From the NCBI GenBank assembly GCA_000996275.1, contig LCEG01000001.1:62001-126000 (forward strand): a DNA stretch of 64,000 nt, in the 5' to 3' direction. The translations under genes and the position numbers were made by a program. The notes below the pieces were generated by a model. That model searched no databases. It was given only the letters and a program-made list of their open reading frames with translations, and was not told the origin of the DNA. Origin of the DNA: a candidate division TM6 bacterium GW2011_GWE2_42_60. Lineage in GTDB: Bacteria > Babelota > Babeliae > Babelales > Babelaceae. Below are positions 1 through 64,000 of the stretch, one piece after another (the first letter of the stretch is position 1; every line of letters begins with the position of its first letter).

Positions 1-2
1 AT

Positions 3-122
3 CCGGAAGATGGCCTTGTTTCAATTCTTTCGAGTGGTGCTCTTACAAGGACCGATCAGTCTTCATCGGCAGTTCTGATGGCGCTTTTGCTCCTAAAAAA
101 TCCGCATTTTTTTAAAAAATGA
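3..122 (+). CDS. 3' end of a truncated upstream CDS (product unknown)
   Basis: Frame 3 is open from the window edge to TGA (…EDGLVSILSSGALTRTDQSSSAVLMALLLLKNPHFFKK*); other frames are less coding-like. Confidence 0.3.
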   Translation, partial: PEDGLVSILSSGALTRTDQSSSAVLMALLLLKNPHFFKK

Positions 123-208
123 TTGTGGAAAATTTTTTTCGCAGTACGCTTTTTTTGGCCAGTAGGTCTCTGGTGTTGTTTTACTCATTACATTGAGGGC
201 TGTTGCAT

Positions 209-1273
209 ATGAAGTTTTCACGATATGTAGTTTTTATGATGGCTGTGTGTACCATTGCCCGTCTTGGAGCGATGGAAAATGATAAAGTTTTGTGCAAGTT
301 TGAGTATAAACCGGTATATAAGGTAAGTGCCAACACTAACGAGTCTCCTTCTTTATACACAGCCCTTGAGTCTGGAGTTGGTATTTCAGAGGCTATTGGT
401 CAATGCATTCCAAATTCATATTTCTTGAATAACAAGTCCGAGATGCTTTACGCGATTAATCCAATCTGGAAAACGACTCCGCTGGGTTATGTTGTTCGCC
501 GATTTGCTGAGGATCTCAAGACACATGCGAATGGTCCCGATTGGTTTCTAGTGATCGGGCAATTGCTTAAAACTAAGGCGGATGTTAATGCAATAGATGT
601 TTATGGGAAGACTCCTCTGAGAACGCTGGTTGAACTACAAAAAGTTGACCCAAATGCTGGCATAGATGCGATTGACTTGCAAGTAGCGCGTGTTATACGT
701 CTTTTAATTAAGAACGGTGCTGATATAAGTAAAAACGCGTGCGGAGTCTGGGCCCGTCTGCTTCTTAAGATGGCGTGCTCATCGTCGAAAACTTGGCCCA
801 AAATGGTAGTTCATGCAGTGTTGCACCCGGAATGGTCTAGGTCCTTTTTTGAAAAATGGCTCAAGAAAGATACGGCGGCACTGAGCACTGTTTTTTCATA
901 CCTTCTCAAAATTGATAAGGGTATTTGTACAGATAATCTTACAAAGAATCCACATTGGTTAGGTTTTTACTTGGCGAGCATCGCAATAAAAAATGGGGCC
1001 TCGGTAGAGCTGATGGGACTATATAATCAGGTTCCAGCGCCTGGGCTGCGTCCAGTGCTATTTGCGAAAATGCCGCTTTTGACTTACCTATTTGATAACA
1101 TACTCAAGGAACAGAAGCCTCCTCTTGTGAGCAAGAAGCCAGTTTGTCTTGAAGAAGGGTTAGATTCGGTACCGCCGAGCCCTATAAAGGCCTATCTTCC
1201 CTCATCGAATATGCTTGTGTTGACCCGGCTTTCATTAAACAAGAAAAAATCTGTCTCAGAATTAGAAGGCTAG
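209..1273 (+). CDS. Secreted ankyrin-repeat-like hypothetical protein
   Basis: Signal peptide MKFSRYVVFMMAVCTIARLGA; ankyrin-like DVNAIDVYGKTPLRTLVEL…VIRLLIKNGADIS; ATG at 209 preferred over TTG at 203. Confidence 0.6.
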   Translation: MKFSRYVVFMMAVCTIARLGAMENDKVLCKFEYKPVYKVSANTNESPSLYTALESGVGISEAIGQCIPNSYFLNNKSEMLYAINPIWKTTPLGYVVRRFAEDLKTHANGPDWFLVIGQLLKTKADVNAIDVYGKTPLRTLVELQKVDPNAGIDAIDLQVARVIRLLIKNGADISKNACGVWARLLLKMACSSSKTWPKMVVHAVLHPEWSRSFFEKWLKKDTAALSTVFSYLLKIDKGICTDNLTKNPHWLGFYLASIAIKNGASVELMGLYNQVPAPGLRPVLFAKMPLLTYLFDNILKEQKPPLVSKKPVCLEEGLDSVPPSPIKAYLPSSNMLVLTRLSLNKKKSVSELEG

Positions 1274-1301
1274 AGCCCTACAATACGCTACGTTTTTACT
1301 G

Positions 1302-1328
1302 GGCCTCGCGTTGGCGAGGCCTTTTTTT
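1302..1328 (+). terminator. Rho-independent terminator
   Basis: GGCCTCGC-gttg-GCGAGGCC followed by T7. Confidence 0.85.
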
Positions 1329-1513
1329 GGTGTCTCTTGGTTTGGGTCGTGCCTTGCAAGAGGAATTTATCGCTTTGGCAGCAACGTTTCAAATTGACAT
1401 TTTTTGAGAAAGAGGTAAGATAGTAATAAAGTTGGTAAGTAGAGGTTTTTTAGAGACCCATTTACCATTTATGTTTAATGTTATTAGTTTATTAAATTTA
1501 AAACGGAGTTTTC

Positions 1514-2233
1514 ATGAAAAAATTGGAAGCGGATATAAAGATTCAAAAATTACAGCGGCCTGAACACGTAGAAGCCGAATTTGTTGTTGTTATTGATGTT
1601 ATTAGAGCATTTACAACGGCTGCTCATGCATTCAATAGAGGCGCAGAAAAAATTATACTTGTTAGCACCGCACAAGAAGCACTTGCGTTAAAAAAAGATC
1701 ACCCAGAGTATGTGCTCATGGGAGAATCTAGCGGAGAACATATTCCAGGGTTTGATTATTGTGGTTCTCCTGTAAAGGTCTCGATGGCAGATCTTAAGGG
1801 TAAAACACTCGTCCAGAGGACTTCATCTGGAACTCAAGGTGTAGTGAGAAGTGTTACATCAAAAAAAATTCTTTGTTCAAGTTTTGTTGTCGCGCAGGCA
1901 ACGTTGGAAAGAATTCGCCAGGTAAAGCCAAAAACAATAACATTTGTTATAACGGGAGGCCTTGTGGGAGATGGAGATGAGGACTTTGCACTTGCTGATT
2001 ATTTAGAAAAGCTCATCTTAGAAGGTAATGCTGACTCAAAGGCCTATTTAACACGTGTTATTGATTCACCCAACGGACAGAACTATGTACATGAAGTTGG
2101 TTCATGGCGCAAACGACATGATTTAGATGCTGTGCTTGAATTGGATAAATTTCCGTTTGCTATGGAAATTTTTATTGAAAATAATCTTCCCGTACTTTAC
2201 GCAATTTCAACAGATGGAAGCCCTCTTAAATAA
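1514..2233 (+). CDS. 2-phosphosulfolactate phosphatase (ComB)-like protein
   Basis: VVVIDVIRAFTTAAHAF, GESSGEHIPGFDYCGSP, GKTLVQRTSSGTQGV and TGGLVGDGDEDFALADYLE match the ComB family pattern. Confidence 0.7.
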   Translation: MKKLEADIKIQKLQRPEHVEAEFVVVIDVIRAFTTAAHAFNRGAEKIILVSTAQEALALKKDHPEYVLMGESSGEHIPGFDYCGSPVKVSMADLKGKTLVQRTSSGTQGVVRSVTSKKILCSSFVVAQATLERIRQVKPKTITFVITGGLVGDGDEDFALADYLEKLILEGNADSKAYLTRVIDSPNGQNYVHEVGSWRKRHDLDAVLELDKFPFAMEIFIENNLPVLYAISTDGSPLK

Positions 2234-2442
2234 CGGGACCTCTATTTGAGGGGTCTAGTATTTTCTGGGCCTTGGAGTAGAATAACACTTGTCGTTTCTT
2301 TAGCTGAGAGTTTCTGTTCAGAAACTCTATCTCTCTTTGATGAACAGGCCGTATTTTTACAGGCTCTGGAACATCAATCTTTTTTGCGGACTTTTTTTTG
2401 ACGTAGTTTATATGATTTTTTTCTTATTTTGTTTGGAAAAAA

Positions 2443-3507
2443 ATGACTCATCAGTCCTTAGATTCACAAGTAGTCCATTTTCAGGAACCAAAACCTCCAT
2501 TCCCTTATCGTAGCGAAGAGGTAACCTATTTCAATGAACAAGCGGGCATAGAACTTGCAGGGACATTGACGTTGCCTGTAGCAAAAGGCTCCTATTCTGC
2601 AGTTATTTTAATTGCTGGAATGGGGCCTAATGATCGTGATTATACGATGCTTGGGCACAAACCATTTTTTGTTCTTGCTGACTATCTGACCCGTCGAGGA
2701 ATCGCTGTTTTACGTTTTGATAAACGGGGAATAGGCTTGTCCAGTGGGGTATTTGATCTTTCGCTTACAAGTGAAGATTTTGCCCAAGATGTTTTGTCTG
2801 GCATCGCCTATCTTAAAACACGAACAGATCTCTCTATCAAAAATATTGGATTGATCGGGCATAGTGAAGGAGGAATGATTGCTCCCATGGTAGCGGCCCA
2901 ATCTCCAGAAGTAGCTTTCCTAGTTTTAATGGGAGGGGTTGCGGTAACTAGCGTTGATCTGGTGGTTGAGCAGGTGGCGATGCAGTTTCGGGCGGATGGG
3001 GCTTCTCAATCGATGGTTGCCCACGATCGTCTTGTGCGCGCAGCATTGCTGAATGCAGCAATGCAAGAAAATAAACAACGGCTGCAGGAAATTATTGCTC
3101 GTTATTGGGAGGGGCTTTCAGATACCCTTAAGCACGAGGCTGAGCAGCTTCCTTTTGCGATTACTGAGGCCAATGCCGCTGAGACAATTGCTTTTTTTGT
3201 GTCGCCGTGGTATCGCTTTTTTCTTACCCATGACCCACGTGTTGTGCTTCAACAGATAACGGTTCCTCTCCTGGCGCTTAATGGGGACCTTGATTTTATC
3301 GTGTCATCCAGCATAGCGCTTTCTGTTATTGCAGAGGCTCTGCGTGAGGCGAATAATACGCATTTTTCTGTTAGAGAGCTGCCTTCTATGAACCACTGGT
3401 TCCAGACGTGTAAGACAGGTGCTTTCGCAGAATATGGAGAACTGGCAGAAACAATTTCTGAGACTGTTTTGAAGATAGTTGGTGATTGGATTATAAACCA
3501 AAGCTAG
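2443..3507 (+). CDS. Alpha/beta hydrolase (S9/dienelactone-hydrolase-like)
   Basis: IAGMGPNDRDY…LRFDKRGIGLSSG…GHSEGGM nucleophile elbow; late Asp/His context. Confidence 0.75.
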   Translation: MTHQSLDSQVVHFQEPKPPFPYRSEEVTYFNEQAGIELAGTLTLPVAKGSYSAVILIAGMGPNDRDYTMLGHKPFFVLADYLTRRGIAVLRFDKRGIGLSSGVFDLSLTSEDFAQDVLSGIAYLKTRTDLSIKNIGLIGHSEGGMIAPMVAAQSPEVAFLVLMGGVAVTSVDLVVEQVAMQFRADGASQSMVAHDRLVRAALLNAAMQENKQRLQEIIARYWEGLSDTLKHEAEQLPFAITEANAAETIAFFVSPWYRFFLTHDPRVVLQQITVPLLALNGDLDFIVSSSIALSVIAEALREANNTHFSVRELPSMNHWFQTCKTGAFAEYGELAETISETVLKIVGDWIINQS

Positions 3508-3587
3508 ATCTAGGATCTTTGTTCTATAATTATATTCGCCTCAGAGTTGAATTTGTGTTTTGCAAAACATAATTTGATTTAAGTAGA

Positions 3588-3652
3588 CAACGGAGTGATC
3601 ATGTTCCTAATATTGCGTTTTTCGAAATATTAGGAACATGATCACTCCGTTG
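3588..3652. repeat. Perfect inverted repeat, 27-bp arms, 11-nt loop
   Basis: CAACGGAGTGATCATGTTCCTAATATT / AATATTAGGAACATGATCACTCCGTTG; no T-tract follows. Confidence 0.95.
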
Positions 3653-3762
3653 GACTCTATGATGAGAGAAGATTCGCTCATGGTAACTATCCTTTACCAG
3701 AAAGACTTTTGAATCTTTACCGCTCAACCTGCTTGCCCATATTTATTTGGCTCATTTCTTGC

Positions 3763-3819
3763 AAAATGACGGTGATTCCGTCATAATGAGACTCAAAGTG
3801 ACGGAATCACCGTCATTTT
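3763..3819. repeat. Perfect inverted repeat, 21-bp arms, 15-nt loop, upstream of the ATPase gene
   Basis: AAAATGACGGTGATTCCGTCA / TGACGGAATCACCGTCATTTT; each arm contains the dyad TGACGG-N5-CCGTCA. Confidence 0.95.
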
Positions 3820-3844
3820 TTGTAAAACCAAGGGGGAGTGTGTC

Positions 3845-5005
3845 ATGGATTTAAAATATATTGAACGTGTTTTTAAAGAGCCCGAGCAGAGTTATTTTCT
3901 TTTTGGCCCGCGCGGCACCGGCAAGTCGACCATGACTGAAGAGCGTCATTCAAAAGCTCTTTTGATCGATTTACGCAAAGCAGATATGCGGTACCGACTT
4001 TCTGCAAATCCGGACCTTTTAATCGAGTTGGTGAGTGCCCAGCCTGATGGAGCGACTATTGTCATCGACGAAATTCAAAAAATACCGGAACTTCTTCCTA
4101 TTGTACACCTGCTTATTGAAAAAAAACGTAAGTGGAAGTTTATATTGACTGGTTCGAGTGCACGGAAATTGAAGCGGCAGGGGGTTGATCTGCTTGGTGG
4201 TCGCGCTTTAAGAAAAGTGCTACACCCTTTTATGGCATGTGAGTTGAAAAAGCATTTTAATTTTGAAGATGCTTTAAAATATGGGCTTTTGCCACTTCGT
4301 TTTTCGTATGAAGATTATCGTTCAACATTGCAAGCGTATATCGATTTGTATGTTGACGAAGAGGTCAAAATGGAAGGACTTATTCGTCATATGGAGCCCT
4401 TTACCCGTTTCTTGCAGGTGATGAGTCTTTCGCATGGTAGTATTTTGAATATTACCAATATTGCCCGTGAGTGCCAGGTGAAGAGAACGACGGTTGCGGA
4501 TTGGATAACTATTTTAGAAGATTTACTTATTAGTTTTCAGATCACGATGTTTACTCAGCGTGCAAAGCGGGAATTAACAGTTCATCCTAAGTTTTATTTT
4601 TTTGATGCGGGTGTCTATCGCGCACTTCGTCCAACTTCAATTGGCGATAGTGAATCAGAAGTTGATGGCGCAGGGATTGAGGGGTTAGTAGCGCAACACT
4701 TAATGGCGTGGAAAGATTACACGGCTGAAAAACACGAACTCTTTTTTTGGCGCACCAGGTCAGGCGTTGAGGTTGATTTTATTGTTTTCGGGCCGCTCGG
4801 TTTCTGGGCGATTGAAGTAAAAAATTCTGATAAAATACGAACTGAAGACCTTGCGGGGTTGTCGGCGTTTCATGAGGATTACCCTGAAGCAAAGACCATT
4901 CTTCTTTATAGGGGTAAGGAGCGATTGTTGAAAAATAATGTGCTCTGTTTACCCTGTGGAGATTTTCTTTCTGAGGTGCGACCTGGTTTTCCATTGGTAA
5001 AGTGA
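3845..5005 (+). CDS. AAA ATPase with DUF4143 (PD-(D/E)XK-like) C-terminal domain
   Basis: Walker A FGPRGTGKST; VIDEIQKIPEL; TGSSARKLKR; C-terminal VEVDFIV…WAIEVK. Confidence 0.85.
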   Translation: MDLKYIERVFKEPEQSYFLFGPRGTGKSTMTEERHSKALLIDLRKADMRYRLSANPDLLIELVSAQPDGATIVIDEIQKIPELLPIVHLLIEKKRKWKFILTGSSARKLKRQGVDLLGGRALRKVLHPFMACELKKHFNFEDALKYGLLPLRFSYEDYRSTLQAYIDLYVDEEVKMEGLIRHMEPFTRFLQVMSLSHGSILNITNIARECQVKRTTVADWITILEDLLISFQITMFTQRAKRELTVHPKFYFFDAGVYRALRPTSIGDSESEVDGAGIEGLVAQHLMAWKDYTAEKHELFFWRTRSGVEVDFIVFGPLGFWAIEVKNSDKIRTEDLAGLSAFHEDYPEAKTILLYRGKERLLKNNVLCLPCGDFLSEVRPGFPLVK

Positions 5006-5039
5006 AGAGAAAAATAATTTTTTAAATAAAGGAGAGCAG

Positions 5040-5981
5040 ATGGTATTAGTTTTTGTTTTGTATGCATTGCTTGCATCGACTTTTATTTTGAGTGTGGGTG
5101 CATTACAGTATACAGAACCGCTTTTCCTTATTGGCTTTCGTATGATAATTGCGGGAGCATTGCTTTTGGGGTGGCAGTTTTTTGTCGATAGGCATGCGCT
5201 TATTATTGCAAAAAAAGATTGGGGAATTTTTTTCAAAGTCTCTCTGTTTCATATTTACTTTGCGTTTATTCTTGATTTCTGGTCACTGCAGTATCTTTCT
5301 GCATTAAAGGCGAATGTAATTTATGCAACGACTCCCTTTGTTACCGCATTTTTAGCCTTCATTATTTTGAAAGAACGTTTGCGTATTGCTCAAATCGTGG
5401 GAATGTTGATCGGGACACTGAGTATTTTTCCTGTCTGTCTTGTGCCTAATAGTAAGGTCTGCGCCACTGAAAATCTTTTTTCATTTTCGTGGCCCGAACT
5501 TGCACTTTTGGGTGCGGTGGTCTGTTCTTCGTATGCATGGTTTATTGTTAAACAATTAATGGAACGTGGGTATGGTTTGCTGGTGATCAACGGTATGGCG
5601 ATGTTGGTGGGTGGAATACTGAGTTTGATGACCTGGGTGTTAAAAGATTCTTTTTTTGGTTTTACTCCGCCAGTGAGTGATTGGAGTTGGTTCTTGATCT
5701 GGATTTTTGCGCTAATTCTTGTCGCGAATATTCTTTTTTATAATCTCTACGGTTGGCTTTTGAAATCATATTCATTGACCTTTATCGCCTTAGCAGGCTT
5801 TTTATCACCGAGTTTTGGTGTTGTGTACGAATGGCTTTTTATGGGGAGGCGAGTGACGTGGCATTATGCGGTGAGCATCTGCCTGGTTGCATTGGGGCTG
5901 TATATTTTTTATAGCGGTGAGTTGAAGTCGTACAAAGGTTCTTTAAAGCGTTTTGTTTTTAAAAAAGGAGAAGAGACGTGA
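5040..5981 (+). CDS. EamA/DMT-family transporter
   Basis: About 10 TM segments; two EamA-like halves (…ALKANVIYATTPFVTAFLAFIILKERL…). Confidence 0.8.
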   Translation: MVLVFVLYALLASTFILSVGALQYTEPLFLIGFRMIIAGALLLGWQFFVDRHALIIAKKDWGIFFKVSLFHIYFAFILDFWSLQYLSALKANVIYATTPFVTAFLAFIILKERLRIAQIVGMLIGTLSIFPVCLVPNSKVCATENLFSFSWPELALLGAVVCSSYAWFIVKQLMERGYGLLVINGMAMLVGGILSLMTWVLKDSFFGFTPPVSDWSWFLIWIFALILVANILFYNLYGWLLKSYSLTFIALAGFLSPSFGVVYEWLFMGRRVTWHYAVSICLVALGLYIFYSGELKSYKGSLKRFVFKKGEET

Positions 5982-6658
5982 TACGGATAGCACAGAAAGT
6001 AAGAATTGTCTGCGGAGCCTGTTTTTTAGTTTTTGCATTAACAGCTCAGACAGGTAATTATAAAAATATAGTGTTTGATTTAGGTGGTGTTATTCTTAAT
6101 GGTGGGCACGATTATTCAGTGCAAAAAGGTGAGGAAGATGCTTCCGATTTGCGCTGTATCAAGGTGTGTGGCTCAACAACATGGAGAAATTGGCATCGAG
6201 GCCGACTCTCAAAAGAGGCTTTAATAAAACGCCTTACTCAGTCGTTTGATCAGAAAGCTGTTGAGCAGTTGGTTGCAGAAGCGATTTCCCCTGACCGTAC
6301 CTGGATAGAAGAGAGCATTGATGTTATCAAGCGGCTTAAGAAAGCGGGCTACAGAGTGTATCTCCTCTCGAATCTTTCGCGTGAAGCTCACGATGTCTAC
6401 CTCAATCTTAATGACATATTTTCACAATTTGATGGCATGATATTCTCTTTTGAAGTGGGGTATGTAAAGCCAGATCCTAAAATCTATCGGCTTTTACTCA
6501 AGACCTATGGGCTTACGGCATCCGAGACTCTTTTTATTGATGATAAAAAAGTGAACATTGATGCGGCTCAAAGGATTGGTATTGCAGGTATTGTTTACGA
6601 CAAAGGCTTGCTCGAAAAAAACCTGTTAAAACGGGGCGTGTTAATTCCTCAGCGTTAA
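5978..6658 (+). CDS. HAD-superfamily hydrolase
   Basis: VFDLGGVIL, LLSNLS, GYVKPDPKIY, LFIDDKKVNIDAA; an N-terminal hydrophobic segment precedes the domain. The first HAD aspartate motif is DLG rather than DxD. Confidence 0.75.
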   Translation: MIRIAQKVRIVCGACFLVFALTAQTGNYKNIVFDLGGVILNGGHDYSVQKGEEDASDLRCIKVCGSTTWRNWHRGRLSKEALIKRLTQSFDQKAVEQLVAEAISPDRTWIEESIDVIKRLKKAGYRVYLLSNLSREAHDVYLNLNDIFSQFDGMIFSFEVGYVKPDPKIYRLLLKTYGLTASETLFIDDKKVNIDAAQRIGIAGIVYDKGLLEKNLLKRGVLIPQR

Positions 6659-6755
6659 TTGTTTGAGAAGTCTCTGCTTGGTATAAGCTTAATTTTGTAA
6701 TAAACTCTCTCCTGTTCCGGTAATGGGGGGGCATTTATTGTGAGGAGAATTTTCT

Positions 6756-7472
6756 ATGGACGGGCAGTCTTATCGTATGAGTGCACTGTTAAGCAGCTGT
6801 TTTACTCGAACGGTCGATTTTTTTTCGCTTTGGTTTTGGATTACGCTTCTTAAGTTTTTCATATTTACTTTGCAGATGAGCGGCTTTGTTTTTATTTTTG
6901 GTTTTTCGGCACGTCTTTTTATTGGATCTGTCCCCGAAAACCCTCTCTTTGCTTACCCAGAAAGTGCTGATGCCTATTTGACCAGTATCTGGCTTTTCTT
7001 TTTTGCTCTTGGAATTTTCTTTTTGTTTGAATTTTTAGGCGGCATTATTCGGATGGGAGCGGTGCAGGTTGCGTTTGATCTTCAAGAAGATAAACCGAGT
7101 TCTTTTTCACGTCTTGTGATGCATTCACCACTTGCGTGGCGCCATTTCTGTGCAGCACTTTTATTTGATCTGATCGTGTTTGTGGGTCTCTGTTTTTTTA
7201 TTGTTCCGGGGATAGTGTTTGCACTACGGTTTTGGTTCTACCGTCAGGTACTTATCGACAATAAGGTCGGTGCAATACATGCTTTACGGACGAGCGCATC
7301 ATTGACCAAGAATAAGATGAAGCAGCTTTTACCTCATTTCACATTGCAAGGTATTTTGAATGAGCCGATGCTGCATTCAGCAGGTCTTTTGGGGCTTATT
7401 ACACTTCCGGTTGCGACGCAAGCGCATGCGTATGTATATCGCAATTTTTTGACTGCAAAACAGCAGTCTTAA
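6756..7472 (+). CDS. Polytopic membrane protein, paralog of those at 35226 and 37204
   Basis: IVPGIVFALRFWFYRQVLIDNKVGAIHALRTSASLTK aligns with the IFP…RWxF..xxVD…PxxxLxxSWR segments of the other two. Confidence 0.6.
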   Translation: MDGQSYRMSALLSSCFTRTVDFFSLWFWITLLKFFIFTLQMSGFVFIFGFSARLFIGSVPENPLFAYPESADAYLTSIWLFFFALGIFFLFEFLGGIIRMGAVQVAFDLQEDKPSSFSRLVMHSPLAWRHFCAALLFDLIVFVGLCFFIVPGIVFALRFWFYRQVLIDNKVGAIHALRTSASLTKNKMKQLLPHFTLQGILNEPMLHSAGLLGLITLPVATQAHAYVYRNFLTAKQQS

Positions 7473-9283
7473 CCACATCGTTGGAAAAAACGTTCAATAT
7501 CATACTGGGTAAATCGCCAGGTTGTTGGGCGTCCATGCGGGCACGTTGTGCGATGTTCTATTGCACCCAATTTTTCAATTAACTCGAGCATCTCTTCTTG
7601 AGAAAGAACGTCCCCCGCTTTGACCGCTGCTTTGCAGGCCATCATCGCGCGTAATTTTTCATATAATTTTTCTACAATATTGGTCTCTTCAAGTGTAAAC
7701 CCTTCCAAAATCCAGTGAGCTGCAGTGCGGACAATGTCCGTAAGGTTGCTGTTTTTGAGGGGTGCCGGGACCGCGCGTACGGTGATACGATTTTCACCAA
7801 AAAGTTCTATTTCTATTCCCTGTTCATGAAAAAACGGAAGATGCGGCAAGAGCGCATTACATTCTTCTGACGAGAGCGGAATAAGTTGTGGGAAGAGTAA
7901 TTCTATGGGTGCTAACGAGCCAAAGCGCGTTGCAAACAGTTCATACAAAATACGTTCATGCGCCGCGTGTTGGTCAATGAGGAGAAGCCCGTCTTCATTT
8001 TCAACGAGAAGATAGGTGTTTAAAAGTTGTCCAATAAGCCGTGCTGATGAAGATGTTGTTTGAGGGACGAGGGTATCTTGTTGTTCATGAACGCATTCTT
8101 CTGTCGTACAGCACTGGTTGTTTTGATTTTCGAGTGGTGCAGCGTTATAGTTTTGGAACACGTTTTTAAAGGCCGTTGTTGGCATGGTAGGATTAAAAGC
8201 TGGTCGCGTTGCGGGCCGAAAACTAGAAGTGTGTGCATATTCAAAATTATTTTGTCTTTGTGCTCCAAGATCACTTTGTACGGTGTTATCAAGCGTTGTG
8301 GCAATTGTTTCTTCGATAAAGCGTTCAATACGAATCGGATGCAAAAATTGCACTTCTTCTTTGCGTGGGTGCACATTAATGTCCACCTCTGCGTGAGGCA
8401 GTGTCAAAAAGAGTGCGCCGATGGGATATTGCTGTGGTGGAAGAATATTGCGAAAACCTTTGATAAATGCCTGGGCAAGTTTATGGTTTTTTACCCAGCG
8501 GCGATTTACAAAGCAATAGATCTGATTTTTGTCATAACGGGTGCGACTCGGGCGTGTAAAGAGCGCTGAAAAAGTCAGGGGCGACGTCTCTTTTTGCTCA
8601 AGTGTTTGATTGCATGAGAGTAAGTGGGGGACAATAGCAGGTTCAAAAAGTTGTGACATTCGTTCTGTAAGTGTGGTACATGAGGGGCAGAGTAGTATCT
8701 GCCGGCCATTGTGATGTACCGTAAAAGTACATGAGAGATTTTCGAGTGCAACGGCAATGATTAATTGGTGCAAAGCGCGCCACTCAGTCTCATCTTTTTT
8801 TAAGAATTTTTGTCGTGCAGGAACATTATAAAAAAGATTGCGAGCTGTAATATCGGTACCTTGATTACACGCAATAGGAGCGGTTGAGACAATTTCGCTA
8901 TTTTCTACGGCAATAGTGATACCAAGGTGGTTTTCTGCAGAGCGTGTTTTGAGGGTAAAGTGGCTGACTGCTGCGATGCTTGCGAGTGCCTCTCCGCGGA
9001 AGCCAAATGTAGTAATGGCAGAAAGATCTTCAACGGTTGTGAGTTTGCTGGTTGCATGATTTTGGATACAGAGTTGTGCATCATCTTCTGTCATTCCACA
9101 GCCATTATCGATGATACGAATGAGGTCTTTGCCTCCTGCTTCAAAGAAGAGTGTGATTTCTGTAGCCCCTGCGTCGAGAGCATTTTCAATAAGTTCTTTA
9201 ACAACACTTGCAGGGCGCTCAACAACTTCTCCAGCGGCTATTTTTTGTATTTCTGAAGGTGGTAAAAGATGAATTTTTCCCAT
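7469..9283 (-). CDS. mutL: DNA mismatch repair protein MutL with endonuclease motif
   Basis: IAAGEVVERPASVVKELIENALDAGA, GFRGEAL; C-terminal DQHAAHERILYE, ACKAAVKAGD and CPHGRPT. Confidence 0.95.
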   Translation of the reverse strand: MGKIHLLPPSEIQKIAAGEVVERPASVVKELIENALDAGATEITLFFEAGGKDLIRIIDNGCGMTEDDAQLCIQNHATSKLTTVEDLSAITTFGFRGEALASIAAVSHFTLKTRSAENHLGITIAVENSEIVSTAPIACNQGTDITARNLFYNVPARQKFLKKDETEWRALHQLIIAVALENLSCTFTVHHNGRQILLCPSCTTLTERMSQLFEPAIVPHLLSCNQTLEQKETSPLTFSALFTRPSRTRYDKNQIYCFVNRRWVKNHKLAQAFIKGFRNILPPQQYPIGALFLTLPHAEVDINVHPRKEEVQFLHPIRIERFIEETIATTLDNTVQSDLGAQRQNNFEYAHTSSFRPATRPAFNPTMPTTAFKNVFQNYNAAPLENQNNQCCTTEECVHEQQDTLVPQTTSSSARLIGQLLNTYLLVENEDGLLLIDQHAAHERILYELFATRFGSLAPIELLFPQLIPLSSEECNALLPHLPFFHEQGIEIELFGENRITVRAVPAPLKNSNLTDIVRTAAHWILEGFTLEETNIVEKLYEKLRAMMACKAAVKAGDVLSQEEMLELIEKLGAIEHRTTCPHGRPTTWRFTQYDIERFFQRCG

Positions 9284-9348
9284 AAATGCAAGCAATAAAA
9301 ATATTATAAGAGAGCTGTCAGTATGACCATAGTTTACTGTAAAAGCTT

Positions 9349-10166
9349 TTATTTTCCATCTAAAGTTGCAACGGTCTGTTTAATAAATTTTGCCATTTCA
9401 GTTTTGTTATCTAATTGATTGTATGCAAGTTCTAATTCTGTTTTGAGGAGTTGCCGTGCTTGTCCTGAATCTGATAGTTCAATTTTTTTAATCAATAAAT
9501 CGGTGATGTTTTTGAGAACAGGGACGGAATTTTCTATAACAACTTCTTCTAAAATAGACGTTGTTTTTTCTTCAAACAGTGGCGTCTTGCTTATTAGTGG
9601 TGTTTTTAATATAAACTTTTTTGTTATGAAAAGAGTGATTGGCCAAGGGAATTTATAGGTATTCAAAAAACATCTTGTATAATGCAAGTACTTTTCGTTG
9701 TTTGATTCGGGTTTAAAAAAAGGGAAGAAGATATCTAGATTTTCTTTTCTTTGCGATTTAAACAATGCAAGACGATTTTCGAGGTATTTATCAAGAATGT
9801 TTGTAGAGATGTCCTTGCCTTGTACAACTATTGTAAGGCCAAATTTGCTTCTTTCCCCTCTTTTTTTTCGTTTGGAAATTTCTAAGAATTCTGCAGGTTT
9901 GGTCTCACTATAAAGACGTTTTTTGGGGAGAGTTTCAGCTTCTTGAGTGGTCAATGAGGGTGTGTTTGTTGTTGTTTGAGTATTTTTTTCTTCACTCTCT
10001 TTTTGGTTTATCAGTTGATCTGTTTCAGCCGTCGAAAAAAGATTGTTATCGTCTATTAAAAATGTTGAATCAGGAAGATCACAAAGCGATTTGGACGATT
10101 TGTCGTCATCATAAGATTGAAGTATTTTTTGTATTTCATAGTCTTGAACAATGCTATTTTTTTCAT
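9349..10166 (-). CDS. Hypothetical protein; N-terminus apparently out of frame at an A7 tract
   Basis: Tracked ORF starts at TTG 9954, but the frame stays open upstream with no ATG/GTG; ATG at 10166 joins this frame if one A is added to A7. Confidence 0.45.
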
Positions 10167-10346
10167 GATTCTGATCTCTTTATTTCTAACAATCTAACTT
10201 TATATTTTTATAATAACTTTAGAGAATTTTAACAATGGTTTATTTTCTTTTTATTTTAAACTAAATTTTATATTTGTCAAGTTTGTTTTTTAAAAACTAC
10301 GTTCGCTCATCCTAATGGTTCCGTGCCGCCCTATGGATTTCCTTAA

Positions 10347-10454
10347 AATAGGTGCTTAAAGGGTAAAGATGCCGCTTGCTCCGCTCATGGTGAGCTTGTC
10401 GAATCCATAAGAGCGGTAAATAACGTTACAAATAATAGGTGCTTAAAGGGTAAA
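10347..10454. repeat. Direct repeat (21 bp, two copies) flanking one palindromic repeat element at the 3' end of prmC
   Basis: AATAGGTGCTTAAAGGGTAAA at 10347-10367 and 10434-10454; CCGCTCATGG…CCATAAGAGCGG lies between. Confidence 0.85.
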
Positions 10455-11342
10455 TGCGCCACTTACTAAGCGATTTTTCCCGGCTAAGTCTTGGAGTGTC
10501 CTGACGTTATCAAAACCTCTCTTTAAAAAAAGTTGAGTAACCGCGTCGGCTTGCTCATGACTTATTTCAATCCAGAGTTCTCGAAATTGAGATGATGATG
10601 AAAAATAGAACGGAGCTTGGGTGATGATGTTTTTGATACAGGTAAGCCCGTTGTCGTCTGCGTAGAGTGCCTTTTTATCTTCCCATGCTTTTACTGATGG
10701 GTCGAGAATGTCATAAGCTTCTTGGCTTATATACGGTGGGTTGGCAACAATGACATCAAAGAAGGTGCCGGGGGTGAGTTCGGTAAAGAGATCGGATTCG
10801 AGTATAGTTATATTTGTTTGATTGATGAGGTTGTTCTGGGCGTTTTCTTGTGCAAGTGCGCAGGCTTCGGGTGCAATATCAACGGCCGTAACCATGCATT
10901 GAGGGAAGGCTTTTGCGAGTGAAAGCCCGATGCAGCCAGATCCAGTACAGAGATCAAGAAGAGTTCTTTTTGACGCTCCAAAGTCTTTATTTGTAAGTGA
11001 CGTAATAAGCTGTTCACACCAATATTCTGTTTCTGGACGTGGAATGAGGGTGGATGGGCGTACGGTGATAGAGAGATTTAAAAACGGCATTGAACCGATT
11101 AAATAACTCAGTGGCATCTGCTGTACAACTATTGCATTGATAATTTTTTCGAGAGCTGCTTCTTGAATGATATCAAGAGCACTATTTTTTTGGGCAACAA
11201 GTGAGGCTTTTGATGTTTTTGTCACAAAAGAGAGGATAATCCATGCATCCTGCGTGGCAATGGACGCATGAGGATATACGGGGCGTAACTGCTCTTCAAT
11301 ACGCTTAATGAGAGAGGAGATCTGATACAAATTCTTCTGCAT
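10443..11342 (-). CDS. prmC: Peptide chain release factor N5-glutamine methyltransferase
   Basis: RPSTLIPRPETE, LDLCTGSGCIGLSLA, VANPPYIS. Confidence 0.93.
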   Translation of the reverse strand: MQKNLYQISSLIKRIEEQLRPVYPHASIATQDAWIILSFVTKTSKASLVAQKNSALDIIQEAALEKIINAIVVQQMPLSYLIGSMPFLNLSITVRPSTLIPRPETEYWCEQLITSLTNKDFGASKRTLLDLCTGSGCIGLSLAKAFPQCMVTAVDIAPEACALAQENAQNNLINQTNITILESDLFTELTPGTFFDVIVANPPYISQEAYDILDPSVKAWEDKKALYADDNGLTCIKNIITQAPFYFSSSSQFRELWIEISHEQADAVTQLFLKRGFDNVRTLQDLAGKNRLVSGAFTL

Positions 11343-12201
11343 TGAATGCCTTAATATCTTCTAATTGTTCACCAAAAGTAATGAATGCAACCGGCACTTG
11401 TATGCGTGCTGATATTGCAAATACAATACCTCCTTTTCCGGTCCCATCAAGTTTAGTAAGAATGATGCCATCGAGGTGAGTGCTTTCATTAAAGAGAAGT
11501 GCTTGATCAAGTGAATTTTGTCCGAGCATAGCATCGATTGTTAATAACGTGGTAATGGGTTCATCGGGGAGATGGCGTTTGATGACAGCACCTATCTTTT
11601 CCAATTCTTTCATGAGATGAGTTTTTGTTTGAAGTCGACCTGCAGTGTCAATGATAAGAATGTCGAATTCCTCTTTTTTAAATTTTTCGCATGCTTGGAA
11701 CACTACTGCTGCTGGATCTTGACCAGGTAGTCCTTGGTATATTGTGGCACCAGTGCGCGATGCCCAAATGCTCAGTTGCTCTGGAGCCGCAGCGCGGAAT
11801 GTATCAGCAGCGGCGAATAAAACACGTTTTTTTTGAGTAATAAAAAGATGCGCAAGTTTACTTGCGGCAGTCGTTTTTCCGCTCCCATTTACACCGACGA
11901 GAAGAAATATTCTCTGTTTTGGCGAAGGAGTATAAGCCGGGTTGGTGACGAGATGCGTGAGTTTTTTTTGCAGTGAAGTATGCAGGTCGGCACCAGTTTT
12001 AAGTACCCCTCGTGCCATCTCATCACGGAGCTCTGTCGTGAGCTTTTTGGTTGTTTCAATACCGGTATCGGCTTCCCAAAGAATACGCTCAAGCTTTTCG
12101 AGTGTTGCGGTGTCAATTTCGTGCAGTGCAAAAAGTGTCGCTAGTTGCGAACTGATCGCTGAATAAATGCGTTTAAGCGCGTTTTTTATAAAACCAAACA
12201 T
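11305..12201 (-). CDS. ftsY: Signal recognition particle receptor FtsY
   Basis: GVNGSGKTTAASKLA, AADTFRAAAPEQL, DTAGRLQTKTHLM, TKLDGTGKGG, TFGEQLEDI. Confidence 0.95.
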   Translation of the reverse strand: MFGFIKNALKRIYSAISSQLATLFALHEIDTATLEKLERILWEADTGIETTKKLTTELRDEMARGVLKTGADLHTSLQKKLTHLVTNPAYTPSPKQRIFLLVGVNGSGKTTAASKLAHLFITQKKRVLFAAADTFRAAAPEQLSIWASRTGATIYQGLPGQDPAAVVFQACEKFKKEEFDILIIDTAGRLQTKTHLMKELEKIGAVIKRHLPDEPITTLLTIDAMLGQNSLDQALLFNESTHLDGIILTKLDGTGKGGIVFAISARIQVPVAFITFGEQLEDIKAFNAEEFVSDLLSH

Positions 12202-12249
12202 AAGATCTAAATTCCTGTTTTATGAATAGAATACCCCTTTAAAAGAGTA

Positions 12250-12855
12250 CTACAAAGTGGTAAAAGATTCCATTCGTTGAAATAAAAGTCTGAGCCGCTG
12301 ATAGTCCCCCTGCAGGACATTGGCGCACGCATTCGCATAAAGCTCTAATTCTTGAGGCGAACAGGTTCGGTTTTTTGTCTCTTGATACATAAAGCCAAGC
12401 ATAAGCTCATCGGCAATTGCAGGATTCAGATCTGAGCATAAAAGATGGAGAAAATGTGATGATTGCTTGATCTGCTCCTTTTCTGCTTCTGTAGCGGGGC
12501 GAACAAAGGCGTGCAGTAGGGGCGGTTTTGGTGGAATTTGCGAAACGAATTTTTTTTGTGCCGTACAAAAGCCGATAATTTTCCCCGAGAGGGTTGTTTG
12601 GAGAAATTCAAAAATATGAGGATGGTCGCGTCTGAGCTCAGCTTCTGTTTTTTGGTAGGCGTGAGGCGTGCGCGTAGGGTCAGATGATCCTTCTTGAATT
12701 GAAGCAACGACGGCAAAAACAGTAGTCTCTTCAGATTCTGTTGCAATGATTGATCCGAAGGCTTCTGTCTGGTTCCATTCCCAACAAAGTGCGGTGAAAT
12801 GGGTAAGCGTCCCTTCAATAACTTCAGCAAAAAAGGGAGGTCTGTTTGTTTTCAT
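12250..12855 (-). CDS. Hypothetical protein
   Basis: Open frame with ATG at 12855 in a co-oriented gene cluster; no recognised domain. Confidence 0.55.
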   Translation of the reverse strand: MKTNRPPFFAEVIEGTLTHFTALCWEWNQTEAFGSIIATESEETTVFAVVASIQEGSSDPTRTPHAYQKTEAELRRDHPHIFEFLQTTLSGKIIGFCTAQKKFVSQIPPKPPLLHAFVRPATEAEKEQIKQSSHFLHLLCSDLNPAIADELMLGFMYQETKNRTCSPQELELYANACANVLQGDYQRLRLLFQRMESFTTL

Positions 12856-13522
12856 GATATTCCTTTTCAGAGGCTAAACAGGCAAATGAATGCCGGTGAA
12901 TAAAAGAACGTCCGTATAGTTCAAGTGCATCCTGATGCTCTCCTGTAGCGTATCCCTTATGTGCAGCAAGTCCATATGAGGGGAATGTTGCATCTAAACG
13001 GGAGAGAAGATGGTCCCTTGTTACTTTAGCGATTATCGATGCTGCTGCTATTGAGCTTGATTTTGACTCTCCCTTGGTAAAATAAAAAATATCTCCTTTA
13101 AAGGGCGTTCCCGTGAGCGGCATTGCGTCAACAACAACGGTGCTTGGCTCAAGAGGAAGTGTGACCAAAAGATGGGTGAGTGCGCGCGTCATAGCCAGCT
13201 TTGTTGCTTCATAAATATTATACGAGTCAATAATGGTATGCGAAAAAAGCGCAGTTGCATACCAGCTGTGGGCTACAATCCATGTATATGCTTGAGCCAA
13301 CTGTTCTTTAGAAAGTGTTTTTGAGTCGCGCAGAAGTGGGTGTTGTGCTTGTGGATTGAGGGCAACCGCTGCAGCAAGAACAGGCCCGGCAAGAGATCCT
13401 CGGCCGACTTCATCGATTCCTACAATAATCGATCCCTTACTCCAAGCTGCTTGTTCAAATGAATGAGCGGGAAACTGATCGGTAATTTTTTTTACAACAT
13501 TCATAGATTGTAGTTTTTCCAT
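12824..13522 (-). CDS. rnhB: Ribonuclease HII
   Basis: GIDEVGRGSLAGPVLAAAV, VVDAMP, ESKSSSIAAASIIAKVTRD; ATG at 13522 chosen. Confidence 0.93.
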   Translation of the reverse strand: MEKLQSMNVVKKITDQFPAHSFEQAAWSKGSIIVGIDEVGRGSLAGPVLAAAVALNPQAQHPLLRDSKTLSKEQLAQAYTWIVAHSWYATALFSHTIIDSYNIYEATKLAMTRALTHLLVTLPLEPSTVVVDAMPLTGTPFKGDIFYFTKGESKSSSIAAASIIAKVTRDHLLSRLDATFPSYGLAAHKGYATGEHQDALELYGRSFIHRHSFACLASEKEYHENKQTSLFC

Positions 13523-13627
13523 TTGACAAGAATTGTGTTTTGAGTACAATTAGAATTAAGCAGGGAGGAGAAAGCAGCCTCCCTTATTATGTAAGTATAT
13601 CGATATTATTATTTTAAGGAGTTTATT

Positions 13628-14308
13628 ATGGCGTCACCATCAACCGCTCTTCGCGTGAAAGAGTTATTGCGCGAAAAGAGTTGGACAACAAAAATATTGG
13701 CTGAAAAGACAGGGATGTCGGAAAGCTATCTTACCCACATCAAAAATGGTACACGTCGCTGGAACCAGGATTCTCTTGAGCGTTTAGCGATTGCGTTTGA
13801 AGTAAGTCCACTGGATCTTTTTGCACAGCGTAAACAGCGTACAGATGATGTAAAAAGCAATGTAACCTTGCCGGAGAACACAGAAGTTGGCGTCAAAGTC
13901 CAAGTTATTCCTGTGGTTGGCGATATTCCTTCGCATCCATCGCCATACAACAACCAAATTATGCAGTTAACCACTGGGTACAAAGATCTCTTTATACCAG
14001 TTTCGCATCGTTCAGATGTCTCTATGTTTGCTCTCAAGTTAAACAACAATCTTTTGGCACCAACTTTTGAAAAAAATGATCTTTTGATTGTTTCTCCAGA
14101 AGTATGGACCCGCTCTGGTGATATCGCGGCAGTTGAATATGGTACCGAAACACCGGTCAAGGCTATTGTAAAGGTTACCTATACAGATGACTTTATTGTG
14201 CTAGAATCGGTTAATTATAAACAGGCTCCTATTGCATTGCTTCGTGGGAAAGATCATTTCCGGATTATTGGTCGCGTTGTTGAATGCCATCGTAATTTTG
14301 TTGAATAA
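13628..14308 (+). CDS. XRE-family regulator with degenerate S24/LexA-like C-terminal domain
   Basis: HTH LAEKTGMSESYLTHIKNGTRRWNQDSLERLA; C-term FALKLNNNLLAPTFEKNDLLIVSPE…GDIAAVEYG. Confidence 0.8.
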   Translation: MASPSTALRVKELLREKSWTTKILAEKTGMSESYLTHIKNGTRRWNQDSLERLAIAFEVSPLDLFAQRKQRTDDVKSNVTLPENTEVGVKVQVIPVVGDIPSHPSPYNNQIMQLTTGYKDLFIPVSHRSDVSMFALKLNNNLLAPTFEKNDLLIVSPEVWTRSGDIAAVEYGTETPVKAIVKVTYTDDFIVLESVNYKQAPIALLRGKDHFRIIGRVVECHRNFVE

Positions 14309-14364
14309 TTCTCATTGAAGGAATAGCAAAAAGTGCTATACTTATAATAGTTTTTTTAAACTAA

Positions 14365-14391
14365 ACACATCCCGATTGTTTGGAGATGTGT
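14365..14391 (+). promoter_or_regulatory. Candidate S6:S18-type autoregulatory leader hairpin upstream of rpsF-rpsR
   Basis: ACACATC-CCGATTGTTTGGA-GATGTGT: 7-bp stem with a CCG…GGA interior in the 5' leader of rpsF. Confidence 0.5.
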
Positions 14392-14423
14392 AGTATGACT
14401 TCCAATTAGTTTAAGGGGTATTC

Positions 14424-14897
14424 ATGTCAGAAACAGCAGTGTTGTCGCGTCACGAGACGTTATTGCTTACAGTGCCGGAAATTACGGCAGATGAAGCAGC
14501 AATGATTGAGTCTCAGATCCATGCAGTAATTGCTCAGTGTAACGGCGAAGTTCTTTCGTTCGAGCGCTGGGGTAAATATCGCTTGGCTTATCCAGTACGT
14601 AAAAACGAGTATGGGGTTTATTTCCTTGTCCGTTTTGATCTTCCTAAAGAAAAATTAGGTGAATCGGTTGAAGCAATGCGAGTGCTTTGTGCGGTCAAAT
14701 TCCATGAAATTATTATGCGGCACTTGACAGTAAAACTTGATCGAAATGCTCCACTTACCTACAAGCGGCCAGAGTCTCTTGAAGAAATGCCACGCCATGA
14801 GTCTGAAGATGGTCGTCCATCTTTTGCTGGCGAAGCTGCTGAGATGAGTGCTGATGAGGTTGTTGAGATAGAAGAATCTTCAGAAGATATGGAATAA
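14424..14897 (+). CDS. rpsF: 30S ribosomal protein S6
   Basis: GEVLSFERWGKYRLAYPVRKNEYGVYFLVRFDLP; adjacent to rpsR. Confidence 0.93.
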   Translation: MSETAVLSRHETLLLTVPEITADEAAMIESQIHAVIAQCNGEVLSFERWGKYRLAYPVRKNEYGVYFLVRFDLPKEKLGESVEAMRVLCAVKFHEIIMRHLTVKLDRNAPLTYKRPESLEEMPRHESEDGRPSFAGEAAEMSADEVVEIEESSEDME

Positions 14898-14924
14898 GCT
14901 TAAGTTGCTTGAAAGGATATGCCC

Positions 14925-15209
14925 ATGGCACGTAAACCAAAACTTAAAGTAAGCACGCGTCTTCTTCGTAAAAAAGCGCGTCGTAATTCGTTTGGCTCCA
15001 GTAAACACTGTCGCTTTGAGTCAAACCCTGAATTGGTAGCAAGTCTTGATTATAAGAATGTAGCGCTTTTGAGAACGTTCCTGACTGAGCGTGGTAAAAT
15101 TTTACCTTCACGCATTTCAGGAAACAGTACCTTCTATCAGCGTGCGTTGGCTTGTGAAATTAAAAAGGCTCGCGCAATGGCGCTTTTGCCATTTTCAACA
15201 CACCATTAA
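14925..15209 (+). CDS. rpsR: 30S ribosomal protein S18
   Basis: IDYKNVALLRTFLTERGKILPSRISG-type S18 core (here LDYKNVALLRTFLTERGKILPSRISGN) followed by FYQRALACEIKKARAMALLPF. Confidence 0.93.
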   Translation: MARKPKLKVSTRLLRKKARRNSFGSSKHCRFESNPELVASLDYKNVALLRTFLTERGKILPSRISGNSTFYQRALACEIKKARAMALLPFSTHH

Positions 15210-15227
15210 TGGTTTGGAGGTCTGAAT

Positions 15228-15773
15228 ATGGAAAACAAACAGTTGTTTCGGCGTCTTTTCCTCCTTGTTATGGGCGCTCTTTTTTCGAATATGCTCGTAA
15301 GCACAATACGGTGCGATGGGTGTAACAATCTTGATGAGATGTTGAACGCAAATCCAGATGAGATTCATGCAACAATCGATCAAGACTACGCTCGTGTGAC
15401 TAAGGAAAAATGGGAATCCATATGGGGCCGTGTTTTCAAAGTGCTTGTTGCCTATAAAATTATTAATCCTGAGCGAGTTTCGCTTGGTGATTTTAAGATG
15501 GCATGGCAGGGAAAAAATGGGTGGTTCTTTATCCGTGTTGTTGGTGGTGCTCTTGTGGCATTGCGTGAAATAGCGGGTATTGCCCAGGATGGCTACGAGC
15601 TTTATCAGTTGAAGAATGTGAAGCGTGATATTGAGCGTGCGATTGACTTAGAGCTTGCTATGCGACGTAGACGTGCTGCAGGGCAAGTTGATGCTCAAGG
15701 TGCGCGTAATACGACTTTTGAAGAAGAATGTGAAGAGGCAGATCTTGTGCGCGAGACGGTGAATCCGGCGTAA
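15228..15773 (+). CDS. Secreted/membrane hypothetical protein
   Basis: N-terminal hydrophobic signal segment; no known domain recognised. Confidence 0.5.
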   Translation: MENKQLFRRLFLLVMGALFSNMLVSTIRCDGCNNLDEMLNANPDEIHATIDQDYARVTKEKWESIWGRVFKVLVAYKIINPERVSLGDFKMAWQGKNGWFFIRVVGGALVALREIAGIAQDGYELYQLKNVKRDIERAIDLELAMRRRRAAGQVDAQGARNTTFEEECEEADLVRETVNPA

Positions 15774-15915
15774 AACGCAAAAGAGTAGTACTTAAGGAGC
15801 CTTTTTGGTCCTTGAGTACACATTAAAATCTGTAAAGTAAAGACAGGCCCTAGTCGTGGTGAGTATAATCATAACACTGGGGTCTGTTATTTTTAAAGGG
15901 GGGCGGAGAAAAACG

Positions 15916-17727
15916 ATGGAAAAAAAAGAACGGTCTAATATACGTAATATTGCTATCATTGCACACGTTGACCATGGAAAAACAACGCTTGTTGACAAGC
16001 TTTTGCAACAGTCGGGAACGGTTGCTGCAGGGGGTGCCGAGCGTCTTATGGATAGTAATGTGCTTGAAAAAGAGCGCGGGATTACTATTCTTGCAAAGAA
16101 CACAGGCATAACCTATGGTGACTATGAGATTAACATTGTTGATACTCCTGGTCACTCTGACTTTGGTGGCGAAGTTGAACGAACGCTTCAGATGGTTGAA
16201 GGTTTTTTGCTTCTTGTTGATGCTGCTGAAGGGGTATTGCCTGGAACTCGCTTTGTGCTACAAAAAGCGTTGGCGCTTAACTTAAAGCCAATTGTTTTAA
16301 TTAATAAAATTGATCGTCCTGATGCGGATATTGAACGCACTGAACATGCGATTAGCGATCTTTTTCTTGATCTTGCTCAATCGTCTGAACAGCTTTCATT
16401 TCCTGTTTTATATGGTTCTTCGCGTGAGGGTTTTGTAACAGATGACCCTGCGGTAAGAACGACTGATTCGACGATTTTGTTTAAAACCATTATTGATGAA
16501 GTTCCAGCGCCTGTTGAACAAGAAAATGGTCTACAGGTTTTGATTACCAATCTTGATTATTCAGATTTTCTTGGAATCATTGGTATTGGGCGTGTTTTCA
16601 GTGGCAAGATTGAAAAGGGTCAGCAGTTTATCTGTTGTAAAGATGACCAGGTCGGTAAGCCGATGAAGGTAACCAAGCTTATGAAGTTTCATGGACTTGA
16701 GCGTGTTGAAATTCAACAGGCGAGTTTTGGGGACATTGTTTGCGTGACCGGATTTACTGAGCCACTTTTGATTGGTACAACTCTGTGTGACGTGGGAAAT
16801 CCTTTGCCACACTCGTACGTTGCGGTTGATGAGCCAACATTAGCGATGGATTTTTCGGTTAACAATTCTCCTTTTAGTGGGCAAGAAGGAACGCTCTTAA
16901 CCTCGCGTCAAATTAGAGATCGTTTGATGAAAGAGTTAAAGACCAATCTTGCACTTCGCGTAGAGCCAACCGATTCTCCCGATACTTTTAAAGTCTCTGG
17001 GCGTGGTCAGCTTCACTTAGGAATTTTGATTGAAAACATGCGTCGGGAAGGGTTTGAACTCCAAGTTTCTGCACCTGAAGTTATTTATAAAACAATCAAT
17101 GGTACTCGTCATGAGCCAATTGAATATTTGGTAGTTGATGTTATGCAAGAGCATCAAGGCGTTGTCATGGAAATGTTGGGCCGCAAGAAGGCTGAATTAA
17201 AGCATGTGCAACACTACAGTAATGGTCGTGCGCGCCTTGAGTTTGAAGTTCCTTCACGTGGATTGCTTGGCTTTAGAGGCCAGTTTTTAACAGAAACGCG
17301 AGGCACTGGTATTGCGACCTTTAGTTTTCATGGTTATGCGCCGTATAAGGGTGATATTCCAACACGGACCAAGGGTGCTTTGATCTCCATGGAAAGTGGA
17401 ACAACAACGGCATTCGCTCTTAATACATTGCAAGAGCGTGGTGTTCTCTTTATTAAGCCTGCAGAAAAGGTTTATGAAGGCCAAGTTGTTGGTGAAAACA
17501 GCCGAGACGAAGATATTGCAGCAAATCCTTGCAAGATGAAAAAGCTTTCGAACATGCGTGCTTCTGGGTCTGATGAACTGGTTAAAATAGAACCAGCGCG
17601 GATTATGGGCCTTGAAGTCTGTATGGAATGGATCACTCCAAATGAATTAATTGAGGTGACGCCACTCAATATTCGTCTTCGCAAAAAGGTACTTAGAGCT
17701 GCTTTACGGAAAAAAACCGATTTTTAA
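15916..17727 (+). CDS. typA: GTP-binding protein TypA/BipA
   Basis: [65 protein letters not shown]; TypA C-terminal domain. Confidence 0.96.
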
Positions 17728-17739
17728 AACGGATTTTTA

Positions 17740-18504
17740 ATGAAACAGTATACCCTTGTTATTGCATATGATGGCACAGGGTATCATGGTTGGCAGGAGC
17801 AACGTGACTGTGTGACAGTTTCGATGACATTGCGGGATACATTCCGTAGGGTTTTTGGAACTGACGTGGGGCTTGTGGGTGCATCACGCACTGATGCAGG
17901 CGTCCACGCGCTTGGCCAGGTTGCTCGCGCTACCGTTCCTTTGAAGCTTGCTATTGATGCTGCGACGCTTAAACGCGCATGGAATGCGTCTTTGCCGCCT
18001 GATATACACATTAGGTCACTGACTCCATCATTACCTCACTTTCACCCACATTGGCGTGTGATTGATAAATTGTATCAATATCATGTTTTTATAAAGCGGC
18101 CATTGCCGATGTTTGCGCGGTATGGGTATCATTACACCTATGCATGGTCTCTCGAAAAATGTACTGAATCATTACAGCATTTTGTCGGGACACATGATTT
18201 TTGGTCGTTTTGTACGGAAGAGCTGCCTGAAGTAAATACGATCTGCTCAATAAAACGAGCTTTTGTTGAGCCGTTGCCCCATCTAAAGGCGATTCGCATC
18301 TCCTTTGTAGGGGATCGTTTTTTGTATCATATGGTGCGGCGTATGGTTGGTGCTGCGCTCACGATTGCTTCATTTGAAAATCGTTCTGTTGCAGAAATCC
18401 CACGTGCGTTGCAAGAACGTTCCTCACGGAGGCTTTTTGTTACGGCGCCGCCGCAAGGGCTTGTATTGCGTAAGATTAGATACGATCAGTCGATCATTTT
18501 TTAG
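17740..18504 (+). CDS. truA: tRNA pseudouridine synthase A
   Basis: AYDGTGYHGWQEQ, GASRTDAGVHALGQVA, FLYHMVRRMVG. Confidence 0.95.
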   Translation: MKQYTLVIAYDGTGYHGWQEQRDCVTVSMTLRDTFRRVFGTDVGLVGASRTDAGVHALGQVARATVPLKLAIDAATLKRAWNASLPPDIHIRSLTPSLPHFHPHWRVIDKLYQYHVFIKRPLPMFARYGYHYTYAWSLEKCTESLQHFVGTHDFWSFCTEELPEVNTICSIKRAFVEPLPHLKAIRISFVGDRFLYHMVRRMVGAALTIASFENRSVAEIPRALQERSSRRLFVTAPPQGLVLRKIRYDQSIIF

Positions 18505-18588
18505 AGATTTGTAAAAGTATTGATTTTGCAGGTTTTTTCAATTGAAGAAGTCTTTGAAACGAAGCTATGTTTGGTAAATCTATTCTCT

Positions 18589-18771
18589 CCGCTCATCCAG
18601 AGTGTTTTTTCGAAGAAAAAATGTATCGAAGGATAAGAGCGGTAGATAGACTGACATCGAGGCCCGAACCTCAGGTTATTACATGGTCCGCTCACACTGA
18701 TGGTTCGATACAACCGCTCATACTGAGTGTTTTCCCAAAGGGAAAATGTATCGAAGTATCACCATGAGCGG
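18589..18771. repeat. Palindromic intergenic repeat cluster (two complete units)
   Basis: CCGCTCATCC..TTTTTTCGAAGAAAAAA..GAGCGG and CCGCTCATACTGAG..TTTTCCCAAAGGGAAAA..CCATGAGCGG. Confidence 0.9.
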
Positions 18772-18826
18772 GAGGGCCCTTCGTCCTACAGGGCAATCAA
18801 AGCTATCACAGAGTTGGTGGTTAAGC

Positions 18827-19126
18827 TTACTCCTTCCATACAATTCCTTCTTTTAAAACCACATCACGAAATTCTTGGCTGACGCTTTGTAGGTCTACAA
18901 AATCAAAACTGAAAGGGATATTACTTTCTTTAAACATGTCTCGAGCCTCTCCTATTCGTGCGAGTTCAATTTTTTCCCCTGCATCCAGCGCAATGTCGAT
19001 ATCAGAGAAGGGGCGGGCTTTTCCCTTTGCACGGGAGCCAAAAAGATAAATCTTTGCCTCGGGAAAGAGGACGGTTAAAATACCGACAATTTTTCTTTTG
19101 GTTTCTTTATTCAGTGTTTCAAGCAT
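18827..19126 (-). CDS. MNT-type nucleotidyltransferase (HI0073-like)
   Basis: IYLFGSRAKGKARPFSDIDIALD (GSxAKG…SDIDI). Confidence 0.85.
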   Translation of the reverse strand: MLETLNKETKRKIVGILTVLFPEAKIYLFGSRAKGKARPFSDIDIALDAGEKIELARIGEARDMFKESNIPFSFDFVDLQSVSQEFRDVVLKEGIVWKE

Positions 19127-19140
19127 TAATATGTCCTCTC

Positions 19141-19758
19141 TTACTGAACAGGCAGTTCCATATAGAAATACTGTGTATCGGATCCAATTGGTCTAAAGCC
19201 AAGTGAACGATAGAGATTCTGTGCAGGATAATTTTCGAGACGGACTGTGATTTCTATTGTGCGGGCGCCCATCTCTTTGAGCGTGCTTATAGCCTTATTC
19301 AAAAGTTTACGCGCAATGCCTTGAGACCGATATTCTTTTTGAACAGCAAGGTAAAGAATCTTGCCAATCTTCAACTCAGGAATACGCATAAAGTAGGAGG
19401 TAAATCCACGCGCTCTTCCATCCACAGAGTAAACAAGCCAGGACATTTTTGTTGGCTTAGCTTCCTCTTCAGGATTGGTTATTTTATCAAGATGCTCATT
19501 GAATGCAGCAAGCCCCTCAGCCTGTGGCCGATTATCAAGCCAGAACCAATTTTCGTTAAAAAGCGCGACAAGTGCCGAGCGGTCTCTTTTTTCTTGATAA
19601 AATTGTAGAGCAGGATCAGTACTCGCAGGTCTCCAGTACCAAAAACCAATCCCACCAATAAGGGCCATGCAAAAACCAAGTATAAGAAATTGCGTTCTCT
19701 TTTTTAAGGGGAAAATATTCATAAAAAACTCCAATAACAAAAATTGATTAGTGCCCAA
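19141..19758 (-). CDS. GNAT-family N-acetyltransferase with N-terminal membrane anchor
   Basis: LYLAVQKEYRSQGIARKLLNKAISTLKEMGARTIEITVRLENYPAQNLYRSLGFRP. Confidence 0.85.
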   Translation of the reverse strand: MGTNQFLLLEFFMNIFPLKKRTQFLILGFCMALIGGIGFWYWRPASTDPALQFYQEKRDRSALVALFNENWFWLDNRPQAEGLAAFNEHLDKITNPEEEAKPTKMSWLVYSVDGRARGFTSYFMRIPELKIGKILYLAVQKEYRSQGIARKLLNKAISTLKEMGARTIEITVRLENYPAQNLYRSLGFRPIGSDTQYFYMELPVQ

Positions 19759-19907
19759 ACTACTCTTTAATAGAGAGTGTTTGATTGGTAAATACCGGTC
19801 ACTCGCGTATCTAGAATCATACTTACTATACGAAGAATTAAAAAAAACGGTACAAAAAAGGAAGCTCGTTGTGATAACAAGCTTCCTTCAAAAGTTCATA
19901 GGAAGAT

Positions 19908-20195
19908 TTATTTGCGTTTCGCAATGATTTTGCGAACGGTCTTTTTTGCAACTGCCTTTTTTACAATAACTTTTTTTACTGTTGCTTTTTTTGCAACCGT
20001 CTTTTTAACTGTTGCTTTTTTAGCAACGGTTTTTTTAGCTACTGTTTTTTTTGGGGCAGCCTTTTTGACTGTCTTTTTAACAACTTTCTTCACAGCAACC
20101 TTAGCAACTACCTTTTTTGGGGCAGCTTTCTTTACTAAGGTAACCTTTTTCGCAGGCGTCTTGACCGCCTTTTTCACCTTATCAACCATGATCAT
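19908..20195 (-). CDS. Histone H1-like Lys/Ala-rich DNA-binding protein
   Basis: Repeated KKTVAKK/KKATVKK/KKAAPKK units, as in bacterial H1/Hc-like proteins. Confidence 0.75.
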   Translation of the reverse strand: MIMVDKVKKAVKTPAKKVTLVKKAAPKKVVAKVAVKKVVKKTVKKAAPKKTVAKKTVAKKATVKKTVAKKATVKKVIVKKAVAKKTVRKIIAKRK

Positions 20196-20247
20196 CTCCT
20201 CTTAAAATGAAAAATATGAAAAAAGATATAAAAAGAACAAAAAAAAT

Positions 20248-20324
<77 letters not shown>

Positions 20325-20342
20325 TCACATTCAATTACTATG

Positions 20343-20762
20343 TTATAGAAGTTTTTTTATAATGTCAATTTTCTGCAGGCAAATTAATGCAGTAGCGATA
20401 TCTTGAGTATGCGTAAGTGTGACAAGTATAGAACAGGGATGGATATCAAGCTGTTCCCACTGGAGCGTTATTTGAGGAAATGGTGAAGAGGGAGGAGTGG
20501 TGAGAGAACTTATTTTACAGAGGGTAAGAAACGAGCAGGGAGCTTTTTGTGTATAGAGAGAGAGCGCTTTAAAGAGTGCTTCCTTAGCAGCAAATCGCAC
20601 AGCGAAGCGTTCGTTTGATTTGCTTAAATGTGCTCGACAATAATGGAGTTCTTCGGGTGAAAAAATACGAAGTAACTGCTTATCTGAGTAATAGTTAAAT
20701 GCTCTAAATCGGCTGATTCCGACTGAGTCGATACCGATACCAACTGTCATATTTTCACTCAC
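20343..20762 (-). CDS. acpS: Holo-[acyl-carrier-protein] synthase
   Basis: GIGIDSVGISRFR, ERFAVRFAAKEALFKAL. Confidence 0.88.
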   Translation of the reverse strand: MSENMTVGIGIDSVGISRFRAFNYYSDKQLLRIFSPEELHYCRAHLSKSNERFAVRFAAKEALFKALSLYTQKAPCSFLTLCKISSLTTPPSSPFPQITLQWEQLDIHPCSILVTLTHTQDIATALICLQKIDIIKKLL

Positions 20763-22291
20763 GCTTCGCCTCGCTCGAGTGATTGTTCAAGAGAACGATA
20801 CATGACTGCCTCTTGAATGTGATGTTGTTCGATACATTCACTCATCTCAATATCAGCAATGGTTCGGGAAATTTTGAGAAGTTTGTGATATCCGCGCATG
20901 CTCATGGCAAGTGTTTCAAATGTCTGTTTAACAAGTGTGCGCGCTGCATCGCTCATAATGCAATGATCTTCGATTTGTTGCACGGTCATAAAGGCATTCC
21001 ATTGGTGTGATCCATACCGTTTTTGTTGAATAGTTACCGCGTTCAAAACACCTTGGTAGAGCTCTTGAGATGAAGTGGTCTGACTTTTTTTGCTAATTGC
21101 TTCATAGTTTACCGGCTGAACAGAGACCTGGAGATCGATACGATCAAGCATGGGACCAGAGAGGCGATCGATATATTGTTTTATCTGGCGGGTAGAGCAG
21201 GTACAACTCTTTTTTTTGTCTCCGCGAAATCCACAAGGGCATGGATTGAGTGCTGCTACGAGCAAAAATGAAGCAGGGAATGAGATGCTTTGTTGTGCGC
21301 GAGAAATACAGACCGTTCTGTCTTCAAGTGGTTGGCGGAGCACTTCGAGTGTCGATCGACGAAACTCTACAAACTCATCTAAAAAAAGAATTCCTTGGTG
21401 CGCAAGACTGATTTCGCCCGGCTGAGGAAACGACCCTCCTCCCACCAAACCTGCCTGTGAGATGGTGTGGTGTGGAGATCGGAATGGTCGTGAGGTAATA
21501 AGTTTATGTTGATTAAGTTTGCCGCTTACCGAATAAATGGTACTCACCTCGAGCATTTCGTCAAACGAGAGCGGTGGCATGATCGTACAAAGTCTTTGGG
21601 CGAGCATGGTTTTGCCTGAGCCAGGAGAGCCAATAAAAAGAATATTATGGCGGCCAGCTGCAGCAATTTGGAGTGCGCGTTTTGCTTGGTGTTGCCCTGC
21701 AACATCACTAAAATCAAGAGGATAGGCTTCAATAACGAGAGCGGGTTTTTGGTGAGGTGTTGGCGTAATGAGCTGTTCAGCGCGAAGATGTGCAACCAAT
21801 TGGGTTAGGTGATCTGTTCCTATAATTTCAAGATCTTGAATAAAAGCGGCTTCGTAAGCATTTTCCTGGGGGACAATAAGCCTGCGTTTTTTTGCAAGGC
21901 GCATGCTGCGTGCGATGGGAAGAATGCCTTTAACTGGTTTAATCGACCCATCGAGGGAGAGTTCTCCAACCACAACGGTCTCTTCTAAAAATTCAGGAGT
22001 CAGTGAAAGAATGTTAGCGGCTTGTAAAATACCGAGTGCGGTGGGGAGATCAAAAAGCGCACCCTCTTTTTTAAGATCGGCGGGTGCAAGATTGACGGTT
22101 ATTTTACGCTCTGGTAAGCGGATTCCACAGTTTTTGAGAGCCGTTGATATCCGTTGTTTGCTTTCCTTGATTGCCGTATCGGGCAATCCAACGATATGAA
22201 ACTGTATCATTCCAAAAGAAAGATCAACTTCAACGTCAACAATATGAGCATCAATACCGATAGTAGTTGCGGAGATAATTTTTGTGTGCAT
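20759..22291 (-). CDS. YifB/ComM-family Mg-chelatase-like AAA ATPase
   Basis: DVEVDLSFGMIQFHIVGLPDTAIKES, FIGSPGSGKTMLAQR, HHTISQAGLVGGG, NPCPCGF. Confidence 0.93.
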   Translation of the reverse strand: MHTKIISATTIGIDAHIVDVEVDLSFGMIQFHIVGLPDTAIKESKQRISTALKNCGIRLPERKITVNLAPADLKKEGALFDLPTALGILQAANILSLTPEFLEETVVVGELSLDGSIKPVKGILPIARSMRLAKKRRLIVPQENAYEAAFIQDLEIIGTDHLTQLVAHLRAEQLITPTPHQKPALVIEAYPLDFSDVAGQHQAKRALQIAAAGRHNILFIGSPGSGKTMLAQRLCTIMPPLSFDEMLEVSTIYSVSGKLNQHKLITSRPFRSPHHTISQAGLVGGGSFPQPGEISLAHQGILFLDEFVEFRRSTLEVLRQPLEDRTVCISRAQQSISFPASFLLVAALNPCPCGFRGDKKKSCTCSTRQIKQYIDRLSGPMLDRIDLQVSVQPVNYEAISKKSQTTSSQELYQGVLNAVTIQQKRYGSHQWNAFMTVQQIEDHCIMSDAARTLVKQTFETLAMSMRGYHKLLKISRTIADIEMSECIEQHHIQEAVMYRSLEQSLERGEA

Positions 22292-22504
22292 AAAAAATCC
22301 TTTGTATTCACTATTTTTTCTTTAGTATACCAGATTTTTATTGAGGAGCTGTTTTTCTAAAAAAGGCGGAACTCCAAGCTTTTTTACCGTTTTGTCCATA
22401 AATCCCTCAGGATGACTCTAATCAGATACTTGCGCTTTGAAAAGTGAGGAGTAAACTTGGTTCTTGATATATATTGTCTTAGAATCCCTTTGAGGAGTAA
22501 CTAA

Positions 22505-22714
22505 ATGAAAAAAGCGCTCTTTGCTCTTTTGTTAACATCAGCAGCAACAACCTTTTGTGCTCAAATTGATGGCGTGCGTGACGTTGTAAACCAACTCAAA
22601 GCAACCGGTGCAACCCGTGAAGCCTTAATAAACCGCGTCCAAGAATCTTGCACAGCTGGAGATATTTCTCAAGCTGAAGCAGACGCGCTTGTAGCAGAAC
22701 TTTCTGCTCAGTAA
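22505..22714 (+). CDS. Small secreted hypothetical protein
   Basis: 69 aa with signal peptide MKKALFALLLTSAATTFCA; followed by a terminator. Confidence 0.6.
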   Translation: MKKALFALLLTSAATTFCAQIDGVRDVVNQLKATGATREALINRVQESCTAGDISQAEADALVAELSAQ

Positions 22715-22733
22715 GATTTATAAAATCGCTGAT

Positions 22734-22777
22734 AAGCGGGTATGGTTAGTTAACTCTAATCGTACCCGCTTTTTTTA
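22734..22777 (+). terminator. Rho-independent terminator
   Basis: AAGCGGGTA…TACCCGCTT followed by a T tract. Confidence 0.8.
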
Positions 22778-22964
22778 TGTCTTTAAGAATGTGGCAAGCC
22801 AGGTAGGGTTTTTAAGTGTGTCCACTTCATTTCCTCATCCTGGAGCACAAAATAGACGATTTTGGCCAAATGTGCAATCAGAATGCCGATTTGGCCAAAT
22901 GTGAGTATTTGGCCTACTGAGAGATGGTTTTCGCTTAAGCTACTCGATTACCCCCGCCGCTCAC

Positions 22965-23270
22965 CCTGAGCATGCCCTGAGTGACCCAAGGGGTTGTATC
23001 GAAGGGTGTTTTTGCGTAAGCAAAAATGTATCTCGAAGAGATAGTTTACCCTGAGTAGCGAAGCGTATCGAAGGGAACGGGTAGAGCGGTAAATAACCTT
23101 GCAAGTACCATGTATAGATTGAGAATCTTAATAGAAAACATTCGCTTATGTATGTGTCGCTCTTACCCATTCGATACAACCGCTCATACTGAGTGTTTTC
23201 CGTAGGAAAATGTATCGAAGTATCGGGATGAGCGGAGTTGAGTTAGCTTCACCATGAGCGGTTGCATCGA
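22965..23270. repeat. Palindromic intergenic repeat cluster
   Basis: Contains GTGTTTTTGCGTAAGCAAAAATGTAT and CCGCTCATACTGAGTGTTTTCCGTAGGAAAATGTATCGAAGTATCGGGATGAGCGG. Confidence 0.9.
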
Positions 23271-23274
23271 ACCA

Positions 23275-26082
23275 TTATTTAGAAACATCTGCCCATGTCT
23301 TGCCCGTGCGGATCTGTACAATAAGAGGGATGTCCCACGTAACAACCGATTCCAGAGTGTTTTTCACGATTTGAGCAACAGTGTCAACGCTGTTTTCTGG
23401 CGCGGTAATGATCAATTCATCATGAATTTGCAATATGATTTTTGCGTCAGGAGTCTTTTTGAGGAGTTGAGCATCAAGTTCAATCATCCCGATTTTCATG
23501 AGATCGGCAGCAGTGCCCTGTGCCTTTGTGTTGATAGCGATGCGGCGGGCGAGTTGGTACAGTGTCTGGTTTTTCTCGTAGATGCCGGGTACGGGGCGTC
23601 TCCGTCCCCAGAGGGTAGTGACAAAACCGTTCGCTTTTGCTTCTTCAACAGCCTGTTCCATCCAGACCTGAACTCCAGGATATTGAGCCTTGTATTTTTC
23701 GATATACAGTTTTGCATCATGCTGTGGAATGTTTAAATCTTTGGCAAGTCCAAACGGCGTGAGGCCATACAGGATACTGAAGTTAATGCGCTTTGCGATT
23801 TGTCGTTGTTCGCTTGTTATCTTGTCTAACGGGATGTCAAAAAGACCAGCAGCTGTGCGTGCGTGAATATCTTCACCGTGTAAAAATGCAGTTTTAAGTG
23901 TCGGGTCTTGGGAGAGGTAAGCGAGAACGCGAAGTTCAATTTGTGAGTAGTCTGCCGAAATGAGCAGTTCATTTTGGGGTGCCATAAATGCCGCACGGAT
24001 AGAGAGCGAGTCTGGTTGTAGGTCTTTGTTGAGAAGTGGTGTGCTGGTGGGAATATTCTGTAAGTTAGGTTCGACGCTTGCAAGCCGTCCGGTGGCGACA
24101 GAAGTCTGCTTGTACGTCGTGTGAATGCGGCCAGTGTTTGGATTTATTTCGAGTGGCAGTGCATCAATATAGGTGCTTTTAAGTTTAAAAAGTTCGCGAT
24201 AGCGAATGATTAATTGGGGTATTGGATGGATGAGTGCAAGTTCTGAAAGCACTTCGCTATCGGTTGAATAACCAGTTTTACCTGAAGTTTTTTTGACCGG
24301 TGTTAATTTGAGTTTATTGAACAACAGATCGCTTACTTGTTGTGGTGAATTGAGATTAAGTTCGCTTTCGCTCATGCCAACGAGATCGCGTATTTCGGCT
24401 TCGATTACTTTGAGTGTTGCTGTTACTTGTGCGTTGAGTTTATTGAGTATGGTGCGGTCGACATCAATACCCTCGAGTTCCATTTTATACAGAACATGAA
24501 TGAGTGGATGTTCGATGGTTTGATAGAGGGTAAGCTGTTCTGCTTTTTCGAGTTCTTTTTGTATAAGTGGTACTAATGCAAAGGTCTGATGGGCGTCTGC
24601 AGCGGCGTAATCAACAGCAAGCGCAAGTGGTACTTGTGAGAAATTAGTGAGTTTTTTATTCGTGACGACCTCTTGAAACGTAATCATCGATTCATGTAAA
24701 TACTGCTCGGATAATGTTTTGAGTCCAACGCGACCTCCTTCTTCTCGTACCAGCCCAGCGGCGACCATAGTATCAAAAGCAAGTCCGGTGATATCAAGGT
24801 CTAAGGTGCTTTTTAGAACCAGCAGATCAAATTTAGCATGGTGCATATATTTTTTGATTGCTTCTGATTCAAAGAGAGGCTTAAGATGACGGGCAATAAC
24901 TTCGTGCGAAAGTGTGTGGGCGCTTTCTTCTGCAGAGGCAATAAAAGAGGTTTGTGTTTCGACAGCCTGATAATTTTTATGGACGGGAATATAGTAAGCA
25001 CTTCCTGTTTCGTAACAGAGCGAAATGCCGACAAGCTCGGTTTGGAGGGCTTTTACTGAGGTTGTTTCAGTGTCGATGGCAACCTGCTTTTTGAGCGCGA
25101 TAGCCGCGCAAACACGTTTGAGCTCTTTTTCGGTTGTGATGGCTGAAAAAGAATATTTGGTATGCGCTTGAGGGCTTGGGCTTTGTTGAGCAGCGGGGAG
25201 TTGTTTTAAAAGTGATGTAAAATTGAGCCGTTCAAAAAAGGGGCGTGCGCGCAAAAATGCATCGGGTGCGAGGGCACATTCTTCAAGTGAAATTGTAGTG
25301 GGCGGTGTCTGGAGGGTGAAGAGCTCTTCGCTCAAAAAGGCATTGTCTCTATTTGCTTCGAGAAGTGTTCTGGTACGAGCTGATGCTATGCTCGAAAGAT
25401 TGGAATAGAGCTCAGTAAGTGATGTAAATTGTTGGACAAGAGCAGTGGCTGTTTTGGGGCCGATTCCCCGTACGCCGGGAATATTGTCGGAGCTGTCTCC
25501 AATGAGTGCATAATAAAAGGGTAATTTTTCAAGTGAAAATCCGTAAGCATTTTCAAGGGCGGCAACGTCAAGAATGGTGTCTTTAAAAGGATCGAAGATA
25601 CGTACCTTTGGTCCTGCTAATTGACCAAGATCTTTGTCCGAAGAGATTATGATAACGTCGTGCGATTGTGCTGAAAAAGTCTGGGCGAGTGTTGCGATAA
25701 GGTCATCCGCTTCGATGCCCTGCTGCGCAACCTGTTTGAGTCCAATGCTGGTGACAAATTCTTGGATGAGCTCTTTTTGTAACCCGAGGTCTGATGGAGC
25801 TGCCTGACGCGTTGCTTTGTAGGCGCTGTAACGTTCGTGTCGGACGGTCTTGCCGGGGCTGTCCCAAACAACGGCCATAAAATGTGGGTTAAATTGGTCG
25901 ATTACTTTTTTGATCATGCGACTGAAGCCAAAAACAGCCTGCACGGGGGTGCCGTCGGGGGCATTGAGGGTACCGAGGGCGTAGTAGGCACGGTACAAAA
26001 AAGATGACCCATCAATTAAAAAAACAGGTAGAGCGGGATGCAAAGGGGTTTCTGTTTTTTCGGGGGTATTCTTATTGGGCAT
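23275..26082 (-). CDS. polA: DNA polymerase I (5'-3' exo, 3'-5' exo and polymerase domains)
   Basis: FLIDGSSFLYRAYYAL; exo motif AIDTETTS; polymerase DYSQIELRVLA, RRIAINTKAQGTAADLMK, QIHDELI. ATG at 26082 (MPNKN) preferred; the longer ORF reads through an intergenic repeat. Confidence 0.95.
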   Translation of the reverse strand: MPNKNTPEKTETPLHPALPVFLIDGSSFLYRAYYALGTLNAPDGTPVQAVFGFSRMIKKVIDQFNPHFMAVVWDSPGKTVRHERYSAYKATRQAAPSDLGLQKELIQEFVTSIGLKQVAQQGIEADDLIATLAQTFSAQSHDVIIISSDKDLGQLAGPKVRIFDPFKDTILDVAALENAYGFSLEKLPFYYALIGDSSDNIPGVRGIGPKTATALVQQFTSLTELYSNLSSIASARTRTLLEANRDNAFLSEELFTLQTPPTTISLEECALAPDAFLRARPFFERLNFTSLLKQLPAAQQSPSPQAHTKYSFSAITTEKELKRVCAAIALKKQVAIDTETTSVKALQTELVGISLCYETGSAYYIPVHKNYQAVETQTSFIASAEESAHTLSHEVIARHLKPLFESEAIKKYMHHAKFDLLVLKSTLDLDITGLAFDTMVAAGLVREEGGRVGLKTLSEQYLHESMITFQEVVTNKKLTNFSQVPLALAVDYAAADAHQTFALVPLIQKELEKAEQLTLYQTIEHPLIHVLYKMELEGIDVDRTILNKLNAQVTATLKVIEAEIRDLVGMSESELNLNSPQQVSDLLFNKLKLTPVKKTSGKTGYSTDSEVLSELALIHPIPQLIIRYRELFKLKSTYIDALPLEINPNTGRIHTTYKQTSVATGRLASVEPNLQNIPTSTPLLNKDLQPDSLSIRAAFMAPQNELLISADYSQIELRVLAYLSQDPTLKTAFLHGEDIHARTAAGLFDIPLDKITSEQRQIAKRINFSILYGLTPFGLAKDLNIPQHDAKLYIEKYKAQYPGVQVWMEQAVEEAKANGFVTTLWGRRRPVPGIYEKNQTLYQLARRIAINTKAQGTAADLMKIGMIELDAQLLKKTPDAKIILQIHDELIITAPENSVDTVAQIVKNTLESVVTWDIPLIVQIRTGKTWADVSK

Positions 26083-26152
26083 GGGCTGGGTCCTCTTTTT
26101 TGATTTTGTTCCGTCGCGGCTTTGTTTTAAGTATATAGGAAAAACTTCTCCA

Positions 26153-26251
26153 CCGCTCATCCCGATGCGCCCGCCTAAGCTTGAGTGCCGACAGGGAGTG
26201 TGATGTAATATCTCCATGGCTCATGGTGAAGCTAACCCACTCCGCTCACCC
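26153..26251. repeat. 99-bp repeat, copy 1 (identical copy at 28393-28491)
   Basis: CCGCTCATCCCGATGCGCCCGCCTAAGCTTGAG…CTAACCCACTCCGCTCACCC read identical in both places, offset exactly 2240 bp. Confidence 0.95.
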
Positions 26252-26363
26252 GAAATAAGTTGTTGATAAAATTCTTGATCAGTACATGAGTAAAAATATC
26301 TCTTTAGTCGAATTTTAGTATGTTTTATCCATAGGGTTATGAGAGGCAAAGTGCTTTGGGAGT

Positions 26364-26816
26364 TTGGCAAATACAATGGAACGGCTTAAAAAAAGACATG
26401 AACAGCTATTATGTTTGTTGAACACGCTAGATGAAGCGATTTTGGCGATGAAAGAACTTGAACTTCGTGGAAAAAGTTTTAATCCAAAGGTTGACTATGA
26501 AGATGAGTATCGGACATACCGAGACTCGGTAGTGCAGCGATTTGAGTATACAATCGATCTCTTTTGGAAATATTTAAAAAACTATCTTGAAGTTGCGCAG
26601 GTAGTAACAGGCCTAAAAATACCGAGTGAAGTAATGCGAGAAGCATTTTCTCTTCGTCTTTTAAGTGAAGAAGAGACAGAGAAAATCCTTGAGATGATCA
26701 AATCCCGCAATATGACCTCCCATATATACATCGAAGAGATTGCAGAGCGCCTAGCTCTTAATATTCCAGAGTATTATCAGCTCTTGCAGAAGCTTGCAGA
26801 GCGACTAAAGCCATAA
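26364..26816 (+). CDS. HEPN / nucleotidyltransferase substrate-binding protein (HI0074-like)
   Basis: YRDSVVQRFEYTIDLFWKYLKNYLE, PSEVMREAFSLRLL, EMIKSRNMTSHIYIEE; RNMTSH fits the HEPN Rx4-6H motif. Confidence 0.82.
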   Translation: MANTMERLKKRHEQLLCLLNTLDEAILAMKELELRGKSFNPKVDYEDEYRTYRDSVVQRFEYTIDLFWKYLKNYLEVAQVVTGLKIPSEVMREAFSLRLLSEEETEKILEMIKSRNMTSHIYIEEIAERLALNIPEYYQLLQKLAERLKP

Positions 26817-26829
26817 TAGGGTAATTACG

Positions 26830-26935
26830 CCAAATCCGCTCACCCTGAGCGAGTTTACCCTGAGTGACCCCCTCGACAAGCTCGGGATAAACTCCGTGGT
26901 TGTATCGAAGGGAATGGGTCGAGCGGTAGATAGCC
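26830..26935. repeat. Palindromic intergenic repeat cluster
   Basis: CCGCTCACCCTGAGCGAGTTTACCCTGAGTGACCCCCTCGACAAGCTCGGGATAAACTCCG…GAGCGG. Confidence 0.8.
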
Positions 26936-26962
26936 CCAGTTAAAGGGCTTAATCACTCTACT

Positions 26963-26997
26963 TGTGCTATTTGATTATTGAAAAGTCAATTAGCACA
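26963..26997. repeat. 35-bp palindromic element, left flank of ATPase gene
   Basis: TGTGCTA-N21-TAGCACA, 7 bp from the stop codon of the ATPase gene. Confidence 0.9.
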
Positions 26998-27004
26998 GAT
27001 ATAA

Positions 27005-28219
27005 TCACTTTCTCTTGCCAGAGCGCGTAATCTCAGTGACAAGGCTTCCTGCCTCGGTCCATGGGACCACCTGTGCTTGGGTTCGAATCTGTTTTTCGTT
27101 TCCAGCGTATAAAAGATACGTCTGAGCAGCAGGATCTTTTTGTGGGTTTTCGCCATAGGCGAGTCTGTTCCATTCAGAGAGACCGGTAAAGAAATCGTTT
27201 GAGATACGTTCGCTTGCTTTTACTTCGATCGGGAATAACATTCCCGCTTCATCGATAAGGCAGTCGACTTCGAGTCGTCCATTTTTGTCGCGCCAGAAAT
27301 AAAAAGGGGGGCGGGATCCTTGATTGAAATATTGTTTTGCAATATCGGCAATAATGCAACACTCAAAAAGACTTCCCCAGAAAGGATGGAGAGCGAGTGC
27401 TTCTGGTGAAGAAATGCGTAAAAGTGAGCAGGCAAGTCCGGTGTCGTAGAAATAGAGTTTTGGCATTTTAGTGAGTCGTTTACTAAAATTATTGAAATAC
27501 GGCTCGAGTAAAAAGATAATGTAACTTGCTTCTAAAAGAGAGAGCCATCGGCGTGCTGTTGTAACACTAATGCCGCAGACCATTGCCAAATCGGAAAGAT
27601 TGAGTAGATTTCCAATGCGCGATGCGCAGAGTTGGAGGAATTTTTGAAAAGTACCGAGATCACCAACGTTAATAATTTGACGGACGTCTCGTTCGATATA
27701 CGTTTGAATGTATGAAGGATAGAGCTGCTCTGGGGTGAATTGTTCGTTATAAAGGCGGGGATAAAAGCCATTGAAAACAGTTTTGGCAGGACTTTTGGGG
27801 AGTAGGTTATTCTGAGCAAGTTCTCTTAAAGAAAGGGGCTGGAGGTTGAGAATGCCGACGCGTCCCGCGAGTGATTGGGTGATGGCCTGATTGACGAGAA
27901 AGTTTTGGGAGCCGGTAAGAATAAAAAAGCTCTTCCTCTTTTTTGCATCCACATCAAGCTGAATATACGAAAGGATCTGAGGAACGTATTGGAATTCATC
28001 AATAATCAGACCATTCTTATTTGCGTAAGATTCTAAAAACTGGGCCGGCTCTTTTAGGGCAAATTCACGGAGAATTGGGTTTTCGAGCGATACGAACGCA
28101 TGGTCTGGGTATGCTTTTTGTGCAAGGGTTGTCTTGCCCGACTGCCGGGGCCCCAAAATGGCAATAACCGGAAAATTAGCAAATTTTTGTAATGTATTTT
28201 CCATCAATCGTGTGAACAT
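27005..28219 (-). CDS. AAA ATPase with DUF4143 (PD-(D/E)XK-like) C-terminal domain
   Basis: ILGPRQSGKTTLAQKAYP, LIIDEFQYVPQIL, LTGSQNFL, LEVDCLI…FPIEVKASE. Confidence 0.88.
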   Translation of the reverse strand: MFTRLMENTLQKFANFPVIAILGPRQSGKTTLAQKAYPDHAFVSLENPILREFALKEPAQFLESYANKNGLIIDEFQYVPQILSYIQLDVDAKKRKSFFILTGSQNFLVNQAITQSLAGRVGILNLQPLSLRELAQNNLLPKSPAKTVFNGFYPRLYNEQFTPEQLYPSYIQTYIERDVRQIINVGDLGTFQKFLQLCASRIGNLLNLSDLAMVCGISVTTARRWLSLLEASYIIFLLEPYFNNFSKRLTKMPKLYFYDTGLACSLLRISSPEALALHPFWGSLFECCIIADIAKQYFNQGSRPPFYFWRDKNGRLEVDCLIDEAGMLFPIEVKASERISNDFFTGLSEWNRLAYGENPQKDPAAQTYLLYAGNEKQIRTQAQVVPWTEAGSLVTEITRSGKRK

Positions 28220-28249
28220 AAAGCACCTCTTTTTTGGTTTTGAATAGGC

Positions 28250-28284
28250 TGTGCTACTTTAACATTCAATAATAAGTTAGCACA
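28250..28284. repeat. 35-bp palindromic element, right flank of ATPase gene
   Basis: TGTGCTA-N21-TAGCACA; 27/35 identical to the reverse complement of the left element. Confidence 0.9.
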
Positions 28285-28309
28285 AGAGTTTTTTTGTCCC
28301 CACTGTTCG

Positions 28310-29040
28310 CAGAGCCTGCCCGCCCCTTCGACAGGGGCTCAGGATAAACTCCGCTTTAGCGACGGCTGGGAGTATTTTTGACAGACCCCCGTCCGCTCAT
28401 CCCGATGCGCCCGCCTAAGCTTGAGTGCCGACAGGGAGTGTGATGTAATATCTCCATGGCTCATGGTGAAGCTAACCCACTCCGCTCACCCTTCTGCTGC
28501 AAATTAAAATAGCTTTAATTCAGGGATATCTAATTATTTTCTTTAATATAAGTTGCGATAGTTTATGTACCGCTCTTACCCATTCGACAAGCTCAGGGTG
28601 AGCGATCAGGAGTTTGTTTTGAAATAAGTTGTCAGTACATTAGTAAAAATATCTCTTTAGTCGAATCTTGGATTATGATAGATCATGAGGTTATGAGAGG
28701 TAAAGTGTTTTTTGTGACAGAAAGTTTCGGAGCTCGAACTCTAGGCATTTTTTACATCGATTATTTCCACCGCTCATCCCGATACTTCGATACATTTTCC
28801 TACGGAAAACACTCAGTATGAGCGGTTGTATCGAGGGAGACGGGTGGTAAAATGATTTTAAAAACCTTCAAAAATAAAAAACTATCTACCGCTTATCTCC
28901 CTCCCTTCGATACTTTTTCATCTTCGATGAAAACACTCAGGGTAAACTCAACCATTTTGGTCACTTTTAGCCGTCGCTAAAGCGGAGTTTATCCCGAGCT
29001 TGTCGAGGGGGGTCACTCGGGATGAGCGGATGGTGTATCA
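28310..29040. repeat. Long palindromic-repeat island, including 99-bp copy 2 at 28393-28491
   Basis: Multiple CCGCTCATCCCGA / TGAGCGG / CCCTTCGATAC units, including 28770-28825 with TTTTCCTACGGAAAA. Confidence 0.9.
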
Positions 29041-29047
29041 ATTTGAG

Positions 29048-29155
29048 ATGACCTCCGATATCTACATCGAAGAGATTGCAGAGCGCCTAGCTCTTAATAT
29101 TCCAGAGTATTATCAGCTCTTACAGCGGCTTGCAGAACGACTAAAACCACGATAA
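29048..29155 (+). pseudogene. 3' remnant of a second HI0074-like HEPN gene
   Basis: MTSDIYIEEIAERLALNIPEYYQLLQRLAERLKPR* nearly matches the last 34 codons of the 26364 gene; the motif histidine is Asp here. Confidence 0.88.
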
Positions 29156-29482
29156 TTTCTCTAAAAACATAAAAAGCAGAGCGTTGTAATATTTCTATTT
29201 GTATCAATAAAAATAGCCCCCCGAGAAAAGAATTGACGGAAGTATTATTTTTGGCATACTGGGTAGTAGCTTATTTGAAATATCTTTATAGAAAATAAGC
29301 GAGGGCAGAACAAATCGTTGTTTTGCTTGGAAATACAGTGGAGGTGTTTCCATAATTCAAAAAACCGTTGACTTTGGTAGCGCGAACGCTACCTTTAGAA
29401 CATAGAATACCCCAAAATGGTTTTGGGTGGTTTTTTGAAATATGAGAAACCTGTTATGAATCAAATCCAAAGGATTATTTTC

Positions 29483-30916
29483 ATGGAAAATAGATTATTT
29501 AAAGCGAGTGCCTTGGCCCTTGTTCTTTTGTTCACTGGGCAGTTTGCTTCTGCAATGAATGTTAAGCCAGGGAGCACTACGACTCAGCCCTTACTAATCG
29601 AAGAGAAGAAAGACGATAAGAAGGTCGAAGAGATCGTCGAGAAGAAAGAAGAGAAGGTCGAGAAGAAAGTCGAAGAGATCACAGTCAAGAAAGACGAGAA
29701 GAAGGTCGAAGAAATCGTAGTCGAGAAGAAAGAAGACGAAGAGATCAAGATCGAAGAGATCAAGAAGGTCGAAGAGACTGAAGTCAAGGAATTGATCGAA
29801 GGCGGCAACAAAGAAGAGAAGAAGGTCGAAGAGAAGAAAGAAGAGATCATAGTCGAGAAAGACGAGAAGAAGGTCGTAGTCGAGAAGGTCGAAGAGAAGA
29901 AGATCGAAGAGAAGAAAGAAGAAAAGACCAATACCACTACCTTCAGAAACGGCTTCAAGATAGTCAACAAGAACGTCGAAGAGAAGAAAGAAGACGAAGT
30001 CAAAGAAAAAGCCAATCCACCAAGCTACTTTTCATTAGCTCTTGGATACCTTGCCATGCCTTTTGTCGGTGGATATAACTTGGTAAAAACACCAGTTGTC
30101 GGTACGTGTAAAGCTGTCCGTCATCCAGTCGATACAACAATAGCCGCTTACAACTATTTGACCAACTTGGACAAAGTGGCCGTTGCGCAAGAGAATCTTC
30201 GTTTAGCTAAAAAATCTCTTGGAGAACTATTTCATATAAATGCAGAATTAGCATTCGATCTTATTGATGCAAGCGGTTCAGATTGGACACAAGGTCTTGT
30301 TGATGCAAATCTTGCATGCGCACAAGCGGGTAAAGTGCTTTTCGGCGACAATGCCGAATTTACTCTTGAATTGACCGAAGCTGAAACTGCTCTTAATAAT
30401 GCAAAAACAGAAAATAAAGCCACTGCTCAAGTAGCTGTTAATAACGCTGCTCTTAAGGTGATTAAAGTTGCGGCTCAGATTGAAGAAGATGAAAAAAATA
30501 AAGCAGACGTTGCGAAATTCCAAGATCTTCTTTACGACCGTAACTTATTCTTCATTGAATGTGCTGATTCTATTAAGGAAATTAAGCACAAAGAGAAAGT
30601 TGATAAAAACCCTGAAGTGGTTGGCAACGAAGCTGAATATAAAGCTTTCCACGATGCTTTCACAACCGAAGAATATAAGAAAGCATACGATGCTAAAGTT
30701 GACGCTGAAAACAAACTTTCTGCAGCACGTCATTGGATGTACGTCGGTACAAAAGATGGTGTAAAAAATGCCGCTTTAGCTACCGTTAAGTTCCCAATGA
30801 ACCATTATTGGATTACCGCTGGTGTTGCTGGTGTCGCTGCACTTGGTGTCACCTATGCCTTGTTGACCGGACGGTCAGTCCCTGGCGTTAGTTTTGTTAC
30901 TTCAAAGATTGGTTAG
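29483..30916 (+). CDS. Secreted Lys/Glu-rich surface-type protein (paralog A)
   Basis: Signal peptide MENRLFKASALALVLLFTGQFASA; E/K repeat region; C-terminal AGVAGVAALGVTYALLTGRSVPGVSFVTSKIG shared with the next gene. Confidence 0.75.
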   Translation: MENRLFKASALALVLLFTGQFASAMNVKPGSTTTQPLLIEEKKDDKKVEEIVEKKEEKVEKKVEEITVKKDEKKVEEIVVEKKEDEEIKIEEIKKVEETEVKELIEGGNKEEKKVEEKKEEIIVEKDEKKVVVEKVEEKKIEEKKEEKTNTTTFRNGFKIVNKNVEEKKEDEVKEKANPPSYFSLALGYLAMPFVGGYNLVKTPVVGTCKAVRHPVDTTIAAYNYLTNLDKVAVAQENLRLAKKSLGELFHINAELAFDLIDASGSDWTQGLVDANLACAQAGKVLFGDNAEFTLELTEAETALNNAKTENKATAQVAVNNAALKVIKVAAQIEEDEKNKADVAKFQDLLYDRNLFFIECADSIKEIKHKEKVDKNPEVVGNEAEYKAFHDAFTTEEYKKAYDAKVDAENKLSAARHWMYVGTKDGVKNAALATVKFPMNHYWITAGVAGVAALGVTYALLTGRSVPGVSFVTSKIG

Positions 30917-30959
30917 CTTGCTTAAGCAGATAGACAATTGTTATTGCTGACGCAGTAAC

Positions 30960-31025
30960 AAATCTGTTGAATTAAATAAAGAAGCAGGGGCGAATGTATA
31001 TAAACTACAATTGCCCTTGCTTCTT
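30960..31025 (+). terminator. Terminator-like hairpin after paralog A
   Basis: AGAAGCAGGGGCGAATGTA…TACAATTGCCCTTGCTTCT; same position as the hairpin after paralog B. Confidence 0.65.
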
Positions 31026-31135
31026 GTTATCTGGTGCGATTGGCACGAAGGCCAAGAGAATACCCCAGAATGGTTTTGGGTGGTTTTTTGAAATATGAGA
31101 AACCTGTTATGAATCAAATTAAAAGGATTATTTTC

Positions 31136-32350
31136 ATGGAAAATAGATTATTTAAAACGAGTGCTTTGGCCCTTGTTCTTTTGTTCACTGGGCAGTTTGC
31201 TTCTGCAATGGAGACTAATACAACCCCAGAGAACACAGTGAAGGAAAATTCCAAGATCGAAGCCAATAACGAAAACGACGAGATCACCGTCAAAGGCTAC
31301 AAAGACGGGAAGCCAGTCGACGAAGAGAAGAAAGACGACAACGACGGCGAGAAGACCGAAAACGAAAAACAACCAACTGATCAATCAGGTCTCGTTTCAT
31401 CGACTCTTTCATATCTTGCTATGCCTTTTGTCGGTGGGTACTATGCTGTCTTGCATCCAATTAAAGCAATCAAGAAAACATACAACTATTTGAACAACAC
31501 CAAAAAAGTAGCTGTTGCGCAAGAGGAATTTAATGCAAAAACAAAGACTTTCAAAGAACAGTGTGATGCAAAAATAGACCGTATGAAGAAATTAGAAGAT
31601 GCAAATGTAGAATTGGCGTCTAAGCTTCTTGCCGCAAGCCACTGTGATTGGTCTACAGAGCTTATTAATGCACATGTTGCATGCGCAAAAAGTGCAGCAA
31701 AGCTTTTGGTAACGGAAGAAAAAGATGAAGCAGCTGTTCTTGAGGCATTGACTGGAGCTGAAAACATCCTCGCTGGTGCAGATAAAGCAGCGAAGCCTGA
31801 TGTTCAATTACTTATTAATAACAATGCTACTACTTTGATTGAATCTGCTCTCAATCTAAAATTAAGCGGAAATGATGAGGAAGATAATAAGTTGAAAACG
31901 AGTGTTGACTATAGTAACTTCCGCCGAGATCTTCATGCTCGTAACGAAATACTCTTTGCCCTTGCGAATAAGATTCAAAAACAGAGTCATGTGGATGCTA
32001 AAGACAAAGTAGTTGTTGATGGCAAAGAAACTGAAAAAGCTGTTAAAGAAGTTCAAGGCAACGAAGATGAATATAATGCTTTCCACGATGCTTTTAAAGA
32101 CACAGATGAGTATGTAGCTGCAGCCAACGATAAAGCTAAAGCTGAAGACAATCTTTTTGTAGCACGTCATTGGATGTTAGTAGGTACAAAAAAAGCCGCT
32201 AAATCAGTAGTTAAGTTCCCAGTTAAGCATTATTGGTGGACCGCCGCTGGTGTTGCTGGTGTCGCTGCACTTGGTGTCACCTATGCCTTGTTGACCGGAC
32301 GGTCAGTCCCTGGCGTTAGTTTTGTTACTTCAAAGATTGGTTGCTTGTGA
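31136..32350 (+). CDS. Secreted surface-type protein (paralog B)
   Basis: Same signal peptide, C-terminal segment and flanks as paralog A with a diverged middle. Confidence 0.75.
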   Translation: MENRLFKTSALALVLLFTGQFASAMETNTTPENTVKENSKIEANNENDEITVKGYKDGKPVDEEKKDDNDGEKTENEKQPTDQSGLVSSTLSYLAMPFVGGYYAVLHPIKAIKKTYNYLNNTKKVAVAQEEFNAKTKTFKEQCDAKIDRMKKLEDANVELASKLLAASHCDWSTELINAHVACAKSAAKLLVTEEKDEAAVLEALTGAENILAGADKAAKPDVQLLINNNATTLIESALNLKLSGNDEEDNKLKTSVDYSNFRRDLHARNEILFALANKIQKQSHVDAKDKVVVDGKETEKAVKEVQGNEDEYNAFHDAFKDTDEYVAAANDKAKAEDNLFVARHWMLVGTKKAAKSVVKFPVKHYWWTAAGVAGVAALGVTYALLTGRSVPGVSFVTSKIGCL

Positions 32351-32419
32351 AAAAGCTTGCTTAAGCAGATAGACAATTGTTATTGCTGACGCAGTAACAA
32401 ATCTGTTGAATTAAATAAA

Positions 32420-32464
32420 GCAGCAGGGGCGAATGTAGTTTATACATTCGCCCCTGCTGCTTGT
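32420..32464 (+). terminator. Terminator-like hairpin after paralog B
   Basis: GCAGCAGGGGCGAATGTA-gttta-TACATTCGCCCCTGCTGC, perfect 18-bp arms. Confidence 0.7.
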
Positions 32465-32516
32465 TATCTGGTGCGATTGGCGCGAAGGCCAAAGGCGCAC
32501 TACAACTGAGTCAAAC

Positions 32517-35108
32517 TTAGTTTGCAGAGATGATAACGATTTGGAAATCAACATCTTTAGGAGTTAGTACAACGGCTGAACTTTCTACGGCGTAAACTTC
32601 AATTGTATTTGCGGTAGTAAATCCATCAACAGTAAGAGTTGTTGTTGATCCACCACCAACTGCAAAAGGATTTGCAAAACCGACTATGAAGTTAGCTCCA
32701 GGGTTTAGGGTAATCTGATAATGGCCGGTTCCTATCCTAGAGTAGTTTATATCATCTGTATACGCGGTCCATACTCCGCCATGTAACAGTCCACTGCTTA
32801 TACGTGTTGATGAATAACTTCCCGAACTGCCGCGTATTGAGCCTGCAACTTGTAATTCTTTTGTCGATCCTACAAAGAACGATGCGCCAAGAGAGCTTGC
32901 GTTGCCTATGAAAATACGATTATCGTTGAGAGTTCTTCCTGCTGAGCCAATGCAGATGTCGTTAGTTGAAGTTGCAGTAAGTGATGAGCCTGCTGATGAA
33001 CCTAAGCAGATATTTGATGTTCCTGAGGTAATTGTAGATCCTGCACTTGAGCCAAGAGCAGTGTTGTCAGTCCCTGTGTTATTTGCGGCAAGTGCGCTTC
33101 TGCCACATGCGGTATTATTTGTGCCAGATGTGAGAGCTGTCAAAGCCCCCACGCCAAAGCCTGAGTTGTTACCGCCGGTTAACAATACATTTGTATTTCC
33201 AGCATTATCGCCAACAAAGATATTGGTTGCAGGAGTTGGTCCGGTGTGGTGAATGTAAGGATTGCTTGAACCACCTTCAGTGATAACCGTTGTGGCATCA
33301 AGATGAATGTTATTATAAAACTCAACCGTACCGTTCCCTCTGATAGCCATACGTGGTGTTGGGACTGTATCGATTAATTGGCTGGTTCCCATTACGATTG
33401 CGCCAAACCCAGATCCAAGTGGAGTGTCAGGGCCAAGTGTTATCTGTGCAGTTCCATAGGCACCCGCGCCAGTACTTGGGAAAACAGAGGTGCCGGCGAC
33501 ATCATAGTAGTTAAATGAGAGGTTTATTCGGTCGAAAGCAGTTACTCCGAATGCTGCGACGTCTTGATTAGTCCACAAGAAACCTTCTTCTCTATTGCCT
33601 GTGTTTACTGCAAAAGTTTTCTTGGCTGCCATGTGCATATTGTTAGATAGCGTTACATCTCCAATGAGAGCAGAAGTTCCATCAACAACGAGGTTATTGT
33701 CGCCTGGAGCAGAAGTTCCACCAACATGAAGCCCGCCAGAGGTAGTGCCGACAAAGGCGCTGCCTGTTGTGCTTAAATCACCTGTAAGCGTGAATCCACC
33801 GGTTGTTGAAGTTGCAAGACGGTCTGTTATTGGGTTGATACCGACGAGATTAAGAGCATTAGCTCCATCGGATTGATTTACACCACCGATGTAGCAGCCA
33901 GTTTGAGAATTGGCACCCAAGCGGGTTATCTTAGTTTCAGCAGCGATGCCTGCAACGCCTGATCCAATACAAATATTGTCGTTTTCTGTGCTGGTATAAT
34001 TTGATCCGGCGTTGTAGCCGATGAGGGTGTTGTTGCTGCCTGTGGTAATGCCTGCGAAATTAGTGGATCCTGCGTGTCTCCCGAGTACAGTATTCTGATT
34101 GCCGGTGGTGATAAATGCACCTGCGTGAGCACCAAGCGCAGTGTTTTCATCTCCCCCAGTTGCGCTTTGCAGTGCACGGCGTCCAATGGCAGTATTAAAG
34201 GTTCCATCTGTTAAAGCTAGCAGAGCGCCAACACCAAAACCTGCGTTTTCGCCGCCAGTGGCTGTAAGATTTCCCGCACTGCTACCAACAAAAATATTGG
34301 TGATAGGAGTTGGTCCTGTGTGGTGAATGTAAGGGACTCCAGCTTCTTTTACTACAAGCCCGTTTTCGAGACCGCCTGGTAATGTTTCAAGACGTGCGAG
34401 TTCAGCGCCGGCATTGTTGTGGAAAAGTATTGCAATGTCAGTGTCTGGCGCAATTGGTTCAAGAATAATGTCGTCATGGAAGATAGTTGTGCCGACAATT
34501 GTGCCGGTGATGGTGCCATCAACCACGAGATTACCTCCAACATGGAGATTGTGGTCGATATTGACATCGCGAGCAAGGGGGTACAATTCTTCTGGGTTTG
34601 ATTGTGAACCGATATCTGGCAATGGATTAAGGCCTCCTGGTTCAAGAGCTGGTCGTGGTGCACGGAGTTCTGAGTCTGTTTGTACGGTAATAAGAAGCGC
34701 TTCTTGTGCAAGCAGATCTTTACATTCATTAAGGCCGGCAACGATGGTACGAAGTTCTTCGTCGTTAGCGATTGCATCGTGGTGTTTTTCCAAGACAAGT
34801 GTTGCTTCTTCAACTGCTTGTTTTACAACTTCTTGTGATGCTGTTTTATTGTTTTTTGCAAAGCGTGATGCAAGCGTTTGAAGCGCGTCAGATTTTTCTT
34901 GAGCTGTTGCAAGAGGAGCTATTTTACTGATTACGGTTGCAAGGGGACTGAGCTCATTCCCTATAAAAAGGTACGGTGATGAGGCACGTACTACCTCACT
35001 GACCTCTTCAGCAGAAAGTGCTATGCGAAGGTCTTCGCCTGCGCTGATGGCTGCGCCACCACATAAAAGAATAAACGCGCAGAATATGCGCTGTAAAGTG
35101 TGCTTCAT
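32517..35108 (-). CDS. Large secreted repeat protein with YadA-head/tail-fibre-like NTAxGxxAG repeats
   Basis: Signal peptide MKHTLQRIFCAFILLCGGAAISA, SD AAGGAGAGG; two YIHHTGPTPxTNIFVG…GFGVGAL…NTAxGR.AL modules. Confidence 0.75.
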   Translation of the reverse strand: MKHTLQRIFCAFILLCGGAAISAGEDLRIALSAEEVSEVVRASSPYLFIGNELSPLATVISKIAPLATAQEKSDALQTLASRFAKNNKTASQEVVKQAVEEATLVLEKHHDAIANDEELRTIVAGLNECKDLLAQEALLITVQTDSELRAPRPALEPGGLNPLPDIGSQSNPEELYPLARDVNIDHNLHVGGNLVVDGTITGTIVGTTIFHDDIILEPIAPDTDIAILFHNNAGAELARLETLPGGLENGLVVKEAGVPYIHHTGPTPITNIFVGSSAGNLTATGGENAGFGVGALLALTDGTFNTAIGRRALQSATGGDENTALGAHAGAFITTGNQNTVLGRHAGSTNFAGITTGSNNTLIGYNAGSNYTSTENDNICIGSGVAGIAAETKITRLGANSQTGCYIGGVNQSDGANALNLVGINPITDRLATSTTGGFTLTGDLSTTGSAFVGTTSGGLHVGGTSAPGDNNLVVDGTSALIGDVTLSNNMHMAAKKTFAVNTGNREEGFLWTNQDVAAFGVTAFDRINLSFNYYDVAGTSVFPSTGAGAYGTAQITLGPDTPLGSGFGAIVMGTSQLIDTVPTPRMAIRGNGTVEFYNNIHLDATTVITEGGSSNPYIHHTGPTPATNIFVGDNAGNTNVLLTGGNNSGFGVGALTALTSGTNNTACGRSALAANNTGTDNTALGSSAGSTITSGTSNICLGSSAGSSLTATSTNDICIGSAGRTLNDNRIFIGNASSLGASFFVGSTKELQVAGSIRGSSGSYSSTRISSGLLHGGVWTAYTDDINYSRIGTGHYQITLNPGANFIVGFANPFAVGGGSTTTLTVDGFTTANTIEVYAVESSAVVLTPKDVDFQIVIISAN

Positions 35109-35225
35109 ATGCACCTCTCCTTGTAAAAAAAGAACTTCGTTTACCAATTTGGCTACTACCTTGGTCACTATAATCACCAAACGACAAAAAAGTCTAGATC
35201 CTGTTTTGGAATATTTTGAGAAAGA

Positions 35226-36062
35226 TTATTTTTGTCTTGTGCCACTCAATTTCCGATAGAGGCTTGTCGCAAAAAGATGCCCAAGCGAAGCGAGAATAAG
35301 GCTACCGAGAGAGATTGCACTCACGATAATACCTTTTTGTGATTTAACTATGTCTACGATGAGTTTAGCCTGCTCAAGCGACTGTGAGGCTATTGCGTTT
35401 GGGTTGGTTAAGAGTATTTTCGGTTTTTCGAGCAGCTCGTTAAATGTATCGAGGTAGCCATATTTTGAGAGAATAAAAAGTTTTACAATGGCGAGGATGA
35501 CGAGAATAATCGAAATCCAGAAGAGTGGTCTTTTTATTGCTCGTGTGCATCGCCAGCTGTGGGCAAGTGAGCCAAAGGGGCCTTTACCGAGATCAACAAC
35601 AGCATAGGCTGAGAACATCCAGCGGAATGTGAAGTAGATGGCGGGGAAAATAAGCAAGAATAAAGAAAAGAAGCCTGCAATTGAAATGATTATTGCGGAG
35701 CAGAGGATGATGATGCCATTGCCGATTTGATTAAACATAAAGAACGGAGTTTTTTTATGGTCATAAAGGTCAAGTGCTATTTTGGTACTGGCTGCGACTG
35801 TGAAAGTTGAGGCGATGCCGACACTGATAATGGCGATGGTTGCGAGGATGATTGGTGCGCTAAAAATGAGTAAAATGCTTTTAGCTTCGCTTACTCCTGA
35901 ACCAAAAAAACCATAGCCGTAAACGCCTGCAATGCAGAGTGTGAAGATAATTATTCCAATGGCAAGCGCATTTACCAAAAGCCGTGGGGCGGCGACCCAC
36001 CAGTATTTGAAGAGTTTGGTGAAAGCGAATTTGAGTGAATCACGAATGAGTGCAGTGTACAT
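35226..36062 (-). CDS. Polytopic membrane protein (paralog of 37204 and 6756)
   Basis: LIFPAIYFTFRWMFSAYAVVDLGKGPFGSLAHSWRCTRAIKRPLFW; start at 36062 after SD AAGGAG. Confidence 0.65.
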   Translation of the reverse strand: MYTALIRDSLKFAFTKLFKYWWVAAPRLLVNALAIGIIIFTLCIAGVYGYGFFGSGVSEAKSILLIFSAPIILATIAIISVGIASTFTVAASTKIALDLYDHKKTPFFMFNQIGNGIIILCSAIIISIAGFFSLFLLIFPAIYFTFRWMFSAYAVVDLGKGPFGSLAHSWRCTRAIKRPLFWISIILVILAIVKLFILSKYGYLDTFNELLEKPKILLTNPNAIASQSLEQAKLIVDIVKSQKGIIVSAISLGSLILASLGHLFATSLYRKLSGTRQK

Positions 36063-36165
36063 AGATTTCTCCTTGAAAAATTGTATGCGAATATAGTGGC
36101 AGGCTAACGCAACATATGCTGTTTTGGCAAGAGTTGGCGTTAAAGCTATTTTTTTATTACCCCCA

Positions 36166-36540
36166 CCGCTCATCCCGATGGTTCCCTTCGATACGCTTCG
36201 CTATTCTGGGTAAACTACCTCTTCGAGATGCATCTCCCGCATCAAAAAGTCTCTCTCCACCGCTCATCCCGATGGTTCCCTTCGATACGCTTTGCTACTC
36301 TGGGTAAACTATCTCTTCGAGATACATTTTTTCTTCGAAAAAACATTCACCATGAGCAGGGTTGAGTTTACCCCCTCTCCCGCTCATCCCGAGTGTTTTT
36401 GCGTGAGCAAAAATGTATCGAGGGAGAAGGGAGGGAGAAAAGCGGTAGCGATTTTTTAGTTTTTGAGCATTAAAAAATTATTTTATCACCTTGCTCCCTC
36501 GATACATTTTCCTACGGAAAACACTCGGGATGAGCGGTGA
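36166..36540. repeat. Palindromic intergenic repeat island
   Basis: At least four units, with central hairpins TTTTTTCTTCGAAAAAA, TTTTTGCGTGAGCAAAAA and TTTTCCTACGGAAAA. Confidence 0.9.
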
Positions 36541-36592
36541 AGGGAGGGAGAAAAGCGGTAGTAAGTTTTTTGAATAAATTATTATAAAAAAA

Positions 36593-36877
36593 TCAAAACT
36601 TTTTTTTGCTTAACTTCGAAATTTGCGCCCAATTTTTGGCAATCAAAGCTTCTTTTTTCTTTCGCGACCAGTTTTTTATCTTTCGTTCAGCCTCAAAGGC
36701 TTCATCGCGAGTTGAGAATGTTTCTGAAAATACGAGTTCTAAAGGTCTATTTTGTGTAGTGTAGCGGCATCCAATTCCATCGTGATGCTCTGCTATTCTT
36801 TTTTCAAGATTATCGGTATGCCCTACGTAAAATGAACCATCAGCACAGCGTAAAATGTACATGTAAAAATATTCCAT
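36593..36877 (-). CDS. GIY-YIG nuclease (URI/UPF0213-like, standalone)
   Basis: FYMYILRCADGSFYVGHTDNLEKRIAEHHDG…ELVFSETFSTRDEAFEAERKIKNWSRKKKEALI. Confidence 0.92.
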   Translation of the reverse strand: MEYFYMYILRCADGSFYVGHTDNLEKRIAEHHDGIGCRYTTQNRPLELVFSETFSTRDEAFEAERKIKNWSRKKKEALIAKNWAQISKLSKKKF

Positions 36878-36911
36878 AATTACCTCAATATATTCAAGCT
36901 TGGCACATTGC

Positions 36912-37110
36912 CGCTATTCTCCCTCGATACAACCGCTCATGGTGAGTGTTTTTTCGAAGAAAAAATGTATCTCGAAGAGATAGTTTACCCAGAGTAGCAA
37001 AGCGTATCGAAGGGAACCCCATTCGACAGGCTCAGGACATACTTCGATACGACCCGCTCATCCTGAGTGTTTTCATCGAAGATGAAAATGTATCGAAGGA
37101 TCAGTATGCC
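36912..37110. repeat. Palindromic intergenic repeat island
   Basis: Central hairpins TTTTTTCGAAGAAAAAA (36933 unit) and TTTTCATCGAAGATGAAAA (37054 unit). Confidence 0.9.
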
Positions 37111-37203
37111 TGGGTACGGGGCTCTGCTGGATTTTATCGAAGAATTAATATGCCTAGGCTCGGGGCTCTGGGGAGGCGAAGTGTGCAAGAGTTGGCGTTA
37201 AAG

Positions 37204-38022
37204 CTATCTTTTCTCATTTAACTGGCGGTAAAGTGATGCCAAAAACAGCTGCCACAAAGAAACAATGACCAGCAAAACAATGCCTGCATTGCCGAGCAGA
37301 TTGATGCGATGCTTCTCATAAAAGAGGTTGAGTATTTTACTGAGCTTTGCAGTGTACTTATATGAGTGCGAAAAAAAGTGCCGCTGATGAGCGATAATTT
37401 TATGAACAAACGAAAATGTGCCATGATACCAATAAAATATAAATACTGAGAATGTGGCAATTGCAAAAATAATAGCCAGCCAAAACATAACTCGCTTGAT
37501 ACGTTCCGAGGTACGCCAGCTTTGTGAGAGTGCTGCGACCGGACCTCTGTTTTGATCAACAATTGCAAAAGGGTGAAAAATCCATCGAAGCTGCAAATAG
37601 GCGCCAGGGAAAATAAGCATGCAGTAGCCGATACAGGCTACGCAGTGGTCAATAATTGAGGTGCAAGCAATGAGTATTCCATGACCAAGCTGGCTCGAAA
37701 GAAAAAAGGGTGTTTTCTGCTGGTCGTAAAGATCAAGCGTAATCTTTTTTATTGCTGCCCATGCCCAAAGAGCGACAAGAGCGGCGGTGATGAGATACAG
37801 TATTTTTACGATAGAGGGCGTTTGCAGAATCATGGAAAACGTTACACGTTGCTTTGGGTTGAAATTGACAAAGTAATAGCCGTAGACGGAGAGAAGAGAG
37901 AACACAAAAGTAACGGTGCCAATAATGAGTCCATTAAGTGCGAATCGTGGAATGGCGATTAACCAAAAAGGAACTACTTTTTTAAGTGCAAAGAGCGCTG
38001 ATGAACGAATGGGTGTATCCAT
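37204..38022 (-). CDS. Polytopic membrane protein (paralog of 35226)
   Basis: MLIFPGAYLQLRWIFHPFAIVDQNRGPVAALSQSWRTSERIKRVMFW. Confidence 0.65.
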   Translation of the reverse strand: MDTPIRSSALFALKKVVPFWLIAIPRFALNGLIIGTVTFVFSLLSVYGYYFVNFNPKQRVTFSMILQTPSIVKILYLITAALVALWAWAAIKKITLDLYDQQKTPFFLSSQLGHGILIACTSIIDHCVACIGYCMLIFPGAYLQLRWIFHPFAIVDQNRGPVAALSQSWRTSERIKRVMFWLAIIFAIATFSVFIFYWYHGTFSFVHKIIAHQRHFFSHSYKYTAKLSKILNLFYEKHRINLLGNAGIVLLVIVSLWQLFLASLYRQLNEKR

Positions 38023-38167
38023 TTTTTTCTCCGTTTTTTACCGTTTTAGCGTGGTAGGCTTAAGAGGAAGTTAGCTCATAATGAGGCGCATGCGCAAGAG
38101 TTTATGGAAAAAAACCTCAGTGTTAAAACTAGTCAATCTATCGATCTAGAAGATAAATACGTCAGAT

Positions 38168-38340
38168 CCGCTCACCCTGAGTGTTTGATGCTGTGTACTG
38201 CAAAAAAATTCACCATGAGCAGGGTTGAGTTTACCCCCACCGCTCATCCCGATGGTTCCCTTCGATACGCTTTGCTACTCTGGGTAAACTATCTCTTCGA
38301 GATACATTTTTTCTTCGAAAAAACACTCACCATGAGCGAG
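38168..38340. repeat. Palindromic intergenic repeat cluster
   Basis: 38240-38340 nearly identical to 36260-36360. Confidence 0.9.
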
Positions 38341-38350
38341 AATTTGTTCC

Positions 38351-39976
38351 CTACACCATGTCCAATGTCCGCGCAAAATCCGCAAAAAGCTGCTCGGACA
38401 AAAAAGCTCTTCTCTGTTTAATGGCCTTTTCTATTCTAGGGAAACCCCACCCCGTCTTATCGTTTGTGATTACTTCTGTTTCAATAAAATTGATATCGTT
38501 TTCGGTTGTGTTTGTGTTTATGAGTTCGATCAAGATGTCTTCCATCTCGCTTACTTTATTTTGCACGGCAGCAGATAAAAACTCCTTTTCGGATTTTATT
38601 GTTAAAGTGCGTTCAAGTTCGTTCCATTTATCTAAAAGGCCGTTAAAATCGTACGATTTAATGTTAAGATTTTTGATTTCTTCTTGAACGGCTAAAAATG
38701 CTGCAGATGGTTCTTCCTTTTTTTCTTCTATCTGCTTCTCTTCCCCTGTTTTTTTCTCTGGCTTTTTTTCTGATGGAACGGTCTTTCCCGTAAGCTCTTC
38801 ATAAACAGCAAGATAGTCTTGTGGGTTGATGACGCGGACAAATTTTGTCGGATCTATCTCATTTGCTTTTTTACCATCACGGAGCTCTTTTCTTAACCAC
38901 ATGAGCATCTGCCCCAAAATATTGCGGCCTTTGTAATCACCGCCTGCTCCCCATTCTTTATCACGATATCCAGCATTTTCAATAATAAGTTTGTCGCCGG
39001 TATTGAGCAGTATCGTTTTAAGATTTTTGTATTGGGTAAATTTCGCAATAAGTGCCTTGAGCATGGCCATGTGTTTTACGCCCATTGTAGGAGGGCTTTT
39101 TGTTTCATCGCCATGCCAGAGTGTTGGATCAGTTTTATATTTATCTTCGTCAGAGTGCTTTGTCAAAAGATCAGACATCTTTTTTTGAAGTGATCCGGGC
39201 GTTTCTTTTTTTAGGTATTTGTTATAAGCATTACTTGGATTGATAAACTTTTGTGATTGAAAATAGTGTTCAGTAGAGGCCCATGATTCTCCGTCGATTG
39301 TTACTGGGCCGCAGTTGTAGGTATTGGTAAATTCATAGAAGTCGTCTTTGATATCATAAAAATGGATAGTATCCGTGGTTCCCGGTTTTGGCCATAGGCC
39401 ATTTTTTAATGCGTCTTTAAAATCGGTAGTAGCTGTTTTGGAAGAACTTTTTTTTGATGAACTTGATGAACTTGATGAACTTGATTTTTTGGATGGTTTT
39501 TTCTCGATATATTTTTTAAGTTCTGGCTGATTGAGCGCCCACTTTATAAAAAATAAAATGTCAGGAGATTGTTCGATACCTGTGAAATCAGTCAAACTCG
39601 TGCTCCATTTGACATCACCTATTCCTACCATTTTAGGATAAAGTATGCTGCCGGGGATAAATTTTCCTGCCAAAAAAATATGGAAAACGTCGCCAAACTT
39701 ATCTCTTTGCCAGACGATTGTTGTGAGGTCAGTATCTTTATATGCGCCACCTAACTGTGTTTCGATAGCTTTTTTTGCAGCTTTTTCTCCGCCTTTGCCT
39801 GCACCAGTTTCGTGAAAGTCAGTCCAGGCGGCATCTTGTTTATTGATTTTGGCGAAAAGCATGCGATAGTTTTGTGTCTGTTTATCAAAAGCGATAATTA
39901 CTGCGCGGCCGAGCCAGGCGTTGGCAGGGATTGCACACATGAGTGTGCAGGTAAAAATAAGCCAGAATTTTTTCAT
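38351..39976 (-). CDS. Signal-peptide-bearing NADAR (YbiA-like) domain protein with poly-Ser linker
   Basis: Signal peptide MKKFWLIFTCTLMCAIPANA; NADAR-like FYEFTNTYNCGPVTIDGESWASTEHYFQSQKF…DKEWGAGGDYKGRNILGQMLMWLRKEL. Confidence 0.75.
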   Translation of the reverse strand: MKKFWLIFTCTLMCAIPANAWLGRAVIIAFDKQTQNYRMLFAKINKQDAAWTDFHETGAGKGGEKAAKKAIETQLGGAYKDTDLTTIVWQRDKFGDVFHIFLAGKFIPGSILYPKMVGIGDVKWSTSLTDFTGIEQSPDILFFIKWALNQPELKKYIEKKPSKKSSSSSSSSSSKKSSSKTATTDFKDALKNGLWPKPGTTDTIHFYDIKDDFYEFTNTYNCGPVTIDGESWASTEHYFQSQKFINPSNAYNKYLKKETPGSLQKKMSDLLTKHSDEDKYKTDPTLWHGDETKSPPTMGVKHMAMLKALIAKFTQYKNLKTILLNTGDKLIIENAGYRDKEWGAGGDYKGRNILGQMLMWLRKELRDGKKANEIDPTKFVRVINPQDYLAVYEELTGKTVPSEKKPEKKTGEEKQIEEKKEEPSAAFLAVQEEIKNLNIKSYDFNGLLDKWNELERTLTIKSEKEFLSAAVQNKVSEMEDILIELINTNTTENDINFIETEVITNDKTGWGFPRIEKAIKQRRAFLSEQLFADFARTLDMV

Positions 39977-40644
39977 ACTACAACCTTTCCGTCGACGAGT
40001 TGAATCGTGCGCTGTGTCTGATGCGCAATTTCTCTGTCGTGCGTCACAATAATAAATGTAATACCATGTTCTGCATTTAATTTCTTAAAAATCTCCATAG
40101 TTTGTACCCCTGTTTTTGAATCAAGATTCCCGGTGGGCTCATCCGCAAGAATAAGCGATGGTTGATTAACGAGAGCTCGTGCAATTGCAACCCGTTGCCG
40201 CTGCCCACCAGAGAGTTGTTTAGGAAAATGGGCGAGCCGGTCATCAAGATCAAGCGCTTGTAACAGTACCTGAGCGCGTACTCGAGATTCTTTTTTTGTA
40301 GATCCAGCATACAAAAGCGGGAGTGCAACATTATCAAGTGCGGTGAGATCATCAAGCAAATTAAAGGTCTGAAAAATAAACCCAATCTGATTGTTGCGAA
40401 TTGTGGCAAGTTCGTCAGGATTGAGTTTTGAGATCTCTTTCCCTTCCAGAAAATAAGAGCCACTCGTTGGTTGGTCGAGACAACCTAAGATATTCATCAG
40501 GGTTGTTTTCCCCGACCCTGATTTACCGATAATGGAGAGAAATTCTCCCTTTTGTACCGTGATACAGATATCGGTGAGTATCTGGTGGGTAAGATTTCCA
40601 ATAGTGAATGACCGAGAAATATGCTCAGTTCTGATGAGTTCCAT
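39973..40644 (-). CDS. ABC transporter ATP-binding protein (MacB/LolD type)
   Basis: GKSGSGKTTLMNILGCLDQPTSG, LSGGQRQRVAIARAL, LADEPTGNLDS. Confidence 0.95.
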   Translation of the reverse strand: MELIRTEHISRSFTIGNLTHQILTDICITVQKGEFLSIIGKSGSGKTTLMNILGCLDQPTSGSYFLEGKEISKLNPDELATIRNNQIGFIFQTFNLLDDLTALDNVALPLLYAGSTKKESRVRAQVLLQALDLDDRLAHFPKQLSGGQRQRVAIARALVNQPSLILADEPTGNLDSKTGVQTMEIFKKLNAEHGITFIIVTHDREIAHQTQRTIQLVDGKVVV

Positions 40645-40659
40645 AGAGCAGCCTCTGTT

Positions 40660-41889
40660 TTAAAGATTATAGAGCGCATCAACTGGATTGAGCTGCGATG
40701 CTTTACGTGCAGGGTAGTAACCAAACGAGAGTCCAATAAGCATGGTAATGAGCAGTGCTGCGAGCAGAGGCCTTGTCTCAATGACGCCAGGAAGACTGGT
40801 AAATGCTCCCAAAAGTTCATTGATGCCTAAGCCGCAGAGAATCCCAAAAATACCACCAAGAAGGCACAGGGTGAGCGCTTCAATAAGAAATTGAGCTTGA
40901 ATAAGATTTTGTGTAGCGCCAAGCGCAAGCCGTAATCCAATTTCACGCGTTCGTTCTTGTACCGAAACGAGCATAATATTCATGATGCCAATACCTCCAA
41001 CCAAGAGTGAAATTGAGGCAGCGATAAGGCCAAAAAGCTGGACGATTTCGGTTGCTGTTGCCGCTGATTTTGCAATTGACTGTTGGTCGAAAATAGTAAA
41101 ATCATCATCATCGTTAGGCTTTATGTGGTGTGTCTGGCGGAGTGCGCGTGTGATTTTTCGCAAGCCCTCACCAGCACTTTTTTCGTTACTGAGTTTAAGT
41201 GCGATAAAATCAACATCCTGTGTTGTTTTGTTTGGTTTTTGAAAATATTTTTGTGCGACGGTGTAGGGTATATACCCTCGCTTGCTCTGGTCTTCAGTAC
41301 CAAAAAAAGTTTCTTCTGCTACCAGTACCCCAATGACGGTAAAGGGGATTCGTTTGATACGAATTACTTTCCCCACAGGGTCTTCTTCTTTAAAAAGTAT
41401 CTCTGCAAGTTTAGCCCCCAAGACGATAACGTTTGTGCGTTGGTTGATATGGTGCTCGTTAAAGAGCATCCCGCGTGAAGTTTTGACGTTGCGAATTGCA
41501 AAGAGAGCGGGGCTGACTCCCATGAGCCGTTCTTTTGTATTGATGGTTCCATAGACCATGTTTTCAGAAATTTCAAAGCCGGGGGTTCCTTCAGCGACTT
41601 CATCTATTTGTGTTTTTATTGCAAAAAGATCGGTGAAGGTGAGTTTTGAAGGACTATCAACATCACGTTGGTGGCCTTGCTTCATAACGTTGCCCGGAAC
41701 GATAAAAACGGCGTTTTCGCCCATTCCCATAATCTGGGCGCGAATGCGCATTTCAGCACCGCGTCCAATTGCAAAGGTGACAATAATTGCGGTGATACCA
41801 ATTGTCATGCCAAGAATGGTCAAAATAGAGCGACCGGCATGGCGATAGATCATACTGAGTGATGTTTCAAGAAGAACGAGAATACTCAT
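40660..41889 (-). CDS. MacB-like ABC transporter permease
   Basis: SILTILGMTIGITAIIVT…GGIGIMNIMLVSVQERTREIGLRLALGA…SFGYYPARKASQLNPVDAL. Confidence 0.93.
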   Translation of the reverse strand: MSILVLLETSLSMIYRHAGRSILTILGMTIGITAIIVTFAIGRGAEMRIRAQIMGMGENAVFIVPGNVMKQGHQRDVDSPSKLTFTDLFAIKTQIDEVAEGTPGFEISENMVYGTINTKERLMGVSPALFAIRNVKTSRGMLFNEHHINQRTNVIVLGAKLAEILFKEEDPVGKVIRIKRIPFTVIGVLVAEETFFGTEDQSKRGYIPYTVAQKYFQKPNKTTQDVDFIALKLSNEKSAGEGLRKITRALRQTHHIKPNDDDDFTIFDQQSIAKSAATATEIVQLFGLIAASISLLVGGIGIMNIMLVSVQERTREIGLRLALGATQNLIQAQFLIEALTLCLLGGIFGILCGLGINELLGAFTSLPGVIETRPLLAALLITMLIGLSFGYYPARKASQLNPVDALYNL

Positions 41890-43079
41890 TGGAGCCCTGT
41901 CTTAAAGATTTTTTTAAAGAATTTTTCAGCGGCGTTTTCTTCGATGGTGTCGATGACAACCAGATCATCTTTGTCTAAACCTTCAACAACTTCAAAATAG
42001 GCTCCATCAGAAATACCTGTTTTGATAGGACGCTCGATAAAGCTTTTATCTTTTTCTATCCAGACGGTTTTGCAATAACCCTTTTTAAGGCAGGTAGTAC
42101 GCTCGTCAGCAGAAACGGGCTTGTAGTGATAGTTCTTAATTTTTGCAATCATTTCGATTGTGGTGGGGTTGATAGAAAATTGTTGTGCTTGCAGAGCAAG
42201 AACATGCTCTTTCTTTGCAATTACAATTTCTGCATCAACGGTCATTCCTGGCTTTAAAAGCTGCTTTGAGTTGTCGAGTGGTGCAGTGGCGAGAAAGCAG
42301 ACCGACCCCCCTTTTTCGATGGGGTTGTTACTGATGTCGGTAATGGTGCTTTTGAAAACATCACCAAGATAGGTGCTGAAACTAATTAAAACAGGAGTTC
42401 CTTTTTTAACGACGCCGATATTACTTTCATCAATTTCTATTTTGGCTTCCATTTTTGCAATATCTTTTGCAATTGAATAGATGACCGTTGGCGGAGCGTA
42501 GAGGGTAACTGTTTCACCTTCATTACTTGGCTTGCCAACGACGATTCCATCAGCAGGTGCTACGATGCGTTTGTTATTGAAAACGAGTGTTGCGGCATCA
42601 AACTGAGCTTTTTTAAGAGCAACGTTTTGGACGGTTGTTTCATAGTCGCGACGATTCTGTTCGAATTCGTCATCGGCTATAAAGTGTGCTTCGTGTAATG
42701 TTTTTTGACGCTCAAAATGAGCTTTTTCGTAGATAAGATCTTGTTGTGCAATTTCGTATGCGGCTTTGGTTGCGCGCACATCAGTGTCTTCTTTCCCATC
42801 GTTGATGCGAGCAAGGAGTTGTCCTTTTTTGACGATATCATTTTCTTCGACGTACATTTTCTCGATGATTCCGGCAACGAGACTACCGATCTTCATAAAT
42901 TCTTCTGCTTCGAGTGTGCCGGAGGCTCTGATAATGTAGTTGATGTTGCGGTATTCAATTTTATGAGTCGAATAGAGCCGCTCTTCGGGTTTTGCAAAAA
43001 AGAGTGAATAGATGAGGTACAGAAAAATGCTGATAAGTGTTAGAAAGAGAAGGCGAGCGACGAGTCGTGTTACATTCAT
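41886..43079 (-). CDS. Efflux RND/MacA-like periplasmic adaptor subunit
   Basis: Lipoyl/coiled-coil HlyD pattern: SGTLEAEEFMKIGSLVAGIIEKMYVEENDIVKKGQLLARIND…GKPSNEGETV. Confidence 0.9.
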   Translation of the reverse strand: MNVTRLVARLLFLTLISIFLYLIYSLFFAKPEERLYSTHKIEYRNINYIIRASGTLEAEEFMKIGSLVAGIIEKMYVEENDIVKKGQLLARINDGKEDTDVRATKAAYEIAQQDLIYEKAHFERQKTLHEAHFIADDEFEQNRRDYETTVQNVALKKAQFDAATLVFNNKRIVAPADGIVVGKPSNEGETVTLYAPPTVIYSIAKDIAKMEAKIEIDESNIGVVKKGTPVLISFSTYLGDVFKSTITDISNNPIEKGGSVCFLATAPLDNSKQLLKPGMTVDAEIVIAKKEHVLALQAQQFSINPTTIEMIAKIKNYHYKPVSADERTTCLKKGYCKTVWIEKDKSFIERPIKTGISDGAYFEVVEGLDKDDLVVIDTIEENAAEKFFKKIFKTGLQ

Positions 43080-44623
43080 AGAGTTTCCTTAGTTTCTAAA
43101 ATTCTTTTAAGGTGGGCAGATTCTTGAAGGCGCGCGTTTGCATTTGGTGAAGCATCTTCATTTCTTACTGCATCAAACATTGTTTCTATAGGGACCGTCG
43201 TGGTCGTTTCAACAGCTTCTGTTCGATGAAGTGCTTTGTGAATAGCCTCGTGCTGAAGGGCTGTTGGCCCAGGCGCATACCCTGTTTTGTAGAGAAGCTC
43301 TTCATGTTTTCTGGCGGCAAATGTAATACCCTCTTCAAGATCGAGCCTGGCCTGTTCCCAGGCTGTTTTTGCCTGAGTAAAGGCTACTTCAGAGATGAGT
43401 CCTATTTTGAAAGAGACCTGGTTTTTTAGAAACTCAGTCTCAGCAAAAGCTGTTTTGGAAAGAAGGCTTCGGACGCTTTCAGTTGAGTTTTGGAGCTCGA
43501 GGTGTGCTGTTTTAATATCATCTCTCGCGCTAAATTCAGCATGTTTTTTAGAAAGAAGCATTTCAAGATGATGTGCTCGTGCGATGCGCATTTCGTGAAA
43601 GCTCCCTCCTCCGTCAAACGTCCAAGACATCGAGATACCCACATTCCATGGGTAGTAGGGAATGGCGACTGGTGTTTCATATTTTTGTTCGTAAAAATTT
43701 GCAAAAAATGAAATGGTAGGGAGATAAAAATAGCGTGCAATATCGATTTGTATCTCTGCCTGGTCTGCTTGAGCCTGCCACATCAGAATCTCGGTACGAT
43801 AATTCATAGCAAGTTGAGTAAGCTCTTCGGTGTCGTATCCGGCGACGCTTTCGGTAATAAATGCCAAAAGCGCTCTCGAGTCTGGAAAACTAATTGGTTT
43901 TTCAAAGATTCTTTCGCAGTCGGTAAAAAGATGTTGCCGACTTATTTCCCGTGTGTTGTTAAGTGAAAACACCGTGCTTTGCGCGTCTTTAAATTGTGCT
44001 TCAGCTTTTTCAAATGCGGGGAGTGCATAGAGACCTACTTTTTGTTTTAACTGGGCGCTCTTGTAATTTACGAGTGAGCTTGTATCGAGTGAGTCTTGAT
44101 ACTGCTTTTCATAAAGGCGGTTTCGTAGATCGAGGTAACTGTCTGATATTTCAAAGCGGGCAAGATCTTGAATGTTTTCTTTTTTATAACGTGCAACTTT
44201 GGTGTCGTAACGGGCAGCTTCTCTTTGCAAGACAGCGCCGCCTGGTTGTAAAAGTACCTGGTCAAGCGATGCTTGAAAAAGATTAACGGGGTAGGCGTCA
44301 TTTTTACTTTTTTGTCGCGTGCCGGTAAAAGATATTTGTGGCCAGAGCGTACTCATAATAACCGCTTGTTGTTCAAGTGTTTGCTCTATTAACTCGTCCT
44401 GCGCCCGGATGTCGGAGCGATGTTCAAGCGCATCATTGAGAAGATTGTCAATGTGGAGTAGTTCAGGGGACCCTGAGACAAGGCAGAGCTCTTTGTTTTC
44501 TTTGTTGACTGCTATTTTTGCGCCCATAGAGTGGGGAGATATGAGTAAAAAAGAAAACAAGAAAAGAGATACAAACCCTCTCTGATGGAATAAATCGGAA
44601 TAAAACACGAATCTTCCTTTCAA
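43076..44623 (-). CDS. TolC-family outer-membrane efflux protein
   Basis: NDALEHRSDIRAQDELIEQ…; two-fold helical pattern; co-transcribed with adaptor, permease and ATPase. Confidence 0.85.
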   Translation of the reverse strand: MKGRFVFYSDLFHQRGFVSLFLFSFLLISPHSMGAKIAVNKENKELCLVSGSPELLHIDNLLNDALEHRSDIRAQDELIEQTLEQQAVIMSTLWPQISFTGTRQKSKNDAYPVNLFQASLDQVLLQPGGAVLQREAARYDTKVARYKKENIQDLARFEISDSYLDLRNRLYEKQYQDSLDTSSLVNYKSAQLKQKVGLYALPAFEKAEAQFKDAQSTVFSLNNTREISRQHLFTDCERIFEKPISFPDSRALLAFITESVAGYDTEELTQLAMNYRTEILMWQAQADQAEIQIDIARYFYLPTISFFANFYEQKYETPVAIPYYPWNVGISMSWTFDGGGSFHEMRIARAHHLEMLLSKKHAEFSARDDIKTAHLELQNSTESVRSLLSKTAFAETEFLKNQVSFKIGLISEVAFTQAKTAWEQARLDLEEGITFAARKHEELLYKTGYAPGPTALQHEAIHKALHRTEAVETTTTVPIETMFDAVRNEDASPNANARLQESAHLKRILETKETL

Positions 44624-44686
44624 TGCTCAAATGTTTCATGGTAGTCTACTACAGATACTTTTTTTTTGTCGATAGGCGTACCCCCA

Positions 44687-45322
44687 ATGACCATGACCGC
44701 TCCAAGTGCTCTTTCTTCTTTGCATACCGAAACGTATGGTATTGTATTGCGCTCCTATCTGCCCTTGAAGAAGAGTTGCTTAGTGTTTGACCGGATTAAT
44801 GGCGTTATGCGTGGCATTGTCTCCGCCCATGGACGTTTTTCTCCAGCGCATGCAATAACCCACGGTGCATTACTTAATTATCGACCCGTTAATCGGGGTG
44901 GGCGTGTTTTTCTTGAAGATGTAGCGATTCATCAGGTTCCTGCGCCATGGGTTACTGAGGATATTCTTTTTTTACATCATGTTCTTGAAATGAGTACGAC
45001 TTTTCTTTTGGAGCACTTCCCGGATCGATCGGTCTTAGATCTTTTACTGGAACTTTACCGACCATTGCCAGTTCAGGTTGATGAGGCTTTGTGGAAGGCT
45101 GTTTTTTTGGGAAGACTTTTCATGGCCATGGGAGTGTATCCTGAAGATGAGACGAGTATCTATATGGGAAAAGTTTTACGCTTGATCTCTACGCTTGGAG
45201 ATACTAGGCTGACAAATGATCAGTGTGAACATTGGCGGATGGTGCTTGCGGGATGGCTTAAACGCTGCCTTGCACAGCATGCGGATGGCAACACGTTTAA
45301 AACAGTGCATTTTTTGAATTGA
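44687..45322 (+). CDS. RecO-like or hypothetical protein
   Basis: ETYGIVLRSYLPLKKSCLVFDRINGVMRGIVSAHGRFS resembles a RecO N-terminal OB fold; no zinc motif recognised. Confidence 0.4.
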   Translation: MTMTAPSALSSLHTETYGIVLRSYLPLKKSCLVFDRINGVMRGIVSAHGRFSPAHAITHGALLNYRPVNRGGRVFLEDVAIHQVPAPWVTEDILFLHHVLEMSTTFLLEHFPDRSVLDLLLELYRPLPVQVDEALWKAVFLGRLFMAMGVYPEDETSIYMGKVLRLISTLGDTRLTNDQCEHWRMVLAGWLKRCLAQHADGNTFKTVHFLN

Positions 45323-45332
45323 GGGGAGGGTT

Positions 45333-48300
45333 ATGAAGCACATAATCCATACGTTTTTATTATTTTCAATTGGATTGATGGGGGGCGGCTCCCTTTTTGG
45401 TGGGTTGCTTGACGAGATTAGCCCGTTCCCAACAGGAAAGACCGCTTCGACAGCATCTTCTCAAAAAACAGCAAGCGAGGGCGAAGAAGTTTCTAATGTT
45501 GAAAAACAGATTAGCTTTTTCGAAAAAAAACTTGCTACGTATGCTGTTGAAGATGTAACAGCAGAGCGCGAGAAGGTTGCTACAGAGCTTGCTAAACTTA
45601 AGCAGCGTGAATTACATGCATCGCCAACCGATCGCCTTTTTTTACAAAAAAAATCAGCAATTGTCAGTAGTCTCTTCCAGGTTTTGGATGATCTTCGTAA
45701 AGTTCAAACAAAATTAGTCGCCGTGGTGACTGAGCATCGCGACATACTAAAGCAATCAATTATTGCGGCACAGACACAGCCTAAAAAAGATGACGAACAT
45801 CGCACTAAGGCAGCTCCAACGTTTGATGATGTTCAAAAAGAAGGGAAAAAAGTTGTTGATTTGCGTGAGCAGATTGAGAAACTTAAAAAAGAGCAGAGCA
45901 GTATTGCTTCTGGCCAAAATAAACGTAAAAAAGCTCTGGATACAATAAAAAAAGAATATGAAGAGAAGAAAGCCCAGAAAGAATCTTTTTCGCACACAGA
46001 AGAGCTTTCTGATGAGATGCAGGGTTTAACAAAAGTTCAACAGGGTGAGATTCTTGATGAGCAATTGCGTCTTTTAAGATATCGTCGCGAGCTTGAGAAA
46101 TCAAAGCTTGATGAGGGAGAAGAGCGTATTAAGTTAATAGAGACAAAACTTCCTCACGATTTGAGTGACCTTGATTCTGCTTATAAGCGCATTAAGCGCA
46201 CCGTTAAAATTGATCAAAAGCAGGTTAAAGACGAAGAGGTTTTGTTAGAAAAAGAACGAACAGAGGCTGAGGCAAAGAGAGCCCGTATTGCCGAGGATAG
46301 GCGGTTACGTGAGCAGCAACTTGAAGAAAAGAAACAAGAAATAGCATCGCTTGAAAAACAGGCCCATTCGATTCTTGGTGATACAGCCGTTTTGTCTGAG
46401 TGGAAGTTTGACACTGCAAAATTAAAAAAATCAAATGATTGGGCGGTTGTTTGTAAATTGGGTCTTTTAATTGCACAACAAAAAACTATCGAAGCTGAAT
46501 TGCAAGGTCTTGATGCGAGCTCAGATGAAGTTAAATATGCGCTTCAACAGAAAACCCTCAGAGTTGAGATTCTAAAAACGTGGCGTCGACTTACGAGGCG
46601 AGAGCTGCGGTTAAATGTTTCTGAGGCGCTTGAGGAGGCACAGAGAAAATATGAGTCACTTGCGTCCCAACTTAAAGCAGCTCGTGCTGAGTGTAATGAT
46701 GATCGTGAAAAAGCAATAGCGACGTTTAACGATCTTAACAAAATACGTAAAGAGATCAGAAAACTTACTAAGGTCCTTAAGGGGTTACATAATACTCCCT
46801 TAAACACCGAAGACCCAGCGGAAAGGGCGGCTTTGGGATCGCTTCTTGAAGCGGACAGAGAACTGAATACGCGCATAGAAGTTACGACAAAGTTGATGGG
46901 GTCACATGCAAATAGCCTTGCGATTATTGAAGATATGCTCAAAAGTATTGGGGAGATAACACGAGAAGTTTCTGAACGGACTTTCTGGATGCGGTCCGGA
47001 CGATCACTTGAATGGAGTGATTTTGGTGAATTTTGGCCTAATGTACAAAACTTTTTTGGCGAGTTGAAAAAGTCTGGCAAGGCATTTTGGGAAAAATTAG
47101 AAACCAAGACATTTGAAAAAAAGACAGCAGCACTTTTTGGAGATGTGTATCACATCGTGAAATTCTTCTTGCAGCTTCTTATATTGTTGCTCGGGTTCCT
47201 GTTGCTTCAAAGATACCTGCCTCAAGTGCGGGATTATTTCTTGCAGGAAGGCTCGAGACATCGCCTATTTGGCTCAGTACGCTTTTTTATAGGTATTGTT
47301 CTTGGTTTTATGTTGGCGCATCTTAAAGGGATCTATTTCTGGGGTGTCTTGCTTCTGGCGGGTGTGTTTGTAGAGATACATTCGTTTTTTGTTATTCTTT
47401 TTTATCTCTTTTCAATACCGTATCTACTCTTTTTGGCCTCTGCTTTCTTCAACTATTTTATGCGTGTTAACGAGACGCATGGCCATCATTTTGTGAATGA
47501 ACAATCTAAGAGACGGTTTGAGTTGGTGGTGCCAAACTTTGTCTATGTGACCATTGTGCTTGTTTTATTTCGGCATGCCTTTATCTTGGGAAATGATTTT
47601 TCATCACAGGTTCCTGAAATTCTTTTAGCGCTTAATTTTATTTTGTTCCAATTTGCACTGATCGCATTAATTAGCAAAGACAGCCTTATTGGGCAATCTT
47701 CTGTTCTGGGTGTAGTTTCTCGTTCATCACCGTTTGGCAAGTGGCTTGAAGAGCGTATTAATCGTTATTATTATGCGTTCTTAGTTGCCTTGGTTGTTGT
47801 TATTTTGGCCATCAACCCTTGGATTGGGTATGGCAGGCAAGTACTCTATGTTCTGTCGCGGTTGATTGTTTCGCTCTTATTACTGCCTCTTTTTTCGTGG
47901 GTGTATGAGAGCGTTAAGCGTGCGTCATCAGATTTCTTTTTTTACTACCCCGATGGGCTTGTGGTCAAAGAGCGCTTTGGTGGCGGAAAAATGTGGTATG
48001 GCTTTTTTATTATCGCCTCATTTGTAATCTTTGTTTTTATTGGAATCTTTCTGTTTGGGCGTATTTGGGATCAGGGGCTTGCGCTCAAAGATCTTCCAAA
48101 AATCTTTAAATACCCGCTCTATATTTCTGGTATTGACGAGTTGACGGGTCAACCGATAAAAGTAACGCTTACCTCTTTATTAAATATCGTCTTTTATCTT
48201 CTTGGTGGTTTTAGCATTGTATACGTTATCAATCGCTTTGTTTTACAGCGTATTTTTGATCCATTGCTCGTAGGTTCTGGCGTTCAGAGCACTATTATGA

Positions 48301-48992
48301 CGTTGAGCAGGTATGCGATTGTTATTATTGCTCTTTTGACAGGGCTTAATAGCGCGGGGCTTGGTGCGATAGTCTCAAAGCTCTGGTTTATTATTGGTGC
48401 GATTGCTTATGTTATTCGAGAGCCGTTGGGCGACTTTTTCTCCTATTTTATTATTCTGGTGCAACGGCCGATTAAGATTGGTGATTATATTGAGCTTGAT
48501 GATCCACCTGTGCAGGGGGTGGTGCGCCATATTACGCCACGGCTTACGGTTATTCGCCATAAAAATAGCGTGACCTTCTTGGTGCCTAACTCGACGATTA
48601 TTACTAAGACGCTTCGCAATTGGCACTATTCTCGCTCGTTCAGTGCTGTTGACGATATTACGTTGGTGATCGCCTATTCTACTGACCCTGAAAAAGCAAG
48701 ATTGGTCATGCTCCAGGTGCTTGAAGAACATCCGGCGATATTGCGTAATCCAGCGCCTATTGTCTGGATGACGGGGATGACTGAAAATGGGTATACTTTT
48801 ATGGTGCGAGGCTTTGTTTCGTCAGATCGTATTATGGATAAATGGGATGTTGAATCACAGCTTCGTCTTGCATTAGTTAAAAAATTGCAGAGCGAGCATA
48901 TCCCCTTGGCGTGTCCTATCCGTATTATTTCGATGAACCAATTTTCGGATGGAAGTATGGCTCAAGATCAGAAAATTGGGAAAAAAGAATAG
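45333..48992 (+). CDS. MscS-family mechanosensitive channel with long N-terminal coiled coil (MscK-like)
   Basis: Signal peptide, about 550 aa of coiled coil, multiple TMs, then GDYIELDDPPVQGVVRHITPRLTVIRHKNSVTFLVPNSTIITKTLRNW. Confidence 0.88.
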   Translation: MKHIIHTFLLFSIGLMGGGSLFGGLLDEISPFPTGKTASTASSQKTASEGEEVSNVEKQISFFEKKLATYAVEDVTAEREKVATELAKLKQRELHASPTDRLFLQKKSAIVSSLFQVLDDLRKVQTKLVAVVTEHRDILKQSIIAAQTQPKKDDEHRTKAAPTFDDVQKEGKKVVDLREQIEKLKKEQSSIASGQNKRKKALDTIKKEYEEKKAQKESFSHTEELSDEMQGLTKVQQGEILDEQLRLLRYRRELEKSKLDEGEERIKLIETKLPHDLSDLDSAYKRIKRTVKIDQKQVKDEEVLLEKERTEAEAKRARIAEDRRLREQQLEEKKQEIASLEKQAHSILGDTAVLSEWKFDTAKLKKSNDWAVVCKLGLLIAQQKTIEAELQGLDASSDEVKYALQQKTLRVEILKTWRRLTRRELRLNVSEALEEAQRKYESLASQLKAARAECNDDREKAIATFNDLNKIRKEIRKLTKVLKGLHNTPLNTEDPAERAALGSLLEADRELNTRIEVTTKLMGSHANSLAIIEDMLKSIGEITREVSERTFWMRSGRSLEWSDFGEFWPNVQNFFGELKKSGKAFWEKLETKTFEKKTAALFGDVYHIVKFFLQLLILLLGFLLLQRYLPQVRDYFLQEGSRHRLFGSVRFFIGIVLGFMLAHLKGIYFWGVLLLAGVFVEIHSFFVILFYLFSIPYLLFLASAFFNYFMRVNETHGHHFVNEQSKRRFELVVPNFVYVTIVLVLFRHAFILGNDFSSQVPEILLALNFILFQFALIALISKDSLIGQSSVLGVVSRSSPFGKWLEERINRYYYAFLVALVVVILAINPWIGYGRQVLYVLSRLIVSLLLLPLFSWVYESVKRASSDFFFYYPDGLVVKERFGGGKMWYGFFIIASFVIFVFIGIFLFGRIWDQGLALKDLPKIFKYPLYISGIDELTGQPIKVTLTSLLNIVFYLLGGFSIVYVINRFVLQRIFDPLLVGSGVQSTIMTLSRYAIVIIALLTGLNSAGLGAIVSKLWFIIGAIAYVIREPLGDFFSYFIILVQRPIKIGDYIELDDPPVQGVVRHITPRLTVIRHKNSVTFLVPNSTIITKTLRNWHYSRSFSAVDDITLVIAYSTDPEKARLVMLQVLEEHPAILRNPAPIVWMTGMTENGYTFMVRGFVSSDRIMDKWDVESQLRLALVKKLQSEHIPLACPIRIISMNQFSDGSMAQDQKIGKKE

Positions 48993-49078
48993 CATTGACG
49001 CACTTAAATTGACGTTTAAGTGCCTTTGCGTCTACACTTAAGTGCGAGAAAAACAGTTTAAATACAAGGGAGTTTTTT

Positions 49079-49777
49079 GTGCTTACCGTAAACAGTGCGA
49101 ATTCGATTATCATGGTTTCGCTGCTTCTTTTTGCTTATATTTTTTCGATTACCTTTGCAGGGTCAATGCAGGCATTGACGGCGTATTGGGTTGCGGATGA
49201 TGAGACTGCAACAAATGCTGGGTTTGCCGATTTTAATCCGTTTAAGCATCTAGGTCTTATTGATTTTATCTTTTTTTATTTCATTCGATTTATGCTTGGG
49301 AACCCGATTCCGCTTGATGTGAGACAGTTTAGAAGTCAGTGGCATGGTGCTTTGCTAACCATCGTCTGTCTTTCCCGTGCGGTTGTCCATGTTCTTTTTG
49401 CGCTTGCGGCTTCGTTGGGTGTTATGGCGGCTTTTCGGCAGGGAAATGCGCTTGGGGCGATGCAAATTGTTGACGAGCTTTCAACAAAAACAGCAGGCGC
49501 TTCTTCGTCTACTTATATTTTGGGTATGTTCGCCGTGAGTATGACCTATGTGAACATTGTGCTTGCGGGGATTTCGTTAGTGCGTGACGCTGTCTATAGT
49601 TTTGTGCTCTATAAATTTGCAAAGGATGAAAAATTTATAGAATACGCCGGGCCCCTTATGATGTTTGGCGTACTGCTACTCTTTATTATTTTTGGCGACA
49701 CGGTCATTATGATGACGCAACTGTTGGTTAGTAAGGGCGCTGAATTGATTGCATCTTTGATAGGAATTGGGCGATGA
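49079..49777 (+). CDS. Site-2-protease (M50B)-like membrane protein lacking catalytic motifs
   Basis: AGSMQALTAYWVADDETATNAGFADFNPFKHLG…GNPIPLDVRQFRS aligns by eye with M50B HExxHAxxAxxxGD..A...GR.tLNPlkHiD…KPVPVnpr.fr. Confidence 0.6.
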   Translation: MLTVNSANSIIMVSLLLFAYIFSITFAGSMQALTAYWVADDETATNAGFADFNPFKHLGLIDFIFFYFIRFMLGNPIPLDVRQFRSQWHGALLTIVCLSRAVVHVLFALAASLGVMAAFRQGNALGAMQIVDELSTKTAGASSSTYILGMFAVSMTYVNIVLAGISLVRDAVYSFVLYKFAKDEKFIEYAGPLMMFGVLLLFIIFGDTVIMMTQLLVSKGAELIASLIGIGR

Positions 49778-50979
49778 AGACTCTCTTTTCTCAAGAACTC
49801 TACGCGGCTTTGATGGCAGGCACTGAACAAGTTTTGCCGACCGGCTCACTTGAAAAGGCTTTGGCCTCTGGCAAAAAATTAAAGATAAAATTCGGTATGG
49901 ATCCAACGGCGCCTGATTTGCATCTGGGCCATGCGGTCGTGCTTTCTAAATTGAAACTTTTTCAGGAGATGGGGCACGAGGTCATTCTTTTGATTGGTGA
50001 TTTTACGACACGTATTGGTGATCCAACGGGGCGCTCAAAGACACGCCCACCACTCTCTGAAGAAGTTATTGCGCAGAATGCACAGACCTACATTCAACAG
50101 GTAGGACGCGTGCTTGATATTGAAAAAATTACGGCTCGTTATAATTCTGAATGGCTTGATCATCTTTCGAGTCGTGATTGGGTTAAGCTTTGTGCAAAGG
50201 TGACGCTTGCGCGTATTATTGAGCGTGATGATTTTGCAAAGCGTATGGCAGAAAACCAGCCGATTGGATTTCATGAGCTTCTATATCCGCTTATGCAGGG
50301 GTACGATTCTGTAGTGCTCGAAGCAGATGTGGAGCTTGGAGGTTCTGATCAGACGTTTAATTTGATGATGGGGCGCCAACTACAAGAATTGTGGGGGCAG
50401 CAGCCGCAGACTATTTTTACAATGCCGATTCTTGAAGGGCTTGATGGCATTCAAAAAATGTCAAAATCATTAGGGAATTACGTTGGTCTTACTGAAGCTC
50501 CAGAACAGGCTTTTGGTAAATTGATGTCGATTTCTGATGACCTTATGTTCCGTTATTATCGGCTACTTTTGAATAAGACTGAACAGGAAATTGAGGCGTT
50601 TAAGCAGGGTATAGCGACCGCGCAGATTCATCCGATGGAACTCAAGAAACAGCTTGCATATTCTATTTTAGTTCGCTTTTGGGGGCAGGAAGACGCTGAA
50701 AAAGGACGGCTCTCTTTTGAGCAATTGTTCCAGAAAAAAGATCTTTCGCATGCGCAGGAGTTTGCGGTTCTTGACGGGACGCCTCTGACGCTTGGTATTG
50801 TGGATCTTCTTAAAGTGCTTGAGTCGGTGCCGAGTGGCTCCGAAGCGCGACGTTTAATTACGAGTGGTGCGGTTGTGGTTGATGGCGAAAAAGTTACTGA
50901 TTTTAAAGCTCAGGTTACGCTTATTGATGGTATGCAGATTAAGGTCGGCAAGCACCGCTTTTATAAGATTAAACTATAA
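49774..50979 (+). CDS. tyrS: Tyrosyl-tRNA synthetase
   Basis: FGMDPTAPDLHLGHAVVL, GDFTTRIGDPTGR, KMSKSLGNYVGL, C-terminal S4-like domain. Confidence 0.95.
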   Translation: MKTLFSQELYAALMAGTEQVLPTGSLEKALASGKKLKIKFGMDPTAPDLHLGHAVVLSKLKLFQEMGHEVILLIGDFTTRIGDPTGRSKTRPPLSEEVIAQNAQTYIQQVGRVLDIEKITARYNSEWLDHLSSRDWVKLCAKVTLARIIERDDFAKRMAENQPIGFHELLYPLMQGYDSVVLEADVELGGSDQTFNLMMGRQLQELWGQQPQTIFTMPILEGLDGIQKMSKSLGNYVGLTEAPEQAFGKLMSISDDLMFRYYRLLLNKTEQEIEAFKQGIATAQIHPMELKKQLAYSILVRFWGQEDAEKGRLSFEQLFQKKDLSHAQEFAVLDGTPLTLGIVDLLKVLESVPSGSEARRLITSGAVVVDGEKVTDFKAQVTLIDGMQIKVGKHRFYKIKL

Positions 50980-51058
50980 TCCACCTGCTTGAAGTTGCAG
51001 TCCTCTGTGTGCTAGGGTAAGACAAGATATGTTTTACTTTGGTAAAAAGGAGTTTGCG

Positions 51059-53263
51059 ATGAAGGTGAATAAGTTTTTTCATAAGGGCTTGGCTGGAGGA
51101 GCTTTCACACTACTTCTGTTGTGCACTTTTGCACGCGCCGAGGTATTTAGTGATTTTGCGCAGGCGCTTGATGGTGTTGCAAAAACTGCAGTTTCCGCAG
51201 AAGCGTCCGGGATGACTGAAGAATCCTTTAAAGACCTCAAGATTGACTATGATTTCGAGGAGATGAGAAAGATCTTTCAAGAGATAGTTAGTGAGTCAGA
51301 TTCAAAGGAAGATGAGCCAAAGAAATCTTCGGAAGAAAGAGAAGAGGACCCGTCTTTAGGTGCTGAGACAGAAAGTTCTGTTGGAGAAGAGAAAAAATCA
51401 GGCGTCTCTTTTTCAGATGAGTCTTTGAACAAAAAAACAGAGAGCAAAGAGGAAAAACAATTTAAGCGGAACAAAGAGCTATATGGCGAACTCTTTCCAC
51501 GTAAAGAGGACCCGTCTTTAGGTGGAAAGACAGAAAGTTCTGTTGGAGAAGAGGGAAAATCAGGAGTCTTTTTGGTCCCAGCGGTGAAAGAACCGCAATC
51601 TCCTGAAATACCAGAATTTATAGAAGAGAAAAAAGAAACTAAGATTGAGCCGAATCCAGAAGCGAAGAAGCTTCCGATTGATGAGCAACTCAAGTTTAAA
51701 AAAGAACAAAAAAAGTCCGAAGAAAAAACGAGTGAGCCTTCATACAAAAATGTGCTGAAGAAGACGGAAAAGGTTGAAAAGACTGAAGAGAAACAACCTG
51801 GTGAAAAAACGATAAAAGTTCCGGAGAAAGAAAAAAACAATTCAAAAATACATACACTTGAAGAGTATGCACAGTGGAAAGAAGAGCTGATTAAAGAAGA
51901 TAAACAACTTATTAATGCTATCAAAGCTATCCCTCCGCTTCAGCGAGATAATGTTTTATTAACGACTTTGTTTGGTGAAAAAGAACCTACTAAAATTCTT
52001 TCAGTGACAGAAAAATTAAGAGAAGCTGCTCGCGCGGGTCTCAAAAAGAGCAACAAAGGAAAAGCTCTTAGCGCCCTTAAATTTACTGACGAAAAAACGG
52101 CAAAAACGGCAATTCTCGCCTTTGGCCGTGTCGAGCCACTTTTAATTGAAGATCTCATAAAAATTTGGCGTGCAAAGAGTGGGGCGTTTGAGGATAAAAA
52201 AGGGTACGGTTTTATCGAAGATCTCTTTAGCTACACGCTTGCAATTTTTAAATACTACTTCCAAGATCTTTGTAATAAAATGCCATATCTCAGAGGAAAA
52301 GCGGCGAGCGATGCGCGTGCCGATATCAACCGTGTTCTTATGTTCTACAAAACAATCTCACCCCTTTTAAGGGAAGCAAAAGTAGCGCAAGATGAAGCGC
52401 GGCTTCTGGAACAAAATATTGATTCAGGCGAAGAGAAATTTATCGATTCGATTGAATCAATTCTTAATGAATTGCGCACGTTGTGCGAAGACCCTTGTAT
52501 CCAAGAAGGGCTTGGTGTTATTGGTTTTACCAAAGAAGAAGTTGAACAAGCACTCAAGTCGGAAAAATCAAACCGAGTCTGGTGCCGTGCTGGGAACTAT
52601 GTATTTAACAATGAAATAAAAGAAGATGATAAAGAGCATACCCCTGAAACAACTATAAAAGAAGTAATTTTTAGTAATGGAAACATTCTTGGTTACAAGA
52701 CTGAAACCGATACAAATTTTGTTCCTGGCGATCCGGAAAAACTTGGCTTGCGATACTATATGCCCTTTAATTTTGATGTAGAAAGAATTCAAAAAATCGT
52801 AGAAGAATTGGTAAAAAATTCTGAAAACACGCAGTCGATTAAGTATCAAGTTTTGAGCATGCAGCTTTTGAACGCTGTTAACACGCTTGTTGGATATGCA
52901 CTTTCTGACAGTACCTGCCCTGTCTGTTTTACTCATTCTTTGGCATTAGATCCACAAAGCGCTTCTACTATGAGCAAGTATTTACAGAGTGCAGAAAATA
53001 TTATCACAACTTTGCCAGAGTCTGTTTCTCGGGAAAAGGCGCTGATGGGGATTAAAGTATTGCTTGAGATTATTAAAAAACAGGTGGAAGTTGACGATAT
53101 AACCACTCATATTGCAACTTATATCGATCAGCCACAATTACAAGAAGAAGAACAAAATAAGTTAAGCAAATTATTGCCTGGTATTCAAGATACTCGTTTA
53201 ATAAACGGTTGCTTCTGGGTTCGTCGTTTTTCTAAAAATGCGAAAAATTGGCTTAACCTTTAA
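51059..53263 (+). CDS. Secreted Lys/Glu-rich hypothetical protein with internal repeat
   Basis: Signal peptide MKVNKFFHKGLAGGAFTLLLLCTFARA; EDPSLGxxTESSVGEExKSGV occurs twice. Confidence 0.65.
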   Translation: MKVNKFFHKGLAGGAFTLLLLCTFARAEVFSDFAQALDGVAKTAVSAEASGMTEESFKDLKIDYDFEEMRKIFQEIVSESDSKEDEPKKSSEEREEDPSLGAETESSVGEEKKSGVSFSDESLNKKTESKEEKQFKRNKELYGELFPRKEDPSLGGKTESSVGEEGKSGVFLVPAVKEPQSPEIPEFIEEKKETKIEPNPEAKKLPIDEQLKFKKEQKKSEEKTSEPSYKNVLKKTEKVEKTEEKQPGEKTIKVPEKEKNNSKIHTLEEYAQWKEELIKEDKQLINAIKAIPPLQRDNVLLTTLFGEKEPTKILSVTEKLREAARAGLKKSNKGKALSALKFTDEKTAKTAILAFGRVEPLLIEDLIKIWRAKSGAFEDKKGYGFIEDLFSYTLAIFKYYFQDLCNKMPYLRGKAASDARADINRVLMFYKTISPLLREAKVAQDEARLLEQNIDSGEEKFIDSIESILNELRTLCEDPCIQEGLGVIGFTKEEVEQALKSEKSNRVWCRAGNYVFNNEIKEDDKEHTPETTIKEVIFSNGNILGYKTETDTNFVPGDPEKLGLRYYMPFNFDVERIQKIVEELVKNSENTQSIKYQVLSMQLLNAVNTLVGYALSDSTCPVCFTHSLALDPQSASTMSKYLQSAENIITTLPESVSREKALMGIKVLLEIIKKQVEVDDITTHIATYIDQPQLQEEEQNKLSKLLPGIQDTRLINGCFWVRRFSKNAKNWLNL

Positions 53264-53505
53264 TTTTTTGGCTAAGTTTACGGGGCGGTGTGCATTTGTA
53301 CATCGCCTCTTTTTTTATATGAAAAAAGCAAGAGATTGTGGCTCTTTTTTTTGTTTTTTATAAAAAAGGCGCAAGCTTCCGTCTTTTGAGAAGAATGCGA
53401 GAAAGTCTTGAGTTCACGCCCCCCCCTTTTATAAACTCAATGTGGGGATAAACGATACACGGTTGTGAAGATTACTTTAAGGCCGCGTACTCAGGATTAG
53501 GGGGA

Positions 53506-55857
53506 GTGACGATGAAATTGTCCGAGACGAGTGTTCAAAATGCAATACCACCACATTTACCAGTTGTTCCAACTATAGATGTTGTGGTTTTTCCACATAT
53601 GATCATACCGCTCCTTGTGGTTGATGAACGTATTATTAAGGGGGTTGAAGAGGCCCTACAAAACGATTCAAAAACCGTGCTGCTTCTAGCGGCAAAAAAG
53701 GAGTCTTCTTCAGGAGATACAATTGGAACTGAGGATCTGTACCAAATCGGTACGGTTGCCTCATTGATGCGACTTATTAAAATACCGGATGGGAGCATAA
53801 AAATTCTTGTCCAGGGTATCTGTAGGGCGCAGGTAACTGACATTGTTTCAAAAGATTCAATGTTACATGCGAGCATTAAGCCACTTGAGCTTTCTGTCGA
53901 TGAACATTCAGCAGAATTGGCCGCACAGATTCGCAATATAAAATCAGTTGCCGAGCAGATGGCAAGCTCTGGGCAGTCACCAACGCCAGACTTTCATCTG
54001 ATTCTTTCAAAAATGCACGATGCTGAAAAAATTGCCGATTTTGTTTTATCGCATTTGACCCTTTCAGTTATGCAAGCACAAGAACTTTTAGAAAAAGAAT
54101 TCTTTGTTAATTTTCTCGAGGGACTTTATCGTCACCTTGCAAAAGAGATTGAAGTTGCTGAAGTGCAAGAGCGCATTAAACATCGCACACGGGATTCGAT
54201 GAACCAAGCTCAAAAAGAGTTTTATCTTCGCGAACAGATGAAAGCAATTCGCAAAGAACTGGGCGAGGGTGATACGGACGATATCAGTGGTTATCGTGAA
54301 AAACTTCTACAGGCAAGTATTGCTGAAGAATCAAAACAAGAAGTTGAACGTCAGATCAATCGTCTTGAAAAAACAGCCGCAGATTCTATGGAAGCTGCCG
54401 TAATTCGCAACTACCTTGATCTTGTTTTTGCTCTTCCATGGGGTGTTTCGACAAAAGATAATCTTTTGATTGACCATGCAAAAAAGGTTTTGGACGAAGA
54501 TCACTTTGGACTGCAAGAGGTCAAGGATCGTATTCTCGATTTTATCTCAGTACGTGTACTTAACAAAACGGGAAATGCACCTATTCTCTGCCTTGCAGGG
54601 CCTCCGGGGACCGGTAAAACATCATTAGGCAGTTCGATAGCGCGCGCGCTTGGTCGTTCATATTATAGAGTTGCTCTTGGTGGCATTAAAGATGAGGCGG
54701 AAATTCGCGGGCATCGTCGCACATATGTTGGTGCGATGCCGGGCCGCTTTATTCAGGGAATTCGTAAAGCGGGTTCAATGAATCCGGTTATTATTATTGA
54801 TGAAATCGATAAGATTGGAAATGATTTTAGAGGCGATCCTTCAGCTGCGCTTTTGGAGCTTTTGGATCCGCAACAAAATAAATCTTTTTATGATAACTAC
54901 TTGGGTATTCCTTTTGATCTTTCGGGAGCTCTTTTTATTGCTACGGCTAATGATATTGGTACGATTTCAGAGCCATTACGCGACCGGATGGAAATTATTA
55001 CCTTGGCGGGTTATTCTCCTGAAGAAAAGAGAGAAATTGCAAAACGGCATCTCCTCAAGGGTAATTGCCTTGATGCAGGGCTCTTACCTGAGCAGTTTAA
55101 GATTGAAGACTCTGTTCTTGACGATGTTATTTTGAATTACACTCGTGAGTCCGGCGTTCGCGAGCTTGATCGTTTAATTAAAAAACTATGCTCTAAAGTT
55201 GCACGTTCGCTTGTTGAAAAAAACGAGCTTATTGTGTTCTCAAACGTAAATCTCGATCTTGGTCTTGGTCCACGGAAATATGAGGAAGAGAGTTACGACA
55301 AACTGTCAAAGGTTGGAGTCACGAATGGACTTGCCTGGACGAGTGCAGGAGGCGAAATCATTAAAATCGAAGCAGTCACCATGAAAGGGAGCGGAAAGCT
55401 CATCTTGACGGGAAGACTGGGCGAGGTGATGAAAGAGTCGGCGCAAGCCGCATTAAGTTATGCACGGGCCCATGCGGATGATTTTGGTATTCCGAGCAAA
55501 ATGTTTGTTGACTATGATCTGCATATTCATGTGCCTGCAGGTGGTGTTCCTAAAGATGGGCCTTCGGCAGGAATTACGATTCTTTCATCGATGCTTTCTG
55601 CCTTAACACAACGTCCTATCAATGCAGAGTATGCGATGACAGGAGAAATTGATCTTCAGGGTGACGTGATGCCTATCGGTGGACTTAAAGAAAAGATTCT
55701 TGCCGCAAAACGGAATAAGATTAACCATCTCATTTTGCCTTTGCGCAACAAAAAGGATCTGGTTGGTCTTGAAGAGGTTACAACTAACGTTGATATTACC
55801 TGGGTTGAGCATGCAAATGAGGTTTTAAGTCGTGTCTTAATGGCGAAACCAGCATGA
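53506..55857 (+). CDS. lon: ATP-dependent protease Lon
   Basis: LAGPPGTGKTSLG, IIDEIDKIG, VPKDGPSAGITI catalytic Ser, HLILPLRNKKDL. Confidence 0.97.
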   Translation: MTMKLSETSVQNAIPPHLPVVPTIDVVVFPHMIIPLLVVDERIIKGVEEALQNDSKTVLLLAAKKESSSGDTIGTEDLYQIGTVASLMRLIKIPDGSIKILVQGICRAQVTDIVSKDSMLHASIKPLELSVDEHSAELAAQIRNIKSVAEQMASSGQSPTPDFHLILSKMHDAEKIADFVLSHLTLSVMQAQELLEKEFFVNFLEGLYRHLAKEIEVAEVQERIKHRTRDSMNQAQKEFYLREQMKAIRKELGEGDTDDISGYREKLLQASIAEESKQEVERQINRLEKTAADSMEAAVIRNYLDLVFALPWGVSTKDNLLIDHAKKVLDEDHFGLQEVKDRILDFISVRVLNKTGNAPILCLAGPPGTGKTSLGSSIARALGRSYYRVALGGIKDEAEIRGHRRTYVGAMPGRFIQGIRKAGSMNPVIIIDEIDKIGNDFRGDPSAALLELLDPQQNKSFYDNYLGIPFDLSGALFIATANDIGTISEPLRDRMEIITLAGYSPEEKREIAKRHLLKGNCLDAGLLPEQFKIEDSVLDDVILNYTRESGVRELDRLIKKLCSKVARSLVEKNELIVFSNVNLDLGLGPRKYEEESYDKLSKVGVTNGLAWTSAGGEIIKIEAVTMKGSGKLILTGRLGEVMKESAQAALSYARAHADDFGIPSKMFVDYDLHIHVPAGGVPKDGPSAGITILSSMLSALTQRPINAEYAMTGEIDLQGDVMPIGGLKEKILAAKRNKINHLILPLRNKKDLVGLEEVTTNVDITWVEHANEVLSRVLMAKPA

Positions 55858-56969
55858 TGAAAAAGTCGTTTATCTTGACTCTTGGAAGCGCAACCTGTGA
55901 CCTGTTTATTGACGCGGGTAGTGTCAAACAGCAAGAAAAATCAACAAAGAAGCAGATTTGTGTTGAAGAGGGAATCAAGGTTGAGGTCATGTCTCTTGAC
56001 CGAATGGCGGGCGGTGGCGCGCTGAACGCTGCGCGTACATTGGCAAAGCTTGGGTTTCTGGTTAAAGCATTCTGCAAAATAGCGCAGGATGATGCGGGCC
56101 GCGTGATAACGGATGAGATGACGACACTGGGTGTTGACTTTTCTTCCGCGATTACCAACGCGTCAGTGCCAACCGCGACATCGTTTGTTTTACGGGCGGA
56201 ATCTGGCAACCATCCTATTCTTGCTTACCGTGGTGCAAATGAAACGATTGAAGAGAAAGATTTGCCATGGCAATTGCTCGAAACAGCGGCTGGGCTTTAC
56301 ATAGCCCCACTGGGAGGTGCGGCAGCAGATTTACTGCCGCGCATCGCACAGCGTGGTTTTGATCGTGATATACTGGTACTCCATAACCCAAACGAGTATC
56401 AATTGACTCATAAGATTGAATCTTTGATTGAGGCGTTGCCCTTTATTTCTCTTTTGGTGCTTAATGCGCGGGAAGCACGTCTGCTTTTTAAATTTTTCTT
56501 AATGCATGCTGATATTGAGCACCCAAAGCCGGGGGGGAAACAACAGCTTCCCCATGAACTTTTTAATGAGCTTCTTTTGCTTGATGGCCATCGCTTTTCT
56601 TTTGAAGATTTTGCAAAAATAGTACTTGATTATGGGGTTCAAACGGTTGTGGTGACGAATGGGGCCGAAGGGGTCTATGCAGCAACTGATTCAGCAAAGA
56701 ACTCAGGAGACGCAGGATCGTTGTTTTTTTGCCCCAGCAAAAAAGTATCTGTTTACAATACGGTTGGAGCAGGAGACACGTTTGGCTCGACACTGTTTGG
56801 AGCACTTTTTTCAGGATGTCCTTTAGAAAAAGCGCTTGCCTGTGCGACGCTCAACAGCGCTGCGCTTTTAGAAAGCAAAACTCTTCCGCCGCATCTTTTA
56901 ACGATGGGCGAACTCGAAGCACAACTTGAAAAAGTTGACGGGACAGCATTTCGCTCTTCATGGAGTTAA
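55854..56969 (+). CDS. PfkB-family carbohydrate/adenosine kinase
   Basis: GGALNAARTLAKLG, VVTNGAEGVYA, NTVGAGDTFGSTLFGAL. Confidence 0.88.
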   Translation: MMKKSFILTLGSATCDLFIDAGSVKQQEKSTKKQICVEEGIKVEVMSLDRMAGGGALNAARTLAKLGFLVKAFCKIAQDDAGRVITDEMTTLGVDFSSAITNASVPTATSFVLRAESGNHPILAYRGANETIEEKDLPWQLLETAAGLYIAPLGGAAADLLPRIAQRGFDRDILVLHNPNEYQLTHKIESLIEALPFISLLVLNAREARLLFKFFLMHADIEHPKPGGKQQLPHELFNELLLLDGHRFSFEDFAKIVLDYGVQTVVVTNGAEGVYAATDSAKNSGDAGSLFFCPSKKVSVYNTVGAGDTFGSTLFGALFSGCPLEKALACATLNSAALLESKTLPPHLLTMGELEAQLEKVDGTAFRSSWS

Positions 56970-56970
56970 T

Positions 56971-57822
56971 TTACGCCAACCCGCTCATAAGGTCGATAAG
57001 CTCTCGCGTAATTGAGGCTTGTCGAAGCTTGTTGTAGTCGCGATACATAGTTTCGAGAACTTTTTGTGCGTTATTTGAAGATGAATCCATGGAGACAAAC
57101 CGTGCCGCATGCTCTGCAATAAGCGAGTTAAACAAAAGTTCTTCGAGTCGAATTTTGATAAATGATTGTTCAAGGAAGGCTTGAATGCTTGGAGCTGAAT
57201 TGTCATAGATGCGCTCACTTGAGCCTGAAGTTGGCGCTAATTCTGGTGAAACCGTATCATCATAGGGAGCAGGAACTTCAATAACCGTTTTGATGGGTTG
57301 TTGGATAAAAAAAGATTGAGGATAGCTGCTAAAAATAGTGACCTGTGTATAGCCAGTCTGACCAAAAATATGTTCACAAAGCTCTTTTGAAATTGCAAAA
57401 AAATTTGAAGCGCTAAAAAGTGGAAAGGAATAGTGTAAGGGGTATTTTGGGGAGAGTTGTTCGATAATCTTCTTACCGATCGCAATGGTGTTGCCAGGTG
57501 ATGCATGATGATTCTCTTGTTCAAAAAAACGAAACAACCGAATATTAAAAGCACCACAAAGGCCTTTTTGAGCGCCAATGACGATGGTAAGATGGCGAGA
57601 GTCTCTTGGTTGCTGGGTTTGCGTTACAAACTGTGCGCAATCATCTTTTACCAGCGTGCTAATCGTTTCAAGTTCTTGGCGGTACCGAGTAAGAAGCGAC
57701 TGGCGCTTGTGAAGGCGTGTATGTGTTGACATAGAGGTCAATCGCATAGCATGCGTAGTTTTTTGAATGAGCTCAACGGTTTTTATGCGTTGACGGAGTT
57801 GTATTATATGTGACATGGTCAC
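56971..57822 (-). CDS. atpG: F-type ATP synthase gamma subunit
   Basis: IIQLRQRIKTVELIQKTTHAMRLTSMSTHTR; GAQKGLCGAFN; C-terminal AQKVLETMYRDYNKLRQASITRELIDLMSG. Confidence 0.9.
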   Translation of the reverse strand: MTMSHIIQLRQRIKTVELIQKTTHAMRLTSMSTHTRLHKRQSLLTRYRQELETISTLVKDDCAQFVTQTQQPRDSRHLTIVIGAQKGLCGAFNIRLFRFFEQENHHASPGNTIAIGKKIIEQLSPKYPLHYSFPLFSASNFFAISKELCEHIFGQTGYTQVTIFSSYPQSFFIQQPIKTVIEVPAPYDDTVSPELAPTSGSSERIYDNSAPSIQAFLEQSFIKIRLEELLFNSLIAEHAARFVSMDSSSNNAQKVLETMYRDYNKLRQASITRELIDLMSGLA

Positions 57823-57980
57823 GTCCTTTAGCGCAAGGCTACTCTTTTTATGGTATTCTACAGTAATGATAGACCATACTTATTCTACTATAGAGCGGAG
57901 ATGGTTTTTGCGCAATAAGCTGCGCTTTTTTCTTTAAAAGTATTATAAAATCGGGTGTTTAAAGGGGGAGTTTTGGGGGA

Positions 57981-58574
57981 ATGGTTTTATTGATTGATGG
58001 TTATAATGTTTTACGAGTTGGGGAAGTGTCTCGTGAACAGAGTGATCGCGAAATACGGTGCTTTTTGCGACGGGTTGCAACCTATGCATCCGCTAAAAAG
58101 CACGAAGCAATTGTCGTGTTCGATGGAGGTTTAAGCCCACATCCAAAACGGTGTTTTGAAGACGGCGTTACCATCATTTACGCCGGGCATTACCAGCGAG
58201 CTGATGATGAGATTATGCGATTGTTACATACCTATCAACCAGGAAGTCTTCTTGTTATTTCTTCAGATCATGAAATAGAGAACTGCGCGCATGGTGCAGG
58301 AGTTGTTACCATGGATGCTCTTGCATTCCGACAACTTTTATGGGATAAAGGGACCCTGTTAAAGGGTAAGGCGAGTGGATTAAAGGCAGCGCCGGGTCAG
58401 GCTCAAAAGCGTACTGGGCATAAAAGTTCACCAGAAATCGATGCGCTTATGGAACAAGCTTCTTCTAAAATGATGGTAAAATGGGATGATATGGAGCCAG
58501 CTTTAAAAGAAAAACATGAAAATAAAAAGTCGAAGCGTGAACGTGAACTTGAACGGGTGATCAAAAAGCTATGA
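57981..58574 (+). CDS. NYN/YacP-like PIN-type RNase domain protein
   Basis: VLLIDGYNVLR, IVVFDGG, ADDEIMRLLHTYQPGSLLVISSDHEI. Confidence 0.8.
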   Translation: MVLLIDGYNVLRVGEVSREQSDREIRCFLRRVATYASAKKHEAIVVFDGGLSPHPKRCFEDGVTIIYAGHYQRADDEIMRLLHTYQPGSLLVISSDHEIENCAHGAGVVTMDALAFRQLLWDKGTLLKGKASGLKAAPGQAQKRTGHKSSPEIDALMEQASSKMMVKWDDMEPALKEKHENKKSKRERELERVIKKL

Positions 58575-59011
58575 AAAAAATATATGACAATACAATATGT
58601 GGGATAGAAGAAAATCTTGGAGAAAATCTTATTGATCGACTCTATCAAGAACTTAAACAGACGGCCGTTTTTGCCCTTTCGGGGCCTTTGGGCGCAGGGA
58701 AGACAACGCTCGTTCAGGGATTGCTTGCACGTGCTGGAATTACCGATTCTATTCAGAGTCCAACCTATACGTATGTTATTCCTTATACTGCTCCTGATGG
58801 AACGATTTTTTATCATTTTGATCTCTATCGGTTAAATTCTCTTGAAGATTTTGTCTATTCAGGTTTTGATGAATATCTTTTTCAACCGGGAAGTAGGGCT
58901 CTTATTGAATGGCCCGAAATTATTAAGCCTCTTTTGACTCATGATACCTGTTTTATCGAGCTTGATTATGAAAGTGCTAGTTCTCGGCGGATATCTGCTT
59001 TTTGTATCTAA
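58571..59011 (+). CDS. tsaE: tRNA threonylcarbamoyladenosine biosynthesis ATPase TsaE
   Basis: LSGPLGAGKTTLVQGLLARAGI, SPTYTYV, HFDLYRL, LIEWPE. Confidence 0.93.
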   Translation: MKKIYDNTICGIEENLGENLIDRLYQELKQTAVFALSGPLGAGKTTLVQGLLARAGITDSIQSPTYTYVIPYTAPDGTIFYHFDLYRLNSLEDFVYSGFDEYLFQPGSRALIEWPEIIKPLLTHDTCFIELDYESASSRRISAFCI

Positions 59012-59088
59012 TAGTTTACTGTTGTGAAAAAAGGCATTTTGTGTAAGCTCCTTACTGTTTTAGGTAAACAAAAAAAACAGGAGTTTGT

Positions 59089-59589
59089 ATGAAGAAGTAT
59101 ATTACTAGTATTTGTTTGTTGGTGACGTGTTGTATTTTTAATGGCTGCTGTAAAGGGCCGAATAAGCCTACGCCAAAAGAGCTGCAACCTACGTCTACAC
59201 AACCTATAGCCGAAGGAATAAAAAAGATGTCTCGCGAAACGTTTGCATCCGGTCTTATCAAAGAAATTACTACCCCTGGAGACGAGTCGGCCGCTCGGCC
59301 TGCGAAGGGACAACGAATTTCAGTACACTATACTGGCTATCTTAACGAGAATGGTGTTACTGGTCGTAAATTTGATAGCAGTGTTGACCGTGGAACTCCG
59401 TTTGTTTTTGAGGTAGGTGTTGGTCAGGTTATTCGTGGTTGGGATGAAGGTCTTGCCAGTATGAAAAAAGGTGAAAAAGCGCGCCTACTAATACCTGCAG
59501 AACTTGGCTACGGTGCTCGAGGCGCTGGAGCAGTTATTCCACCAAATGCAAATCTTATTTTTGATGTGGAATTATTAGAAATTCTGTAA
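59089..59589 (+). CDS. FKBP-type peptidyl-prolyl isomerase, lipoprotein
   Basis: Lipobox-like CIFNGC; VHYTGYL…GRKFDSSVDRGTPFVFEVGVGQVIRGWDEGLASMKKGEKARLLIPAELGYG. Confidence 0.9.
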   Translation: MKKYITSICLLVTCCIFNGCCKGPNKPTPKELQPTSTQPIAEGIKKMSRETFASGLIKEITTPGDESAARPAKGQRISVHYTGYLNENGVTGRKFDSSVDRGTPFVFEVGVGQVIRGWDEGLASMKKGEKARLLIPAELGYGARGAGAVIPPNANLIFDVELLEIL

Positions 59590-59594
59590 GTTTT

Positions 59595-59654
59595 CTTATA
59601 AAAAAGAGGGCCTGCTTTTGCACGAACGCAAAAACAGGCCCTCTTTTTTATAAG
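59595..59654. terminator. Bidirectional Rho-independent terminator
   Basis: CTTATAAAAAAGAGGGCCTGCTTTTGC / GCAAAAACAGGCCCTCTTTTTTATAAG between convergent genes. Confidence 0.92.
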
Positions 59655-59660
59655 AAAATA

Positions 59661-62009
59661 TTAGGCGGCAGGAGCAATAAGATCAACGGGAACGGGGGCT
59701 TCTTGTTTAGGAGTGAGCCAGTCGATAAACTGTCTGCGTTTTTGTTCATTTTTAAACCACCAAGGATGTTCACCGGGTACAAGTTTAAAGGTTCGCGTAA
59801 AGGTTCCATCGGCATTATCAAGCACTTCGACGTTGAAGTTGGTGATGCGACCGCTTGTTTCAGCTTCTAGTTTGGTTGGCTCAAAGAAGTGGGTAGCTGC
59901 AATAATAGTGCTTTGTTTGCTTTGAATAATCTTGCCAAAAGCATCGTGCACAAGCGCTTCGGCGGTCTGTTGGACGGTCCCTTTGATGGTTTCGTCTAAA
60001 ATTGCAAAACTCAATTCTCCGGCAGGCAATTCTGTAATTGTTTCAACCATAAGATCAAGTTTGTATTTTTCTGCTACTAAGGTCGACATGTCGTCATGCT
60101 CACGTTCTTCGAGATAGACAAGAAAGCGATTGACTGGAGCGAGCTCTATCTCACCGGGGGCGATACAGAGTGTTTGAGCTTCAATAATTGCTTGCGCGAC
60201 AGCCTTCATTGTTTTTGTTTTTCCGCAGCCATTTCCACCCGTAAGAAGAATATTTGCATTACCGTTGAGGCCAAGATGAAGGGAGTTGCAAATGGCTTTT
60301 TTGGGGCCAATAAGAACGTTCCAGAAGTTGTTGAGTTTGATGAAAGGGACTCGTTCTTCGGCGAATTTTGCAATAGTATAATGGACGTTCTGGTTTTTTG
60401 TTGAATGAACTTGGAAGGCGGCGGCGACATTGGTGTCGACTTGCCCAATGGCATAGAGCATTTCTACCAGGTCATACTTTAGTTCGGACATGAGTGTATT
60501 TGTAGCAAGTGCATTGCCTGGTACATTGGCAAGCAGTGAAGGGTTTTCTGAGAATGCAGGTGATTTGAGTGATCGAATGAGGCGGCCCATATCAGAAGTA
60601 GTTGTTTGTTGCGAAAGAAGCTCTTTGAGAGGAGTTATGAGTTCTTGAAGTTCTGGGCAGTCTGCTTCGTCAATAACTTGCTTAATCTCTTCGCATCCTT
60701 CAATAATTCGGGCAACCCCGGCAAGTTTTGTCTGGAAACTTTTAATAACTGCTCCATATATTTTTTGAGTCATGATGAAGCCGTAAATTCCAAACGCACG
60801 AAAAAAATCTTCAATAACCAGATTTCCACCCGCAATGACATAGCTTCCGATTACAGATTTAGTCGATGGTTGCGGAACTATGCGATTGAGTTTTTGTCGT
60901 TTTTTATCGATCCAAAGCGTCCGGAAGTCTTCGATCTTCCCTAATTGCCCTAAGAGCGCAGTATCACCAAACGAAAGGAATTTATGGCCTTTGTGATGGG
61001 TAATATGCATGCGATCATTATTTATCTTTTCTTTATTGTAGCCATATAAAGTAGGTAGATGTCTTACGACTTCAAGAACAGCGCTATCGAGGATTGTTTT
61101 GAGTGGGAAGAGTGCAAGAATACCGAGCTTTTTAAGAAAGTTGGGTTGTCTTTTGAGTTCCTTCCCGCAATGTTTTCCTTCGTAAGCGATGCATCCAAAT
61201 GTGTGGAGTGGTATAAGGCTTATGAGTGATTGTGCTTGAGAAACGAAGTAATAGAGGGAGAGCGCCGAGGTGCTCTTGTTAAGGTCTTTTCCAATACTGA
61301 TATTAGGAAAATAGAACATATCAAGAAATTGTTTTGCCATCTGATGATGTGTGTTGAAAAAGGTGAGATAGTGTCCTTGTCCAGAAGCTATTTTCTCGAG
61401 TGATTTTTGAAGTTTAGCCAGCGTTTCTGGGTGCTCGACAAGATAGGTAACCAGCGTTTTTCTTTTCTTAAGTTCAATAAGAGACGTTTGAAGTGTTACC
61501 AGTTTTTCTGCCGTATTAATTTTCCCAAACAATGTTTTTGTGGGAATAGTGGCGAGAACACTACTGCTTCCATCTTCGCTTTTCAATAAATTAAGCCGCT
61601 TGATGGTTTGTGGTTCGAGCAAAACAGCTTTGTTTGAAAGTTCAAAAGGATGTTTTTGTGTAAGTAAATTGATATAAAGGCCAAGGCATGATGATTCTTC
61701 AGGAGTTTTTTCACTCTCTTCAAGTATTTTAAGGATATTGAATTCTTCTGTTTGAGCTGGTTTGTCTGGTTGGGTTGCAGAAGCATCAAGTTGCGGAAGA
61801 ATATCTCTTTTTTGCTGTTCAAGAAGGGAGTTTATATCGAGAAGTTCTGGTGCGAGAATATCGCGATAAATATTTGGGCCTTTATTTGCGTGAGCCGTTG
61901 CCGGAACGCCTATTGAACTACCAAGTATGAGTTGAGTGGTGCTAAAAAAAACAAGAATACTTGTTAGTTTTAATCCAAAATTTAGGGCATTAAAAGTTTT
62001 ATTATTCAC
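59661..62009 (-). CDS. MutS-type ATPase domain protein with N-terminal signal peptide
   Basis: ILLTGGNGCGKTKTMKAVAQA (Walker A), LSFAILDETIKGT (Walker B), IIAATHFFE; N-term NFGLKLTSILVFFSTTQLILGSSIGVPATAHA. Confidence 0.8.
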   Translation of the reverse strand: MNNKTFNALNFGLKLTSILVFFSTTQLILGSSIGVPATAHANKGPNIYRDILAPELLDINSLLEQQKRDILPQLDASATQPDKPAQTEEFNILKILEESEKTPEESSCLGLYINLLTQKHPFELSNKAVLLEPQTIKRLNLLKSEDGSSSVLATIPTKTLFGKINTAEKLVTLQTSLIELKKRKTLVTYLVEHPETLAKLQKSLEKIASGQGHYLTFFNTHHQMAKQFLDMFYFPNISIGKDLNKSTSALSLYYFVSQAQSLISLIPLHTFGCIAYEGKHCGKELKRQPNFLKKLGILALFPLKTILDSAVLEVVRHLPTLYGYNKEKINNDRMHITHHKGHKFLSFGDTALLGQLGKIEDFRTLWIDKKRQKLNRIVPQPSTKSVIGSYVIAGGNLVIEDFFRAFGIYGFIMTQKIYGAVIKSFQTKLAGVARIIEGCEEIKQVIDEADCPELQELITPLKELLSQQTTTSDMGRLIRSLKSPAFSENPSLLANVPGNALATNTLMSELKYDLVEMLYAIGQVDTNVAAAFQVHSTKNQNVHYTIAKFAEERVPFIKLNNFWNVLIGPKKAICNSLHLGLNGNANILLTGGNGCGKTKTMKAVAQAIIEAQTLCIAPGEIELAPVNRFLVYLEEREHDDMSTLVAEKYKLDLMVETITELPAGELSFAILDETIKGTVQQTAEALVHDAFGKIIQSKQSTIIAATHFFEPTKLEAETSGRITNFNVEVLDNADGTFTRTFKLVPGEHPWWFKNEQKRRQFIDWLTPKQEAPVPVDLIAPAA

Positions 62010-62234
62010 CGCAGGCTTTCTGTTTTTTGGGGAGATTGGGTTTTATTTTATTGATAATAGTGTAGAGGTTTGCGGTTTTTTGTAAAGTACACCCCTTTTG
62101 TGAATAATTTTTTGGCCAGATTTTTAGAGGGCCTTATGATCTCTAATTTAACAATTCATCGAATTTTGGGAGGATTTTGTAAACCTACTCTTGAAATAAG
62201 AAAGAAAACCTCTAAACTGTTTTCATAGGCTGAT

Positions 62235-62320
62235 GGCGAGATACCCAAGTGGCCAACGGGGGCGGACTGTAAATCCGCTGGCATACGCCTTCGTAGGTTC
62301 GAATCCTACTCTCGCCACCA
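62235..62320 (+). tRNA. tRNA-Tyr (GTA)
   Basis: Cloverleaf with variable arm; GGACTGTAAATCC; GGCGAGA/TCTCGCC acceptor; CCA encoded. Confidence 0.96.
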
Positions 62321-62328
62321 CTTTTTAT

Positions 62329-62406
62329 GCGGGAATAGCTCAATTTGGCTAGAGCGACAGCCTTCCAAGCTGTAGGTTGCGGGTTCGAGTCCCGTTTCCC
62401 GCTCCA
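62329..62406 (+). tRNA. tRNA-Gly (TCC)
   Basis: GCGGGAA/TTCCCGC acceptor; anticodon loop CTTCCAA; CCA encoded. Confidence 0.96.
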
Positions 62407-62469
62407 TAAATTAAGCACAATGCGGTTTATGGAAAAAAGATAGGCATATTAGCTTATACATAAGCGTAA

Positions 62470-62545
62470 GCTGACGTAGCTCAGTTGGTAGAGCAGCTGA
62501 TTTGTAATCAGCAGGTCATCGGTTCAAGTCCGATCGTCAGCTCCA
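62470..62545 (+). tRNA. tRNA-Thr (TGT)
   Basis: GCTGACG/CGTCAGC acceptor; CTGATTTGTAATCAG; CCA encoded. Confidence 0.96.
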
Positions 62546-62630
62546 TAAATTTGCTGTTGTCAAGGCGCTTTTTTTTGGTTACGCTGATACAACTGAGGTG
62601 TGCTTGCATATTTTATGTATTGGGAATTAA

Positions 62631-62706
62631 GCCCACGTAGCTCAGTTGGCAGAGCACTTCCTTGGTAAGGGAGAGGTCACCGGTTCAAATCCGGTCGCGG
62701 GCTCCA
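62631..62706 (+). tRNA. tRNA-Thr (GGT)
   Basis: GCCCACG…CGCGGGC acceptor; TTCCTTGGTAAGGGA; CCA encoded. Confidence 0.95.
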
Positions 62707-62751
62707 AAAAATTTTAGAAAAATTCCAATAGAAGTAAGGGAATAAGAAGCT

Positions 62752-62910
62752 ATGGCAAAAGATAGAATTATTTCACATTTGGCGTGTGAAAAATGCCGAG
62801 CTCGTAATTATACGCAGGTAGTGACTCGCAATCGTAAGCTTGGTGATTTAAAGCTAAGTAAGCATTGTTCATCCTGTCGCGCGCATACTATGCACAAAGA
62901 GACAAAATAG
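62752..62910 (+). CDS. rpmG: 50S ribosomal protein L33 (52 aa, absent from the ORF track)
   Basis: MAKDRIISHLACEKCRARNYTQVVTRNRKLGDLKLSKHCSSCRAHTMHKETK*; two CxxC pairs. Confidence 0.95.
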   Translation: MAKDRIISHLACEKCRARNYTQVVTRNRKLGDLKLSKHCSSCRAHTMHKETK

Positions 62911-62919
62911 CGATTTGGA

Positions 62920-62995
62920 AGGCCAGTAGCTCCAACGGTAGAGCAGCAGACTCCAAATCTGCGTGTTGGGGGTTCGAATCCCTCCTGGCCTGCCA
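62920..62995 (+). tRNA. tRNA-Trp (CCA)
   Basis: AGGCCAG/CTGGCCT acceptor; CAGACTCCAAATCTG; CCA encoded. Confidence 0.96.
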
Positions 62996-63022
62996 TAGAT
63001 TCTTTTCTTGGGGATGTTCGAG

Positions 63023-63223
63023 ATGAGTAATGTTGGACGTTTTTTTGGCGAAGTGCAAACAGAGCTGAAGCGTGTTGAGTGGCCAAAGTGGAATGAGTTT
63101 GTTGGTGCGACGGTTGTTGTGCTTTTTCTTATCGTTTTTTTTGCTGCTCTTTTGTGGGTTGTTGACCAGGGAATAACGATAGGTATTAAGTATATTTTCC
63201 GCTTGTTTTTTCCCGGATTTTAG
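63023..63223 (+). CDS. secE: Preprotein translocase subunit SecE
   Basis: FFGEVQTELKRVEWPKWNEFVGATVVVLFLIVFFAALLWVVD; followed by nusG. Confidence 0.93.
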   Translation: MSNVGRFFGEVQTELKRVEWPKWNEFVGATVVVLFLIVFFAALLWVVDQGITIGIKYIFRLFFPGF

Positions 63224-63236
63224 GTAGAACGGCATT

Positions 63237-63758
63237 ATGAAACAGTGGTTTGTTATCCAGGTACAGGTTGGAAGTGAAGAGATTGTTCAGGCGGATCTTT
63301 CAAAGCGTGTTGAAGAGACAGGGCTTGAAGATTTGTTTGGACAGATACTTATTCCATCTGCAAGAATTCGGCAGTTTTTTAGTCCCGAGGAGGCTGATCA
63401 AGATCAGCAGCTCTTTCCGGGCTATATGCTTATTGAGATGGAGGCGACTCCAGAAGCAATTCGACTCGTGGCCATGGCGCCGCGGGTTGTACGTTTTCTT
63501 GGTGGAGCTAACCCTGTGCCGCTTTCTCAAAAAGAAATTGATCGTGTTTTAGCTCAAGTTCGCGGTGAAGTAACAGTCACGGCTGAAAAACTGCAATTTG
63601 AGGTTGGAAAAGAGGTCGAGATAAAGGATGGAGCATTTGCTGGATTTGTTGGTATCATCGACTCTGTCGATGATGAAAACGAAAAGCTGATGGTGATGGT
63701 GAGCATTTTCGGAAGAATGACACCTGTGGAATTGAGTTTTGATCAGATTAAGCGCTAG
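63237..63758 (+). CDS. nusG: Transcription termination/antitermination protein NusG
   Basis: WFVIQVQVGSEE…FPGYMLIEM…VGKEVEIKDGAFAGFVGIIDSVDDENEKLMVMVSIFGRMTPVELSFDQI. Confidence 0.95.
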   Translation: MKQWFVIQVQVGSEEIVQADLSKRVEETGLEDLFGQILIPSARIRQFFSPEEADQDQQLFPGYMLIEMEATPEAIRLVAMAPRVVRFLGGANPVPLSQKEIDRVLAQVRGEVTVTAEKLQFEVGKEVEIKDGAFAGFVGIIDSVDDENEKLMVMVSIFGRMTPVELSFDQIKR

Positions 63759-63776
63759 TGGCTAGGTGGGATCATT

Positions 63777-64000
63777 ATGGCTAAGAAAATAAAAGCGATT
63801 GTTCGCTTACAGCTCCCCGCAGGGGCAGCTACGCCTGCGCCGCCGACCGGTTCTGTGCTCGGTCCGCATGGCATTAACATCATGGATTTTTGCAAACAGT
63901 TTAACGCAAAGACGTCTGACCGTAAGGGGCAGACTGTTCCTGCAGTTATTACGATTTACGTAGATCGTTCATTTGACTTTATTTTAAAGACTCAGCCAAC
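63777..64000 (+). CDS. rplK: 50S ribosomal protein L11 (5' part, runs off window)
   Basis: [74 protein letters not shown]. Confidence 0.95.

Follow-up and report, generated by a model that had tools for sequence, protein, structure and literature searches.

MutS-type ATPases are normally cytoplasmic and bound to DNA (or the ribosome), and the periplasm is usually thought to be without ATP. An initial annotation of a 64,000-nucleotide stretch of contig LCEG01000001.1 (referred to here as the window), from the candidate division TM6 bacterium GW2011_GWE2_42_60 (genome size, ~1.14 Mb), described a MutS-family ATPase whose N terminus reads like a cleavable export signal. Babelota/Dependentiae, the group to which this organism belongs, are intracellular parasites of protists. 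The locus raises the question of what a MutS-like ATPase could do outside the cytoplasm, and what it would use as fuel and substrate there. The open reading frame was recovered at the coordinates given in that annotation, and its features are as follows.

59661 to 62009, minus strand: CDS of a putative exported MutS-like ATPase, 782 amino acids, GTG start
61887 to 62009, minus strand: signal-peptide-like N terminus, residues 1 to 41, with predicted cleavage between AHA and N near residue 41
61290 to 61610, minus strand: first half of MutS domain III, residues about 134 to 240 (Pfam MutS_III in family members; hhalign to MutS1)
60735 to 61289, minus strand: variable hydrophobic region at the MutS clamp position, residues about 241 to 425, containing ILALFPLKTILDSAVLEVV (KD19, the hydropathy of a 19-residue window, 1.74)
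60255 to 60734, minus strand: lever (latter half of domain III) with the connector leading to the ATPase, residues about 426 to 585 (hhalign to MutS1)
59784 to 60248, minus strand: MutS domain V ATPase, residues 588 to 742 (Pfam MutS_V)
60216 to 60239, minus strand: Walker A, GGNGCGKT, residues 591 to 598
59991 to 60008, minus strand: Walker B, ending ILDE, residues 668 to 673

The ATPase signatures attributed to the C-terminal region were found as originally quoted (GGNGCGKTKT, FAILDETIKGT, and ATHFFE, the ATH motif lying at residues 705 to 707), and the Pfam MutS_V match scored 40 bits against a cutoff of 30.2. MutS_III was only hinted at in the window protein (residues 134 to 207; E = 0.16) and was detected at an E value of ≤0.001 in 29 of 30 members of its family, in which the first half of domain III carries the motif TxTxxGxxxLxxxLAxP...RQxIIK. 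When the family was aligned with MutS1 by hhalign, the match covered MutS1 columns 279 to 815, from domain III to domain V (probability, 100%; E = 4e−47). With both domain V and domain III present, the window protein is, as judged from its sequence, a MutS superfamily ATPase. Because the alignment starts at column 279, domains I and II are absent from the family, and the reported lack of a mismatch-recognition domain was borne out by Pfam and hhalign alike. No Pfam match to MutS_I, MutS_II, MutS_IV, or Smr was obtained in the window protein or 30 family members, nor did those 30 members show a peptidase domain. The nearest NCBIfam models were MutS, MutS2, and KamC, all scoring far under their cutoffs (TIGR01070, MutS, 26.7 versus 641.7; PRK05399, MutS, 39.4 versus 480; TIGR01069, MutS2, 24.9 versus 400; and KamC NF052383, a weak match to residues 586 to 710, 26 bits versus 300). 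PADLOC returned only P-loop noise.

A search for paralogs in related parasites, which the initial annotation had proposed, placed the gene in a large family. A profile built from 30 members had matches at an E value of ≤1e−50 in 77 of 95 Babelota/Dependentiae genomes, with 1 to 8 matches per genome and about 160 in all (a single gene broken into pieces may account for some of these), and nearly all full-length members bear a signal. For example, family open reading frames of 778, 831, and 702 amino acids occur in Candidatus Babeliales bacterium RS_18_31 (L158/G102) and in G071, a genome from the same order as the window's. Since 18 of the 95 genomes had no strong match, the family is not universally essential. 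A looser BLAST count, 91 of 102 genomes, probably includes some cross-hits to ordinary MutS. At the profile threshold, there were no matches in 117 genomes around a Dojkabacteria record or in 97 around a Chthoniobacteraceae record, and the matches in twelve genomes of various other groups were all partial, with scores of up to 154 bits. As far as searched, with two other phyla sampled in depth, the family is confined to Babelota/Dependentiae by this profile measure. In a tree of ATPase domains, all 41 sampled family rows formed one group (support, 100/99), apart from MutS1, a MutS2-like group, and other MutS-like proteins, while the MutS1 of Babelota fell with other bacterial MutS1.

A close-relative scan of genome contigs with the window protein as the query produced no matches, and in an alignment scan ordinary MutS dominated among the matches listed, which also led to the RS_18_31 genome. 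Matches on viral contigs were rejected as family members, as they were 24 to 35% identical, scored like ordinary MutS, and lay mostly on contigs ending near mutS. Many of these viral contigs (L217 to L295) end shortly past the mutS match, as if phage-like clusters adjoin mutS; tailocin clusters beside mutS in Pseudomonas would presumably fit this pattern.

The catalytic residues of the family are nearly invariant. Among 108 full-length members, the Walker A lysine (K597 in the window protein) is conserved in 107, the trans signature serine in 106, the Walker B aspartate (D672) and glutamate (E673) in 106 and 103, and the switch histidine in 102, a pattern that supports ATP binding and hydrolysis by these proteins. 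Such conservation bears on the possibility that the window protein stays in the cytosol, or is a degenerating copy of MutS, and that its N terminus is hydrophobic by accident, for which one could cite its GTG start, preceded by no clear Shine-Dalgarno sequence, and its Walker A sequence GGNGCGKTKT, which departs from the family consensus GPNaGGKST. We regard this as very improbable, given the catalytic residues, an N-terminal character shared across the family (see below), a locus conserved across families of the order, and an own-genus ortholog with 39% identity along almost the entire protein. The phylum-wide comparison and the near invariance of the catalytic residues largely refute gene decay.

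The proposed export signal also stood up to comparison. In the window protein, it consists of an n-region, NNKTFNALNFGLK, with two lysines; an h-region, LTSILVFFSTTQLILG, with a 16-residue hydrophobic stretch; and a c-region, SSIGVPATAHA, followed after the predicted cleavage by NK. The h-region is weaker and the c-region longer than the family average, and the signal as a whole is weaker than in most members. The GTG codon is the sole in-frame ATG, GTG, or TTG upstream of codon 130, where domain III starts, so that no downstream start could drop the hydrophobic segment. Neither this nor the other outcome that would have undercut the original reading, an uncleaved cytoplasmic N terminus, was indicated by the sequence. 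Hydrophobicity was scored as KD12, the mean hydropathy of a 12-residue N-terminal window, with the start codon left free within 40 codons and all sets treated alike. By this measure, 99 of 108 full-length family members reached a KD12 of ≥1.8, versus 4 of 151 for true MutS and 19 of 119 for neighbor proteins of the cytosol; most of these 19 are MurA (14 proteins; median, 2.47), and with MurA excluded the neighbor count falls to about 5 of 105. The nine members under the cutoff are mostly signal-like by eye. The N-terminal hydrophobicity of the family is, on these sequence counts, far beyond chance, and a start codon artifact was rejected on the strength of the sole GTG and the 99 hydrophobic N termini. 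The hydrophobic N-terminal segment is single in 104 of 108 members, with a second, which would turn the chain back to the cytosol, in just 4. By a simple rule, an AxA-type site frequently terminates this segment (51 of 90 members). The predicted Sec-type export of the family from the cytoplasm is thus strongly supported at the sequence level.

In MutS dimers, the signature serine completes the ATP site of the partner subunit. Because this trans serine is conserved in the family, its members are likely to act as dimers. The second family member of this genome, which lies outside the window (C1:7838-12292; L127:839-5293), is a protein of 1,484 amino acids that combines one signal peptide with two tandem MutS-like ATPase units, an arrangement that supports the dimer. 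A counterpart of this tandem double, with 1,546 amino acids, is present in a congener (G013), and the two units group together in the tree (100/99). The same genome encodes a true MutS1 of 822 amino acids without a signal (L128). In addition, a MutL-like open reading frame with a canonical MutL N terminus lies in the window at 7469 to 9295 on the minus strand and points to a separate cytosolic mismatch repair pathway. Since mismatch repair appears to be covered by this cytosolic pair, DNA mismatch repair is an unlikely role for the exported family.

Where MutS has its DNA clamp, members of the family carry a variable segment of about 80 to 240 residues. A KD19 of ≥1.3 occurs there in 84 of 108 members, versus 11 of 151 true MutS proteins at the equivalent distance, and a KD19 of ≥1.6 in 39 of 108 versus 2 of 151; 24 of the 108 members have no clamp-position peak at 1.3. 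In 32 members, two hydrophobic segments lie close together in a hairpin-like arrangement. The initial annotation noted that the protein would have no obvious DNA substrate outside the cytoplasm unless it acts in the host. With domains I and II and the clamp missing, and a hydrophobic segment in place of the clamp, DNA is probably not the substrate, and there is no paradox in this. Contact of the lever tip with a membrane through this segment is suggested with moderate confidence by its hydropathy.

Where the ATPase sits depends on how often the chain crosses the membrane. It could be a membrane protein that passes outward at its N-terminal segment and back again at one internal transmembrane segment, leaving the ATPase cytoplasmic, and that works like transmembrane MutS-like proteins of other phyla. 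Three such proteins of ~610 to 630 amino acids were checked: two (L302 and L303) have several hydrophobic segments near the N terminus and/or residues 210 to 262, and the third (L301) has one near the N terminus and one near residues 210 to 262. Moreover, 31 family members have exactly one internal peak of ≥1.6. Both halves of domain III, however, flank the clamp region and are conserved as in MutS1, so both should sit on one side of the membrane, which makes it likelier that the chain crosses an even number of times or not at all; a cytoplasmic return would split them. The single N-terminal segment with its frequent AxA-type ending also argues against this topology, and in the tree the exported family is not nearest to proteins of the L301-L303 type. 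In a positive-inside comparison, the K plus R frequency per residue was 0.146 before the paired segments, 0.128 in the loop, and 0.148 after them. We consider a cytoplasmic ATPase unlikely; it is more likely, judging from the two conserved halves of domain III, that the whole mature protein lies outside the cytoplasm with even or zero crossings.

Structure models were weak. A single-sequence fold of the window protein was uninformative, with a pLDDT of 33, and a fold made with an alignment of 39 MutS sequences (the A2 model) reached 54 overall. In the latter, ATPase residues 581 to 730 were mostly at a pLDDT of 65 to 85 and the first half of domain III was at 70 to 86; the region from 301 to 570 was below about 50, and a long helix at 400 to 449 was of low confidence. 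Foldseek matched the A2 model to MutS structures, a result that is partly circular because the alignment consisted of MutS proteins.

The gene's surroundings are conserved on both sides, with the following flanking genes identified by Pfam and gene order.

58571 to 59011, plus strand: tsaE, in the conserved flank atpG-yacP-tsaE, MutS-like gene, nusG
63237 to 63758, plus strand: nusG, at the opposite end of that conserved flank

In 15 other genomes, spread over several families of the order, the block murA-atpG-yacP-tsaE ... nusG-rplK-rplA contains or adjoins a family member, an arrangement shared with the window that places the window gene at an ancestral locus. At a second recurrent site, found in 15 genomes, a gspF-like gene precedes the family gene in the same orientation, with a gap of ≤160 nt in 11 of them; this adjacency may hint at secretion or may simply be old gene order. 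Pairs of this kind (e.g., at L058, L061, L065, and L068) are often near a HIT-family gene. In the window, positions 59089 to 59589 on the plus strand encode an FKBP-type isomerase with a lipoprotein-like signal (FNGC), its 3′ end toward the MutS-like gene, which would be another exported folding factor at this locus. Large open reading frames with signal-peptide-like N termini are also present at 32517 to 35180 (minus strand, 887 amino acids), 45333 to 48992 (plus strand, 1,219 amino acids), and 51029 to 53263 (plus strand, 744 amino acids).

The initial annotation reasoned that an exported ATPase would have no obvious ATP unless it acted in the host. Gene content speaks against that restriction: NTT-type ATP/ADP translocase genes were found in 92 of 95 Babelota genomes, with four matches in the window's genome, and in none of 14 control genomes. 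As these genes are nearly universal, host ATP should cross the periplasm and be available at the outer face of the inner membrane, provided that the translocases function as they do in other energy parasites. Secretin genes, present in 91 of the 95 genomes, also provide a way through the outer membrane.

With such a route, the protein might be an effector exported beyond the parasite, acting inside the host cell in the cytosol, at the mitochondrial surface, or on DNA. ATP is present in the host cytosol, the family shows the expansion and divergence common among effectors, and both the secretins and the gspF-like neighbor would suit this reading. Secretion is assumed for many Babelota proteins that bear signal peptides (PMC6561590, PMC4378268); Chromulinavorax has signal sequences in 44% of its CDS (PMC6561590), and Babela has 79 secreted ankyrin proteins (PMC4378268). 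Yet no feature sets host-delivered proteins apart from periplasmic cargo, the gspF adjacency may be mere inherited gene order, and the family often has one copy at the ancestral locus, unlike typical lineage-specific effectors. A direct role on host DNA is in any case unlikely, as the DNA-reading domains are missing. We give an effector acting inside the host a small share of the probability.

On balance, the family is probably an exported, dimeric MutS-type ATPase specific to Babelota, working in the periplasm or where parasite and host meet, with levers tipped by a membrane-seeking hairpin. A Sec-type signal peptide would take the protein out of the cytoplasm, where its MutS core (domain III plus domain V) would dimerize and form composite ATP sites as in MutS, as the cis and trans residues and the tandem double suggest. 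ATP binding and hydrolysis would shift the lever arms, by analogy with the MutS family and in keeping with the tandem double. At the lever tips, the hydrophobic, often hairpin-like segment that stands in for the DNA clamp would most likely touch or enter a membrane. The fuel would be host ATP, met in the periplasm en route to the translocases or in the host cytosol. Such a protein would likely serve as an ATP-driven machine for remodeling membranes or proteins rather than in DNA repair, with the parasite envelope or the parasite-host interface as the favored site of action. The strongest form of this proposal, a phylum-wide mechanical ATPase derived from MutS, located outside the cytoplasm, fueled by host ATP, and equipped with a membrane-inserting tip in place of the DNA clamp, is tentative, and we would lean slightly against accepting it whole.

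If the proposal is true, a MutS motor has been rebuilt for an extracytoplasmic job in a phylum-wide, multicopy, catalytically intact branch, and the notion that energy parasites do ATP-driven work in their periplasm becomes directly testable. The family is also a conserved and concrete candidate for the means by which Babelota affect their own envelope or their hosts. An exported MutS-like family goes unmentioned in papers describing Babela (PMC4378268), Chromulinavorax (PMC6561590), and the ecology of Babelota (2025; PMC12172432), which is no proof of novelty; the Chromulinavorax paper names mutS just as a repair gene (PMC6561590), and the signal-bearing families reported from Babela are numerous and include one that joins an ATPase to a peptidase, but none that is MutS-like (PMC4378268).

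Several known systems resemble the family in part. Like MutS1, it has domain III and the domain V ATPase, the trans signature serine, the Walker B DE pair, and the ATH motif; unlike MutS1, it has no domains I and II, its clamp was not found and gives way to a hydrophobic segment, and it has a signal peptide. MutS2 also combines a MutS core with the lack of a mismatch-recognition domain, and as an endonuclease or ribosome-collision factor it is a precedent for a MutS core acting on a target other than mismatches (PMC10897456). The family differs from MutS2 in having no Smr match, in forming a separate branch of the tree, and in its predicted export. L301 to L303, from Nitrospira, Pirellula, and Acidobacteria, apparently represent a membrane-bound MutS-like group in other phyla and share a MutS ATPase with hydrophobic segments near the N terminus and the clamp position. 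Two of these three have more than one such segment in one or the other place, however, and they occupy a separate branch and have a presumably cytosolic ATPase. KamC, the reactivase ATPase of lysine 5,6-aminomutase, is likewise a MutS-type ATPase repurposed away from DNA, but its 508-residue model has no signal, and no aminomutase context was seen for the window protein. The secreted ATPase family of Babela is a comparable expanded Babelota family with an ATPase and predicted signal peptides, in which an AAA domain is fused to a Ulp1-like peptidase (PMC4378268), whereas the ATPase of the family described here is of the MutS type.
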